Shown here: positions 1-49,062 of the stretch, piece after piece
Numbering within the stretch: position 1 is the stretch's first letter
Layout of the letters: each line of letters opens with the position of its first letter
From: Candidatus Omnitrophota bacterium
GTDB taxonomy: Bacteria; Omnitrophota; Gorgyraeia; Gygaellales; Profunditerraquicolaceae
Direction of reading: 5' to 3'
Assembly: GCA_030693145.1 (NCBI GenBank)
Contig: JAUYBI010000019.1
Span: 1 to 49,062 of the forward strand
DNA length: 49,062 nt
The notes under the pieces: model-generated
Database searches by the model: none
The model's input: only the letters and a program-made list of their open reading frames with translations
Told to the model about the DNA's origin: nothing
Position numbers and translations under genes: made by a program

Positions 1-81
1 GAAGTAAGATTCTGGCATAAAGACAGGCTTTTGGACATCCAAAAGGTTAAAACAGAACTACTAAAGATAGTGCACTTTTAA
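1..81 (+). CDS. transposase, C-terminal 26 codons (partial)
   Basis: The open frame enters from the left edge and stops with TAA at 79-81. The visible residues end in a basic segment, VRFWHKDRLL...KTELLKIVHF, which resembles the C-terminus of IS481-like DDE transposases of the integrase-core type. The last codons lie inside the terminal repeat of the element. The 5' end of what looks like the same family of gene appears at the right edge of the window in the same orientation. Family assignment is from resemblance of the short tail only. Confidence 0.6.
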   Translation, partial: EVRFWHKDRLLDIQKVKTELLKIVHF

Positions 82-102
82 TTTATAAATAGTGCACTTT
101 TA
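69..102 (+). repeat. right terminal repeat of IS, doubled
   Basis: The 12-mer agtgcactttta occurs twice in direct orientation, at 69-80 and 91-102. Its reverse complement occurs twice at 48938-48949 and 48972-48983. The end of the transposase gene overlaps the inner copy. This fits an IS terminus with two transposase-binding repeats. Confidence 0.7.
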
Positions 103-158
103 AAAAATCGGTAACAGCGAAAAAGAAAATGGACAGTGTAACAAACCTTGTTGACTTT

Positions 159-190
159 CAATAGTAGGGTGGGTTTAAACCCTACTATTG
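159..190. repeat. GTTTAAAC palindrome, imperfect
   Basis: A gtaggg...ccctac inverted repeat centred on gtttaaac lies between the IS end and the first gene. Its left arm has a few extra bases, so symmetry is imperfect. It belongs to the repeat family found at more than ten sites in this window. The remainder of 103-310 shows no gene. Confidence 0.7.
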
Positions 191-241
191 TTAATAAAAA
201 TCAACAGAATTTAATATAATGTCACAATAATGTCAGAAAAT

Positions 242-311
242 GAAAACCAGGGAACGCTTCTATTTTTCCTGGTTAAATTATAAAGAAAAATAGAAACGTT
301 CCCTGGTTTTC
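242..311. repeat. inverted repeat of the GGGACGGTTCTATTTTT type, terminator-like
   Basis: Arms of 26 bases at 242-267 and 286-311 pair with a single mismatch, around an 18-base loop. The arm contains ggaacgtttctattttt, the same motif that frames the composite repeats elsewhere. It starts exactly at the stop codon of the minus-strand gene at 311-1885 and could terminate that transcript. This copy has no GTTTAAAC palindrome inside it. Confidence 0.65.
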
Positions 312-1885
312 TAACTCTGCTGTTTTTTCGCCAGTAGAAGTAATTGCTCTGAATAATATCCGGATGTAATTGCATCTAAAGAAGCAGTTAATTCTTCAAG
401 CTTTAACTGCTTTTGGAATCTTTTATGCCGATCCTCAAGAGCTAAATTATCTAACTCGCTTTTTACTCTTAAACGTTCAAAATAAAGCTTGTTCACCTGG
501 TCTAAAATATCATTCCGTAACTCTACCAATAGCTTTGAACGCACATCAATACTTGTCTGAGCATCGTTCCAGATCAAATCACTCAGATCCCAGGATAAAG
601 AAATATCCCAGTCAATACTCTCTCTTCCCCGGCGCAAAACATCATCGCCACTTTTAGTGGTTGATCCGCCTTCCCAATGCCACAAATCAGTGCTGTTGCG
701 GTCTAAACCAACATTGATCCGCGGCAGGAATGCTTTTTTTGCCGCGTCTTTGCGCCATTGTAATATTTTTTCCGGGTTTACCTGAGCATACTTTATTGCC
801 GCCTCCTGCAAATCTCTTATCCTTGGTTCATCTTTAAGATATTCTCCGGACAACGACGCGCGCGTAAAATTTAAAACGTTACCCCGACTTGACTTATATA
901 TTCCTTTTTCACCGGTAATATAAATATTATTTAAATTGTCTAAAGTAAAATAATTTAACTTGCCCGCGGATAAACCAAAAGATATTTCTAACCAGCGCTC
1001 TTGCGTATAGAGAAAAACTCCTGATGCAGTAAGCGCGTAAAGCTCTAAACTATCCGCTAAACAAATCATCTTTACATCCCGATTTAATAAACCATATTCA
1101 GTCAACTTCTCCCAGCTTTGGCCCCGATTGGCACTCCGATAAACTCCTCGGGCGCTGGAAAAATACAGTAGATTATTGTTGTGTATATCTACCTTTACAA
1201 AATTAATATCCGCCAATTTCCTCGGAGGATCCGGCTCTTCTTTGTCTATCTCTTCACCGGAACCCCCAAGAGAATAACTTACAAAAATTCTTTCCCAGCT
1301 TTCGCCGTGGTCTAAAGATTTGAATATGCCGCTGGAGGCGGCTAAATAAACAGCCGCGTTTTGCCCGCCTGTGGACTCAATATTAAGTATGTAACCGCTG
1401 CCAATCTCTATCTGCTGTTTATGCCAACTACGGCCGTTATCCCTGCTGATAAAAAGCCCGGCTTTTGTTCCCACGAATATAGCCTGGGTAGTGCTCAGTA
1501 CCGCCGTACACTGATTTTCCGATTCAGTTTTACCGCGGAAAATCCTCTCCCAGCGTTCTCCGGAATAACTACTCCGGTATAAACCATTACCGGTAGCCGC
1601 ATAAACAACAAAACCATTATCCTTTGGCATCACTAAAGCATTAATCCGCGCGGACCTTCCTTTTACCGCCAATACCCTGCGCCAACTCTTACCGGCATTA
1701 TCAGTTTTTAATATATTCCCGGATTTACCGGCAAAGATAATTTTATTATCCCGCGCGTTAACTGAAAGCGCTTGGCAATTGAGATTATCCTTTCCAATAT
1801 CTTCCCAGCTAAAATCTCCCGCTAAAAGCACTCCCGCCATCATATTTAACCAAACCATTACGAAGCTAAAAATTATTTTTAACAT
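311..1885 (-). CDS. secreted beta-propeller (BNR/Ycf48-like) protein with TolC-like C-terminal region
   Basis: The 524-residue product opens with a signal peptide ending near LLAG (about residue 23). Residues 25-345 hold at least six propeller-type repeats, each with a G-(L/I)-(Y/F)-(K/R)-S segment followed by G-x-SW-x-(R/K), as in BNR/sortilin or Ycf48-type proteins. Residues 350-524 change character to a helical, charged region: NPEKILQWRKDAAKKAFLPR is typical of the start of TolC-like outer-membrane proteins, and SWDLSDLIWN is followed by a coiled coil. A strong AGGAGGTGG Shine-Dalgarno precedes the ATG. The role is unknown; an extracytoplasmic, possibly envelope-anchored protein is inferred. 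It is preceded by its own intergenic region and is probably monocistronic. Confidence 0.75.
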   Translation of the reverse strand: MLKIIFSFVMVWLNMMAGVLLAGDFSWEDIGKDNLNCQALSVNARDNKIIFAGKSGNILKTDNAGKSWRRVLAVKGRSARINALVMPKDNGFVVYAATGNGLYRSSYSGERWERIFRGKTESENQCTAVLSTTQAIFVGTKAGLFISRDNGRSWHKQQIEIGSGYILNIESTGGQNAAVYLAASSGIFKSLDHGESWERIFVSYSLGGSGEEIDKEEPDPPRKLADINFVKVDIHNNNLLYFSSARGVYRSANRGQSWEKLTEYGLLNRDVKMICLADSLELYALTASGVFLYTQERWLEISFGLSAGKLNYFTLDNLNNIYITGEKGIYKSSRGNVLNFTRASLSGEYLKDEPRIRDLQEAAIKYAQVNPEKILQWRKDAAKKAFLPRINVGLDRNSTDLWHWEGGSTTKSGDDVLRRGRESIDWDISLSWDLSDLIWNDAQTSIDVRSKLLVELRNDILDQVNKLYFERLRVKSELDNLALEDRHKRFQKQLKLEELTASLDAITSGYYSEQLLLLAKKQQS

Positions 1886-1965
1886 TTTTCCACCTCCTAC
1901 AGTAATTGACGCAGAAGGTGGAAAAATCTAACTAACTATTTTATAACTAAAAAAGTTATCCGCAG

Positions 1966-1993
1966 AGCAGCTGACGTTTGAACATCAGCTGCT
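1966..1993. repeat. GTTTGAAC-centred palindrome variant
   Basis: An imperfect 28-base palindrome with arms agcagctga and tcagctgct. It resembles the 26-base palindrome at 16278-16303 (arms gcaggtga/tcacctgc), so it looks like a diverged member of the GTTTAAAC family. It lies upstream of the propeller gene. Confidence 0.5.
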
Positions 1994-2046
1994 TCACAAA
2001 GAAAAAAGGCTAAAATGTATTAAGTCCAGCCCTCAAATAATAAAAA

Positions 2047-2172
2047 CAGGGGACGGTTCTATTTCTTCATTACAGTAGGGGAGGTTTAAACCTCCCCTAC
2101 TGTTGAAAGAAAAATAGAAGCGTACCCTTTAGCGCACTGTTGAAAGAAAAGTAGAAACGTACCCTTTAGCGC
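2047..2172. repeat. composite repeat with 37-bp tandem duplication, reaching into feoB
   Basis: A left arm ggggacggttctattt is followed by a perfect 30-base GTTTAAAC palindrome (2073-2102) and then a right arm with aaaatagaagcgtaccc. The right arm is duplicated in tandem as two 37-base units, 2099-2135 and 2136-2172, differing at two positions. The feoB stop codon (2166-2168) lies within the second unit, in its gcgctaaaggg segment. Confidence 0.75.
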
Positions 2173-3896
2173 AATATAGTAAAATGAAGTAACGCACCGA
2201 CAATAATACTAATTCCGATCATAATCAGCGTAGATTTAATTACGCCTTTTAATCCCAACTCTTTAGCCAAAACCACGAAGCTGGCTACGCAAGGAAAAGA
2301 TATCGCCAGTAATGTGGCGCCGATAAATAACTGATTCACGCTAAGCCCCAGAGGCATGAGCATCCCTACAGCCACGTCTTTTCTAAAAAAACCGATTGCC
2401 AAAGCCACCACTGCCTCTTTGGGAAGCCCGAATAAATCGTGGATGATCGGTGCAAAAATAGCAGTGACAAAATCAAATAATTTAAAATAAAGCAAAATAT
2501 TGATAAAACAAACTCCTAACAAAACTACCGGCGTTGCTTCCACCAAAAATCCTCTTACCCGAAAATAAAGTTTTTTCCAAAACATCAGTAGTGGCGGGAA
2601 CCGATAAGGAGGAATCTCCAGAAGGAATTCCGGGCTATATCCGGGTAAACTCCGGTTTAAAATTATCCCCAAAATGATAACTAATGAAAATAATACCAGA
2701 TATACTCCGCCGACATAAAATCCACCAAATTTCCCTAAGAGGCCAAAAATCATTGCCTGTAAAGGGACACAAGGCACGCCAATAGAGATAATCGTAGAAG
2801 CAATAAACCTTTCTCTTTTTGATTCTAACACGCGCGTAGATAAAATTCCGGGAACATTACAACCAAACCCCAAGAGTACAGGAATTACCGCATAGCCGTG
2901 TAAACCTAAACGATGCAAAAGATTATCTAGTAATACGGCCAGCCGCGGCAGATACCCGATATCCTCCAGCAGGCTTAAAATAAAATAAAAAGACACCACA
3001 TAAGGCAAGACCATTCCAAACTCAATATAAGGAGCAGTAGTTAAAACTCCCAGAGATTGTTTAAAATCAATTTTCCCATTAATCAAATCGCCAATTAATA
3101 AATGAAACCAGAAGCCTTTTTCTTGCCAGTAGGTAGATAGTTTCCCCAATATCGGCTGGTAGATATTTATAAAAACCGGGTCAGTGATATGATTAATTAT
3201 CCCCTCACCAATAAAACGCACAATTTTAAAAGCCGCGTAAATAATTGCTCCGGCCATAATCAATCCGGTTACCGGACGCACCGAGGCATCTTCCATTATC
3301 TCTCTAAAGGTATGATGCCGATGCTCAAGATGCTGAACTTCTTCAATGATCTTGCCAATCTCCAGCCAACGTTCCTGGTGCGTAAGCTTATCTCCGGGAA
3401 CAGAAGCCGCCTCTTTTATTCTCTCGGTCAATAATTTAATCCCTACCCCGGTCAAAGCGCAGGTTGAAATTACCGGTGCCTCAAGCAGCTCCTCCAGTTT
3501 AGCAATATTTATATGCACGCCCCGGTGGCCGGCATCATCGCACATATTCATACAGACCACTACCGGAAAACCCTCTCCGATCAACTGTAAAGTCAAAAGC
3601 AGATTTCTCTCAAGATTAGTGGAATCAACAATATTAATTACCGCAATCTCTTCTTTAGGAAATTCTTTTAATAAAGATACCGACACCTCTTCCGCTTTAG
3701 AGGTAGGATCCAGGGAATATGTTCCCGGCAAATCCACAACTTCCACCTTTTCATTATCCAGGCGTAAATAGCCCTTGGCAACCTCAACCGTCGTCCCCGG
3801 ATAATTTGAAGAAATCACCTGTACCCCAGTCAGGCGTGAAAATATTACACTTTTGCCGACATTAGGATTACCGATTAAATAAATCTTTTTGATCAT
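2166..3896 (-). CDS. feoB: ferrous iron transport protein B (FeoB), compact form
   Basis: FeoB imports Fe(II) across the inner membrane and couples an N-terminal G domain to a polytopic core. The 576-residue product has G1 GNPNVGKS (9-16), the FeoB-typical SNYPGTTVE segment, G3 DLPG (55-58), G4 NMCD and a G5-like STCALTGVG. The membrane part carries the Gate signature GFGCNVPGILSTR and a second Gate-like GVPCVPLQAM. It is about 200 residues shorter than E. coli FeoB but has both Gate regions. The start overlaps the feoA stop by four bases (ATGA), so the two are translationally coupled. Its stop codon lies inside a repeat unit. Confidence 0.93.
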   Translation of the reverse strand: MIKKIYLIGNPNVGKSVIFSRLTGVQVISSNYPGTTVEVAKGYLRLDNEKVEVVDLPGTYSLDPTSKAEEVSVSLLKEFPKEEIAVINIVDSTNLERNLLLTLQLIGEGFPVVVCMNMCDDAGHRGVHINIAKLEELLEAPVISTCALTGVGIKLLTERIKEAASVPGDKLTHQERWLEIGKIIEEVQHLEHRHHTFREIMEDASVRPVTGLIMAGAIIYAAFKIVRFIGEGIINHITDPVFINIYQPILGKLSTYWQEKGFWFHLLIGDLINGKIDFKQSLGVLTTAPYIEFGMVLPYVVSFYFILSLLEDIGYLPRLAVLLDNLLHRLGLHGYAVIPVLLGFGCNVPGILSTRVLESKRERFIASTIISIGVPCVPLQAMIFGLLGKFGGFYVGGVYLVLFSLVIILGIILNRSLPGYSPEFLLEIPPYRFPPLLMFWKKLYFRVRGFLVEATPVVLLGVCFINILLYFKLFDFVTAIFAPIIHDLFGLPKEAVVALAIGFFRKDVAVGMLMPLGLSVNQLFIGATLLAISFPCVASFVVLAKELGLKGVIKSTLIMIGISIIVGALLHFTILR

Positions 3897-4126
3897 TCTC
3901 TCTCTACAATTACTTTTTCGGCTACGCTATGGCCGAGAGCCAGGATACTTCTTCCGGCTTTAATGACCACCGGGCCTTTTAGCCCGATATGGCTGAGCTT
4001 AACCACCGGCTTGCCTTTATATACACCCATACTCAAGAGCTTACTTTCCAAATTAGATCCTCCTAAAATCTCCAGAATCTTTACTTTCTCATTTGATTTA
4101 ATTTGCACCAGGGATATTCTCTTCAT
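3893..4126 (-). CDS. feoA: ferrous iron transport protein A (FeoA)
   Basis: This 77-residue SH3-like protein has the FeoA pattern: LEILGG, then LLSMGVYKG, and GPVVIKAGRSILALGHSVAEKVIV. FeoA is a small cytoplasmic partner of FeoB. It overlaps feoB by four bases and follows copA after 54 bases, so feoAB may be read from the copper operon or from an unseen promoter in that short gap. Confidence 0.92.
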   Translation of the reverse strand: MKRISLVQIKSNEKVKILEILGGSNLESKLLSMGVYKGKPVVKLSHIGLKGPVVIKAGRSILALGHSVAEKVIVERE

Positions 4127-4180
4127 GAATATAAAACCTCATGCTCACGCTTACACATTTTTTAGATTTACTTTATGCAT

Positions 4181-6406
4181 CTACATTTTTGGCTTATAGC
4201 TGTTCATCAACAATGAATTTAATACTACGGAAACCGAACTAAAGGCCATCGCCGCTCCGGCGACCATGGGATTTAGCAGCAGGCCATTAAACGGGTAAAG
4301 TATTCCCGCGGCAATAGGTATTCCAATCATATTATAAAAAAATGCCCAGAAAAGGTTCTGTTTTATCTTCCGCATGGCATAACCGGATAACTCTATCGCT
4401 GTTGCTACGTCAGCCAGATCATCCTTAATTAAAATGATATCTCCCGACTCAATAGCGATATCCGTGCCGCTACCGATAGCGATGCCCAAATCAGCGCCAG
4501 ACAAGGCCGGGGCATCATTGATTCCGTCTCCCACAAAAGCAACTTTGAAACCCGCGTTTTGTAATTTCCTAATCTCATCTAATTTATCTTTTGGCAATAC
4601 TTCCGCTAAAACCTTTTGTATGCCTATTTCTTGGGCAATTGCCAGGGCAGTCCGCTTATTGTCCCCGGTAATCATAATCACATCTTTACCCATCTTCTTT
4701 AGTTGATCAATTAGGGTTTTAGCGAACTCTTTTAAAGTATCCCTTACCGCCACCAAACCAATAAGCTTGCCATCTTTGGCAACCAAGGTGATGGTCTTTC
4801 CCTGTTTCTCTAATCTGTCTAAATCCCCTGCGGAAATTTCTATATTAATGGCCTTCTCTTGCATAAGCCGGCGATTACCTGCTAAGATCGTTTGGCCTTC
4901 TTCAATTTTACCAACCACCCCCTGGCCGGATATGGTTTCAAACTCCTGCATCGGCTTTAAAGAAATACCTCTTTCTTTAGCCGCGCCGACGATCGCATCG
5001 GAAAGGACATGCCCGGATGGTTTTTCCAGAGACGCGGCCAGCATTAAAACCTCATCCTCATTCCCAACATAACTTACGATATCTGTAAGTTCAGGCTTGC
5101 CTTTAGTCAACGTTCCGGTTTTATCAAAAATGATTTTGTCGATTTCCGCGGCTATCTGTAAAGAAGCCGCATTCTTGATAATTATTCCGTTTTCTGCCGC
5201 CTTCCCGGTTCCCACCATCACCGCAGTAGGGGTAGCCAGGCCCAGAGAGCAGGGACAGGCAATAATTAACACCGCGATAAAAGTAGTTAAACCGAAAACA
5301 AAACCTTTGCCTAAGAAAATCCAAATAAAGAAGGAACTAAAAGCGATGATTAATACCGTCGGCACAAAAATGGCAGCAACCTTATCCGCCAATTCCTGTA
5401 TGGGGGCTTTCGACCCTTGAGCCTCTTCAACTAATTTTATGATCTGAGCTAAGGTGGTATCTTTACCTACCTTGGTGGCTTTAAACTTAAAAGTCCCGTA
5501 TTTATTTATTGATCCGCCGATAACTTTGTCATTTAGCGCCTTCTCCACAGGAATACTCTCTCCGGTGATCATTGATTCATCGACACTGGAATATCCTTCT
5601 ATAATTTTGCCATCAACCGGGATCCTCTGCCCCGGCTTAACCACCACCATATCTCCCACCAGTAATTCTTCCACGGGAATTTCTATTTCCTGCCCCTGAC
5701 GCATCACTATCGCGGTCTTCGGGCGTAAATTCCATAAACGCTTGATGCTTTGAGAAGTTTTCCTCTTGGTAAGGGCCTCTAAATACTTACCCAGGAGCAC
5801 AAAGGTAAGTAAGAATGCCGCCACCTCATAATAAAGATTGCTCATTCCAAAAGATTGATTGCCTAACCAGATGTTAATACTGACAAATAAGCTGTACAGG
5901 TAAGCGCTGCCTACCCCTAAAGCTACCAACGTATCCATATTTGCTCTATGAATCCTAATGAGCGTCAGAAAACCACGCGCAAAAAATTGATACCCGCAGA
6001 TTAAAACCCCACTGGCTAATAATAATTGAATGAGCGCCATATTATCCATGATCGTTTTATGAACACCTAATCCCAGGCATGGCCCCATAGCAATATACAT
6101 CAATAGGGTAGATAAGGTTATGGAGAGTATGAATTTCCTTTTTAGGTTCCTTACTTCTCTATCCCCTATTTCTTTTTCTCTATCCGGAGATACCCCGGGT
6201 AAAAAAGCTTGATATCCCGATTTTTCAACCGCGGCGATTAAATCCGCTGGCTTTAATTTTTGAGGATCAAATTCAAGATATGCCTTCTCTATAGCAAAAT
6301 TAACCCGGGCGCTAAAAACCCCCGGAAGCCTTTTTAAGGCACCCTCGATATTACTGGCGCATGAGGCGCAGTGCATTCCGGAAATATTAAGAGTAATTTT
6401 TTCCAT
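4181..6406 (-). CDS. copA: copper-exporting P1B-type ATPase CopA
   Basis: The 741-residue product has an N-terminal HMA domain with GMHCASC (residues 10-16), membrane helices from about 93, the TGES actuator motif, the metal-site ACPCSLG (CPC near 384-386), phosphorylation motif DKTGTLTKG (near 428) and the hinge GDGINDAPAL. The tail helices carry YNMIGIPIAAG and MAFSSVSVVLNSL, as in Cu(I) pumps. The P1B HP motif is altered: SGHVLSDAI retains the histidine but has Val for Pro. It sits 14 bases after the CuA cupredoxin and belongs to the CsoR-headed copper operon. It moves Cu(I) from cytoplasm to periplasm, where the Cus system can take it. Confidence 0.95.
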   Translation of the reverse strand: MEKITLNISGMHCASCASNIEGALKRLPGVFSARVNFAIEKAYLEFDPQKLKPADLIAAVEKSGYQAFLPGVSPDREKEIGDREVRNLKRKFILSITLSTLLMYIAMGPCLGLGVHKTIMDNMALIQLLLASGVLICGYQFFARGFLTLIRIHRANMDTLVALGVGSAYLYSLFVSINIWLGNQSFGMSNLYYEVAAFLLTFVLLGKYLEALTKRKTSQSIKRLWNLRPKTAIVMRQGQEIEIPVEELLVGDMVVVKPGQRIPVDGKIIEGYSSVDESMITGESIPVEKALNDKVIGGSINKYGTFKFKATKVGKDTTLAQIIKLVEEAQGSKAPIQELADKVAAIFVPTVLIIAFSSFFIWIFLGKGFVFGLTTFIAVLIIACPCSLGLATPTAVMVGTGKAAENGIIIKNAASLQIAAEIDKIIFDKTGTLTKGKPELTDIVSYVGNEDEVLMLAASLEKPSGHVLSDAIVGAAKERGISLKPMQEFETISGQGVVGKIEEGQTILAGNRRLMQEKAINIEISAGDLDRLEKQGKTITLVAKDGKLIGLVAVRDTLKEFAKTLIDQLKKMGKDVIMITGDNKRTALAIAQEIGIQKVLAEVLPKDKLDEIRKLQNAGFKVAFVGDGINDAPALSGADLGIAIGSGTDIAIESGDIILIKDDLADVATAIELSGYAMRKIKQNLFWAFFYNMIGIPIAAGILYPFNGLLLNPMVAGAAMAFSSVSVVLNSLLMNSYKPKM

Positions 6407-6420
6407 TTAAGGTTTTAATT

Positions 6421-6855
6421 TTATTTTACAATAAAACTTGCGTGCATCTGGCCATGGCCTGCCCCGCAATAAACACTGCAATACGCCTGAAATTCCCCTT
6501 GTTTATCCGCGATAAATTCGATACGTTCTGTCTTGCCCGCAGAAACAGCAAGATTTATCTTAAACTCTGAGATGGCTATCCCATGCGCTGCATCAATGCT
6601 CGTTACAACTAAGCGCACTTTTTCTCCTAACTTTACCAGAATTGGGTCGGGTTCAAATTTATACCGCGAAGCCTTGACCTGAATAACCCTAACCCCGTTC
6701 TCAACTTTTCCTGATAATTCATGATTCTTACCTTCCTGGCCCTGATGCTGGTGGCTTTTTTGCTCTCCCTCAATAGGATTAACCGCAAGACAATGCGAAT
6801 TTATAAACATAACCGAAAATAGCAAAATGATAAAAAGTATGGGATATTTTCTCAT
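6421..6855 (-). CDS. secreted CuA-type cupredoxin (COX2/NosZ-like copper site)
   Basis: The 144-residue protein has a signal peptide (about 1-24), a His-rich linker (SHQHQGQEGKNHE) and one cupredoxin domain (about 55-144). The C-terminal loop CSVYCGAGHGQM gives Cys126, Cys130, His134 and Met137, and His91 supplies the fifth ligand. This is the binuclear CuA pattern of cytochrome oxidase subunit II and nitrous oxide reductase. It has no transmembrane hairpin, and no oxidase or NosZ gene lies in the window. In a copper efflux operon it may serve as a periplasmic copper buffer, carrier or redox partner; that role is inferred. Confidence 0.85.
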   Translation of the reverse strand: MRKYPILFIILLFSVMFINSHCLAVNPIEGEQKSHQHQGQEGKNHELSGKVENGVRVIQVKASRYKFEPDPILVKLGEKVRLVVTSIDAAHGIAISEFKINLAVSAGKTERIEFIADKQGEFQAYCSVYCGAGHGQMHASFIVK

Positions 6856-6918
6856 CTTACGCCTCCCTCCATAATATAAAAAGGATCGGAATTAAGAGAC
6901 TTATTCCTCTACCAGCTA

Positions 6919-7035
6919 TTAATGATGGCCGCCGTGATAGCCGCCAGACGGCCTTTCATAACCGCCAGTGCCTCCTTGTTCGGTAGCACATCCAGAAATC
7001 ACAATTACCATTAAGAAACTTAATAAAAATAGCAT
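6919..7035 (-). CDS. small Gly/His-rich lipoprotein (38 residues)
   Basis: The sequence MLFLLSFLMVIVISGC is a short lipoprotein signal with lipobox ISGC. The mature tail is rich in Gly, Tyr and His and ends YHGGHH, suggesting metal binding. It lies between the DUF1573 and cupredoxin genes, inside the copper operon. The Shine-Dalgarno AAGGAGAAG is better placed for an ATG at 7041-7043, which is out of frame and separated by a run of six A; one extra A would give MKKMLFLL. Either a sequencing slip, ribosomal slippage or simple use of the 7035 start is possible. Confidence 0.6.
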   Translation of the reverse strand: MLFLLSFLMVIVISGCATEQGGTGGYERPSGGYHGGHH

Positions 7036-7084
7036 TTTTTCATTGCGGATCTTCTCCTTTTTTGCATTTTGTGTTGAGAGAATC

Positions 7085-7798
7085 TTAGCCGCTTACTTCT
7101 GCTTCAATTCTCAGTGTACTCTCGGAATTAAGGGGGTCGTTGCTGGTAATCAAGACATCCCGGGTTACTTTGCCCAGCGGTATTGAGGAGTGGCCTAAAT
7201 CCAGAATAATCTCTAATTCGCCGCTTTTATCCGGGCCAATAACCATCTGCCAGCCGGCCGGCGCACCCTGGGTGTTAAAATAAGGGCTTTTATTTTTATT
7301 CACGGTTAAGGCGGCGGTTACGCAGGCGCAGGAAACTTTTATATTTTTAATGGCCAGATCTGAATTACCCCGGTTAAACAATTTGATATTTTTCGTAAGC
7401 TTGCCCTGCTTTTTGCTTACTTTACCGAAATTAAAGGAAGCAGCCTCTAAAACTATCTGCGGCCGTTTTTCGCCGGTTTCCTTAACCAATCTCTTCTCCA
7501 GATCCTGCTTGATTTGCGCGTCTAATATTGTATTCAGCGTAAATTTTTTTGCCACTTTGTAAAAAATCTCCTCTTTGCTTATGCCTGTTTCTATCAGCGC
7601 TTCGATATAGGCCTTCATTTCCCTGGCATCGGGACAATCGCATTTATCCAGAGTCATCGTGGTGCAGCGCTTATCCCTGAGTTTAGGATAAATTTCCGCC
7701 TTTAGATCGGCGGCGGTTTGGGCGAATCCCATACGCGAAAAAAATGTTAAACAAAAAAATGACAAAATGATCACAGATATTTTACGATAGAGCCGCAT
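7085..7798 (-). CDS. exported CcmH-like plus DUF1573 protein
   Basis: The 237-residue product has a signal peptide (about 1-26). Residues 30-105 resemble the CcmH/CycL helical domain (CDCPDAREMKAYIEALIETG, then SKEEIFYKVAKKF), although the redox cysteine pair is CDC rather than the usual CxxC. Residues about 115-237 are a DUF1573 immunoglobulin-like domain (FNFGKV, LFNRGNSDLAI, KVSCACVTA). DUF1573 proteins are exported and often found near copper or thiol-redox genes. It is the sixth gene of the copper operon by position. A role in periplasmic thiol or copper handling is inferred. Confidence 0.75.
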   Translation of the reverse strand: MRLYRKISVIILSFFCLTFFSRMGFAQTAADLKAEIYPKLRDKRCTTMTLDKCDCPDAREMKAYIEALIETGISKEEIFYKVAKKFTLNTILDAQIKQDLEKRLVKETGEKRPQIVLEAASFNFGKVSKKQGKLTKNIKLFNRGNSDLAIKNIKVSCACVTAALTVNKNKSPYFNTQGAPAGWQMVIGPDKSGELEIILDLGHSSIPLGKVTRDVLITSNDPLNSESTLRIEAEVSG

Positions 7799-7852
7799 TA
7801 AAAAACCCTCCCTTTCCTGATGGTTATAGCCAGTTCCTTATTACCCTTGATT

Positions 7853-8290
7853 TCAATGATGATGGCCTTCGTGCATACCGCTGGGCATCTCGGATTCCGG
7901 CAGCGCTTCCTTTTCTTCTCCGGTTTGCCCTAACGGCTTTGCCTGTAATTCCTGTTCTACTTTTTTGATATATTTCTGCGGGTCTTTTTTGAACTCCTCA
8001 ATACATGAAGCGCAGCATAAATTATAGACCTTACCGCTATATTCGTATATTACCTTTATTTTCTCATCAATCTTTTCGCCGCTCACCGGACAAATCTTAT
8101 TGCCCGCATTCACTGCTTCTTTTGAAACCGCCGCTTTGCCAGCTTCTGTTATGCCGGGCTCGTGTTCAGTATGGGCTTGCGCCATTTGCTGTCTGCCGCT
8201 ATGATCACCGCACATCATGGCGAAAGACAATTTAGTTATTCCCAAAAAAAATACTGCCACACTTAAAACTATAAATATCTTTCTACGCAT
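7853..8290 (-). CDS. secreted YHS/TRASH-domain metal-binding protein
   Basis: The 145-residue protein has a signal peptide (about 1-24) and a His/Met-containing N-terminal stretch. The YHS domain follows: CPVSGEKIDEKIKV, then YNLCCASCIEEFKKDPQKYI. The tail is rich in Glu, Met and His (MPSGMHEGHHH). Such domains bind heavy metals through the paired cysteines. Its start overlaps the 3' end of cusA by eight bases, so it is translated with the efflux pump. A periplasmic copper chaperone or scavenger role is inferred from context. Confidence 0.82.
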   Translation of the reverse strand: MRRKIFIVLSVAVFFLGITKLSFAMMCGDHSGRQQMAQAHTEHEPGITEAGKAAVSKEAVNAGNKICPVSGEKIDEKIKVIYEYSGKVYNLCCASCIEEFKKDPQKYIKKVEQELQAKPLGQTGEEKEALPESEMPSGMHEGHHH

Positions 8291-11200
8291 TGTTTCCTCC
8301 CTTTTTTATTGAAGATGATAACCGGGTAAAATCGCCTTTCCAGATTACATAAAATACAGGTAAAACAACTAACCCCATAATCATGGCGCTAAAAAGCCCA
8401 AAGATAATCGGAGCGGCATAACGTTTTAAAACCTCAGCGCCTATTCCGGTTGCCCACATTACCGGCATCAAACCCATAATATCCGCGGAACAGGTCATCA
8501 TTACCGGGCGAAGGGCGCGACTCGCGCCTTCAGAAACAACCGTATAAAGATCTTCCAGAGAAGTTATCTTGCCTTCCTTTTGTCTTTTCTCATAGGCTCC
8601 ATTTATAAAAGTAGTAATTAAAGCGCACAGTGCCGCGCCTATTCCCACAGCCTCCATCAGCCCAGCCCAGATAGCAATGGACATATTAAATCGCAAGAGA
8701 AAAACACTCCAGATTGCGCCCATCGCCGTAAAAGGCATCGCTAATAGAATAAGCAGGGTGGAACCAACAGACTTAAAATTGAAGTAATAAAGCAGAAAGA
8801 TGATCACGAGCGACATCGGAATAAATATACTTAAGCGTTTTTTTACCCGCTCCATATACTCATATTGGCCACTCCAGGTAATAGAATACCCAGCCGGCAT
8901 TTTCACATTTTCCTGCACTGCTTTTTTGGCATCGCGGACATAGCCACCGATGTCTCTATCTGCCACGTCCACATAAACATAACCTGAGAGCATGCCATTT
9001 TCATTTCTAATCATTGCCGGGCCCATAACGAGTTTTATCTGGGCAATCTGCTCCAATGGTATTTGAGCTCCGGACTTAGTGGGCACCAATACCCGCCTTA
9101 GCTTCTCAAGATCATCCCTTAGTTCTCGGGCATAACGTAAATTTATCGGGTAACGCTCCCTTCCCTCGACTGTAGTGCTGATGTTCTCGCCTCCAATCGC
9201 GGACATAATCACCATCTGCGCCTCTTCCACGCTTAAACCATAACGCGCAAGCTGAACGCGATTTAAATCAAAATCCACAAAATATCCACCAGCAGTCCTT
9301 TCCGCAAAGATACTGCGCGTGCCGGGGACTTTTTTTAAAACCATCTCTAAATGCTCACCGATCTTCTCTATCTCTTTTAAATCTGAACCAAATATTTTAA
9401 TCCCTACGGGAGTGCGCACGCCAGTAGTCAACATATCAATTCTTGCCTTTATCGGCATGGTCCAGGCATTGCTTACCCCGGGAAACTGCATCTTTTTATC
9501 CATCTGCGCGGTTAATTCTTCATAAGTAATCGCGCGTTTAATAAAAGGTAAGAAATTTCCAAAAACAGGAACCTTTCTCCATTTGCTTGTGGGTTTAAGT
9601 ATTACCGTGGTCTCCATCATGGAAAATGGAGCTGGGTCAGTAGAAGTTTCAGCTCTTCCCGCTTTACCAAAAACCCTTTCTACCTCCGGGAAACTCTTTA
9701 AAATCTTATCTTGTACTTGTAAGATTTTTTGAGTTTCAGTTACCGAAATACCGGGAAGAGTGGTAGGCATATAAAGGATACTGCCTTCATATAAAGGCGG
9801 CATAAACTCCGAACCTAATTTTAAAAACATAGGTATCGTCAAAACCAAAGCTAAAAGCAGCAATCCCACAGTGAGTTTGCGGTGTATGAATGCCCAAGCA
9901 AGTATCCTTCTGTGCCACTTGCTTAAGAAACGGGTGGCAAAATGGTCCTCTAAGGAACGCGGCTTGGTATTACGTAAAAATATCATTACTAACGCGGGAA
10001 CCAAAGTAATGGAAAGTATCGCGGCCAAAAATATGGTAAACATTTGGGTCGCTGCCATTGGCTTAAAAAGCCGGCCTTCTTGCCCTACCAGGCTAAATAG
10101 CGGAATAAAACCTACAACGGTAACCATCAGCGATGAGAAAATGGGAGGGCCTACCTCCTGCATTGCCGCGATCATTATCTGGCGCCTCTCGCCTTTAATT
10201 ATGCCTTCTTTTAATTCATTTAATTTGGTGTGCACGTTTTCTACCAACACTATACCTACATCCACCATATCTCCAACAGCAAGGATTATACCCATAATAG
10301 ACATGATATTCACGGTCAACCTCATCCCCAACATAGGTATGAAAGCAATCAAGGCCGCGGTGGGCAAAATTATGATTGGCATCATCGCTGAAGGGATATG
10401 CAAAAGGAAAAATATTATCATTACGGCAACAATCAGAAAATCCTCAATCAAAACCTCTTTAATCGTCTCTAAGGATTTTAGAATAAGTTCGCTGCGGTCA
10501 TAAGTTGTGACTATTTTTACTCCTTTAGGCAGGTTCGGCTCTATTTCTTTAATCTTCTCCTTCACCCTGTCGATTACCCGAAGAGCGCTTTCGCCCTGGC
10601 GCATCACCACAATTCCACCCACTACGTTTCCCCTGCCGTCAAGGTCCGCTACTCCCCGGCGAATATCCGAGCCAAGAGAAACATTGCCTATGTGTTTTAT
10701 TAAGATGGGCGTGCCAGTTTTATAGTCAGCTCCAACCACAATATTTTCTATATCCTTTACGGATTTGGCATAGCCGCGGCCGCGCACCATGTATTCTATG
10801 CCAGAGAACTCCAGTAATCGGCCTCCCACGTCATTATTGCCCTTGCGTATCGCTTCGACTACTTCGGTAATTGGTATTTTAAAAGCGAGCAGCTTGTTTG
10901 GCTCAACGTTTACCTGATATTGCCGCACAAAACCGCCGATGGGCGCGACTTCAGCTACGCCGGGAACACTCTGCAAATAATAACGTAAGTACCAGTCCTG
11001 AAAAGTACGCAAGTCCGCTAAAGAATTCTGGCCTGTCTCATCCACCAGGGCGTATTGAAATACCCATCCTACTCCGGTAGCATCCGGCCCCAGCTCAACC
11101 CGCACGCCTTCTGGGAGGCGAGACGTAATTTTGGAAAGATACTCCAAAACCCTTGACCTTGCCCAATAGATATCCGTGCCGTCTTCAAAAATAATATAAA

Positions 11201-11483
11201 CATAAGAAAAACCAAAATCGGAAAAACCGCGGATGGCTTTAACCTTTGGCGCGCCCAATAAAGATGTAACAATCGGATAGGTAACCTGATCTTCGATAAT
11301 ATCAGGGGAGCGATCCCAGCGGCTATAGATAATCACCTGGGTATCAGAAAGATCGGGTATAGCATCAAGCGGTAAACTCCTTAAAGCCAATACTCCGCCT
11401 AAAACTGCCACTGCCACCAAAATAAAAACGATAAACTTATTTTTGGCGCAATATGCAATTACTTTTTCAATAAAAGTTCTCAT
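8283..11483 (-). CDS. cusA: CusA-type heavy-metal RND efflux pump
   Basis: The 1066-residue protein is a full-length heavy-metal-efflux RND transporter, exporting Cu(I)/Ag(I) by proton exchange through CusB and CusC. The N-terminus (RSLPLDAIPDLSDTQVIIY) and the segment MPIKARIDMLTTGV, typical of the monovalent-metal CusA branch, are visible. Other conserved blocks are GDMVDVGIVLVENVH in TM4, and ENISTTVEGRERYPI. Two sets of six membrane helices frame two large periplasmic regions. An 80-base gap before the gene is filled by a palindromic repeat that runs right up to the ATG, and no good Shine-Dalgarno is visible there. Confidence 0.95.
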   Translation of the reverse strand: MRTFIEKVIAYCAKNKFIVFILVAVAVLGGVLALRSLPLDAIPDLSDTQVIIYSRWDRSPDIIEDQVTYPIVTSLLGAPKVKAIRGFSDFGFSYVYIIFEDGTDIYWARSRVLEYLSKITSRLPEGVRVELGPDATGVGWVFQYALVDETGQNSLADLRTFQDWYLRYYLQSVPGVAEVAPIGGFVRQYQVNVEPNKLLAFKIPITEVVEAIRKGNNDVGGRLLEFSGIEYMVRGRGYAKSVKDIENIVVGADYKTGTPILIKHIGNVSLGSDIRRGVADLDGRGNVVGGIVVMRQGESALRVIDRVKEKIKEIEPNLPKGVKIVTTYDRSELILKSLETIKEVLIEDFLIVAVMIIFFLLHIPSAMMPIIILPTAALIAFIPMLGMRLTVNIMSIMGIILAVGDMVDVGIVLVENVHTKLNELKEGIIKGERRQIMIAAMQEVGPPIFSSLMVTVVGFIPLFSLVGQEGRLFKPMAATQMFTIFLAAILSITLVPALVMIFLRNTKPRSLEDHFATRFLSKWHRRILAWAFIHRKLTVGLLLLALVLTIPMFLKLGSEFMPPLYEGSILYMPTTLPGISVTETQKILQVQDKILKSFPEVERVFGKAGRAETSTDPAPFSMMETTVILKPTSKWRKVPVFGNFLPFIKRAITYEELTAQMDKKMQFPGVSNAWTMPIKARIDMLTTGVRTPVGIKIFGSDLKEIEKIGEHLEMVLKKVPGTRSIFAERTAGGYFVDFDLNRVQLARYGLSVEEAQMVIMSAIGGENISTTVEGRERYPINLRYARELRDDLEKLRRVLVPTKSGAQIPLEQIAQIKLVMGPAMIRNENGMLSGYVYVDVADRDIGGYVRDAKKAVQENVKMPAGYSITWSGQYEYMERVKKRLSIFIPMSLVIIFLLYYFNFKSVGSTLLILLAMPFTAMGAIWSVFLLRFNMSIAIWAGLMEAVGIGAALCALITTFINGAYEKRQKEGKITSLEDLYTVVSEGASRALRPVMMTCSADIMGLMPVMWATGIGAEVLKRYAAPIIFGLFSAMIMGLVVLPVFYVIWKGDFTRLSSSIKKGGNNA

Positions 11484-11544
11484 GGTTCGACTCGTTTCCC
11501 TCGCTCACCATGACCCTGAGCAAACATAGTGCGTCGAAGGGTCA
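11484..11544. repeat. GGTTCGAC/GTCGAA palindromic repeat between cusB and cusA
   Basis: The plus strand shows ggttcgactcg, cgctcaccatgaccctgagc and gcgtcgaagggtca. The same vocabulary occurs at 44002-44099 and in part at 30802-30822. It occupies nearly all of the cusB-cusA gap and abuts the cusA start codon. Confidence 0.7.
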
Positions 11545-11563
11545 TAACTTGTCCTTACCTATA

Positions 11564-12625
11564 TTATTGCCCGTGCTTGTGCGCTTCACCACTAATCGCG
11601 GATTTAAGCCTGCTTTCGGAATCGATAAAGAAGTTACCAGAAGTAACCACCAGGTCTCCCTCATCCAAACCATCCAATACCTCATAATATCTGCCTGCTT
11701 TATGGCCTAAAGTTACCTTGCGCGAGGCGAAATACCCATCGGCTAAAGCTATAAAAACTATTCTTCGCTCACCGGTATCCATTACCGCCTCTTCCGGCAC
11801 AGCTAATTTTTCTCCCATCTCCACTTTAATCTTGGCATTCACAAACATCTCGGGTTTAAGTTTGTTCTCTATATTCTTTATTTTTGCCCTTACATTTATT
11901 GAACGTGTATTAGGATCTAATACCGGCGTAATAGAAACTACTTCTCCCTGAAAAACATCCCCCGGATAGGCCACAGAGTCTATCTCGATGATTTGGCCAA
12001 CTTTTACCAATCCCACTTCATATTCATAGATAGTGATATAAACCCACACTATATCTTCTTCGGGCAGGTAAAGACTGGAATCAGCCTTACTGTGGAGAGA
12101 CAATTCTTCAATCTCTGCCTTACTCATTCCCAGAAGCAAAAGTTTTCTTTTTGCCGCTTCGGCTAATGATTTCATCTGTTCTTTGATTAATGCCAGCTTG
12201 CTGTCTTTGGTATTTTCCTGCGCCTTCAGCGCTTCGATATGTTCTTGCTGGGCAACATATAATTCCGGGTCATAGGCAATCCTGCCTACGGTGTTGACTT
12301 CCTTAACCAATTTTCTTTTCTGGATTGTTTCTTTTTGAACGCCGATAAACTGCTGGCGTTCGGCGCTAATCTGAATACCGCCCGGCTCCATTTCCTTTTC
12401 TATTTCTTGCGCCACTTCTTTTTTTACGAGTTTCATCCCGCAGATAGCACAATCACCAGGTTTATCCGAGGTATAGCCGGGATGCATGGGACAGTAATAT
12501 ATATCTTTCTGAGAACTTAAGGTATGGCCTTTATGCGCCTGAAATTGAGAACTTAAAATAAAACCTAACACCAGCGCAGCTATAGATATACCGATAACAA
12601 TGATAAAAATATTTTTTCTCTTCAT
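11564..12625 (-). CDS. cusB: CusB-type membrane fusion protein with heavy-metal-binding domain
   Basis: The 353-residue protein has an N-terminal signal anchor (about 5-26). It continues with a heavy-metal-binding domain, YYCPMHPGYTSDKPGDCAIC followed by GMKLV, at about residues 43-67. The periplasmic adaptor body follows, with hairpin helices (about 120-180), lipoyl/beta-barrel segments (VYITIYEYEVGLVKVGQ, PVLDPNTRSINVRAKI) and the membrane-proximal end (GLDEGDLVVTSGNFF). It bridges CusA and the outer-membrane factor and may hand Cu(I) to the pump. It overlaps cusC by four bases. Confidence 0.93.
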   Translation of the reverse strand: MKRKNIFIIVIGISIAALVLGFILSSQFQAHKGHTLSSQKDIYYCPMHPGYTSDKPGDCAICGMKLVKKEVAQEIEKEMEPGGIQISAERQQFIGVQKETIQKRKLVKEVNTVGRIAYDPELYVAQQEHIEALKAQENTKDSKLALIKEQMKSLAEAAKRKLLLLGMSKAEIEELSLHSKADSSLYLPEEDIVWVYITIYEYEVGLVKVGQIIEIDSVAYPGDVFQGEVVSITPVLDPNTRSINVRAKIKNIENKLKPEMFVNAKIKVEMGEKLAVPEEAVMDTGERRIVFIALADGYFASRKVTLGHKAGRYYEVLDGLDEGDLVVTSGNFFIDSESRLKSAISGEAHKHGQ

Positions 12626-13887
12626 TTTTTCACCTCTCTCAAATCGATACCTACTGTGCGTTCCAAATCGGCTAAGTTCATATTGTATTCTACTAAGGCT
12701 TTATAATATTCCATTTTTGTCTCAATTAACGACCTCTGGTTATCTAAAAGCAGCATAAAATCTCCTTTTCCTGAGGAAAAAGCTGCTAAAGAACTAGCGA
12801 TAGAACTTTCCAATATCGGTATGAGATTTGTTTTAGAGAGATTAATTCTATTCTTGGCAATTTCTATTCTTGTGGCTAAATCCTTGGTCTCTGAAAAGGC
12901 CTTATTCTGCATTGCTTTATAAGCAGCCTCTGCTTCTTCCAAGTTGGCGATTGCCTCTTTTACTTCATAGCGCTGCTTGGTCCAGAACCATAAAGGCACG
13001 GTAAAAGACAGCATGAGGTCCCAGGGGCCGATAGTACCGGCGGTAATACCGCGCTGAACAATACCGGTCATCATATCCGGGAAGAAACTACGTTTGGCCA
13101 GGCTCTTGGCATATCTGTTTTTCTCTATGGCATAAGAAAAAATAATCAATTCCGGCTGGTTCAGAAGCGTGGCCTGATAAAGTGATTTGATCTCTTGGTG
13201 AAAATAAGCTTCTTCGGCCAAATCAGGCATACCTAAAGTTGCTTCAGGGCCTCTATTAAGCAAGGTATTTAGGCGAGTCTCCTTTACCTTTCTCTCTTCT
13301 CTAAGATTTATAATAACATTGCTTAGCCTGGCAATCTCTAAATTTAACTTAAACAGCTCTTCTTGGGTCATCTCGCCTACCGCGTATTTTACCTCTGCAG
13401 CCTTAGTAATGCTTTTTAACAAGGTTAAGCTTTGCTCATTCAGCTCTATTTCTTTATTATTCATAAACAAATCATAATAGGCGTTTTTGACGGCATTGAT
13501 TACCACAAGCTCTTTTTGTTTGTATTCAGCCGCGAACATCTGCGATTCTACTAAAGCGATTTTTCCCTTTAAAGATAATTTTCCAAACCAAGGAATCGCC
13601 TGATTTATGGAAAGCATTCTGTCTTCGGCCATGGTCTTATTTAATTTCAGTGTGCCCCGGGGAATCTTTTCAGAAGTAAAGCCTATTGAGGGGTTTTCTA
13701 ATGATTTTGCCTGTGGGATTCTTGCTTTTGCCGCTATATAGCGCGACTTTGCCGCTAGAATCTCCGGGTTATTCTCTTTGGCTTCTTTAATTAACCCGCC
13801 TAAATCTAACGGTTCCGCAGAATAGAGCAAAGCGGTATTAAAGAGAGATACCGCTGCTAGAAATATAATAAAAACCTTTCTTGCCAT
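12622..13887 (-). CDS. cusC: CusC/TolC-family outer membrane efflux protein
   Basis: The 421-residue protein has a signal peptide (about 1-24) and two repeats of the outer-membrane-efflux-protein fold with long coiled-coil helices (for example NNKEIELNEQSLTLLKSI, and RIEIAKNRINLSKTNLIPIL). It forms the outer-membrane exit duct for the CusBA complex. The gene starts three bases after csoR and overlaps cusB by four. No lipobox cysteine is visible after the signal, unlike E. coli CusC. Confidence 0.9.
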   Translation of the reverse strand: MARKVFIIFLAAVSLFNTALLYSAEPLDLGGLIKEAKENNPEILAAKSRYIAAKARIPQAKSLENPSIGFTSEKIPRGTLKLNKTMAEDRMLSINQAIPWFGKLSLKGKIALVESQMFAAEYKQKELVVINAVKNAYYDLFMNNKEIELNEQSLTLLKSITKAAEVKYAVGEMTQEELFKLNLEIARLSNVIINLREERKVKETRLNTLLNRGPEATLGMPDLAEEAYFHQEIKSLYQATLLNQPELIIFSYAIEKNRYAKSLAKRSFFPDMMTGIVQRGITAGTIGPWDLMLSFTVPLWFWTKQRYEVKEAIANLEEAEAAYKAMQNKAFSETKDLATRIEIAKNRINLSKTNLIPILESSIASSLAAFSSGKGDFMLLLDNQRSLIETKMEYYKALVEYNMNLADLERTVGIDLREVKK

Positions 13888-13890
13888 TCC

Positions 13891-14175
13891 TTAGTCCGCC
13901 TTTCGAAATCTTGAGACTAACTCCACAACTTCGGCAATCTTCTTCTGCTTCTCAGTTTCGGATTTTCCTTTGAGCGCCTGCACCACGCAGCCATCAATAT
14001 GTTTTTTAAATATTTCGTCTTCTACCCTATGCAATGCACCGATAATTGAATGGATCTGAGTAATAATATCCACGCAGTAGCGTTTCTCCTTAATCATTTT
14101 CTGGATCCCGCGGACCTGGCCTTCAATTTTTTTTAGGAATTCTAATTGTTCTTCATGGGTAGTAGATTGTTTCAT
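13891..14175 (-). CDS. csoR: CsoR-family copper-sensing repressor
   Basis: This 94-residue all-helical DUF156 protein carries Cys34, His59 and Cys63 in RYCVDIITQIHS and KKHIDGCV. This Cys-His-Cys set matches Cu(I)-binding CsoR (Cys36/His61/Cys65 in M. tuberculosis), not the His-rich RcnR set. It is the first gene of the copper operon and probably represses it until Cu(I) binds. The promoter upstream contains a G/C-tract element between its -35 and -10. Confidence 0.92.
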   Translation of the reverse strand: MKQSTTHEEQLEFLKKIEGQVRGIQKMIKEKRYCVDIITQIHSIIGALHRVEDEIFKKHIDGCVVQALKGKSETEKQKKIAEVVELVSRFRKAD

Positions 14176-14197
14176 TTCCTCACCTCTCTCAATCTTA

Positions 14198-14227
14198 AGT
14201 ATACCATACCCCCCTACCCTATGTCAA
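14198..14227 (-). promoter_or_regulatory. csoR-cus promoter with candidate CsoR operator in the spacer
   Basis: On the minus strand TTGACA (14222-14227) and TATACT (14198-14203) are separated by 18 bases. The spacer reads tagggtaggggggtatgg. CsoR operators are G/C-tract elements framed by TAC/GTA, and this spacer has tracts of that type but is not a clean palindrome. A repressor bound here would block RNA polymerase directly. Confidence 0.65.
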
Positions 14228-14261
14228 GATAAAAAAATAAAAATTTTTACCCAGCTTGGTA

Positions 14262-14441
14262 TTAACCAAAAAACTTATCACCCTTAGCCCAATTCTCGCC
14301 GCTTATTTCATCAATCACCAGATACAAGCTCTCTTTAGGCTTTCCGGCGACTTTTAACAAGGTATCCGAAAATTCCGCAGCGATCTTTTCCTTCTGATCC
14401 CTAGTAAGTTTCCCGACTAATTTTAAATTTATATAAGGCAT
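14262..14441 (-). CDS. 4-oxalocrotonate tautomerase family protein (59 residues)
   Basis: The frame encodes MPYINLKLVGKLTRDQKEKI and continues to KGDKFFG. Pro2, exposed after Met removal, is the catalytic base of this family, and the length of about 60 residues is typical. A strong AGGAGGTGAG lies just ahead of the ATG. It follows metW after a GTTTAAAC palindrome and could be the last gene of the sulfur cluster; its substrate is unknown. Confidence 0.85.
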   Translation of the reverse strand: MPYINLKLVGKLTRDQKEKIAAEFSDTLLKVAGKPKESLYLVIDEISGENWAKGDKFFG

Positions 14442-14459
14442 TTCTCACCTCCTCTAGCA

Positions 14460-14499
14460 GTTTATAGTAGGTGAGGTTTAAACCTCACCTACTATAAAC
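14460..14499. repeat. perfect 40-bp GTTTAAAC palindrome
   Basis: The perfect inverted repeat has arms gtttatagtaggtgagg and its complement, centred on tttaaa. It lies between metW and the tautomerase gene and could form a strong hairpin in the transcript. Confidence 0.8.
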
Positions 14500-14522
14500 T
14501 TTTAACGAATAAAATATTACCG

Positions 14523-15116
14523 CTACTTTGAAATTAAAAATATCCCTACCTGCGCGAATAAATTACGTAAAAATAAAACCTTGTGGTTCTGCCCGATACA
14601 AACCCTGCGCTGGATATTAATCTTTTTGGCGCGGCAATACTTTTTAAAATCAAGAATGCTTAAAAAATGCAGGTTCGGGGTTTCATACCACTGGTAGGGA
14701 AGCGCTTCGGTGACCGGAGCCTTGCCCTGAAAAAACATCTGTAATCTTGATTTATAATAAGCAAAATTAGGAAACCCTGCAATTACCTTTTTGCCCACGC
14801 GCAAGGCATCAGTAAGCACCTTGTCCACATGGAGAATCTGCTGCATACTTTGATTAAGCACCACATAATCAAAAGATTTATCGCTGAATTCAGCAAGGCC
14901 GCTATCAATATCACCGTGGAAAACATTTAAACCTTTGGCTACACACTTATAGATTGCCTGATCATCAATTTCAATACCCTGCCCGTGAATCTTTTTTTCT
15001 TTAATCAAAAGATACAAAAGATCCCCCGGGCCACAGCCTAAATCTAAAACTGTGGATTTCGATTCGATTAAATCCGATATAACTCTATGGTCCAGTTGAA
15101 TATTCTTACGCGCCAT
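14523..15116 (-). CDS. metW: MetW, methionine biosynthesis methyltransferase-like protein
   Basis: MetW is an SAM-fold protein that accompanies MetX and is needed for, or enhances, homoserine acetylation in several bacteria. The product has VLDLGCGPGDLLYLL (SAM motif I), GIEIDD, HGDIDSGL and the MetW-like segment VLNQSMQQI followed by GFPNFAYYKSRL. A GAGGTG Shine-Dalgarno sits ten bases before the ATG at 15116; a GTG at 15122 is in frame but too close. It overlaps the 3' end of metX by about ten bases. Confidence 0.93.
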   Translation of the reverse strand: MARKNIQLDHRVISDLIESKSTVLDLGCGPGDLLYLLIKEKKIHGQGIEIDDQAIYKCVAKGLNVFHGDIDSGLAEFSDKSFDYVVLNQSMQQILHVDKVLTDALRVGKKVIAGFPNFAYYKSRLQMFFQGKAPVTEALPYQWYETPNLHFLSILDFKKYCRAKKINIQRRVCIGQNHKVLFLRNLFAQVGIFLISK

Positions 15117-16266
15117 ATTCACCGGTCACCTCATAAGCATAAAATACTTTTTTAAGAAAATGTTTGATCAAGTGTGATTCTTCCTCAACCTCAAGGAGAA
15201 AAGCATCATGCCCATAAGTTGAATCAATCTCACAGTAAGTGGTCTCCACTCCCGCAAGTTTACAGGCCTTGACAATCTCTTTGGATTGATACGCCGGATA
15301 CAACCAATCAGATTTGAAAGAAATAACTAAAACTTTTACTTTGGTGCCCCGCAAAACCTCCTCGAAACGCCGGCCTCCGGAAGCATCAAAATTATCCATG
15401 GCCTTGGTAATATAAAGATACGAGTTCGCGTCAAAGCGCTTCACGAAATTATCGCCGCGATAACGCAAATACCCCTCCACTTCAAAATCAGCGGTAAATT
15501 TAAATGGTTCGGCGCTGCCTTTTTTTTGGCGGCCAAATTTATCAGCCATTGAACTATCGCTCATATAGGTTATATGGCCGATCATTCTGGCTACGGCTAA
15601 TCCCTTTGAAGGAGGCGGGCCGTCATAATAGTTACCGGATTTCCAGTGCGTATCAGCCATAATTGACTGCCTGCCCACTTCATTAAAAGCAATCTGCTGC
15701 GGAGAATGCTTAATGGTTGTGGCAATCGGCACCGCGCTGCGTAAATTATGCGGATAATTCACTAACCAGGATAAAACCTGCTGTCCGCCCATTGACCCGC
15801 CAACCACTGCCAGTAATTTTTCTATACCCAAGTGGTCAATCAAACGCTTCTGGGCATTAACTATGTCATTAACCGTAACCAGCGGGAAATCCAAAGCATA
15901 AGGTTTAGATGTTTTAGGATTAATACTTGCCGGCCCGGTTGAACCTTTACATCCTCCAAGTATATTCGAACAAATAATAAAATATTTTTCCGTATCCATT
16001 GCTTTTCCCGGGCCAATAAACGCATCCCACCAACCGGTATTATCTTCATGCTCATGCGCACCGGCTGCGTGCGCATCACCGGAAAGGGCATGCACTATAA
16101 GTATAGCGTTGGTTTTCTCTGGATTTAAAGTGCCGTAAGTTTCATAAGCCAAAGTGACCGGGCCAAACTTCTCCCCGTTCTCAAGCTTAAGGGTATCAAA
16201 AGTAAAAACTTGAGCCTGCACAATGCCAACTTTATTATTTTGAATTATTTTATTTTCTTTATTCAT
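15106..16266 (-). CDS. metX: homoserine O-acetyltransferase MetX
   Basis: This alpha/beta-hydrolase enzyme transfers acetyl from acetyl-CoA to homoserine, making the substrate of MetY. The nucleophile elbow GGSMGGQQVLSW, the acid and histidine block (STYGHDAFLLE) and LSGDAHAAG are present. The open frame continues upstream to 16305, but those 13 extra codons are a palindromic repeat read in frame (MQVTFKRHLL), and AGAAG precedes the ATG at 16266, which gives a normal family N-terminus. It is followed by metW with an overlap. Confidence 0.95.
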   Translation of the reverse strand: MNKENKIIQNNKVGIVQAQVFTFDTLKLENGEKFGPVTLAYETYGTLNPEKTNAILIVHALSGDAHAAGAHEHEDNTGWWDAFIGPGKAMDTEKYFIICSNILGGCKGSTGPASINPKTSKPYALDFPLVTVNDIVNAQKRLIDHLGIEKLLAVVGGSMGGQQVLSWLVNYPHNLRSAVPIATTIKHSPQQIAFNEVGRQSIMADTHWKSGNYYDGPPPSKGLAVARMIGHITYMSDSSMADKFGRQKKGSAEPFKFTADFEVEGYLRYRGDNFVKRFDANSYLYITKAMDNFDASGGRRFEEVLRGTKVKVLVISFKSDWLYPAYQSKEIVKACKLAGVETTYCEIDSTYGHDAFLLEVEEESHLIKHFLKKVFYAYEVTGEYGA

Positions 16267-16277
16267 TCTTCTACTTA

Positions 16278-16303
16278 GCAGGTGACGTTTAAACGTCACC
16301 TGC
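16278..16303. repeat. perfect 26-bp GTTTAAAC-family palindrome upstream of metX
   Basis: The arms are gcaggtgacgttt and its complement. The palindrome contributes an ATG and 13 open codons ahead of the likely metX start. Confidence 0.8.
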
Positions 16304-16326
16304 ACCTATGGATAACTTCTCTCTCA

Positions 16327-17262
16327 TTATACTCTTACCTCTTGGAAAAGCCAGGTACTCAGATACCGCTCTCCGGTATCAGGAAGAATAACCACAATAA
16401 CTTTTCCCTTATTTTCCTTACGCTTAGCTACCTCTAATGCCGCCCATAAAGCCGCGCCGCTGGAAATTCCGGCTAATATCCCCTCCAGTTTCGCCAAACT
16501 CCGGGCAGTTTCTCCGGAGTCATCATTAGTAACCCGGATAACCTCATCAATGACCTTGCGGTTTAAAACCTGCGGAATAAATCCCGCGCCGATCCCCTGA
16601 ATCTTATGCGCACCCGGAGCGCCTCCGGATAAAACCGGCGAAGCATCGGGTTCAACCGCAATCGCCTTAAAGCTTGGTTTTCTTTTTTTGATCACTTCAG
16701 AGACGCCAGTAATGGTCCCGCCTGTGCCAACTCCAGATATAAGAATATCAACTTTACCGTCAGTATCATTCCAAATCTCTTCGGCAGTGGTTTTACGATG
16801 AATTTCAGGATTTGCCGGGTTATTAAACTGCTGGAGTATAATCGCATTAGGAGTTTCTTTAAGCAGCTCCTCAGCTTTTTTTACCGCCCCCTTCATTCCT
16901 TCTACGCCCGGAGTCAAAACTAACTGCGCTCCGAAAATCGCCAAAAGCTGTCTTCTTTCTATGCTCATCGTATCCGGCATAGTCAGAATTAACTTATAAC
17001 CTTTGGCTGCGGCAACAAAAGCTAAAGCAATTCCCGTATTACCACTGGTCGGCTCAATGATCGAGGTATTTTTTTTAAGCAAGCCTCTTTTCTCCGCATC
17101 CTCAATCATCGCCGTTCCGATCCTATCTTTTACGCTCGATAGCGGATTAAAAGATTCTAATTTAACCAGCAAGGTTACCCCCAAACCTTCTCCCATACGG
17201 TTAAGCTTGACTAACGGGGTATTCCCAACCGTTTTAGTGATATCAGAAAATATTTTTCCCAT
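16327..17262 (-). CDS. cysK: O-acetylserine (thiol) lyase, cysteine synthase CysK
   Basis: CysK makes cysteine from O-acetylserine and sulfide using PLP. Visible motifs are [11 protein letters not shown] (PLP lysine), [19 protein letters not shown], the PLP-phosphate loop [10 protein letters not shown], and [12 protein letters not shown]. The start at 17262 has GGGAGGAAGTT ahead of it and gives [20 protein letters not shown], a standard N-terminus. The upstream in-frame codons to 17307 come from a repeat arm. No serine acetyltransferase is in the window. It lies between metY and metX in the sulfur cluster. Confidence 0.95.
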
Positions 17263-17283
17263 AACTTCCTCCCATGAATGAAC

Positions 17284-17344
17284 AAAGGGGACGTTTCTAT
17301 TTTTCAACCCAGCTAAACGACGGAAAAATAGAAACGGTCCCTTT
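17284..17344. repeat. inverted repeat, GGGACG(G)TTTCTATTTTT type, without nested palindrome
   Basis: Arms of 21 bases at 17284-17304 and 17324-17344 are near-perfect complements around a 19-base loop. The arm is the same that frames the composite repeats at 44882-44964 and elsewhere, but the loop here lacks the GTTTAAAC palindrome, so it looks like an unoccupied copy. Confidence 0.75.
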
Positions 17345-17356
17345 ATTTTTCATATT

Positions 17357-18697
<1,341 letters not shown>

Positions 18698-19951
18698 CTA
18701 ATGCACAACAGAAATTTTATCCAGCCCGCGGCCAGCCGCAATAATCGTTTTAGCGATATCTTTTTGAGTATGCGCGAATGAAATAAAATTTGCCTCAAAT
18801 TCAGATGGAGAAAAATAAACCCCCTGCTTAAGCATAAATTTATAAAATCCGCTGAATTGCTTCTTTTCCTTGAACTTTAAGCTAAACATGTTTCCATAAT
18901 AGCTTATCTCTAGGCTGATTTTTCGCAATAACGCTTCTTTTTTCAAACTCTCAGCCAGAATATTTGTCAGTTTTTCAAGCCGTTTATAATCTTCTTTAAA
19001 TTTTTTCAAAATTTTAAGCGTGCTTAAGCCTGACTGCATTACTACGGGATTCCCGGCAAAAGTAGATGCCTGATAGACATTCCCCAACGGTGCAAGATAA
19101 CGCATGATTTTTTCTTTTGCGCCAAAAGCGCCAATTGGCAGGCCTCCTCCGATAATCTTTCCTAAACAAATAATATCCGGCGTAATCCCTAAAACCTGAG
19201 CTAAAGAACCATAGTGAAAACTAAAACCGCTAATCACCTCATCAAAGATCAATAAAGACCCACAGTTGCGGGTAATCTTTCTTAGGCCGGCCAGAAAACT
19301 ACTATCCGGCGGAATTACTCCGTAATTACCTCCTACCGGTTCAACGATGACTGCAGCAATTTCTTGCCCATATTTCCTAAATATATTCTTAACGTAATCG
19401 ATATCGCCGCCTGGAGCAATGAGGGTGTGTTTTATGAAATCATCGGGCACTCCCAAGCTAGCCGAAATTCCCAAAGTTGCCAATCCCGAACCGGATTTGA
19501 CCAACAAATAATCCGCATGCCCGTGATACGCGTGCCGGAATTTAAGAATTTTATCTCTTTGGGTATAGCCGCGAGCAAGCCGCAGCGCCCCCATTACTGC
19601 CTCCGTACCGGAATTTACAAACCTTATCTTCTTAATAAAAGGTATGGCATTAATAATTTCCTGTGCCAGTTCAATCTCGGTTTTGTTAGTAGTACCGAAA
19701 CTAAAACCCGCGCTTATTTTTTTCTTTACCGCTGTCACCACCGCAGGATGGGCATGCCCCAAAATAAGGGCGCCAAAAGAAAGCGAATAATCTATAAAGT
19801 TATTGCCATTATAATCAAAAACTTTTGAGCCTTTAGCTGACTTGATCACCAGCGGGTTACCGCCGACATAAGAAAAGCTGCGCACCGGGCTGTCTACTCC
19901 GCCGACTAAATAACGCTTGGCGAGATTAAATAATTCTTTTGTTTTATCCAT
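18698..19951 (-). CDS. hemL: glutamate-1-semialdehyde 2,1-aminomutase HemL
   Basis: HemL forms 5-aminolevulinate from glutamate-1-semialdehyde with PLP, the second step of the C5 tetrapyrrole route. The product starts MDKTKELFNLAKRYLVGGVD and continues SPVRSF; it has RFVNSGTEAVMGALRLARG, YHGHADYLLVKSGSG, and the PLP lysine in LGKIIGGGLPIGAFG. The frame is open to 20047, but the start at 19951 fits the family N-terminus. It overlaps the 3' end of hemB by 46 bases. Full length, unlike HemA, HemB and HemC here. Confidence 0.94.
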   Translation of the reverse strand: MDKTKELFNLAKRYLVGGVDSPVRSFSYVGGNPLVIKSAKGSKVFDYNGNNFIDYSLSFGALILGHAHPAVVTAVKKKISAGFSFGTTNKTEIELAQEIINAIPFIKKIRFVNSGTEAVMGALRLARGYTQRDKILKFRHAYHGHADYLLVKSGSGLATLGISASLGVPDDFIKHTLIAPGGDIDYVKNIFRKYGQEIAAVIVEPVGGNYGVIPPDSSFLAGLRKITRNCGSLLIFDEVISGFSFHYGSLAQVLGITPDIICLGKIIGGGLPIGAFGAKEKIMRYLAPLGNVYQASTFAGNPVVMQSGLSTLKILKKFKEDYKRLEKLTNILAESLKKEALLRKISLEISYYGNMFSLKFKEKKQFSGFYKFMLKQGVYFSPSEFEANFISFAHTQKDIAKTIIAAGRGLDKISVVH

Positions 19952-20880
19952 TTCGCGACATCCTTGGCATGATAGGTAATAATATAATCGGCGCCGGCGC
20001 GTTTTATAGAAGTAATGATTTCCAAGGCAACTTCCTTCTCCTGCCAAAGCCCAATACTGGCTCCCATTTTAACCAAAGCATACTCTCCGCTGACATTATA
20101 AGCAGCCAGCGGATAATTAAATTTCCGTTTTGCTTCTTTAATAATATCCAGGTAACTTAACGCGGGCTTAACCATGACCATATCCGCGCCAGAATCAATA
20201 TCCTCTTTAATCTTCTTAAGGGCGCCTTGAGCGTTTGAATAATCCAGCTGATAACCGCTTCTATCTCCGAATAGAGGCGCGGAACTGGCGGCATTACGAA
20301 AAGGGCCATAAAAATTAGAGTTAAATTTAGCCGAATAACCTAGAATTTTAGTTTTTTTATAGCCGTATTTATTTAAAACTTCCCTTAATGCCAAAACCTG
20401 ACCCTTGGCCATCGCCGAAGGAGCTACCCAATCAGCGCCTGACTGCGCGTGCGATAAAGCAATCTTTGCCAAAACCTTTAATGTCTCTTTATTATCAATA
20501 CAAACTTTGTTTTTCGTTTTCTGTTTTCTGTTTTCTGTTTTTAATATACCGCAATGGCCATGAGAAGTATAGGCGCAGAGGCATACGTCGGTGATCACAG
20601 CTATGCCTTTAATTTTACGCTTTAATTCTGCTACTGCCCGAGATACAATATTATTTTTGGCATAGGCATAACTTGCCAATTCATCCTTATACTGCCGAGG
20701 GCAGGCTCCAAAAAGGAGCACTCTAGGTATACCCAGCTGTTTTACCTCTAATATTTCCTCTAGCAGATTATCAATAGTTAATCTGGCAATACCAGGCATA
20801 TCCGCAACAGGTTCTTTCTTGTTACGCCCCTCAATAACAAAATAGGGCATAATCAGATCTTTAGAAGATAGTCTTTGCAT
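19906..20880 (-). CDS. hemB: delta-aminolevulinate dehydratase HemB, lacking the N-terminal arm
   Basis: HemB condenses two 5-aminolevulinates to porphobilinogen. Zinc ligands Cys100, Cys102 and Cys110 are in DVCLCAYTSHGHC. The Schiff-base lysines are in GYSAKFNSNFYGPFR and VMVKPALSYLD. The protein begins at MQRLSSKDLIMPYFV, equivalent to about residue 25 of E. coli HemB, so the N-terminal arm is absent; an in-frame stop (that of cobA-hemD) directly precedes the ATG, so it cannot be extended. Residues 114-124 are an insert from a 7-bp microsatellite. The usual APS-x-x-x-DGQV block reads APSAMAKGQV. Confidence 0.92.
   Translation of the reverse strand: MQRLSSKDLIMPYFVIEGRNKKEPVADMPGIARLTIDNLLEEILEVKQLGIPRVLLFGACPRQYKDELASYAYAKNNIVSRAVAELKRKIKGIAVITDVCLCAYTSHGHCGILKTENRKQKTKNKVCIDNKETLKVLAKIALSHAQSGADWVAPSAMAKGQVLALREVLNKYGYKKTKILGYSAKFNSNFYGPFRNAASSAPLFGDRSGYQLDYSNAQGALKKIKEDIDSGADMVMVKPALSYLDIIKEAKRKFNYPLAAYNVSGEYALVKMGASIGLWQEKEVALEIITSIKRAGADYIITYHAKDVAKWIKQKNYLISPSVI
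20515..20542. repeat. heptamer microsatellite within hemB
   Basis: The plus strand shows (gttttct) repeated about four times, which on the coding strand is cagaaaa repeats. It is translated in frame as KTENRKQKTKN in the loop after the zinc site of HemB. Confidence 0.85.
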
Positions 20881-20883
20881 TTT

Positions 20884-22281
20884 TTATAATAAACTCAGCT
20901 TTTTAGCTTGCTCCAGGGTAACCCTCCCTATACATTTTATAGCCGCTTTTTTTGGCGGTTTCCCATAACGCTTAACGAAATTGCGGACACCTGATGGGCT
21001 GGTAAAAATTATTTCGTCAAATGTATCCAAATCAAAATCCGGGAAATTTTCAGGCACAATATTTCTATAGGCAATAGAACCAATAACCTTAGCGCCGAAA
21101 TCTTTTAATTCTTTGGCCAACCCTTTGTCCGAAATATCAGAATGCGGCAAAAAAATCGTTTTCCCCTTTAAAGAAACTTTGCTTAATGCATTAAGCAAGC
21201 CTTTTGATGTTTCAACTTTGGGAACTAAATCCGCGATAATCCCAAGAACCCTAAGCCTTGCCGCTGTGGAAGTTCCGATTGCTGCAATTTTAGCATCCTT
21301 TAGTAAACGCGTATCAAAGCCAATTTTATTCAAACGCTGAAAAAAATACTGCACAGCATAACGGCTGGTAAAAATTATCCAGTTAAAACCGGAGATTTCC
21401 TTAAGCTGCCTGTCAAAATCCGCATAATTATCAAGAGGTTCAATCTTAATCATCGGCAAATGGAAATAATTTCCTTTTAAAAAATATCGCTTTGTTGAAA
21501 GCCCTGTAAACAAAACACGCTTATTTTTTTTAAACCAATTTAATCTCGCACTCAAGCGCACAACTAAACCGATAATAAAAATGGCGGGAGCGGTAATCTC
21601 TTCTTCCTTAACTATCTTACCGATATTCTCAAGCTCAGTGATGGCAAGTTTTTGGCTAATCCTTCCTGCCTGCGAAATCACCGCCACCGGAGTATTCGCG
21701 GGCTTGCCATTCTTAATCAATTGTTTGGCTATGGCACGGATATTTTTTACCGCCATATACAACACAATAGTTTCATTTTTAGAAACAGAGCGCCAATCAA
21801 TTACTGGTTTTTCTCCCACTGCTTCTTGACCGCTGACATAGATAACGCTAGATGAAATTTTACGGCTGGTTAAAGGTATTCCGGAAAAACATGCAGCAGC
21901 CTGGGCTGCGGTAATCCCCGGGATAACTTCAAATTCTATGCGATTTTTTAAAAGTGCCTCTATCTCTTCCTGAGCCCGGCCAAAAATAAAAGGGTCTCCG
22001 TTTTTTAAACGCGCCACTAATTTGCCTTTTTTGGCAAAATTTACCATCGCGGAGTTGACTTTAACCTGAGCATCAAAAGATCCCTCTTGCGGCTGCCTCT
22101 TGCCAAGGCTATCACAGCAGATCAGCTTTGCTTGCGGATTTACATCCTCAAGTATCTGGCTATCCACAAGATAGTCGTAGATCACAACATCTGCCTGAGA
22201 AAGCAACTGCTGGCCTCTTAAGCTAATCAAATCCTTAGCTCCGGGGCCGGCACCGACTAAATACACTTTACCTTTTTCCAT
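20884..22281 (-). CDS. cobA-hemD: uroporphyrinogen-III C-methyltransferase / uroporphyrinogen-III synthase fusion
   Basis: Residues 1-245 are SUMT (CobA): VYLVGAGPGAKDLISLRG, ARLKNGDPFIFGRAQEEIEA, and EVIPGITAAQAA. Residues about 255-465 are HemD: VLFTGLSTKRYF, WIIFTSRYAVQYFF, and DEIIFTSPSGVRNFVKRYG. The enzyme closes the tetrapyrrole ring and methylates it to precorrin-2, the branch toward siroheme. It starts two bases after the sulfite reductase gene, which needs siroheme. The precorrin-2 dehydrogenase/ferrochelatase that would finish siroheme is not in this window. Confidence 0.94.
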   Translation of the reverse strand: MEKGKVYLVGAGPGAKDLISLRGQQLLSQADVVIYDYLVDSQILEDVNPQAKLICCDSLGKRQPQEGSFDAQVKVNSAMVNFAKKGKLVARLKNGDPFIFGRAQEEIEALLKNRIEFEVIPGITAAQAAACFSGIPLTSRKISSSVIYVSGQEAVGEKPVIDWRSVSKNETIVLYMAVKNIRAIAKQLIKNGKPANTPVAVISQAGRISQKLAITELENIGKIVKEEEITAPAIFIIGLVVRLSARLNWFKKNKRVLFTGLSTKRYFLKGNYFHLPMIKIEPLDNYADFDRQLKEISGFNWIIFTSRYAVQYFFQRLNKIGFDTRLLKDAKIAAIGTSTAARLRVLGIIADLVPKVETSKGLLNALSKVSLKGKTIFLPHSDISDKGLAKELKDFGAKVIGSIAYRNIVPENFPDFDLDTFDEIIFTSPSGVRNFVKRYGKPPKKAAIKCIGRVTLEQAKKLSLL

Positions 22282-22283
22282 TT

Positions 22284-24644
22284 TTATTTTTTACTAATTA
22301 CCACTGACCAATAATTTGCGATTTTTTTCTGTGAAGTAATTTTATGGCCTTCAGCCTTGACTGATCCGGGGACATTTTCAATCGGAGCGCCATCATCAAG
22401 CCAAATTTCCAATGTATCTCCGGCGTTTAACTTAGCCAGCTCAATCTTGGTTTTTACAAAATTAAGCGGGCAGGCAACTCCCCGAAGATCTTTAACGATC
22501 ACAGGTAACTCCGTTGTTTTTCCCGCTTCTGGCGGGATCCCGCCTGGCATACTTATTGATAGGCGGGAAAAATTGAAACTATTATCCATAGTTTCATACA
22601 ACGCCTGCACTGCCTTAGCCAATTCCAGCGCTTGAGGTTGCCTTGCAATAATTTCCCTGGATTCACCGCGTTGAGCAATGACAACAATATCCCTAAATGA
22701 CTTATCGATCAATCCGGTTTCTATAAAATGCTTAAGAAACCCCGCATACACCTCCTCCTGGCTTTTTGCGTCCAGCCCGCGGGTAATCAGAAGCGCCCTG
22801 CTGGCATAAAATACTAACCCGCCAAGCAGCTTTCCCTTTTCATTATCATTCTGCGCAACTTTGCCAAGGGCTTCCTGCGTATTTTTTAGATTTTTTAAAT
22901 CCATTTCCAGAAGATCAAAAAAACCGGCGGAACATTCTCCTGCCTTACGCTGTGCTAAAGAAAAAAGCTTATCCGCTCCCCAGTCAAAATAATAATTTTT
23001 ATCCGCATCAAAATCAGGCGCTTGAGAATAACGTAAAATAATTTCTTTTAAATCTGCTTTTCCTTCACCCTGAATATACTCTCTAAAATCTGTAAACTTA
23101 CCGGCCTTGGATATATAGCCTTTAAGAAAATCCTTTACCAGCAAAACTAACGCTTTGGCAGGGATCTCTCCGGCATATTCCGCGAGTTTAGTTTTACCAT
23201 CACCAATAATCGCTCCGGCAAACAGGTTATATGCCGGATACAACCGATCACCATTCCTCAATGCCTTACCGGAAAAACCCAAATCCGCTGCCGGATGGTG
23301 GCCGCAGGAATTAGGGCATCCGGATAGGTTAATCTTAATATCCTTGATCTTATCCAAATCCAAACCGCTTTTTTTAAGCTCATCAATCAAAGCCCGCGCT
23401 GCCTGACGAGAAAGGCAAATCCCCAGCTGGCAAGTGGCCGCTCCGGCGCAGGACAATATTTTACCGTAGAGCGCAGGCTGATTTAACTCAAGCCCAGCTT
23501 CTTTAAAAAAATTATAAACAGTACCCAAATAATCCCAAGGAATATTACGTATCAGGAAATTCTGATCCCGGGTCATCCGCAACATATCACTGCCAAAAAC
23601 TTTCAGGAACCGTCCTAATTTAGCAGCTTGCGCGCAAGAAATAAAACCCAGTTCTATAGGGATTAATATCGAAAATAACCCTTCCTGTTTTTGCTGTTTT
23701 ACAAAACGCGTTTTCCATAACGAAAACCCCGTTGCGTCTAGAGGCCTATCTTTGGGTAAACTACAGGAGAATAAACCCTGTCCCTGATCAATAATATCTA
23801 ACGGCTTAAAACCATCAGCTTTAATCCGATCATACTCTTGCTGAAACTTTTTCTTAAACTCCTCTTCACCCAGATTCTGCCATAGGAAGCGCAAACGGGC
23901 CGCATGCTTATTCCTGCGGTTACCGTATTTGAAAAAAACATTTTTCAGAGCCTCAGCAACAGGATAAACCTCATCTGTTTGGATAAAGTCAAACAAAAGC
24001 TTCCCCTCAGCGGATTTAGCGCCTAAGCCTCCGGCCGCATAAACTCTGAATCCTTTTATCCCGTTATTTATTTTCGCGATAAAGCCCAAATCAGAAAGAG
24101 TAGCATACCCCTTATCCTCTCTCGAGCCGGAAAAAGCAATTTTAAATTTTCTCGGTAAATTCCAGGAATCCCCCTCAGCAATCATCCTAGTGGTTAAAAC
24201 GGACACATATAAAGATACGTCAAAGGCTTCCTGCGGATCTATTCCGGCATCATCGCCAGCAGCGATATTACGCACAGTATTGCCGCCGCCTCCCCTGGTA
24301 GAAAGGCCAATCGCTTTTAAACACCTGATCACAGTAACGATCTCATCTAATTTCACATAATGAATTTGCAGCTCCTGCCGAGAGGTAAGATGAAGGTGGC
24401 TTACTCCGTATTCTTGGGCAATAACAGAAATATTTTCCAGCTGTTGAGGAGTAACAAAGCCTCCGGCGCACCTGATCCTTACCATATAGGTATCAGCCTG
24501 GCGCTGTTCATAAACGCCAAAAGGCACACGATGGGCTTTAAGTTCAGTTGCCGAAATCTCGCCTGCTCGATACTTGCGGATCAGCGCTTCAAGCTGATCG
24601 ATTTCCCCATCCAACCCAGGAGGCAAATCATACCCCTTTATCAT
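22284..24644 (-). CDS. sir: siroheme sulfite (or nitrite) reductase with C-terminal TusA domain
   Basis: The product has two sulfite/nitrite reductase ferredoxin-like halves (YMVRIRCAGGFVTPQQLENI, TSRQELQIHYV). The siroheme-[4Fe-4S] cysteines are in CAGAATC and CPNSC. After a linker of unclear fold (about 545-715), the last 80 residues are a TusA/SirA domain: DLRGVACPLNFVKTKIELAK, with the active Cys-Pro intact. GGAGG precedes the ATG at 24644, and the gene overlaps the JAMM gene by 17 bases. Its place among sulfur-carrier genes favours sulfite as substrate. The TusA tail could receive or deliver the sulfide; that is inference. Confidence 0.88.
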   Translation of the reverse strand: MIKGYDLPPGLDGEIDQLEALIRKYRAGEISATELKAHRVPFGVYEQRQADTYMVRIRCAGGFVTPQQLENISVIAQEYGVSHLHLTSRQELQIHYVKLDEIVTVIRCLKAIGLSTRGGGGNTVRNIAAGDDAGIDPQEAFDVSLYVSVLTTRMIAEGDSWNLPRKFKIAFSGSREDKGYATLSDLGFIAKINNGIKGFRVYAAGGLGAKSAEGKLLFDFIQTDEVYPVAEALKNVFFKYGNRRNKHAARLRFLWQNLGEEEFKKKFQQEYDRIKADGFKPLDIIDQGQGLFSCSLPKDRPLDATGFSLWKTRFVKQQKQEGLFSILIPIELGFISCAQAAKLGRFLKVFGSDMLRMTRDQNFLIRNIPWDYLGTVYNFFKEAGLELNQPALYGKILSCAGAATCQLGICLSRQAARALIDELKKSGLDLDKIKDIKINLSGCPNSCGHHPAADLGFSGKALRNGDRLYPAYNLFAGAIIGDGKTKLAEYAGEIPAKALVLLVKDFLKGYISKAGKFTDFREYIQGEGKADLKEIILRYSQAPDFDADKNYYFDWGADKLFSLAQRKAGECSAGFFDLLEMDLKNLKNTQEALGKVAQNDNEKGKLLGGLVFYASRALLITRGLDAKSQEEVYAGFLKHFIETGLIDKSFRDIVVIAQRGESREIIARQPQALELAKAVQALYETMDNSFNFSRLSISMPGGIPPEAGKTTELPVIVKDLRGVACPLNFVKTKIELAKLNAGDTLEIWLDDGAPIENVPGSVKAEGHKITSQKKIANYWSVVISKK

Positions 24645-25035
24645 CAATAACCTCCAGAATAACTTCAACAACAACGCCACTTTTTATTGAAAATGCCCGC
24701 ACCTCTTTATTGCCGCCTGTTAGAGAAATAATAAAATAACTCATATTCGGGTCATATGCCAATTTTATATCCTCCTGCGACGGACGGGCCGGGCTATCCG
24801 GATGGCTATGGTAGACAGCGCAAATCTCTAATCCTTGAGCCCGGGCATCTTTAACTGCCAGGAATTGTTCTTTTGGCTCAAAAGAAAAATGCTCATTGCT
24901 TTTATCCATATTGGTCAACGCATATATTTTTGTAATGATACCCTCTTTGGCGCCAAGATACCCGCAGGCCTCAAGCGGAACATCTTTCTTGGCATGATTC
25001 ACCATCCCTCTAATAACTGTCTTTGTTATTTTCAT
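24628..25035 (-). CDS. hcyD: JAMM/MPN+ metalloprotease, HcyD/Mec+-like
   Basis: The 135-residue protein has a complete JAMM zinc site: Glu22 in PLEACGYL, His76 and His78 in YHSHPDSPARPS, Ser86 and Asp89. Bacterial stand-alone JAMM proteins of this size trim ubiquitin-like sulfur carriers after their Gly-Gly, or release cysteine from carrier adducts. It overlaps the E1-like gene by four bases and sits one gene away from a carrier domain with an internal Gly-Gly-Gly. In Wolinella succinogenes the equivalent gene, hcyD, accompanies hcyS, hcyF and metY. Confidence 0.88.
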   Translation of the reverse strand: MKITKTVIRGMVNHAKKDVPLEACGYLGAKEGIITKIYALTNMDKSNEHFSFEPKEQFLAVKDARAQGLEICAVYHSHPDSPARPSQEDIKLAYDPNMSYFIISLTGGNKEVRAFSIKSGVVVEVILEVIDDKGV

Positions 25036-25838
25036 TTCTTTTTTAAATCACAAGCAGGCAGCTCTTCATCAACCAATTCTTTAATCAAAGGATTGCTGCC
25101 ACAAATAGAGCAATTCGGATTTCTTTTGAATTCCACCTGACGAAACTTCATATCCAAAGCATTAAAGATCAATAACCGGTTTATGAGAAGTTCTCCTTTC
25201 CCGATAAGAAATTTTAAAGCCTCAGTTGCCTGAAGCGTACCCAGCATGCCGGCAACCGCCCCTAAAATACCGGCTTGCGAACAAGCGGGTACAGCGCCCT
25301 TTGGAGGAGGCGCTCCAAATATACACCGGTAACATGCATGGCCCGGAACATAAGTCATGCTCTGGCCGTCAAAACGTAAAATCCCGCCGTGGGAAAACGG
25401 TTTAGCGCCAAGAACACAAGCATCATTAATCAGGAATTTAGCGGCAAAATTATCCGTTCCATCGATAATAAAATCATAATCCTTGATAATTCCGGCGATA
25501 TTACCCGAATATACCCGGCTCTGATAGGTAACGACTTTCACATCCGGATTAATAGAAGCAATTTTCTCTTGAGCCGATAAGACTTTAGGCTTACCCACAT
25601 CGGGAGTAAAGTGAATAACCTGACGCTGCAGGTTTGATAACTCTACATTATCCCCATCAACTAAACCTATAGTGCCTACGCCTGCAGCAGCCAAATACAA
25701 CGCTGCCGGCGCGCCCAGGCCGCCTACGCCGATAATTAATACTTTACCCGCCATAATTTTCTGCTGGCCTCCAACCCCCACATCTCCTAAGATAATATGA
25801 CGGCTATAACGCTCTATTTGTTCTTCATTAAAATTCAT
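25032..25838 (-). CDS. hcyF: E1-like carrier-activating enzyme, ThiF/MoeB family (HcyF-like)
   Basis: The 268-residue protein adenylates the C-terminal glycine of a ThiS/MoaD-like carrier so that it can take up sulfide. Motifs: RYSRHIILGDVGVGGQQKI, the nucleotide loop GVGGLGAPAALYLAAAG, DNVELSNLQRQVIH, and DGTDNFAAKFLINDA. Zinc pairs are in CYRC and CSIC, and ACSQAGILG is conserved. It shares one base with the preceding HcyS-MetY stop and overlaps hcyD by four, so the three are tightly coupled. It has no rhodanese domain, which fits free sulfide as donor. Confidence 0.92.
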   Translation of the reverse strand: MNFNEEQIERYSRHIILGDVGVGGQQKIMAGKVLIIGVGGLGAPAALYLAAAGVGTIGLVDGDNVELSNLQRQVIHFTPDVGKPKVLSAQEKIASINPDVKVVTYQSRVYSGNIAGIIKDYDFIIDGTDNFAAKFLINDACVLGAKPFSHGGILRFDGQSMTYVPGHACYRCIFGAPPPKGAVPACSQAGILGAVAGMLGTLQATEALKFLIGKGELLINRLLIFNALDMKFRQVEFKRNPNCSICGSNPLIKELVDEELPACDLKKK

Positions 25839-27274
25839 TATATACCCTCCAAAGCCTGTTTGATATCAGCGATTAAATCACGATAATCTTCAATCCCCAC
25901 AGCCAGCCTGATTAAAGTATCCCTTACCCCCATCTCGTTTTTAAGCGCAGCGTCATATTCGCAAAAAATCGTTGATCCCGGATGCAAAACCAGAGAACGA
26001 TTATCATGCAAATTCGTAGCCCTGCGAATAAGTTTTAAATTATTCAGAAAATGAAAACACTCTTTTTTTGACGCCAGGTCAAAAGTTAAAACCGCGCCCG
26101 GCTTACCACCAAATTGCTTAAAAGCAGTTTTATGGTAAAAAGATCCTTTAAGCCCAGGATAATTCACAGATTTTACCCGGTCTGCCTTCTTTAAAAACTC
26201 TGCGATCTTAAGCGTATTCGCACAGGAGATATCAAGCCTAAACGGCAATGTCTCTAATCCTAAAGTTTGCAGATACGCATTATGCGCAGACATACATGCT
26301 CCTATATTTCTATACACTTCACGCCTCAGCCGGCTAACAAAAGCAAAAGGGCCGAATTTAATTGCATCATTATGTAATTTTTCATTCTTTTTCCAATCAT
26401 AAAGCCCATGGTCGATAATTATACCACCGACACTGGTTGCGCCTCCGGAAATCCACTTAGTGCTGGAGATAACTTCAACATCAACTCCGAACTTTTTAGC
26501 ATTAAAAATATACGGCGGTGTCATCGTCGTGTCAGCAATAAGCGGAATATTTTTTCTTCTGGCTATTTCAGAGAGGGCCTTTATATCGGCTACCTCAAGC
26601 TGAGGATTAGTAATTGTTTCAAAAAATATCGCCTTGGTTTTCTCATCAATAAGCTGGCTTACCTTTTCCGGCTTAGTCAAATCAGCATAGCGGGTTTCCA
26701 AGCCCCAATCTCCAAGCGTATTTTCAAATAAAGAATAGGTGTTACCGAAGAGATGTTTAGAGGTAACAATATTATCTTTTGCCCTGGCAATGGTCAGAAT
26801 AGTATTAGAGATCGCCGCCATTCCGGAAGAAAGCGCAATTACACCAACGGCATCGGTTATGGCTTTTATTCTTTGTTCAAAATGTTCAACCGTAGGATTA
26901 CTTATACGGCTGTACATATGCGCGGGTTTCCTGCCCGCAAATGCAAGCTCCAACTCCTCGGCAGTCTTAAACTCAAATGCCACATTGTCATACACCGGCA
27001 TATGCATTGATCCATGCGGATCTTCTTTCGAAAATTTAGTATGCAAGATTTTAGTGATAAATCTTAATCCACTACCTCCGCCCATAAAATAAATAAAATC
27101 CACTGCATCGCTTTCTCTAAGCTGAGTTAACCCGAATTTTGATTTATCCAAAAACTCTCCGTTAAGCTGGACCGAGACCAGCTGAGGATTTTCCACATTG
27201 GCTGTTTTTAGCAATTCGGTAATTGATGAGTTATTATCAATCAGCTGTTCTTTACCGTTTACTTTAATCTTCAT
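25838..27274 (-). CDS. hcyS-metY: sulfur-carrier (ThiS/HcyS-like) domain fused to O-acetylhomoserine sulfhydrylase
   Basis: Residues 1-67 are a beta-grasp sulfur carrier (MKIKVNGKEQLIDN, VSVQLNGEF, then VDFIYFMGGG). Carriers of this family normally end at Gly-Gly; here the chain runs on through SGLRF into a full PLP sulfhydrylase (about 73-478), with MPVYDNVAFEF, RISNPTVEHFEQRI and the PLP lysine in VISSTKWISGGATSVGG. The ATG overlaps the hemC stop by four bases. The likely reaction is homocysteine formation with carrier thiocarboxylate as sulfur donor, as known for separate HcyS and MetY in Wolinella. Cleavage at the Gly run by HcyD is inferred. Confidence 0.9.
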   Translation of the reverse strand: MKIKVNGKEQLIDNNSSITELLKTANVENPQLVSVQLNGEFLDKSKFGLTQLRESDAVDFIYFMGGGSGLRFITKILHTKFSKEDPHGSMHMPVYDNVAFEFKTAEELELAFAGRKPAHMYSRISNPTVEHFEQRIKAITDAVGVIALSSGMAAISNTILTIARAKDNIVTSKHLFGNTYSLFENTLGDWGLETRYADLTKPEKVSQLIDEKTKAIFFETITNPQLEVADIKALSEIARRKNIPLIADTTMTPPYIFNAKKFGVDVEVISSTKWISGGATSVGGIIIDHGLYDWKKNEKLHNDAIKFGPFAFVSRLRREVYRNIGACMSAHNAYLQTLGLETLPFRLDISCANTLKIAEFLKKADRVKSVNYPGLKGSFYHKTAFKQFGGKPGAVLTFDLASKKECFHFLNNLKLIRRATNLHDNRSLVLHPGSTIFCEYDAALKNEMGVRDTLIRLAVGIEDYRDLIADIKQALEGI

Positions 27275-27927
27275 TCATTCCTCCTGGTATCCACGGTGTT
27301 GAATAAATCTATTAAGCGCTGATTATCGCTGCGCACCTGCAAAGCCAAAGATCCTTGTAAAGGATGCGGAGCAATAATTTCCGGAGAGATGATTTCCGCG
27401 ATTCTATTCTTTAGCCTGAGCCTGATCAAAGCTGCGTGCGCCACAACTATCGCATCAAACTTTCCCTGGTCAAGCTGCCTTAGCCTTTCCTCAATATCTC
27501 CCCTTATATCCTTAACCACTAAATCGCTCCGGTATTTTTTTAGCGCTGCCTTTCTCTTTTTGCCGCTTACTCCCACAGATGCGCCTGGGGGAAGTTTTTT
27601 TAACGTCAAGTTTCCCGAAGCAACCAGGCACTCATGGGGACTAATTGATTTTGTCAAAGCCGCAATCTTAAGCTCTCCAGGCATATCTTCTTCAATGTCT
27701 TTTGCGCTATGCACGGCAAAATCAATTTCTCCTTTTATAAGCGCTTCCTCTATTTCAGCGGTAAAGAAATTACCATCTCTTACATCTGAGATAGGAGTAA
27801 GCTTATCCTTATCCCCTTTAGTTTTAATAGGAATATGCACTAATTTCAAATCGGGGAAAAATCCTTGAATTTCTTTAACTTGCTCTTTGGCCAATAAACT
27901 CGGCCTGCTGCCAACCCGCAAAATCAT
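27271..27927 (-). CDS. hemC: porphobilinogen deaminase HemC, lacking domain 3
   Basis: The 218-residue product covers domains 1 and 2: RVGSRPSLLAKEQVKEIQ, FTAEIEEALIKGEIDFAVHS, the catalytic aspartate in AVHSAKD (Asp77), DIRGDIEERLRQLDQGKFDA, and HPLQGSLALQVRSDN. E. coli HemC is 313 residues; the last about 95, holding the cysteine that anchors the dipyrromethane cofactor, are missing. The stop overlaps the start of the next gene (ATGA), so no remnant of domain 3 remains. The usual GTSSLRR block reads GVSGKKR. It overlaps hemA by 53 bases. Either it works in a modified way or with another subunit, or it has a changed function. Confidence 0.85.
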   Translation of the reverse strand: MILRVGSRPSLLAKEQVKEIQGFFPDLKLVHIPIKTKGDKDKLTPISDVRDGNFFTAEIEEALIKGEIDFAVHSAKDIEEDMPGELKIAALTKSISPHECLVASGNLTLKKLPPGASVGVSGKKRKAALKKYRSDLVVKDIRGDIEERLRQLDQGKFDAIVVAHAALIRLRLKNRIAEIISPEIIAPHPLQGSLALQVRSDNQRLIDLFNTVDTRRNE

Positions 27928-28909
27928 ATCCGCTTAACCTTTCTTTTTTCCAGAAATTCGCCGCTTTTTCCTTTACCAGCTCCCTGGCTAATAAAAGCTG
28001 CTTAGCCCTGGCGTAATTCACTTGTTTAAAGTTATCTAAATTAAAAAGCTTCACGCCTTTTCTATTGCCAATTTCAGGATCAATGTCTCTGGGAAAAGCC
28101 AAGTCTATTATTACCAGCGGCCGATCAGAGCTATGTTTTAAATCAAATATTTCCTTGTTAAGAATAAAGTGCCTGCTGGCCGTGGCGCTGAATAAAATAT
28201 CAATACTTTCAATCAACCCGTAAAATTTATTAAATTTCACGGCTTTCCCTTTTACTTTTTCGGCAATCTCCTTAGCCTTTAGGAAAGTCCTGTTTGCTAC
28301 CAAAATACACAAGGCCTCCCTATTTGCGCAAAGCTGAGCAATCTTTTGAGCTATGCTCCCAGCTCCAATAATTCCGATTCTTTTATTTTTAACCGGGCCA
28401 AGCAAGCTTTCCGCCAATTCCACCGCGCTTAAGGCAATGCTGGGATCAATATTTGAAATTCCTGTTTCTGAACGCACGGCTTTTCCCGCAAACAAAGCCC
28501 GCTGAAAAAGCCTATTTAATAAAGGCGTTGTTGCCTCTAAGGAGCCTGCCATAAAATACGCCTGCTTAATCTGGTGCAAAATCTCGTTTTCGCCGATCAC
28601 TTGGGAATCCAGCCCAGCTGCCACTGTAAATAAATGCAAAACCGCTTCTTCATTTTGCTTAGTATAAAAATATGGCAAAAATTCCGGTCCGGCATTTTTA
28701 AAACCCAAAAAACAATCTTTCAATATTGCAGCATCTGTATTCTCAGCATAAATTTCAAACCGAAGGCAGGTAGAAAGAATAACTACACCCTTAGCCATGC
28801 CCTGGCTGATTAATCTTGCAATAAATAATTCGCTTTCTTTTTTTGAAAAAGAAAATTTCTCCCTGGTAAATAGATTGGCTTGGTTATAATTTATTCCTAT
28901 CAGTATCAT
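27875..28909 (-). CDS. hemA: glutamyl-tRNA reductase HemA with short C-terminus
   Basis: HemA reduces glutamyl-tRNA to glutamate-1-semialdehyde, starting the C5 route. The catalytic cysteine block reads STCLRFEIYA (commonly STCNRTEIY), followed by AAGLDSQVIGENEILHQIKQ, the nucleotide motif GIIGAGSIAQKIA and LAFPRDIDPEIGNRKGV. The product is about 345 residues against roughly 420 in E. coli; the C-terminal helical dimerisation domain is mostly absent. ATG 28909 is preferred over an in-frame TTG at 28915. It follows the PstB-TusA gene directly and overlaps hemC by 53 bases. Confidence 0.9.
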   Translation of the reverse strand: MILIGINYNQANLFTREKFSFSKKESELFIARLISQGMAKGVVILSTCLRFEIYAENTDAAILKDCFLGFKNAGPEFLPYFYTKQNEEAVLHLFTVAAGLDSQVIGENEILHQIKQAYFMAGSLEATTPLLNRLFQRALFAGKAVRSETGISNIDPSIALSAVELAESLLGPVKNKRIGIIGAGSIAQKIAQLCANREALCILVANRTFLKAKEIAEKVKGKAVKFNKFYGLIESIDILFSATASRHFILNKEIFDLKHSSDRPLVIIDLAFPRDIDPEIGNRKGVKLFNLDNFKQVNYARAKQLLLARELVKEKAANFWKKERLSGYDFAGWQQAEFIGQRAS

Positions 28910-28915
28910 ACTCAA

Positions 28916-29929
28916 TTATATCACGTAGCCGCCATTATGCTTCTGAACAACTATCTCCCAATCGTTCTGATTAAGCTTTCTTACTTCAAGGATTTTGTGG
29001 CCTTCATGCTCAATTGCTTTTGGAATTTCAATTGCTGAGGATTCATTATCAACGATAATCTTTACTATGTGGCCAAATTCCAAATCCCCTAAAGCTAATT
29101 TCGCCGTTACAAAATTATTCGGGTAAGCAGTTCTCTTCAGATTTAATTCTTTATTAATCTTTGGCTCTTCAATAAATTTACCCTCAAGATAGTTTTTGGT
29201 TTTTAAATATTTGGGGTTATTTAAAACCTCCTCCGCCGGCCCGTGCTCAATGAGATTACCTAAATACAAAAATATAATGTAATCCGCAAGCCGTTTTGCC
29301 TGCCTTAATATATGCGTAACTAAAACTATGGTGTATTTATTTTTAAGTTCCAATAAACGCTGCTCGATACATTCCGCGGAAAGAGGATCTAATGCTGAGG
29401 TAGGTTCATCGCCCAAGATCACCTCCGGCTCAACGGCCAACCCTCTTGCCAGGCACAGTCTTTGCTGTTGGCCAATAGATAATTTCGAAGCAGAACTATT
29501 CAACCTGCCCCTTACTTCATCCCAAAGGTTTGACTCGATTAAATAACGCTGCACAATTTCATCTAATTTCTTCTTATCTTTGATCCCGTGTATTCTGGGG
29601 CCGTAAGCCACATTCTCATAAATAGATACCGGCAAAACCTGAGGCCGCTGAGAAAGCAGTCCCATCTTTTTTCTTAAATGCGTAACTTCAACTTTAGGAT
29701 CATAGATATCCTCTCCGTCAACTAATACCTTCCCGCTAACTTTGGCCCCATCCTGCAATTCAATCAAACGATTAAAAGACTTAAGCAAAGTCGACTTTCC
29801 GCAGCCGGAAGGCCCGATTATCGCGGTTATCTTTTTATCCGGAATATCAATAGAGATATTATTTATTGCCTGATGCTGGCCATACCAGATGTTTAAATTT
29901 TTTACGCTTATATGCGTCTTAATTTCCAT
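28916..29929 (-). CDS. pstB: Pst-type ABC transporter ATPase with C-terminal TusA-like domain
   Basis: The first 260 residues are a PstB-like ATPase: Walker A GPSGCGKST, the Q-loop region GLLSQRPQVLP, signature LSIGQQQRL, Walker B and switch ILGDEPTSALDP, and THILRQAKR. The last 75 residues match the fold and spacing of the TusA tail of the sulfite reductase in this window (AYPNNFVTAKLAL against ACPLNFVKTKIEL, and EHEGHKI against KAEGHKI), but Tyr replaces the sulfur-carrying cysteine. GGGAGGAGTT precedes ATG 29929. Ordinary PstB ends near residue 255. A regulatory or docking role for the tail is inferred, as is transport of a sulfur oxyanion. Confidence 0.9.
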   Translation of the reverse strand: MEIKTHISVKNLNIWYGQHQAINNISIDIPDKKITAIIGPSGCGKSTLLKSFNRLIELQDGAKVSGKVLVDGEDIYDPKVEVTHLRKKMGLLSQRPQVLPVSIYENVAYGPRIHGIKDKKKLDEIVQRYLIESNLWDEVRGRLNSSASKLSIGQQQRLCLARGLAVEPEVILGDEPTSALDPLSAECIEQRLLELKNKYTIVLVTHILRQAKRLADYIIFLYLGNLIEHGPAEEVLNNPKYLKTKNYLEGKFIEEPKINKELNLKRTAYPNNFVTAKLALGDLEFGHIVKIIVDNESSAIEIPKAIEHEGHKILEVRKLNQNDWEIVVQKHNGGYVI

Positions 29930-29965
29930 AACTCCTCCCTGCCCGCTCATCAGCTTTGTGGCGGA

Positions 29966-30841
29966 TTATTTAATCGTATGCTTGGTAAATTTCCCGGATA
30001 AAATTCTGGAGAATATGCTGATGCATAAAATGATTATCGTTAAAATTAAAGCTGAGGCATAGCCGCGTTGCTGCACTTCAGGAAAAGGCGTGCCTAATTG
30101 AAAAAATATTGCCAAAGGCAGCGTCGCTACCGGCTTAAATAAAGAATAAGGTAAAGAATCAGTGAAGCTTGCGGTAAATAAAACCGCGGCCGCATCCCCT
30201 ATCCCTCTTCCAAAGGCAATTAAGATTGCCGTGAATATGCCCGGAAGCGCTTGCCTAAAAATCACCTTAATTGCGGTCTCTAATTTCGTCGCGCCTAGAG
30301 CGTATGAAGCTTCTTTTAATTCAAAAGGAATCATCTTTAAGACCTCATCCATGCTTCTGGCCATAATCGGAATGATTAATAGCGCTATTGTAATCGTGCC
30401 GGCTAAGAGTGAAGCCCGCAGGCCAAAAAACATCATCAAAATAAAACCGAACGCGCCGTAAACAATAGACGGAATACCCCAGAGCACGTCCAGAGAGAAC
30501 CGCGCAGCTAAGGCAAGCTTGGAATTTTTCTTGAGGTATAAATTCAAATAAAAAACTAAAGGCAAGCTCACCAATAATGCTAAAAATGTCGCTCCGATTC
30601 CTAAAATAAGTGACCCTAAAATAGCATTGAGCACCCCTCCTTCTTTGCCTAAATAATACCCGCCCTTAGGTGTCTTGGTAATCATATCTAAATTTAACGC
30701 GGGAAATCCTTTTATAAATATCGTTGCCAAAATAAGGATTAAGCTGCTGACCACGATAAAAGTAGAAGCTATCATCAGCCCTATAAATATATTCTCTTCT
30801 ACTTGTGGTGAGCGCAGTCGAACCATTTTTCTTTTATCCAC
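29966..30841 (-). CDS. pstA: Pst-type ABC transporter permease PstA
   Basis: A permease with about six membrane segments and the cytoplasmic EAA loop EASYALGATKLETAIKVIFR. It forms the inner-membrane channel with PstC. The chosen GTG at 30841 has AAAGGAAG upstream and overlaps the pstC stop by eight bases. The first codons after it include VRLRSPQ, which is the translated GGTTCGAC repeat at 30802-30822, so the extreme N-terminus is repeat-derived. Confidence 0.92.
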   Translation of the reverse strand: MDKRKMVRLRSPQVEENIFIGLMIASTFIVVSSLILILATIFIKGFPALNLDMITKTPKGGYYLGKEGGVLNAILGSLILGIGATFLALLVSLPLVFYLNLYLKKNSKLALAARFSLDVLWGIPSIVYGAFGFILMMFFGLRASLLAGTITIALLIIPIMARSMDEVLKMIPFELKEASYALGATKLETAIKVIFRQALPGIFTAILIAFGRGIGDAAAVLFTASFTDSLPYSLFKPVATLPLAIFFQLGTPFPEVQQRGYASALILTIIILCISIFSRILSGKFTKHTIK

Positions 30842-31763
30842 AGGCTTGCTTCCTTTCAATGTGCAGCAGTATTCCCCACCCCGCCATATTAAATAAGGCG
30901 GTGATAATCAATAAAATAAATGCCGCTAAGAGTACCGCAGAATCATATAACGGTATAGACATCATTTCGCCATAGGTATTGGCAATTAACGCTGGCAAGG
31001 GATATGCGGCATCAAAGATAGATTTAGGAAATACCCCCAGCGCACAGCCGGCCACCATCAAAACTGCCATTGTTTCTCCAAAAGCGCGTGAAACTCCTAA
31101 AATTACAGCGGCAATTATGCCTGGCCTGGCTTTCTTCAAAACAACATATTTTATGGTTTGCCATTTTGTCGCCCCTAATGATAATGAAGCCTCCCTGATT
31201 TCAAAAGACACAGTTCTTAAAACCTCTTCCACAACAGAAATTATTATGGGAAATGTCATTACCGCTAAAACAATACCTCCGGTTAACGCCGAAAAACCGG
31301 TATAATTATCCGAGACAAAAGGAAAAAACGGAAATCTCTTGGTAAAAAAAGGCATGAGATAATCCCGTACTAAAGGCACGACTGCGATTATACCCCAGAC
31401 TCCGAAGATAATCGGCGAAATACCTGCCAGCAGATCAATTATCGGTTTAGCAAAACTCCGTACACGCTTAGACGCATATTCTGAAACATAGATTGCGGTA
31501 AGTATACTTAATGGCACAGCAATGATCACCGCAATCGCCGTTACCCAAAACGTGCCGGCAATAAAACTACTCAAGCCAAAATGGCCTTGCGTCGGATGCC
31601 AGATTGAAGAAAAAAGTAAATCCTTTAAACTTATTATTGCCAATATGGGTTTAGACTTTTGGTACAAACCAAATGCCATCAGGAAAACAAGGCTAAACAC
31701 AAAAAGGCATAAACCAAACATGGTTCGGCGAACCAAATTTTCTTTAATTATTCTGATATTCAA
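30834..31763 (-). CDS. pstC: Pst-type ABC transporter permease PstC
   Basis: The 309-residue product has about six membrane segments and the loop EASLSLGATKWQTIKYVVLK, conserved in PstC (LLAGISPIIFGVWG and SRAFGETMAVLMVAG also fit). It pairs with PstA. The gap to pstS upstream holds a GTTTAAAC palindrome. No phoU or pho box was seen, and the neighbours are sulfur genes. Confidence 0.92.
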   Translation of the reverse strand: MNIRIIKENLVRRTMFGLCLFVFSLVFLMAFGLYQKSKPILAIISLKDLLFSSIWHPTQGHFGLSSFIAGTFWVTAIAVIIAVPLSILTAIYVSEYASKRVRSFAKPIIDLLAGISPIIFGVWGIIAVVPLVRDYLMPFFTKRFPFFPFVSDNYTGFSALTGGIVLAVMTFPIIISVVEEVLRTVSFEIREASLSLGATKWQTIKYVVLKKARPGIIAAVILGVSRAFGETMAVLMVAGCALGVFPKSIFDAAYPLPALIANTYGEMMSIPLYDSAVLLAAFILLIITALFNMAGWGILLHIERKQACG

Positions 31764-31810
31764 ATTTATATCTCTTTCCTCGTAACAGCTCAGCTTTCAG
31801 AATAATTTCC

Positions 31811-31842
31811 GTCGTAGGGGAGGTTTAAACCTCCCCTACGAC
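31811..31842. repeat. perfect 32-bp GTTTAAAC palindrome between pstS and pstC
   Basis: The arms are gtcgtaggggaggttt and its complement. In the transcript it could form a hairpin after pstS, which would favour higher expression of the binding protein than of the permeases. Confidence 0.8.
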
Positions 31843-31898
31843 AACATCGATACGACTCCAAGAGCTGAAATATTACCTTCTCGCTAAAAATAAACTAA

Positions 31899-32834
31899 CT
31901 AAATTGATAACAATACCTTTTCTCTTTCTGCCACCGGCAAAGATAAGCTTGTTCCAGTTTCATCCACTATCTTTGTGCCTTCCTCAGAAAGCGCAAACTC
32001 AATAAACTCTTTTACTAACCCGCTGGGCTTACCTTTAATAAAGAAATAATTTTTCCTGGTCGCCGGATACCGGCCAGCCCGAATAGCTTTAATGGCTTGC
32101 TCGCGATTATCATAAATTTCATCGTTATCAGCGACACCATTCTCATTGGAGTCAATCGGCACGATCTTCGCCCCGCTAACTACAGTTCCCTCTCGAGTAA
32201 AGATATAGCTAAAGTTATTAAAGCCCAGACCGATTGGATCTCTTTTAGCGGCCTCTAATAATCCTGGATCGCCATAAATACCTATACCCTTTAAATCCTC
32301 CTGCTTCTTACCTAAATATGCCGCCCAGCTTTGGGCCGCGCCGCAGGAATCCGAACGGGTATAAATATGAATCTTTTTATCGACTTTACTGCCGATTGCC
32401 TGATCCCAGGTAGTAATTAATCCAGCGGCATAAATATCAATCCAGCTCTGCAGCTTTACTCCTTTTTTTAGAAGTTCAGCGAGTGCCGGATTTTTATCGC
32501 TAGTTACAGGAAATACCGCATCATGTAAAATATATATCGGAGTTATCCCTTTTTTAATTTCCGCCTGATCCGGATCTCGAGAAACCATTCCAATATCCAC
32601 TAAGCCGGCAATAGCATCAGCAGCGCCTTTTCCAGCGCCTCCAGCTGAAACATCAATCTTCACCTTTGGGTATATTTTCTGAAATGCCTCTGCCCACGCC
32701 ACTACTATTGGATAAATCGCCCAGGCACCGGATAAAGTTACTGTTCCCTCAAGCACTTTATCCTGAGCCAAGGCGCTACCGCCTGAGATGCTCAAAAAAC
32801 TTGCTATCAACAAACCAATAATTAAATTTTTCAT
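31899..32834 (-). CDS. PstS-like periplasmic oxyanion-binding protein
   Basis: The 311-residue protein has a signal peptide ending near ALAQ (residue 24) and a periplasmic-binding fold: VTLSGAWAIYPIVVAWAEAF, VDIGMVSRDPD, and GIGFNNFSYIFT in PstS order. The ligand loop that in PstS reads like (R)SDGSGT or GSGTR is RSDSCGAAQSW here, so several phosphate contacts differ. It is encoded between APS reductase and permeases of a cluster full of sulfur genes. A phosphate function cannot be excluded; sulfate or another sulfur oxyanion is inferred as ligand. Confidence 0.85.
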   Translation of the reverse strand: MKNLIIGLLIASFLSISGGSALAQDKVLEGTVTLSGAWAIYPIVVAWAEAFQKIYPKVKIDVSAGGAGKGAADAIAGLVDIGMVSRDPDQAEIKKGITPIYILHDAVFPVTSDKNPALAELLKKGVKLQSWIDIYAAGLITTWDQAIGSKVDKKIHIYTRSDSCGAAQSWAAYLGKKQEDLKGIGIYGDPGLLEAAKRDPIGLGFNNFSYIFTREGTVVSGAKIVPIDSNENGVADNDEIYDNREQAIKAIRAGRYPATRKNYFFIKGKPSGLVKEFIEFALSEEGTKIVDETGTSLSLPVAEREKVLLSI

Positions 32835-32859
32835 TTTTTCCTCTCTTTAGTTACGTTTA

Positions 32860-33727
32860 TCAGAACTTTATATTCCAATCAAGCTGCAAGACCTGCGCAG
32901 CCGCACGGTCCCCCCCGCTTGTCTTAGTAAGGCTTCGGGCGTAATAGTAATCTAAAGTCAACGAAGTATTCTTACCGAGGCCAAAATCAAACTGTGCTTC
33001 AATAGCCTGATCGTTAGTCTTTCCTGAATATCGGGAAGAATCCGGAAAAATATCCAGCCAAGCGTCCCGGCCTAATTTTGAATAAATAATCTTTGTCTGC
33101 CACTTCTTCCAATCTTCAACCTTTGCATCCCCGAATTTCAAGCCGAAATCATAACCGCCTTTACCGGTCGCGCTACTAGGCAGACTAAAATTGTAAACAT
33201 AGTCGCCAAATAACGCGGCATAAGGAACCAACCCGCCCAACGGCTCCTTAATACTTAATTCCGCAGAAGGTTGAAAAGAATTATAATTGTACTTGTATTG
33301 AGTTAATGTATTTACGCTGTTGGTCGAGGCGGAAGTTGAAAACCTCGCCGCTCCTTTGATATTCGTAAAAACATTGACTGCCAGCGCCGACTTAAGATTA
33401 ATATTATCATTAATCTTAATGTTAACGCCCGGTTGGGTTACCGACATAAATACCTGCTGGTCGGTGCGCGCATCATTTCTCAATACATTGAACAGCTCGT
33501 TCCAGAATAAACCAACCCTGGAATTAAGTTTATAATCAAAGTTAATTCCTACGCCTTCAGGATTTATATCCGTATCCCAGTTTGAGCTTTATACTCTGCA
33601 CCCAATCAGGAACAGTAGCTGACTGCTTCTCATCCTGTTTCTTTATCGCTAAATCCGCCCTGAATTCCGTTGCTTTCTCTTGAGTCAAGACTTTTTCCTT
33701 AATCAAAAACTCGAGTAAACTATCCAC
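32860..33727 (-). pseudogene. outer membrane porin, broken
   Basis: Two frames together make a damaged porin. The upstream part, from 33727, reads VDSLLEFLIKEKVLTQEKAT and on to VPDWVQSIKLK, which is the N-terminal helical stalk of Omnitrophota-like putative porins, then hits a stop in LGYGYKS. The downstream frame reads WDTDINPEGVGINFDYKLN and continues through beta strands to a terminal LDWNIKF. The signal peptide is absent, since the similarity begins at the cysH stop, and several strands between the two parts are missing. An internal deletion with frameshift is the simplest reading. The intact downstream frame alone (32860-33483) has no signal peptide. Confidence 0.7.
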
Positions 33728-34431
33728 TACTTTTTAAGCGGCCGGGTATGAATACCACACTCCCCACCGCATTTACTAGTGCCGATCCAACGTCCGGCGC
33801 GTTCATTATCATCGTTAGTGATATGGCTGCAAGGCGCGCATCCTAGCGACCGGTATCCTTCTACATATAACGGATTTACCAGCACCTGATACAGCGCCAG
33901 GTATTGCCAAACCTCCCGCTCTTTCCAAATAAGTATGGGATTAAGCTTAATCAGCCCCTTGTCTCTTTCTTCTACCTCTTTAAAGTCAGTGCGCGTGCGG
34001 CCTTCTGTGCAACGCAATCCGGTAACCCAGCATTTCACCTGCATTTCTTCAACTGCCCGCTGCACCGGTTCAACTTTCAGTATATCACAACACTTATCCG
34101 GATTGGTTTCATAAAGTTTATCTTCTATAGGAGCATCGTTTTTGTAGACTTTAAGCTCAGGGTACCTGGCCACTTCGCTTTTCATGAACTTTACTGTTTC
34201 GGCTGGCTTGAATCTCGTAGTAACAATAAATCCGCGAATCTTCAGATTTACGCGCTTGGCTAAATCCCAGACCGCCACGGAATCTTTCCCTAAGCTATTG
34301 GCAACCACCAAAGAATCGCCATATTGCGCATACGCCTCCTTAATCAGTTCTTTAGATCTCTGTACCTTCTCTTTGAAATTAAGCGCCTCTACTAATTCCT
34401 TTAAATCATCTTTGTTCTCCAAAATACTCAT
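33727..34431 (-). CDS. cysH: assimilatory APS reductase (CysH-like, [4Fe-4S] type)
   Basis: The enzyme reduces adenylylsulfate to sulfite. It has the P-loop-like SLGKDSVAVWDLAKR, the iron-sulfur cysteines KCCDILKVEPV and GCAPC, and the catalytic ECGIHTRPLKK tail. The paired CC and CxxC indicate the cluster-containing APS type rather than cluster-free PAPS reductase. The start at 34431 gives MSILENKDDL, with GGGG seven bases upstream; the frame is open to 34494 but overlaps the small upstream gene. No sulfate adenylyltransferase is in the window. Confidence 0.92.
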   Translation of the reverse strand: MSILENKDDLKELVEALNFKEKVQRSKELIKEAYAQYGDSLVVANSLGKDSVAVWDLAKRVNLKIRGFIVTTRFKPAETVKFMKSEVARYPELKVYKNDAPIEDKLYETNPDKCCDILKVEPVQRAVEEMQVKCWVTGLRCTEGRTRTDFKEVEERDKGLIKLNPILIWKEREVWQYLALYQVLVNPLYVEGYRSLGCAPCSHITNDDNERAGRWIGTSKCGGECGIHTRPLKK

Positions 34432-34462
34432 TTTTTGTTCCCCCTGGTTATGTATTAGTTTA

Positions 34463-34633
34463 TTAAATCCCGGCACTACCCTTAAAATCATCAAAACGTT
34501 TCCTTTGAGTTACCTCAATCTGCACAATTTTAGAATTATGCACTTTAATCAAGACATCTCCGTAGTCAAGGCCCAAAACCGCATCTTTAATATTCTTAAT
34601 AGTGGTATCGTTAGTTATATTCGTATTTTCCAT
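34463..34633 (-). CDS. DUF2292 / YezD-family small protein (56 residues)
   Basis: The product begins MENTNITNDTTIKNIKDAVL and has the family core LDYGDVLIKVHNSKIVQIEV. Small DUF2292 proteins are commonly encoded beside sulfate-assimilation genes and their function is unknown. It lies between the Rrf2 regulator and APS reductase, 31 bases ahead of the latter's start. Confidence 0.85.
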   Translation of the reverse strand: MENTNITNDTTIKNIKDAVLGLDYGDVLIKVHNSKIVQIEVTQRKRFDDFKGSAGI

Positions 34634-34650
34634 TTTCTTTAAACCCTTAA

Positions 34651-35091
34651 CTAAATCTGATAAACCAGCGCTTCTTCATTTACCTGTAGTTTATTGACTA
34701 AATCCTCAAAGGTTATACTATCAATTATCCCTGAAGTAGCTTTGGCTACATCCTGCCAAATCTTGCGAAAACTGCACTTATAGATATCCGTACAGCCGGA
34801 ATAATCACTTTCAACGCAAGCAATCGGTTCTGTCGAGCCATCAATGAACCTGACAACATCTCCCAACACTATTTTACCAGGGTGCCTGGAGAGTAAATAA
34901 CCACCCACGTTACCCCGCCTGCTCTCCACAAAACCACCTTTTTTTAAATCCAAGAGCACCTGTTCCAGGAACTTAACCGGGGCATGAATACGCTTAGCAA
35001 TATCATGAATAGTAGATAAGCCATATTCATAATGCGTGGCTAAATCTAGGAGTGCCTTCAATGCATAATCTCCTTTATACGTTAATCTCAC
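34651..35091 (-). CDS. Rrf2-family transcriptional regulator
   Basis: The 146-residue protein has the Rrf2 winged helix (MRLTYKGDYALKALLDLA, IHAPVKFLEQVLLDLKKGGF, SRRGNVGGYLL). Three cysteines at 92, 100 and 106 match the position of the IscR cluster ligands (92, 98, 104), so Fe-S or redox sensing is possible. Its place at the head of a sulfur cluster also recalls CymR-type regulators of cysteine metabolism. It likely controls its own promoter and the downstream operon. Confidence 0.88.
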   Translation of the reverse strand: MRLTYKGDYALKALLDLATHYEYGLSTIHDIAKRIHAPVKFLEQVLLDLKKGGFVESRRGNVGGYLLSRHPGKIVLGDVVRFIDGSTEPIACVESDYSGCTDIYKCSFRKIWQDVAKATSGIIDSITFEDLVNKLQVNEEALVYQI

Positions 35092-35105
35092 TTTTCCTCC
35101 TCTTC

Positions 35106-35158
35106 TATACTAACTCTATAAACATAGTAGAGTATAACTAAAAAATAATAATTGTCAA
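35106..35158 (-). promoter_or_regulatory. promoter of the sulfur supercluster with dyad operator candidate
   Basis: On the minus strand TTGACA (35153-35158) and TATACT (35131-35136) are separated by 16 bases. The -10 is the left half of a dyad, TATACT-CTA...TAG-AG-TT-AGTATA, reaching to about 35106, which is a plausible autoregulatory site for the Rrf2 protein encoded just downstream. Confidence 0.65.
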
Positions 35159-35216
35159 GTATTTTTTTAATTATTTTTCAAAAGATAATCTTAAAGATTC
35201 TTCGCCCCTACGGGGC

Positions 35217-37421
35217 TCAGAATGACACTGAGGTATCTAGTTCCAGTAATTGGATGCGGGTTTCCTGATATTTATCCGGATCAACCAATCTGTAGATTTC
35301 TTGCGCCTGGCGCCAATATTGGCGGGCCATATTCTTTCTTCCCTGTTTCTTGTATAAAAGGCCCAGATTATAATTTGCATTGGCCAGATTCAGGCGGCTA
35401 TGAATCTCTTCTGATAATCCAACTGCTTGTTTAAAATAATTTTCCGCTTTGCCCAAATCATCAATTTCCAAATAGAGCTCTCCGAGCATATTATAGCCGC
35501 CGGCTAAATTAACTTTATTATCATGCAACTGATCTAATCTTAAGCCTTTAAAATAATAATCTAATGCCTTTTGATACTGTTTTTGAAAAAAATATATTTC
35601 CCCTAAATTAAAATAACAATCGCTTAATTCACTGCTCAATTTCAATTTCTCGAATATTTTCAGGCTCTTTCCATAGAAATCTTTTGCCGCCTCATAGTCA
35701 TTCTTATTTATAAAAACCAGGCCGATATCAAAATAATCACAGGCCAAATTCTTAATATTTTCAAAGTTACCGGGATACTCCAAATTAATAGCAACACTCT
35801 TGGTCAAAAAATCCAAAGCCAGATCATAATTATTTTTATCGATGTGCCAAACAGCCAATTTTCTTAAGGCTAAAGCCTCATTTTGCTTATCCCCTGATTT
35901 CCGGCTTAAATTTATCGCTTTATCATATAGCTCTTTGGCTTTATCATACTGTCCATCAAGCTGATAAAACCACCCCAGTTTGATATAAGCCTGGATAAGG
36001 TGAGCCCGATTATTTAACTTTTCGCTTTTAAGCACATAATCAAAATAATACTTTAGAGCTTTATCTTTATCGCCGGTACGTTGATAAGCATTAGCCAGGA
36101 TAGGATAAACCGCCAAATAATCCAGGTCGGAATTAATCACCTGCTGGCCTAAAATTATAGCTTGCTGATTATTGCCCTGGCGATACGCGGAGGCGGCATT
36201 AAGGAATAAATATAACTTTGTGGGGTTAATCTTAGGCAGCCAAATAGCCAAAAAAATACTCAAACCAATAAAAACAATCGCTAAGCTGATTTTGAAGATA
36301 ACTTTTTTATAAACCAAACTTATTTCGCGCTTAGGATCCTTCTGGCGCGAAAATTTAAAAAAGATAAAACCAGGATCGCCATAGAGCAGATAATTTACCC
36401 AGTGTAAACCAGCCAGCCCATACTCTTTAACTAGCTTTAGCTTTGATAATCGCAGAGACTCCCCCACGCTTACTCCAGAGATAAGTTTAGTATAGAATTC
36501 CAGCGCAAATACCAGGCTGGCATTATCCTCAATTTTACGGATTGAGCCGATATAATGCCTTACCCCGGCAAATAAAAAGGCACTGGCCATACCGTAATTG
36601 GCCCGCTGATACTCTGAATCAATCAAATCCGGATTTACCTGCGCGGAATGGCAGGAATTAGAAAACACCAAAGCCGGTAAACTACAACCCTGCCCCATCT
36701 TAAGTATATCTTCCACCTTAAATACTCCATCGCTTAAAACCCAGCCGTTATCTTTAGACCCTGACTTATCAAACTCGCAGTGGCCGGCAAAATGCACAAT
36801 ATCATAATCGCAAATATTTTTCTTCACATAGTGTTTATCAATATGCGTAGACTTAAAATCAACCTGAACTTTTTTGGTTTTATGGCTGAACTGATTTTTG
36901 ATATTTAAACCTTCCAGATACGCGGATTTTAAATCGCCGCTGGGATTAGCTAAAATTAACATTTTTAAGCTATCCTTTAAATCACGGTATTGCAGCGATG
37001 TAGAGTCTCCTTGGCTGCGGATCAGCCTACCGAGGCTGAATTTTAAACCCAGAAAATCCCCGCCGTCAAAAATCAACTCCCAGGGGATGTGCATCAACTC
37101 CTCATCCAAAAAAAGGGTTAGCGCGCAAGGTTGGCTGTCTTTAAGTTTACTCTTAATTGCACGGCTAAGCAGGTGGTTCCAGAATAATTGGCCAATTTTT
37201 TGCAGGCTCTTTAACTGCTGGAGTTTAGATGCCTGATCCTTAGCCGAATGGTTTAAAACCCCCACCATCTCCAGGCTTAAATGCTTTAATTCAGAAAAAG
37301 AAACCCCCACCTGGCTATAATGCCGCAAGGTGGGGGCAGCTTGGCTCTGATTAAACAGGCCCATCTTAAGTGAATCATCTTGCTTAAAAACTTCTAAGAT
37401 TAGCGATTCCGCATAAAGCAT
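35217..37421 (-). CDS. membrane-anchored CHAT protease with C-terminal TPR repeats
   Basis: The 734-residue protein has an N-terminal CHAT (caspase-like) domain: HIPWELIFDGG, then DIVHFAGH (catalytic His214) and LVFSNSCHSA (catalytic Cys257), with FAGVRHYIGSIR and LHWVNYLLYGDPG closing the domain near 350. A single transmembrane helix lies at about 373-396. Residues 400-720 are at least seven TPR units (such as KALKYYFDYVLKSEK and KALDYYFKGLRLDQ). The protease domain is N-terminal, so it and the TPRs are on opposite sides of the membrane. It starts four bases after the anti-sigma gene. CHAT proteases cut regulatory partners; the zinc-finger protein next door is the inferred target. Confidence 0.88.
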   Translation of the reverse strand: MLYAESLILEVFKQDDSLKMGLFNQSQAAPTLRHYSQVGVSFSELKHLSLEMVGVLNHSAKDQASKLQQLKSLQKIGQLFWNHLLSRAIKSKLKDSQPCALTLFLDEELMHIPWELIFDGGDFLGLKFSLGRLIRSQGDSTSLQYRDLKDSLKMLILANPSGDLKSAYLEGLNIKNQFSHKTKKVQVDFKSTHIDKHYVKKNICDYDIVHFAGHCEFDKSGSKDNGWVLSDGVFKVEDILKMGQGCSLPALVFSNSCHSAQVNPDLIDSEYQRANYGMASAFLFAGVRHYIGSIRKIEDNASLVFALEFYTKLISGVSVGESLRLSKLKLVKEYGLAGLHWVNYLLYGDPGFIFFKFSRQKDPKREISLVYKKVIFKISLAIVFIGLSIFLAIWLPKINPTKLYLFLNAASAYRQGNNQQAIILGQQVINSDLDYLAVYPILANAYQRTGDKDKALKYYFDYVLKSEKLNNRAHLIQAYIKLGWFYQLDGQYDKAKELYDKAINLSRKSGDKQNEALALRKLAVWHIDKNNYDLALDFLTKSVAINLEYPGNFENIKNLACDYFDIGLVFINKNDYEAAKDFYGKSLKIFEKLKLSSELSDCYFNLGEIYFFQKQYQKALDYYFKGLRLDQLHDNKVNLAGGYNMLGELYLEIDDLGKAENYFKQAVGLSEEIHSRLNLANANYNLGLLYKKQGRKNMARQYWRQAQEIYRLVDPDKYQETRIQLLELDTSVSF

Positions 37422-37425
37422 AAGA

Positions 37426-38136
37426 TCAGACCTTAACTTTTAAATCAATTACCGCCTCCCTCTGGCCTTGGCGGCTAACCTCAACGATATAATTACCCGG
37501 GAGAATATTTTCAAAGAGGCTGCTCCCGGAAGCATTAACATAAGACTCCAGCTCCAGGCCGTCTTTGATGAGGGTAATGCGCAGATTTTTATCAACCTTC
37601 TGGCTTTGGCTTTGCTTATCTTTAACCGTAATCGTCAAGTTAAAGCTCTGCGTAGACTTGTTCTGAATTTTAGCGATCACTCTAATTTGCTGCAGGTCTT
37701 TTAAAATACTCACCTCTTCCTTAAACTCATTTATCTTCCTGCCGCGTAATAACGGAGCAGGGATCAGCTCCTGTCCAAAAAGGACATCTCCGGTAGTCTG
37801 AATGATCTCTAAAGCCTTCTCTTTAAGTTTAAGGAATATTTCTAATAAGTTTTCGCGGGCCCCCTCTTCTACTAATTTCTTGATCTTTTCAAGCAATGGC
37901 GCGGGAACAGTTAAGCTTAAATGCGGCTGTATCTTAAGTTGCGTACTTAAATATTCAGCGCACAAGCCGCAACTAAGCGCATGTTTCTGAATCCGCCGCT
38001 TATCCGCCGCAGGAAGGATATCTTCCAAAAAACAGGCTAAACTTTCCGCATCCGGGTGATCCTGGCCGGTGAATCGATTAGCTGCTTTCCACTCCCGATA
38101 AACAATTTTAACGACCTGCTCAAAATAATTAGTCAT
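37426..38136 (-). CDS. soluble zinc-finger anti-sigma factor with beta-sandwich tail
   Basis: Residues 27-60 carry His27, His52, Cys56 and Cys59 in HPDAESLACFLED and KHALSCGLC. The spacing equals the zinc site of the anti-sigma factor ChrR (His6, His31, Cys35, Cys38). The middle (about 75-135) is helical with a hydrophobic end. Residues about 145-236 look like a beta-sandwich of the Cna-B/carboxypeptidase-regulatory kind (VTVKDKQSQSQKV, then GSSLFENILPGNYIVEV). No transmembrane helix is seen, unlike RseA. It sits between an ECF sigma gene and a CHAT protease gene. Confidence 0.82.
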   Translation of the reverse strand: MTNYFEQVVKIVYREWKAANRFTGQDHPDAESLACFLEDILPAADKRRIQKHALSCGLCAEYLSTQLKIQPHLSLTVPAPLLEKIKKLVEEGARENLLEIFLKLKEKALEIIQTTGDVLFGQELIPAPLLRGRKINEFKEEVSILKDLQQIRVIAKIQNKSTQSFNLTITVKDKQSQSQKVDKNLRITLIKDGLELESYVNASGSSLFENILPGNYIVEVSRQGQREAVIDLKVKV

Positions 38137-38238
38137 TATTCTCCCTCTAACTCAATAGACGCATAGAACTCAATAATCTAACAGGTTTTTTAAGTAGACA
38201 TTGTAATAAACTCTGCTGATTTTTATCAATTGTCAAGT

Positions 38239-38310
38239 ACCGTAGGGTGGGTTTAAACCCACCCTACGGTTGTTAATAAGCTGCAGGGGAGGTTTAAATT
38301 TCCCACTACT
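38239..38310. repeat. GTTTAAAC palindrome plus a degenerate second copy
   Basis: A perfect 32-base palindrome (38239-38270, arms accgtagggtgggttt) is followed at about 38283-38310 by a degenerate copy with ggtttaaatttccc. Both lie between the sigma gene and the anti-sigma gene. The rest of 38137-38339 shows no gene. Confidence 0.75.
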
Positions 38311-38339
38311 AAAGCAATAGACGCATGATCAAAGAAAAT

Positions 38340-38939
38340 CTAACCCAAAAATCCTTTCTGCTTAAAACAATCCTGCAATTTCTGCAATATCCTGCTCTTG
38401 CGCATATCCACTGCCCCGCGGTTAATTTTAAGATATTCCTTAATCTCCTCCAGAGATAGCCCCTGATTTAGAAATAATTCGAGAAAATACTGTTCATCTA
38501 ACTCCAGCAAACTAATACACTCCTGCAGGGTCTTACGCCTATCCTGTTGATTAAGAAATTCCATCGCCCCTGCTGAAAGATCCTTAAGGGTATCCCCTAA
38601 AGTAAAACCATCTTCATCCTCTACATCCAGAGAGGCCATCGGCTTAAATTTGCGTAAATAATCAATAGTAAAATTAATCGTAACCTGCCTTAGCCAACTG
38701 GCCAAAGAACAGCCATTTCTACCCTGATAAGTGGATAGTTTTCTATGGTTATCTTTGATTAAGGCATGAAATATCTCTTGAAAGATATCCTCGACTTGCT
38801 CTGGGGAAATACTACGGCCATTAACCGACAAAACACTATGGATATAGTTATAGATCAGGCGGGAATAACGTAAGATGAATTCAGACCAGGATTGCTTATC
38901 TCCTTTAAGACAGCCTTGGACAAACTTCAAATCATCCAT
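38340..38939 (-). CDS. ECF-type RNA polymerase sigma factor
   Basis: The 199-residue product has sigma region 2 (DIFQEIFHALIKD, SLASWLRQVTINFTIDYLRK) and region 4 (LDEQYFLELFLNQGLSLEEI, then LKINRGAVDMRKSRILQKL). The ATG at 38939 is preferred: upstream codons to 38990 are a repeat arm read in frame. A TATAAT with extended -10 ends eight bases ahead of this ATG, which suggests a leaderless message. It heads a three-gene unit with an anti-sigma factor and a CHAT-TPR protease. Confidence 0.9.
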   Translation of the reverse strand: MDDLKFVQGCLKGDKQSWSEFILRYSRLIYNYIHSVLSVNGRSISPEQVEDIFQEIFHALIKDNHRKLSTYQGRNGCSLASWLRQVTINFTIDYLRKFKPMASLDVEDEDGFTLGDTLKDLSAGAMEFLNQQDRRKTLQECISLLELDEQYFLELFLNQGLSLEEIKEYLKINRGAVDMRKSRILQKLQDCFKQKGFLG

Positions 38940-38946
38940 GGCTATG

Positions 38947-38955
38947 ATTATAACA
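38947..38955 (-). promoter_or_regulatory. extended -10 promoter of the sigma gene
   Basis: The minus strand reads TGTTATAAT, an extended -10, with its last base eight bases from the ATG at 38939. The predicted start of transcription is at or within a base or two of the start codon. No clear -35 is seen in the repeat arm upstream. Confidence 0.5.
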
Positions 38956-38961
38956 CAGAAA

Positions 38962-39156
38962 CAAGGTGACGGTTCTATTTTTATTTGCAACAGTAGGGGA
39001 GGTTTAAACCTCCCCTACTGAATAAAAAGAATAAAAAGGGACCGTTTCTATTTTTTCACACTGAATAAAAAGAATAAAAAGGGACCGTTTCTATTTTTTC
39101 AAGCTTAAAATAGAAACGGTCCCTTTTTTGAAAAATAGAAACGGTCCCTTTTTTAG
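38962..39156. repeat. complex composite repeat with duplicated and inverted arms
   Basis: The order is: an arm with gtgacggttctattttt, a perfect GTTTAAAC palindrome (38991-39020), two direct copies of a 41-base unit (39018-39058 and 39061-39101) ending gggaccgtttctatttttt, then two inverted copies of that arm (39107-39129 and 39131-39155). The inverted arms can pair with the direct ones. Nothing coding is seen in 38956-39211. Confidence 0.8.
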
Positions 39157-39211
39157 AAACATCCCCTACTGTAATGAAAAAAGAGAACCGTTCCCGTGTT
39201 TTTAACTTGAA

Positions 39212-41311
39212 CTACTTAAATAACGTATTTTTAATAATAAATGACGCGAAAACAATGGAAACCATGGACATCAGCTTAATTAAAATATTCAAGCTGGGTC
39301 CGGAAGTATCTTTAAATGGGTCTCCCACAGTGTCACCAACCACCGTAGCTTTATGCGCAGCTGACCCCTTACCGCCATAATGCCCTTCTTCGACAAATTT
39401 CTTGGCATTATCCCAAGCACCACCGGAGTTGGCCATCATTACCGCTAAAACAAAACCCGTAACCGTTGCCCCCATCAGCAGCCCGGCAACCGCATCAATA
39501 CCAATTAATAAACCTACAGCTATTGGAGCAACAATTGCCAAGAGAGATGGCGCAATCATTTCTTTCTGCGCGGCCGCGGTAGCAATGGTTACACAGCGCG
39601 CATAATCCGGTTTAGCTGTACCCTCCATAATACCAATTATTTCCTTAAACTGCCTGCGTACTTCCACCACGATTTTACCGGCTGCCCGGCCTACTGCCCG
39701 CATCGTTAAAGAACAGAATAAAAACGGCAACATCCCACCGAGAAACAAACCCACCAACACCGTGGGATTCATCATATTGGCATTTATATCTTTACCAAAA
39801 AGCATAACCTGATCCTTATAGGCGGCGATCAACGCCAATGCTGTCAGGGCCGCTGAACCAATAGCAAAACCTTTACCGGTAGCTGCTGTAGTATTACCCA
39901 GAGCATCCAAAGCATCGGTCCTCTTTCTTACTTCCGGAGGCAATTTCGCCATCTCCGCGTTTCCACCGGCATTATCCGCAACCGGCCCATAGGCGTCAGT
40001 AGCCAAAGTAATCCCTAAAGTGGAAAGCATGCCCACCGCCGAAATAGCAATACCATAAAGTCCGGCATTAAAGTTTGCTGCCCCGCCAGATACAAAAAAG
40101 CTAATCATAATCGCGCCACAAACAATAATTACCGGAATAGCCGTGGACATCATACCCACGGCAAGGCCGCCGATAATTACAGTAGCCGGGCCGGTTAAAG
40201 CAGCATCGGCAATAGAGCGAGTAGGCTTAAATCCGCTGGAAGTATAATACTCGGTACATAAACCAATTAAAACACCCGCGATCAAACCTGCTAATACTGA
40301 CCAATAAACACCCAAATGCTGGACCCCTAAAGTGTATTTAATCAAAAAGAATGAAATTACTGCCACTAAGAAAGAACTGGTAAATACACCTTTACGTAAA
40401 GCTGCCAAAAGGACTTTTTGACTTGCCTGCTCTCCGCTTTTAACAAAAAAAGTTCCAATAATGGAAGCAATAACCCCTACCGCTGCCATCACCATGGGGA
40501 CAGTTACTCCCGCAACGCCTAAACCTGCAGCCACACCTAAAGCTGAAGTAGCGACAATTGAACCAACATAAGACTCATAAAGATCAGCACCCATACCGGC
40601 AACATCGCCGACATTATCACCTACGTTATCCGCAATCACTGCCGGGTTACGGGCATCATCCTCAGGAATCCCCGCCTCTACTTTTCCCACCAGATCCGCG
40701 CCCACATCCGCGGCTTTAGTAAAAATACCTCCGCCTACTCTGGCAAAAAGGGCCATGGAGCTGGCGCCCATACCAAAACAAAGCATGGTGGAAGTAATAG
40801 CGGCAATCTTATCCGTGCCTAAGGGAATAGGGTGACAGGAATAATACCAATTTAGGAAATAATACCAGATACTTAAATCCAATAGCCCTAAACCCACAAC
40901 CGTAAGCCCCATTACTGCTCCGCTGGAAAAAGCAACCCGCAAACCTGAATTTAAACTTTTGGATGCGGCTTGAGCTGTCCGGTTAGAAGACTGCGTAGCA
41001 ATAGACATACCGATAAAACCGGATAAACCTGAAAAAATACCCCCGGTTAAAAAAGCAAACGGCACGAAGATAACCAAATAATTCTTCAAAGCCATCGCCA
41101 GGAGAATAAAAAAAACAACGACAAAAAACATGGAGACGCCCAGATATTGCCTTTTTAAATAAGCCTGGGCACCCACGCGCACAGCTTGAGCAATCTCCTT
41201 CATTTTATCCGTTCCTTCATCCATTCTTAGAATACTTAAAGCCAAATAAAAAGCAAAACCTAAAGCGAGAATCGAACCTACTGGCGCTAATAACAACAGA
41301 TCAAAACCCAT
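39212..41311 (-). CDS. hppA: membrane-bound ion-pumping pyrophosphatase, K+-dependent, likely Na+-type
   Basis: The 699-residue protein with about 16 membrane helices hydrolyses pyrophosphate to pump cations. Key blocks are [36 protein letters not shown] and [19 protein letters not shown]. Alanine in GNTTAA, rather than lysine, marks the K+-dependent class. The glutamate in [12 protein letters not shown] corresponds to the sodium-gate glutamate of the Thermotoga enzyme, so Na+ transport is likely. It has its own promoter upstream. A pyrophosphatase also pulls sulfate activation forward, though no direct link is seen. Confidence 0.94.
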
Positions 41312-41374
41312 TTTTACTACGCTCCTTTCAGATATATATATGGATTATTTTACGATTTCAGAAAATTAGTATGT

Positions 41375-41402
41375 ATGTTAACACAACTACGCTCGTTGTC
41401 AA
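41375..41402 (-). promoter_or_regulatory. hppA promoter
   Basis: The minus strand has TTGACA (41397-41402), a 16-base spacer and TAACAT (41375-41380), 64 bases upstream of the hppA start. Confidence 0.65.
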
Positions 41403-41409
41403 GGAAGAA

Positions 41410-41733
41410 TTACTGCGGGGTTTGTTTTTCCTGCACTACTTCACCTTTAACATCGATAACCTTATCTCGGCTACGGCCTAGCGGCCTGTGACTTTGGCTA
41501 GCGGGAGCCGAACCACGGCCTTGTTGCTCGAATTGCTGGCTAATCCCGGAAACCATCAGTCTGATTTTAAGCATAAAAATTAAAATTAAGACCGCCTCCA
41601 CTACCAACCAGAGGCCGACAGAATTAAAGATTAACTTGCCGAAAGATAGATTAAAGATAATTAACAGAGGCAATAAACACCCCCAGCTGCCCATCCGCAC
41701 ATATCCCGTAGAAGGCATCAAAATTTCTCCCAA
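41410..41733 (-). CDS. small membrane protein of unknown function
   Basis: This 107-residue product has two predicted membrane helices (CLLPLLIIFNLSFGKLIF and GLWLVVEAVLILIFMLKI). A polar, basic tail rich in Gln, Ser and Arg follows (QQGRGSAPASQSHRPLGRSR). I do not recognise a family. It overlaps the 3' end of the nitroreductase by 16 bases, suggesting co-translation, and precedes the hppA promoter. Confidence 0.65.
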   Translation of the reverse strand: MGEILMPSTGYVRMGSWGCLLPLLIIFNLSFGKLIFNSVGLWLVVEAVLILIFMLKIRLMVSGISQQFEQQGRGSAPASQSHRPLGRSRDKVIDVKGEVVQEKQTPQ

Positions 41734-42221
41734 TGCAATAGTTCCCTTAATTCTCTTTTAGCTATAGTTTTAAAGGCATTTTTCTCTAGCGGATACCCTA
41801 AAGCAACCATACTGATTAACTTCATACTTAAAGGTGCATTTAACAAGCTATTCACCTGCTGAGAATAAGGCTTCTTATCTCCGGCAACCCAACAAGAGCC
41901 GATACCTAAAGCAGTTGAGGCTAAAAGAATATTACAAGTAGCAGCACTTCCATCTTCCAGGAAATATTTTGTGTCCGTGGAAAAAACCGCAATACAGGCA
42001 GCTGCCTGCGCCATAAATTTACCATTTTCTCCTAGTTGGGCTAACTGGCTTAATTTATTGGCATCTGTAATCACCACAAATTCCCAGGGCTGCAGATTTC
42101 TGGCAGTTGGGGCAAATCTAGCGGCATCGACGATCTTTTCCAGGTGCTTTTTAGATATGCTTTGCTTGCCAAATACCCTGATGCTGCGCCTAATTTTTAA
42201 AAATTTCAGAAAATCATCCAT
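41718..42221 (-). CDS. nitroreductase family protein
   Basis: The 167-residue FMN-dependent nitroreductase-fold protein has IRRSIRVFGKQSISKKHLEK, APTARNLQPWEFVVI and GIGSCWVAG. The length is at the short end of the family. It lies between ybgC and the small membrane protein; the substrate is unknown. Confidence 0.9.
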   Translation of the reverse strand: MDDFLKFLKIRRSIRVFGKQSISKKHLEKIVDAARFAPTARNLQPWEFVVITDANKLSQLAQLGENGKFMAQAAACIAVFSTDTKYFLEDGSAATCNILLASTALGIGSCWVAGDKKPYSQQVNSLLNAPLSMKLISMVALGYPLEKNAFKTIAKRELRELLHWEKF

Positions 42222-42250
42222 AAGTTCTCCTCAGTCTTAAAATTAAAAAA

Positions 42251-42628
42251 TTATTCTAATTTTTTACGCAGGTCTTCGGGAATGGCTTGCGGCTTCAGCT
42301 GCTTATCAACACAGGCAAGGACAGTTTTGGCTTTAACAATTATCTGCTTATTTTGATTATAGATTTCATGGAGGAACTCGATACGCACGCCGATAACTGT
42401 TCCGATTTGAGTCTGAACATCAAGTTGATCGCCGTACACAGCAGGAAATTTATAATCAATCTCCTGCCGCGCCACCACAAACATGATCCCGGAATCAGCC
42501 AACTGCTTAATGGAGACATTTTTTTGCTCAAAATACTCCGTGCGCGCTTCCTCTAAAAAATTAAGGTAATTAGCGTAATAAACTACTCCTCCGCAATCCG
42601 TATGATGGTAATAAATGCGTATTTTCAT
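42251..42628 (-). CDS. ybgC: acyl-CoA thioesterase, YbgC/4-hydroxybenzoyl-CoA thioesterase family
   Basis: A single hotdog domain of 125 residues with the family signature HTDCGGVVYYANYLNFLEEA; the aspartate of HTD is the catalytic residue. The remainder (YKFPAVYGDQLDVQTQI) fits. A promoter ends ten bases before the ATG, which leaves almost no leader. Confidence 0.93.
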   Translation of the reverse strand: MKIRIYYHHTDCGGVVYYANYLNFLEEARTEYFEQKNVSIKQLADSGIMFVVARQEIDYKFPAVYGDQLDVQTQIGTVIGVRIEFLHEIYNQNKQIIVKAKTVLACVDKQLKPQAIPEDLRKKLE

Positions 42629-42637
42629 ATTAATTTA

Positions 42638-42665
42638 AATATAGCGCTAAACTGCTAATTGTCAA
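42638..42665 (-). promoter_or_regulatory. ybgC promoter, near-leaderless
   Basis: The minus strand has TTGACA (42660-42665), a 16-base spacer and TATATT (42638-42643). Transcription would begin about three bases before the ybgC ATG. Confidence 0.65.
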
Positions 42666-42683
42666 TATATTATCACAATCAAC

Positions 42684-42717
42684 AATCGTAGTGGAGGTTT
42701 AAACCTCCACTACGATT
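42684..42717. repeat. perfect 34-bp GTTTAAAC palindrome
   Basis: The arms are aatcgtagtggaggttt and its complement, just upstream of the ybgC promoter. A second palindrome follows 41 bases away. Confidence 0.8.
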
Positions 42718-42758
42718 AAGGCTGGTCAACATATTCCCCGATAAGTTAATTAACAACA

Positions 42759-42790
42759 ATCGTAGGGGAGGTTTAAACCTCCCCTACGAT
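42759..42790. repeat. perfect 32-bp GTTTAAAC palindrome supplying the mtaB stop codon
   Basis: The arms are atcgtaggggaggttt and its complement. The minus-strand mtaB frame enters it and stops at the TAA in gtttaaac, so its last residues IVGEV are encoded by the repeat. Confidence 0.85.
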
Positions 42791-44122
42791 ACAATTGTCG
42801 ACATATTCTCCGATGAAATTATCTTCCCGGATACTTTTAAGCCTGGCGCGCACAATCAGATTACCTAAGCCAGGCCTAAACGGCAATTTTACCTTTAGGT
42901 AATTATCGGTTAAACCTTCTAATCGTTCCGGGCTGTCTTTAACTTTACCCTCAATTAAAACATCGACATTTTGACCCAAGAACTCCCGCATGAATTTTTT
43001 ACGGCATTCTTTAGCCACCCCTGCTAATTGATTACAACGCAAGCGGATTGTTTTTGAATTTACCACTCCCTTGAATTTTGCGGCTTTGGTCTGCGGACGG
43101 CTGGAATAAGGGAAAATATGCACTTTTAACGGCATAATTTTTCTGACCAGATCAACCGTGTTCTGAAAACTATCTTCGGTTTCTCCGGGGAAACCCACCA
43201 AACAGTCTGTGGTAATAGAAATTCCCGGAATGTTAAGCTTTAATCCGGCAATCAAATTTTCATATTTTTTTCTGCTGAATTTACGGTTCATCAGCTTCAG
43301 GATATGATTATCGCCGCTTTGCATAGGAATATGCAGATGCCGGCAAAGCTTTTTGCTATGCCGCAGGTATTTAATTAACCCCGGGGAAACATCACTGGCT
43401 TCAATAGAACTTAATCTTACGCGCGATAAACCCTTAATTTTCTCTAAGCAACCAGCCACATCCACAAGGTTTTCTTTGACCCCGGAACTTCTGCCGTAAG
43501 CACCCAGGCAAATACCGGTTAAGACTATTTCCTTATATCCGCAGGCCACCAGCTGCCTTGCTTCCTGAAGTATTTGTTTTAATTTTTTACTACGTTCACT
43601 TCCGCGGACTAAAGCTACTTTACAATAGGTGCAAAAATTACCGCACCCATCCTGGATTTTTAAGAAAGCCCGCGTATGCTGGCTAAAACTGCTTATGCTT
43701 TCCGGAAAAAAAGACTTTTTTATAATTAAACTAATGCCTTTAATCCTTTTTAACTGGCTCCAATCTTTTTCTGCCAGGCATCCGGTCACGATTACCCGCG
43801 CCTTGGGAGCCGCTTGAATACACCTGCGGATAATATTGCGGGATTTTTGATCTGCCCCGGAGGTAACCGTACAGGTATTCACCAAAAAATAATCCGGTTG
43901 GCCAGGCTGAACAACTTCTTTAAACCCCTTACTTAAAAATCTCTCGCGAATACTCTGGGTATCATACTGATTGGCCTTGCAACCGAGGGTAAAAAATTTA
44001 ATGGTTCGACTAGGCTCACCATTAATCCTGTGGTTCGACAAGCTCACCATCCCTCGAACCATCCCGAGCGAAGTCGAGGGAAGCAGAGTCGAAGGATTAA
44101 CGGTAGGATTAATTTTCTGCAT
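42773..44122 (-). CDS. mtaB: tRNA t6A37 methylthiotransferase MtaB, repeat-altered ends
   Basis: This radical-SAM enzyme converts t6A37 to ms2t6A37 in tRNA. It has the UPF0004 domain (KFFTLGCKANQYD, VNTCTVT, VIVTGCLAE) and the radical-SAM motif CGNFCTYCKV, then PMQSGDNHILKLMNR, DCLVGFPGETE and a C-terminal TRAM-like end. About 35 residues between the likely start (MQKINPTV) and TIKFF are a GGTTCGAC repeat read in frame. The start is uncertain: ATGs at 44122, 44062 and 44050 are in frame. I prefer 44122 because it overlaps the rsmE stop, as in coupled genes. The C-terminus is also repeat-encoded. Confidence 0.9.
   Translation of the reverse strand: MQKINPTVNPSTLLPSTSLGMVRGMVSLSNHRINGEPSRTIKFFTLGCKANQYDTQSIRERFLSKGFKEVVQPGQPDYFLVNTCTVTSGADQKSRNIIRRCIQAAPKARVIVTGCLAEKDWSQLKRIKGISLIIKKSFFPESISSFSQHTRAFLKIQDGCGNFCTYCKVALVRGSERSKKLKQILQEARQLVACGYKEIVLTGICLGAYGRSSGVKENLVDVAGCLEKIKGLSRVRLSSIEASDVSPGLIKYLRHSKKLCRHLHIPMQSGDNHILKLMNRKFSRKKYENLIAGLKLNIPGISITTDCLVGFPGETEDSFQNTVDLVRKIMPLKVHIFPYSSRPQTKAAKFKGVVNSKTIRLRCNQLAGVAKECRKKFMREFLGQNVDVLIEGKVKDSPERLEGLTDNYLKVKLPFRPGLGNLIVRARLKSIREDNFIGEYVDNCIVGEV
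44002..44099. repeat. GGTTCGAC/GTCGAAGG compound repeat at the 5' end of mtaB
   Basis: The plus strand shows ggttcgactaggctcacc, ggttcgacaagctcacc, ccctcgaacc, and gcgaagtcgaggg then gtcgaagg. It is flanked by attaatcc/ggattaa on both sides and internally, which may mark duplicated insertion-site sequence. It lies between the rsmE stop and the conserved part of mtaB. Confidence 0.75.
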
Positions 44123-44846
44123 TAAGTTTAATAAAACTAACCGCGGCAATCGCCGCGGTATCCACACGCAGGACTTGTTTACCTAAACTAACCGGCAGGA
44201 ATCCGGCCTCCTTGGCTAAGGCAACCTCCTGAGGCGTAAAATCACCTTCCGGCCCGATAAGCAGCATTACTTTTTTAACCGGTCTAGCTGAATGATTAAA
44301 AATTTCCTTAAGCGTGCTTCTCTCTGCCTCTAAGGTAGGAATTAACTTTAGATCAAAATCATCCGTATTTAAAATTACATCCTTAAACTCACTTACCGGC
44401 TTAATCAGCACAAATTTACTGCGCTGGCTTTGCTTAACCGCGCTTAGGGCAATTTTTTCCCAGCGCTGAAAGCGTTGTAATTTTTTCTGCTTATCCAATT
44501 TTACGATTACGCGTTCTGTCTGCAGCGGAATTATACAAGCAACACCTAATTGCGTAAGCTTATCGATGATATCATCCATTTTTACTTTTTTAGGGATGGC
44601 GCAAGCAACGGTTATTTCAATATCTAACGCATTGGGCGGCCTTTTTTCTTTTATTTCCAGGCGGGCTCCGCTTGGGACAAACTCTAAAACTTGCGCCACA
44701 TATTCATTACCTAAACAATCAAAAACCGCTATCCTTTGGCCGGGCCTGGCCCTCAATACATCCCTTAAATGGTGCAACTGAGCGGCATCCTTTAAAACAA
44801 TAACTTTATCCGCTAGATTAATTTTCTCAATAAAGAAACGGTTCAT
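44109..44846 (-). CDS. rsmE: 16S rRNA m3U1498 methyltransferase RsmE
   Basis: A 245-residue SPOUT-family enzyme with the N-terminal PUA-like part (LRDVLRARPGQRIAVFD) and the knotted SAM site LLIGPEGDFTPQEV and LGKQVLRVDTAAIAA. The usual GPEGGF reads GPEGDF. GAAGG precedes the ATG. It is followed by mtaB. Confidence 0.92.
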   Translation of the reverse strand: MNRFFIEKINLADKVIVLKDAAQLHHLRDVLRARPGQRIAVFDCLGNEYVAQVLEFVPSGARLEIKEKRPPNALDIEITVACAIPKKVKMDDIIDKLTQLGVACIIPLQTERVIVKLDKQKKLQRFQRWEKIALSAVKQSQRSKFVLIKPVSEFKDVILNTDDFDLKLIPTLEAERSTLKEIFNHSARPVKKVMLLIGPEGDFTPQEVALAKEAGFLPVSLGKQVLRVDTAAIAAVSFIKLNAEN

Positions 44847-44881
44847 CCCACACCTTCTTTTTTGTTAACTCAGTAAATCGC

Positions 44882-44964
44882 GGGGACGGTTCTATTTTTT
44901 AATAGCAACAGTAGGGGAGGTTTAAACCTCCCCTACTGTTTTGAGAAAAAATAGAACCGTCCCC
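44882..44964. repeat. composite repeat, outer GGGGACGG arms with nested GTTTAAAC palindrome
   Basis: Perfect 19-base outer arms (44882-44900 and 44946-44964) enclose a perfect 34-base palindrome (44907-44940). It lies in the gap between the MEMO/AMMECR1 gene and rsmE and could act as a bidirectional terminator. Confidence 0.85.
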
Positions 44965-44971
44965 ATTTATT

Positions 44972-46471
44972 TTACATCTTTTTTTCAGAAAAAATATCTG
45001 CAGTAAAAATATATAGCTGAGTATCTTTATCTTTCCAGGCATTTGCCGGCAAACCTGCCTTTTGTGAACAAAGATTATTCAAAAACTCTTCCTTGCTCCA
45101 ACCGGTTTCCGCGGCCACCTGCGGAAGGAATACCCCGCTTTGATTGCCTCGCCGGACCAATACTCCATGTTTCCCTAATTCTATTTTTTCAGCGGAAAGC
45201 ACTTTTTCTAATGGGGATAAAACAGAGACCTCAATTTGCACATCCTTAAGTTCTGATAAACTAAGCGCCTGAAACCGCGGGTCATCTACCGCTGCCTCAA
45301 TCGCCATATCGCGCACAGTCAGATAAAGAGGCTGGCTGCCGATAAGATTTCCGATACAACCCCGCAAATCATTATGCTGTTTAAGGGTAACAAAAGCCCC
45401 CATTTTCTGATTTAATACCAAATCAGATTCATTAACCGGTAATTTTTTTCCGGATTCTAAATACATCCCAATTGATTCGCGCGCAATCTTCAAAAGCTTT
45501 TGTTTTTGTTGAGTAGTTAACATATTATCTCCTTCCTGCCTCATCACTGCGCAGCTGGCATAGCCTACTGTCCAATTTCCTTTAGCTAACTTCCCCGTTA
45601 CTATTGCGGAATTCGTATGATTCAGCACTTTTAGCCTTTGCATCCCTAACTCTTTGGCTATATTCAAGGCAACCACAGCCGCAAATCCTCCGCAGGCTTG
45701 GGCCTTCCCATCACGCAAAGCATAATACAGCCCCTGGTAATCCATTTTCTTAATTAAATCCAGGGTGAACTCATCCACAATATCCGCTTCTTGGGGATCA
45801 TAACCATGATACAGATCCGTAGACACTACCACCAGGATATCTTTGCGTTGGCCAATTGCTTCTTTAAATAAAAGCGCTATTTTCTCACAGGTTTTTAAAG
45901 AACAGTCTCCTACAACTACCGGTACTATTTTCCAGCCATAATAATTGGCTGATCCGCCACGTTCTGTGGCGGAAAAATTAGGCAAGACTTTTTGTAAAAA
46001 AGGCAGCTGTACTTCTACTGAATGCTCACTGCTAAAAGCAGAGTCATCCTGGAAAACTCCCGGATCTTTACCCAGAACGCTTTTAACAAATTCCTCATCA
46101 ACATTAATTGTTCCTAAACTGGTAACAAAACTGCCCTGCCCGTAAAGAGCGGCTCCATTAAAAGCCTGATGATGACTGGTTCCGATAATAATTACAGTTT
46201 TATAATTTTTATTTTTTATAAGTTTATATCCAAAAGCCGCGCTCTGGCCGGAATAACCGTAACCCGCATGCGGGCTGATAAGCATAAAAATTTCACCAGA
46301 GGCAGATTGAGGCGGTACATTTTCTAAGAAACTATCAATCAGCGTTGACAATTCTTCTTTTGGCGCGGGATAAAACTGCCCGGCGAATTCAGGCTCCTTT
46401 ACGGAAGCCAAACAATCAAAACAGAAAGAAAATATAAAGAATTGAATTAAGAAAGCTATCTTGTAAAACAT
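44972..46471 (-). CDS. AmmeMemoRadiSam protein: MEMO1 domain fused to AMMECR1 domain
   Basis: Residues 1-22 are a signal-like hydrophobic stretch. Residues 24-310 are a MEMO1/dioxygenase-like domain (FAGQFYPAP, LISPHAGYGYSG, GTSHHQAF, and SSEHSVEVQLPFLQ). Residues about 318-499 are AMMECR1 (GAFVTLKQHNDLRGCIGNL, LGKHGVLVRRGNQSGVFLPQ). These two domains occur with a radical-SAM partner in the AmmeMemoRadiSam system; no such partner is next to it here. About 14 residues (167-180, SATERGGSANYYGW) interrupt the MEMO core where a short palindrome is inserted. An export signal on this pair is unusual. Confidence 0.88.
   Translation of the reverse strand: MFYKIAFLIQFFIFSFCFDCLASVKEPEFAGQFYPAPKEELSTLIDSFLENVPPQSASGEIFMLISPHAGYGYSGQSAAFGYKLIKNKNYKTVIIIGTSHHQAFNGAALYGQGSFVTSLGTINVDEEFVKSVLGKDPGVFQDDSAFSSEHSVEVQLPFLQKVLPNFSATERGGSANYYGWKIVPVVVGDCSLKTCEKIALLFKEAIGQRKDILVVVSTDLYHGYDPQEADIVDEFTLDLIKKMDYQGLYYALRDGKAQACGGFAAVVALNIAKELGMQRLKVLNHTNSAIVTGKLAKGNWTVGYASCAVMRQEGDNMLTTQQKQKLLKIARESIGMYLESGKKLPVNESDLVLNQKMGAFVTLKQHNDLRGCIGNLIGSQPLYLTVRDMAIEAAVDDPRFQALSLSELKDVQIEVSVLSPLEKVLSAEKIELGKHGVLVRRGNQSGVFLPQVAAETGWSKEEFLNNLCSQKAGLPANAWKDKDTQLYIFTADIFSEKKM
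45953..45973. repeat. short GC-rich palindrome inside the MEMO1 coding region
   Basis: The 21-base sequence has 8-base arms tccgccac/gtggcgga around gttct. It is translated in frame (SATERGGSA) between LPNF and KIVPVVVG, two blocks that are contiguous in other MEMO proteins. Confidence 0.7.
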
Positions 46472-46507
46472 GGGAGCAACCTGACTTTAACCTTTCAAGG
46501 ATTAGAT

Positions 46508-46619
46508 AAATTTTCCTTGTCGGAAACTCTGAATGGCACTTCGTTAGCTACGGCACTTGTCGTGCCGTTTAACGCTAACGCTGTGCAATTTAAATTTTCC
46601 TTGTCGGAAAATTTAAATT
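46508..46619 (-). repeat. hairpin and direct repeat downstream of tRNA-Ala
   Basis: A perfect 14-base inverted repeat (46587-46600 and 46606-46619, loop ttgtc) begins at the tRNA discriminator base. The 19-mer aaattttccttgtcggaaa occurs twice in direct orientation (46508-46526, 46592-46610), and a second hairpin (acggcac/gtgccgt) lies at 46550-46568. The first hairpin could serve in tRNA 3' processing or termination, though there is no U-tract. Confidence 0.55.
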
Positions 46620-46691
46620 GGAGCTGAGGAGGATCGAACTCCTGGCCTCTTCGATGCGAACGAAGCGCTCTCCCAACTGAGCTACAGCCCC
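46619..46691 (-). tRNA. tRNA-Ala (anticodon CGC)
   Basis: The minus strand folds into a standard 73-base cloverleaf: acceptor GGGGCTG/CAGCTCC, D arm with AGCTCAGTTGGGAGAGC, anticodon stem CTTCG/CGAAG with loop TTCGCAT (anticodon CGC) and T arm with GTTCGATCC. The G3:U70 wobble pair, the alanine identity element, is present. The 3' CCA is not encoded. Confidence 0.95.
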
Positions 46692-46716
46692 TCAATTTTT
46701 ACTTCGTAAAAATTGA
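46692..46716. repeat. perfect inverted repeat directly upstream of tRNA-Ala
   Basis: Eleven-base arms tcaatttttac/gtaaaaattga surround a three-base loop, touching the 5' end of the tRNA on the minus strand. It may help 5' processing or be a terminator for upstream transcription. The rest of 46717-46793 shows nothing clear. Confidence 0.5.
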
Positions 46717-46793
46717 CCCCGAGACAGAAGCCGAGGGGTAATTATCTGATTTAGAATTTTAACATAACTTAAAGAAATTAACAATAAAATAAA

Positions 46794-46879
46794 GAGGGCG
46801 GTTCTATTTTTTAATAGCAACAGTAGGGGAGGTTTAAACCTCCCCTACTTATTTTGAGAAAAATTATAACCGTACCCTT
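46794..46879. repeat. composite repeat with nested GTTTAAAC palindrome
   Basis: Outer arms gagggcggttctatttttt and aaaaattataaccgtaccc (diverged) enclose a 28-base palindrome (46822-46849). It follows the last prepilin gene and could terminate that operon. The layout, including the aatagcaacagtagg junction, matches the copy at 44882-44964. Confidence 0.75.
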
Positions 46880-46883
46880 GTTT

Positions 46884-47582
46884 CTAATTCGTAGAAGCAT
46901 TGTTGCAGATCAATCTGGTTTTCAACTCTACCTGAGGATTGGTTAAGCGGGTTGCCAACGTAGGAACTTGAGATGGATCATAACGGCCGACTAAACCCAC
47001 ATCCACAAAATTACCTAAAGGATCAACTACAACATAGAAGCCATCAGAGGCGCCATAAAGAGGAATAACTGGCAAAACACTATTGTTAAAATTAGCGACA
47101 ATTTTATTACTTAAGATTTCCGCAGGAACAAAAACCGGACGAACCGAACTACAACTTCCACAGCCTGCTCCCCTGCAACCAGACCTAAGATTATTCCCGG
47201 TAAGAGCATAATAGACCCAAACATCATCAGTTAAATCCAAAGGTGTCTGTGTAACCTGACAATCAACCCTGACCTCAAAACCCCTCGGGCTTATTGGATT
47301 CGGATATAATTTTATGGGCGGATTATTTACATCTCCGTTTGCCTGCTGCACATATTTACTCATATACTCCATGCAATAAGCCAGGTTATTTTGTACCTTT
47401 GCCCTTCTATCAGCGTTGATTATCTGCAGGTGGCCATAAGTTTCTAAACTATAAAAGCTTAAAACCATTGTGGCTACAACTATAATGCTGATCATTAATT
47501 CGACTAAAGTTACAGATTTAATATTTCTAGGCCGCTTAAAACCCAAAAACTTAAAACCTGTCAATCCTGTTATTTTATTCAT
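46884..47582 (-). CDS. prepilin-like protein with non-canonical cleavage residue
   Basis: The 232-residue product has a 23-residue basic leader (FKRPRNIKS) followed by VTLVELMISIIVVATMVLSF, the class III signal hydrophobic helix with Glu at +5. The residue before the cut is Ser instead of Gly. The body contains a Cys-rich loop (SGCRGAGCGSC). It is the last of four prepilin genes and probably a minor pseudopilin. Confidence 0.78.
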   Translation of the reverse strand: MNKITGLTGFKFLGFKRPRNIKSVTLVELMISIIVVATMVLSFYSLETYGHLQIINADRRAKVQNNLAYCMEYMSKYVQQANGDVNNPPIKLYPNPISPRGFEVRVDCQVTQTPLDLTDDVWVYYALTGNNLRSGCRGAGCGSCSSVRPVFVPAEILSNKIVANFNNSVLPVIPLYGASDGFYVVVDPLGNFVDVGLVGRYDPSQVPTLATRLTNPQVELKTRLICNNASTN

Positions 47583-47589
47583 CGGGATT

Positions 47590-47946
47590 TTAAGAGGATG
47601 GTTCGGTCCAGGAAATCGTGGTGATTACGCGGCGTAAGTCCGTAAAAGCAACAGGGTTTACAGCGTGTATTTCAGAAAAGCTCCTATTATTTACACTTTG
47701 GGTAATCCCAGCCCTGCTGCCTACCCTGAGCTCATTGCCTGCCTGATCCCAGGTATCCTGCCGCACATAAACTTGTAAAGGATCTAAAAAAAACTTACCT
47801 AACTGCGCGCTAGACATACGTTCCCGGATATGAATTATTTGTTTATTACCGGAAACAAAAACACTAAACAAGCCCACCATGACCAGAGAAAAGATAACTG
47901 TTGCCACCAGGATTTCAACTAGAGAAAAGCCCAATTGCTTACGCAT
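47590..47946 (-). CDS. prepilin-like protein (minor pilin/pseudopilin)
   Basis: A 118-residue product with leader MRKQLG, cut before FSLVEILVATVIFSLVMVGL, and Glu at +5. The rest is short (QVYVRQDTWDQAG) and ends after ISWTEPSS. Short lengths and operon position suggest a minor pseudopilin of the GspI/PilV type; this is inference. Confidence 0.8.
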   Translation of the reverse strand: MRKQLGFSLVEILVATVIFSLVMVGLFSVFVSGNKQIIHIRERMSSAQLGKFFLDPLQVYVRQDTWDQAGNELRVGSRAGITQSVNNRSFSEIHAVNPVAFTDLRRVITTISWTEPSS

Positions 47947-47949
47947 ATT

Positions 47950-48369
47950 TTACAGGCAGTTTGCTGCAGGATTACCACCAGTACAGCCTGGGTTTGTATC
48001 TCCCGAAAAATTAATTCTCCAAACTCGTCCGTCAGCGCCAGTACGGGTAACCGTACCAAATTCAGGGACAACAGTGCTGTCTAAAGCAGCTGACCAATTA
48101 ACACTAGCGCTTGCAGGTAAGCTTAATTTCAGAAAACTATTAATATCGGCAACAACGCCAGTAGTAGCCAGATACGGGTAATAAAATCCCTGCTCCATCC
48201 GGTAAATCTTCTCCGCCGCGCGAATAAGCGCCAAGCTAGCCTTAGCTTCCCGATTCAAGGTCTTTTCTTTAATATCTAAATAATTAGGCCAGGCTAAAGC
48301 CGCTAAAATACCAACGATCACCACTACCACTAGTATTTCAGTTAAAGTAAAACCCTTTTTTTTCAACAT
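47950..48369 (-). CDS. type IV pilin-like protein
   Basis: A 139-residue product with leader MLKKKG, cut before FTLTEILVVVVIVGILAALA, Glu at +5. The body starts AWPNYLDIKEKTLNREAKAS as in GspG/PilA-like pilins, and two cysteines near the C-terminus could close a disulfide loop. It lies four bases before the next prepilin gene. Confidence 0.85.
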   Translation of the reverse strand: MLKKKGFTLTEILVVVVIVGILAALAWPNYLDIKEKTLNREAKASLALIRAAEKIYRMEQGFYYPYLATTGVVADINSFLKLSLPASASVNWSAALDSTVVPEFGTVTRTGADGRVWRINFSGDTNPGCTGGNPAANCL

Positions 48370-48391
48370 GGCTGACTTTCAACTGACATTC

Positions 48392-48425
48392 AATCGTAGG
48401 GTGGGTTTAAACCCACCCTACGATT
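48392..48425. repeat. perfect 34-bp GTTTAAAC palindrome between two pilin genes
   Basis: The arms are aatcgtagggtgggttt and its complement. It separates the first and second prepilin genes and may reduce read-through, making the first gene the most highly expressed. Confidence 0.82.
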
Positions 48426-48453
48426 TTAACAAAAACTTAAGCTAACCCTTTTT

Positions 48454-48837
48454 TTAGTAACCCGCAGTTCCACCCCAGACACCGGCAATAGACAGAGTTT
48501 TCGTATAAATGCCAACTGTGCTTTGCGGTGGTTTTCCACCAGCAGCACATCTCGTGGCGGTGCATGTTCCGGTAGCCACATCACAAGCATAACTAAAATA
48601 GTGCGTGGCTGCGCACGCAACCGGAGCTCCTATGGATAAACTCGCCACTACTACATATACGCCATTCTCATTCATTTCCGCCACTTCCGCGCTCCTTAAA
48701 TTACCCAATATCATTCTGGCTTCAGCAGCCCGGCCTTTTTCAATTACCTTGGTATACTGCGATATGCCTACAGATGCCAGTATTCCCACGATGATAATAA
48801 CAATAATTAATTCTACAAGCGTAAATCCTCTTCTCAT
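48454..48837 (-). CDS. type IV pilin-like protein, first gene of prepilin operon
   Basis: A 127-residue product with the short leader MRRG, cut before FTLVELIIVIIIVGILASVG, Glu at +5. The helix continues ISQYTKVIEKGRAAEARMIL. Cysteines in PVACAATHYFSYACDV and TGTCTATRCAAGG could form two disulfides. AAGGAGGA precedes the ATG and a near-consensus promoter lies upstream, so it is probably the major subunit. Confidence 0.87.
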   Translation of the reverse strand: MRRGFTLVELIIVIIIVGILASVGISQYTKVIEKGRAAEARMILGNLRSAEVAEMNENGVYVVVASLSIGAPVACAATHYFSYACDVATGTCTATRCAAGGKPPQSTVGIYTKTLSIAGVWGGTAGY

Positions 48838-48884
48838 CTGACTCCTCCTTGTGCGGTTATGCCTATTATGCCTTTTCTAGTTTA

Positions 48885-48914
48885 AGTATATCATTCGCAC
48901 TGAACAATTGTCAA
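48885..48914 (-). promoter_or_regulatory. promoter of the prepilin operon
   Basis: The minus strand has TTGACA (48909-48914), an 18-base spacer and TATACT (48885-48890), about 48 bases before the first pilin ATG. The IS end lies only 24 bases upstream of the -35. Confidence 0.7.
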
Positions 48915-48937
48915 TAATTATCCTGTCATCTCCAAAT

Positions 48938-48983
48938 TAAAAGTGCACTGTTTTTAAAGGGAGTTACAATTTAAAAGTGCACT
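48938..48983 (+). repeat. left terminal repeat of IS, doubled
   Basis: The 18-mer taaaagtgcactgttttt occurs in direct orientation starting at 48938 and again at 48972, the reverse complement of the repeats at 69-102. This marks the left end of the IS copy that continues past the window. Confidence 0.75.
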
Positions 48984-48990
48984 GTTTTTT

Positions 48991-49032
48991 GTGCCATACT
49001 TGTAAGAAAAAGGAGGTTTACAAGTATGGCAC
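48991..49032 (+). promoter_or_regulatory. hairpin enclosing the transposase ribosome-binding site
   Basis: Perfect 15-base arms at 48991-49005 and 49018-49032 surround a 12-base loop that contains the AGGAGG Shine-Dalgarno (49011-49016). The ATG at 49026-49028 lies in the right arm, so it would be paired. Similar sequestration in IS10 and IS50 prevents translation from read-through transcripts. Confidence 0.7.
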
Positions 49033-49062
49033 AATTACACAAAAGATTTACCGATCAACAGG
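49026..49062 (+). CDS. transposase, N-terminal 12 codons (partial)
   Basis: The frame reads MAQLHKRFTDQQ and runs off the right edge. It is preceded by AGGAGG. With the matching terminal repeats it is the 5' end of the IS gene family whose 3' end is at 1-81. Family (IS481-like or related DDE) is from resemblance and cannot be settled on 12 residues. Confidence 0.6.
   Translation, partial: MAQLHKRFTDQQ

Follow-up and report, generated by a model that had tools for sequence, protein, structure and literature searches.

The window analysed here, a stretch of 49,062 nucleotides from an Omnitrophota genome, raises the question whether an ECF sigma factor, a ZAS-type zinc protein and a CHAT protein encoded side by side work together as a sigma switch. 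These three components are co-inherited in a fixed order. It is rather probable that the genes form one signalling module, in which the ZAS protein would bind the sigma factor and the CHAT protein would cut the ZAS protein and thereby free the sigma factor.

Organization and promoter of the operon

Three consecutive minus-strand genes for an ECF sigma factor, a zinc protein and a CHAT protein had been predicted originally, and domain matches and coordinates confirmed them (Table 1). The sigma factor has the sigma2 and sigma4 domains only, as expected for an ECF member. Sigma-70 region 2 was matched over the Pfam cut-off (E 5.8e-7), region 4 just under it, and TIGR02937 for sigma70-ECF was matched with E 2e-20 (73.1 bits, cut-off 42.9). 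With the CASP-sigma model NF041236 a score of 35.4 bits was obtained against a cut-off of 100, thus the protein is not a member. The start at 38939 is backed by the promoter position and the conserved N-terminus.

Of 81 distinct sigma starts, 66 are preceded by an exact TATAAT, mostly 6-10 nt before the ATG, and TGn accompanies it in 52 of these upstream regions. Upstream of the ZAS and CHAT genes the hexamer was found in 1/35 and 0/28 cases, respectively. An ECF-type autoregulated promoter was looked for upstream of the operon genes and none was found; the housekeeping extended -10 was present there instead. Hence, the regulon of the sigma factor is not derivable from this promoter. Reading of the operon from a housekeeping-type extended -10 suggests that the cell probably produces the switch beforehand and regulates it post-translationally.

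The ZAS and CHAT genes are separated by 4 bp at this locus. The sigma-ZAS spacer comprises 203 bp, compared with about 20-60 bp in most relatives. Within it lies a segment of 162 bp that contains the palindrome GGGTTTAAACCC and is bordered by an 18-nt direct repeat (38147-38164 and 38309-38326). The sister genome (locus L069) is without this segment and has a single repeat copy and a gap of 41 bp. Since the segment is flanked by repeats and absent from L069, it is regarded as a recent insertion.

Table 1 Features of the locus, with coordinates in the window
Feature	Position	Strand	Basis
Three-gene operon sigma-ZAS-CHAT, Omnitrophota host	35217-38939	-	
Extended -10 promoter TGTTATAAT, 7 nt ahead of sigma ATG, leaderless start	38947..38955	-	Conservation among sigma starts
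ECF sigma factor gene, 199 aa, ATG at 38939	38340..38939	-	Pfam Sigma70_r2, NCBIfam TIGR02937
162-bp insertion in sigma-ZAS gap	38147..38308	.	Comparison with sister locus L069
Soluble ZAS-type anti-sigma candidate, 236 aa	37426..38136	-	Zinc motif, AlphaFold model, homologue matches
Zinc site H27, H52, C56, C59	37960..38058	-	HHCC in 76/88, CHCC in 7/88 homologues
Arg131 of ZAS, candidate cleavage position	37744..37746	-	Invariant in 88/88; putative role
CHAT-TM-TPR membrane protease (predicted), 734 aa	35217..37421	-	Pfam, TM prediction, structure model
CHAT domain, aa 74-349	36375..37202	-	PF12770, E 7.5e-26, 91.7 bits (cut-off 24)
His214 codon; Cys257 codon	36780-36782; 36651-36653	-	Catalytic dyad
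Transmembrane helix, about aa 375-393	36243..36299	-	Positive charges on CHAT side
TPR region, about aa 404-729, predicted outside inner membrane	35235..36212	-	Pfam TPRs

Conservation of the gene order

The sample of related loci comprised 80 loci, nearly all of Omnitrophota, and 72 named loci with enough upstream contig were informative. The order sigma-ZAS-CHAT, which should recur across genomes according to the original prediction, was found in 71 of these 72; in the remaining one, an assembly gap leaves the C-terminus of the sigma factor visible. For loci of the own phylum the order was present in 26 of 28, the exceptions being the same assembly gap, which lies over the sigma gene, and one degenerate fragment. 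The order is shared by all three loci of Nitrospirota whose CHAT protein belongs to this class, and none of ten loci with other CHAT proteins has a sigma or ZAS partner. ZAS and CHAT occur in the identical 27 of 145 genomes of the phylum, the operon is mostly single-copy per genome, and both proteins are encoded separately at all loci examined. The shared gene order is far beyond chance.

Furthermore, a secreted BNR/sortilin-like propeller (window copy 311-1885), situated a few genes downstream of the operon in about 30 family loci, was considered as a fourth part. It was rejected as synteny, because it is present in 117/145 genomes irrespective of the operon.

The CHAT membrane protein

The predicted architecture, a His214/Cys257 dyad with one membrane helix and TPR repeats beyond it, held for this protein. 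The CHAT domain was recognized by PF12770 and by the His-Cys dyad, which was intact in 92 of 92 CHAT proteins from Omnitrophota and beyond. This conservation points to enzymatic competence and says nothing on the substrate. The transmembrane helix was found at positions 350-425 in 84 of 87 homologues, with the CHAT side positive-inside in 80; for the homologue L181 no helix was detected at the hydropathy cut-off used. In the structure model the TPR region reached pLDDT values of mostly 86-97, and TPR-type helical repeats prevailed among the PDB matches listed. The CHAT part is modest in confidence (pLDDT blocks of about 26-84).

The domain beyond the membrane helix varies by lineage and was identified as TPR, F5/8C discoidin, CsgG/LpoB-like or DUF4384 with trypsin. 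This exchange favours a path from a membrane sensor over the cytoplasmic CHAT domain to the anti-sigma. Two Nitrospirota CHAT proteins carry an N-terminally fused cyclase domain.

The ZAS protein

The second protein is soluble, has no transmembrane helix and contains the His-His-Cys-Cys site with ChrR spacing (H27-x24-H52-x3-C56-x2-C59) that had been proposed from the sequence. In the AlphaFold model (pLDDT 84) an N-terminal helical zinc domain is followed by two C-terminal beta regions. The ZAS motif H-x(n)-H-x3-C-x2-C in a short helical domain adjoining an ECF gene is present, with HHCC or CHCC in 83 of 88 homologues. The zf-HC2 model was matched by 19 of 28 homologues; the ZAS protein of the window itself falls short of it. 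Zinc ligands are missing in three homologues (L060, L062 and L182 of Nitrospirota), where operon and CHAT dyad are kept.

The best PDB match of the ZAS profile was the zinc domain of DdvA, with a weak E of 0.0043; RsiW, M. tuberculosis 3hug and ChrR ranked below, and no match named Csx30 appeared in this search. With the ZAS model as query, Foldseek found just weak Ig-like matches, all with E above 0.001, and Csx30 was absent from the 50 listed. Six weak ZAS matches in frames of 740-800 aa (L063-L068) were discarded; the three that were scanned are FtsK. From the weak sequence matches and the gene context, the ZAS protein is a candidate for the anti-sigma of the neighbouring sigma factor. Arg131 has mostly a hydrophobic residue ahead and a variable stretch behind, and lies at a helix end or loop according to DSSP on the model.

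Proposed mechanism and alternatives

In the resting state the sigma factor would be bound by the N-terminal ZAS domain. The outer domain, here the TPR region, would sense a signal in the envelope and thereby activate the cytoplasmic CHAT domain. The latter may cut ZAS in or beside the C-terminal beta part, possibly after Arg131. The leftover fragment would let the sigma factor go or be degraded, and the freed sigma factor would redirect RNA polymerase. Anti-sigma factors cut by proteases have precedents (PMC10028731; PMC11417357). A broader reading is more tentative and is given somewhat less than an even chance: these proteins may be modular one-component membrane receptors with a caspase-fold protease as output. 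In this view, the cytoplasmic CHAT domain is the conserved part and would be driven either by envelope sensors that can be swapped for one another (TPR, discoidin, LpoB/CsgG-like, trypsin-like) or by a fused cyclase, and it would cleave its own soluble anti-sigma partner behind the invariant arginine. Such a route would couple envelope stress to transcription through a caspase-like enzyme and would rely neither on CRISPR nor on site-1/site-2 proteolysis.

Release by conformational change, with the membrane CHAT receptor binding ZAS-sigma and the protease directed at another substrate or itself, is considered unlikely. Zinc and CHAT domains are joined in one DdvA chain, so direct contact may suffice; however, a mere scaffold would not need the invariant dyad, and where CHAT or Lon proteases are known to be linked to sigma factors, they cleave the inhibitor.

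Even less probable is a redox switch like ChrR/RshA, in which zinc-thiol oxidation would release the sigma factor and CHAT would serve as downstream clean-up protease. The ligand spacing is exactly that of ChrR, HHCC or CHCC is widely kept, and proteolysis of ChrR is stimulated by singlet oxygen (PMC8999054). Yet operon and CHAT dyad persist in the three homologues without zinc ligands, and the membrane and outer sensor domains would stay unexplained. The organisms carrying the operon are probably anaerobic, which also speaks against oxidation. Proteolysis fits better than redox release, because the dyad is kept in all 92 proteins but the ligands are lost in three.

A use in phage response had been suggested as well; here CHAT would be the effector protease of an anti-phage or cell-death device and the sigma factor would switch on defence genes. 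Csx29 and SAVED-CHAT are phage-response proteases, and ECF sigma factors are found in EACC2-caspase loci. Against this, PADLOC matches in the module were confined to the TPR region of the CHAT protein, with none for sigma and ZAS, and including ten neighbours only TPR, transporter-ATPase and PAPS-reductase-like matches were obtained, which do not make a defence island. Cas1, sought as a mark of type III-E CRISPR-Cas, was absent from the genome (94% complete). A search of phage records gave no match, and plasmid searches likewise gave no support for defence. The flanking genes (H+-PPase, Rrf2, thioesterase, sulfur/cysteine metabolism) are housekeeping and the operon is mostly single-copy. Thus, the defence reading is unsupported and very improbable.

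That three unrelated genes are kept together by vertical inheritance is hardly credible: some flanking genes (H+-PPase, propeller) are syntenic too and the protein distances correlate with 0.94-0.96 in a mirror-tree comparison, uninformative values that vertical descent alone would give, but the same order in other classes and Nitrospirota, gene overlaps, short gaps and joint presence or absence speak against it, and the propeller by contrast occurs independently of the operon.

If the proteolytic switch is true, the protease-released sigma switches of two CRISPR systems would be one instance of a more widespread chromosomal signalling module of housekeeping type, and CHAT proteases would serve as membrane receptors for transcription. 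The Omnitrophota, a largely uncultured phylum, would gain a concrete envelope-sensing pathway. It would also suggest a source of sigma, anti-sigma and protease parts for type III CRISPR systems.

Comparison with known systems

Envelope signal, protease, anti-sigma and sigma release are shared by the proposed switch and DegS/RseP-RseA. RseA, however, is itself a membrane-spanning protein that is cleaved both in the periplasm and within the membrane, whereas here the anti-sigma candidate is soluble and the protease membrane-spanning. CHAT-domain genes are also located near ECF54 genes; this group was described as lacking an anti-sigma, and proteolysis of the sigma factor itself was proposed (PMC8999054), in contrast to the present locus with its candidate. 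HetF of Anabaena, likened by domain order alone, has the same order CHAT-TM-TPR. Its active site is required for function (PMC8406250), but it acts in divisome and heterocyst development, and the study mentions no ECF sigma/ZAS pair alongside it.

DdvS/DdvA of Myxococcus xanthus (PDB 8rlz, 8rot/8rw5) likewise pairs an ECF sigma factor with an anti-sigma, DdvA, in which a zinc domain of ZAS type and CHAT occur together, and inactivation of DdvA activates DdvS (PMC4374960). DdvA unites both domains in one chain of 991 aa; here they are distributed over two proteins and, unlike in DdvA, CHAT is N-terminal and followed by membrane helix and outer domain. Concerted action of CHAT and anti-sigma outside CRISPR is therefore not new, given DdvA and the CHAT genes near ECF54. 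Of the original reading, the module of three genes, its dyad, zinc site and topology are backed by the comparison of loci.

CalpL/CalpT/CalpS of type III CRISPR also consists of protease, anti-sigma and ECF sigma factor (PMC11417357), but CalpL is a cA4-activated Lon protease with SAVED domain, without CHAT and membrane sensor. In the type III-E system Csx29/Csx30/CASP-sigma a CHAT protease relieves the inhibition of an ECF sigma factor as well (PMC10028731). There, activation is RNA-guided by Cas7-11; the present genome is without Cas1 and its sigma factor stays below the CASP-sigma cut-off. By analogy, the conserved module is probably a CRISPR-free relative of these two phage-sensing protease/anti-sigma/sigma switches.

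Composition of the module

The original prediction placed an ECF sigma factor, a soluble zinc protein (ZAS, a candidate anti-sigma factor) and a CHAT protein with one membrane helix and TPR repeats in consecutive genes on the minus strand. These three genes are real, and the zinc site of ZAS has exactly the ChrR ligand spacing that was claimed, H-x24-H-x3-C-x2-C. The zf-HC2 family was matched by 19/28 ZAS homologues; the window protein itself scores too low for listing. In the beta part, 7/28 homologues matched CarboxypepD_reg. The best PDB match of the ZAS profile was the zinc domain of DdvA, with RsiW, M. tuberculosis 3hug and ChrR at lower rank. FtsK frames also matched in the ZAS search, at an E value of about 1e-4.

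Features of the module, the window and related loci
Feature	Position	Strand	Description
ECF sigma gene	38340-38939	-	minimal ECF factor
ZAS gene	37426-38136	-	236 aa, soluble, H27/H52/C56/C59
Central ZAS domain	37636-37926		aa 71-167, weakly like FtsK alpha domain (Pfam E 0.02-0.04)
CHAT gene	35217-37421	-	CHAT aa 74-349, one TM at about 375-393, then TPR
162-bp insertion	38147-38308		extra DNA flanked by 18-nt direct repeat, palindrome inside; missing from sister locus L069
Small repeats	38937-39215		AGGTTTAAACCT palindromes, inverted GGGACCGTTTCTATTTT repeats
Propeller gene	311-1885	-	exported, BNR/sortilin-like, conserved C-terminal domain; in 117/145 phylum genomes
Second CHAT protein of window genome	L003:6388-9962		contig 27; 1031 aa, CHAT C-terminal
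CHAT gene, Nitrospirota	L147:7001-10051		CHAT-TM-DUF4384-trypsin-like fusion
CHAT genes, Nitrospirota	L181:3118-6018; L182:2376-4901		CHAT preceded by a class III cyclase homology domain

Gene order and expression

The three genes almost certainly form one functional module. A CHAT-domain scan of 84,980 species genomes yielded 253 relatives. Among the best 80 of these 253, eight loci were cut by contig ends, and ZAS and sigma lay directly upstream of CHAT in 71 of the 72 informative loci. The last one, L094, coincides with L046; here the assembly is interrupted by a gap, behind which the sigma C-terminus is visible. Outside Omnitrophota the order is shared by L147 (Thermodesulfovibrionia) and two more genomes of its phylum, Nitrospirota. 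As a clean internal control, 10 Nitrospirota loci that encode CHAT proteins of other kinds had no sigma or ZAS relatives nearby; the association is thus tied to this CHAT class, not to CHAT generally.

In the phylum sample of 145 genomes, ZAS and module-type CHAT occur in the identical 27; in a 28th genome, all that is left is a piece of ZAS containing a stop. The window genome has 1.8 Mb and is 94% complete, the window being its contig 24; the named relatives are Candidatus Omnitrophota. In one genus-mate, G135, a search for ZAS and CHAT found neither, consistent with loss as a unit. The second CHAT gene of the window genome overlaps an upstream 164-aa gene without Pfam match, possibly a protease-partner pair of another kind.

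Gaps are mostly about 20-60 bp between sigma and ZAS and -4 to +13 bp between ZAS and CHAT. The wider spacing of sigma and ZAS in the window, 203 bp versus 41 bp in L069, is due to a recent insertion that is no part of the module design; L069 holds a single copy of its flanking repeat. The small repeats also occur at other intergenic sites, with 16 matches of AGGTTTAAACCT (<=2 mismatches) against 3.6 expected. These small repeat elements are possibly mobilised by a transposase-like gene adjoining the operon in L103, L106 and L121.

An extended -10 promoter, TGnTATAAT, precedes the sigma gene, and the transcript is predicted to start at or beside its ATG. Exact TATAAT was present in 66/81 distinct sigma upstream regions, 1/35 upstream of ZAS and 0/28 upstream of CHAT. 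ECF genes usually have a self-activated promoter; the operon promoter is of housekeeping type and not self-activated. Hence, control of the module is probably post-translational.

Predicted membrane topology and proposed release of the sigma factor

The membrane helix lies at residues 350-425 in 84/87 CHAT homologues of at least 400 aa. Its CHAT side is the more positively charged in 80, so the CHAT domain should be cytoplasmic, in the same compartment as ZAS and sigma. The outer domain varies by lineage. The family of the window has TPR, L058-L060 have F5/8 type C (discoidin), L147 has DUF4384 followed by a trypsin-like domain, and L181 and L182 have a CsgG/LpoB-like domain. L056 combines a long insert with TPR, and L057 has almost nothing at this place. 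Discoidin, LpoB/CsgG and trypsin-like domains are usually extracytoplasmic. A constant output with varying outer parts is the pattern expected of a receptor. L147 carries protease domains on both sides of its single membrane helix, and the cyclase domain of L181 and L182 possibly links cyclic nucleotides to the protease.

The dyad His214/Cys257 is identical in 92/92 distinct CHAT proteins. Of 88 ZAS proteins, 76 have the zinc ligands HHCC and seven CHCC; L060 and L062 have lost all of them, and the three remaining sequences are truncated at the N-terminus. The Nitrospirota protein of L182 likewise lacks the ligands. That the protease centre persists where the zinc site is missing favours proteolysis over redox release as the central step of the switch. 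The mechanism originally proposed, in which CHAT would cut ZAS and free the sigma factor, is the best available and moderately probable.

As to the cleavage position, Arg131 of ZAS is invariant (88/88), usually preceded by Leu, otherwise mostly by another hydrophobic residue. It ends a predicted short helix ahead of a sequence-variable stretch; the further invariant residues R186, S198, F208 and Y216 all lie in the last beta domain. Some CHAT homologues weakly match separase (C50) and gingipain (C25) peptidases in Pfam, which cut after basic residues. On this ground our guess for the cut site is Arg131.

Comparison with known systems

In the CRISPR systems Csx29/Csx30 and CalpL/T/S, sigma inhibitors are relieved by a protease; the suggested role in phage defence is unsupported for the present module. 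HetF has the domain order CHAT-TM-TPR of the window protein, and ECF54 genes have CHAT genes in their context. In the full text of open-licence papers, no account was found of such a module, with three separate genes and CHAT as a membrane receptor.

A close parallel is Myxococcus DdvA, with anti-sigma and CHAT domain in one protein, in contrast to two in the window. PDB chain 8rot_B (991 aa, 'CHAT domain-containing protein') contains a zinc-domain sequence identical to 8rlz ('Antisigma factor DdvA'), from which it appears to be full-length DdvA; its C-terminus weakly matches the CHAT profile. DdvS is active once DdvA is inactivated (PMC4374960). This natural fusion lowers the novelty of the module and supports a functional link between its ZAS and CHAT proteins.
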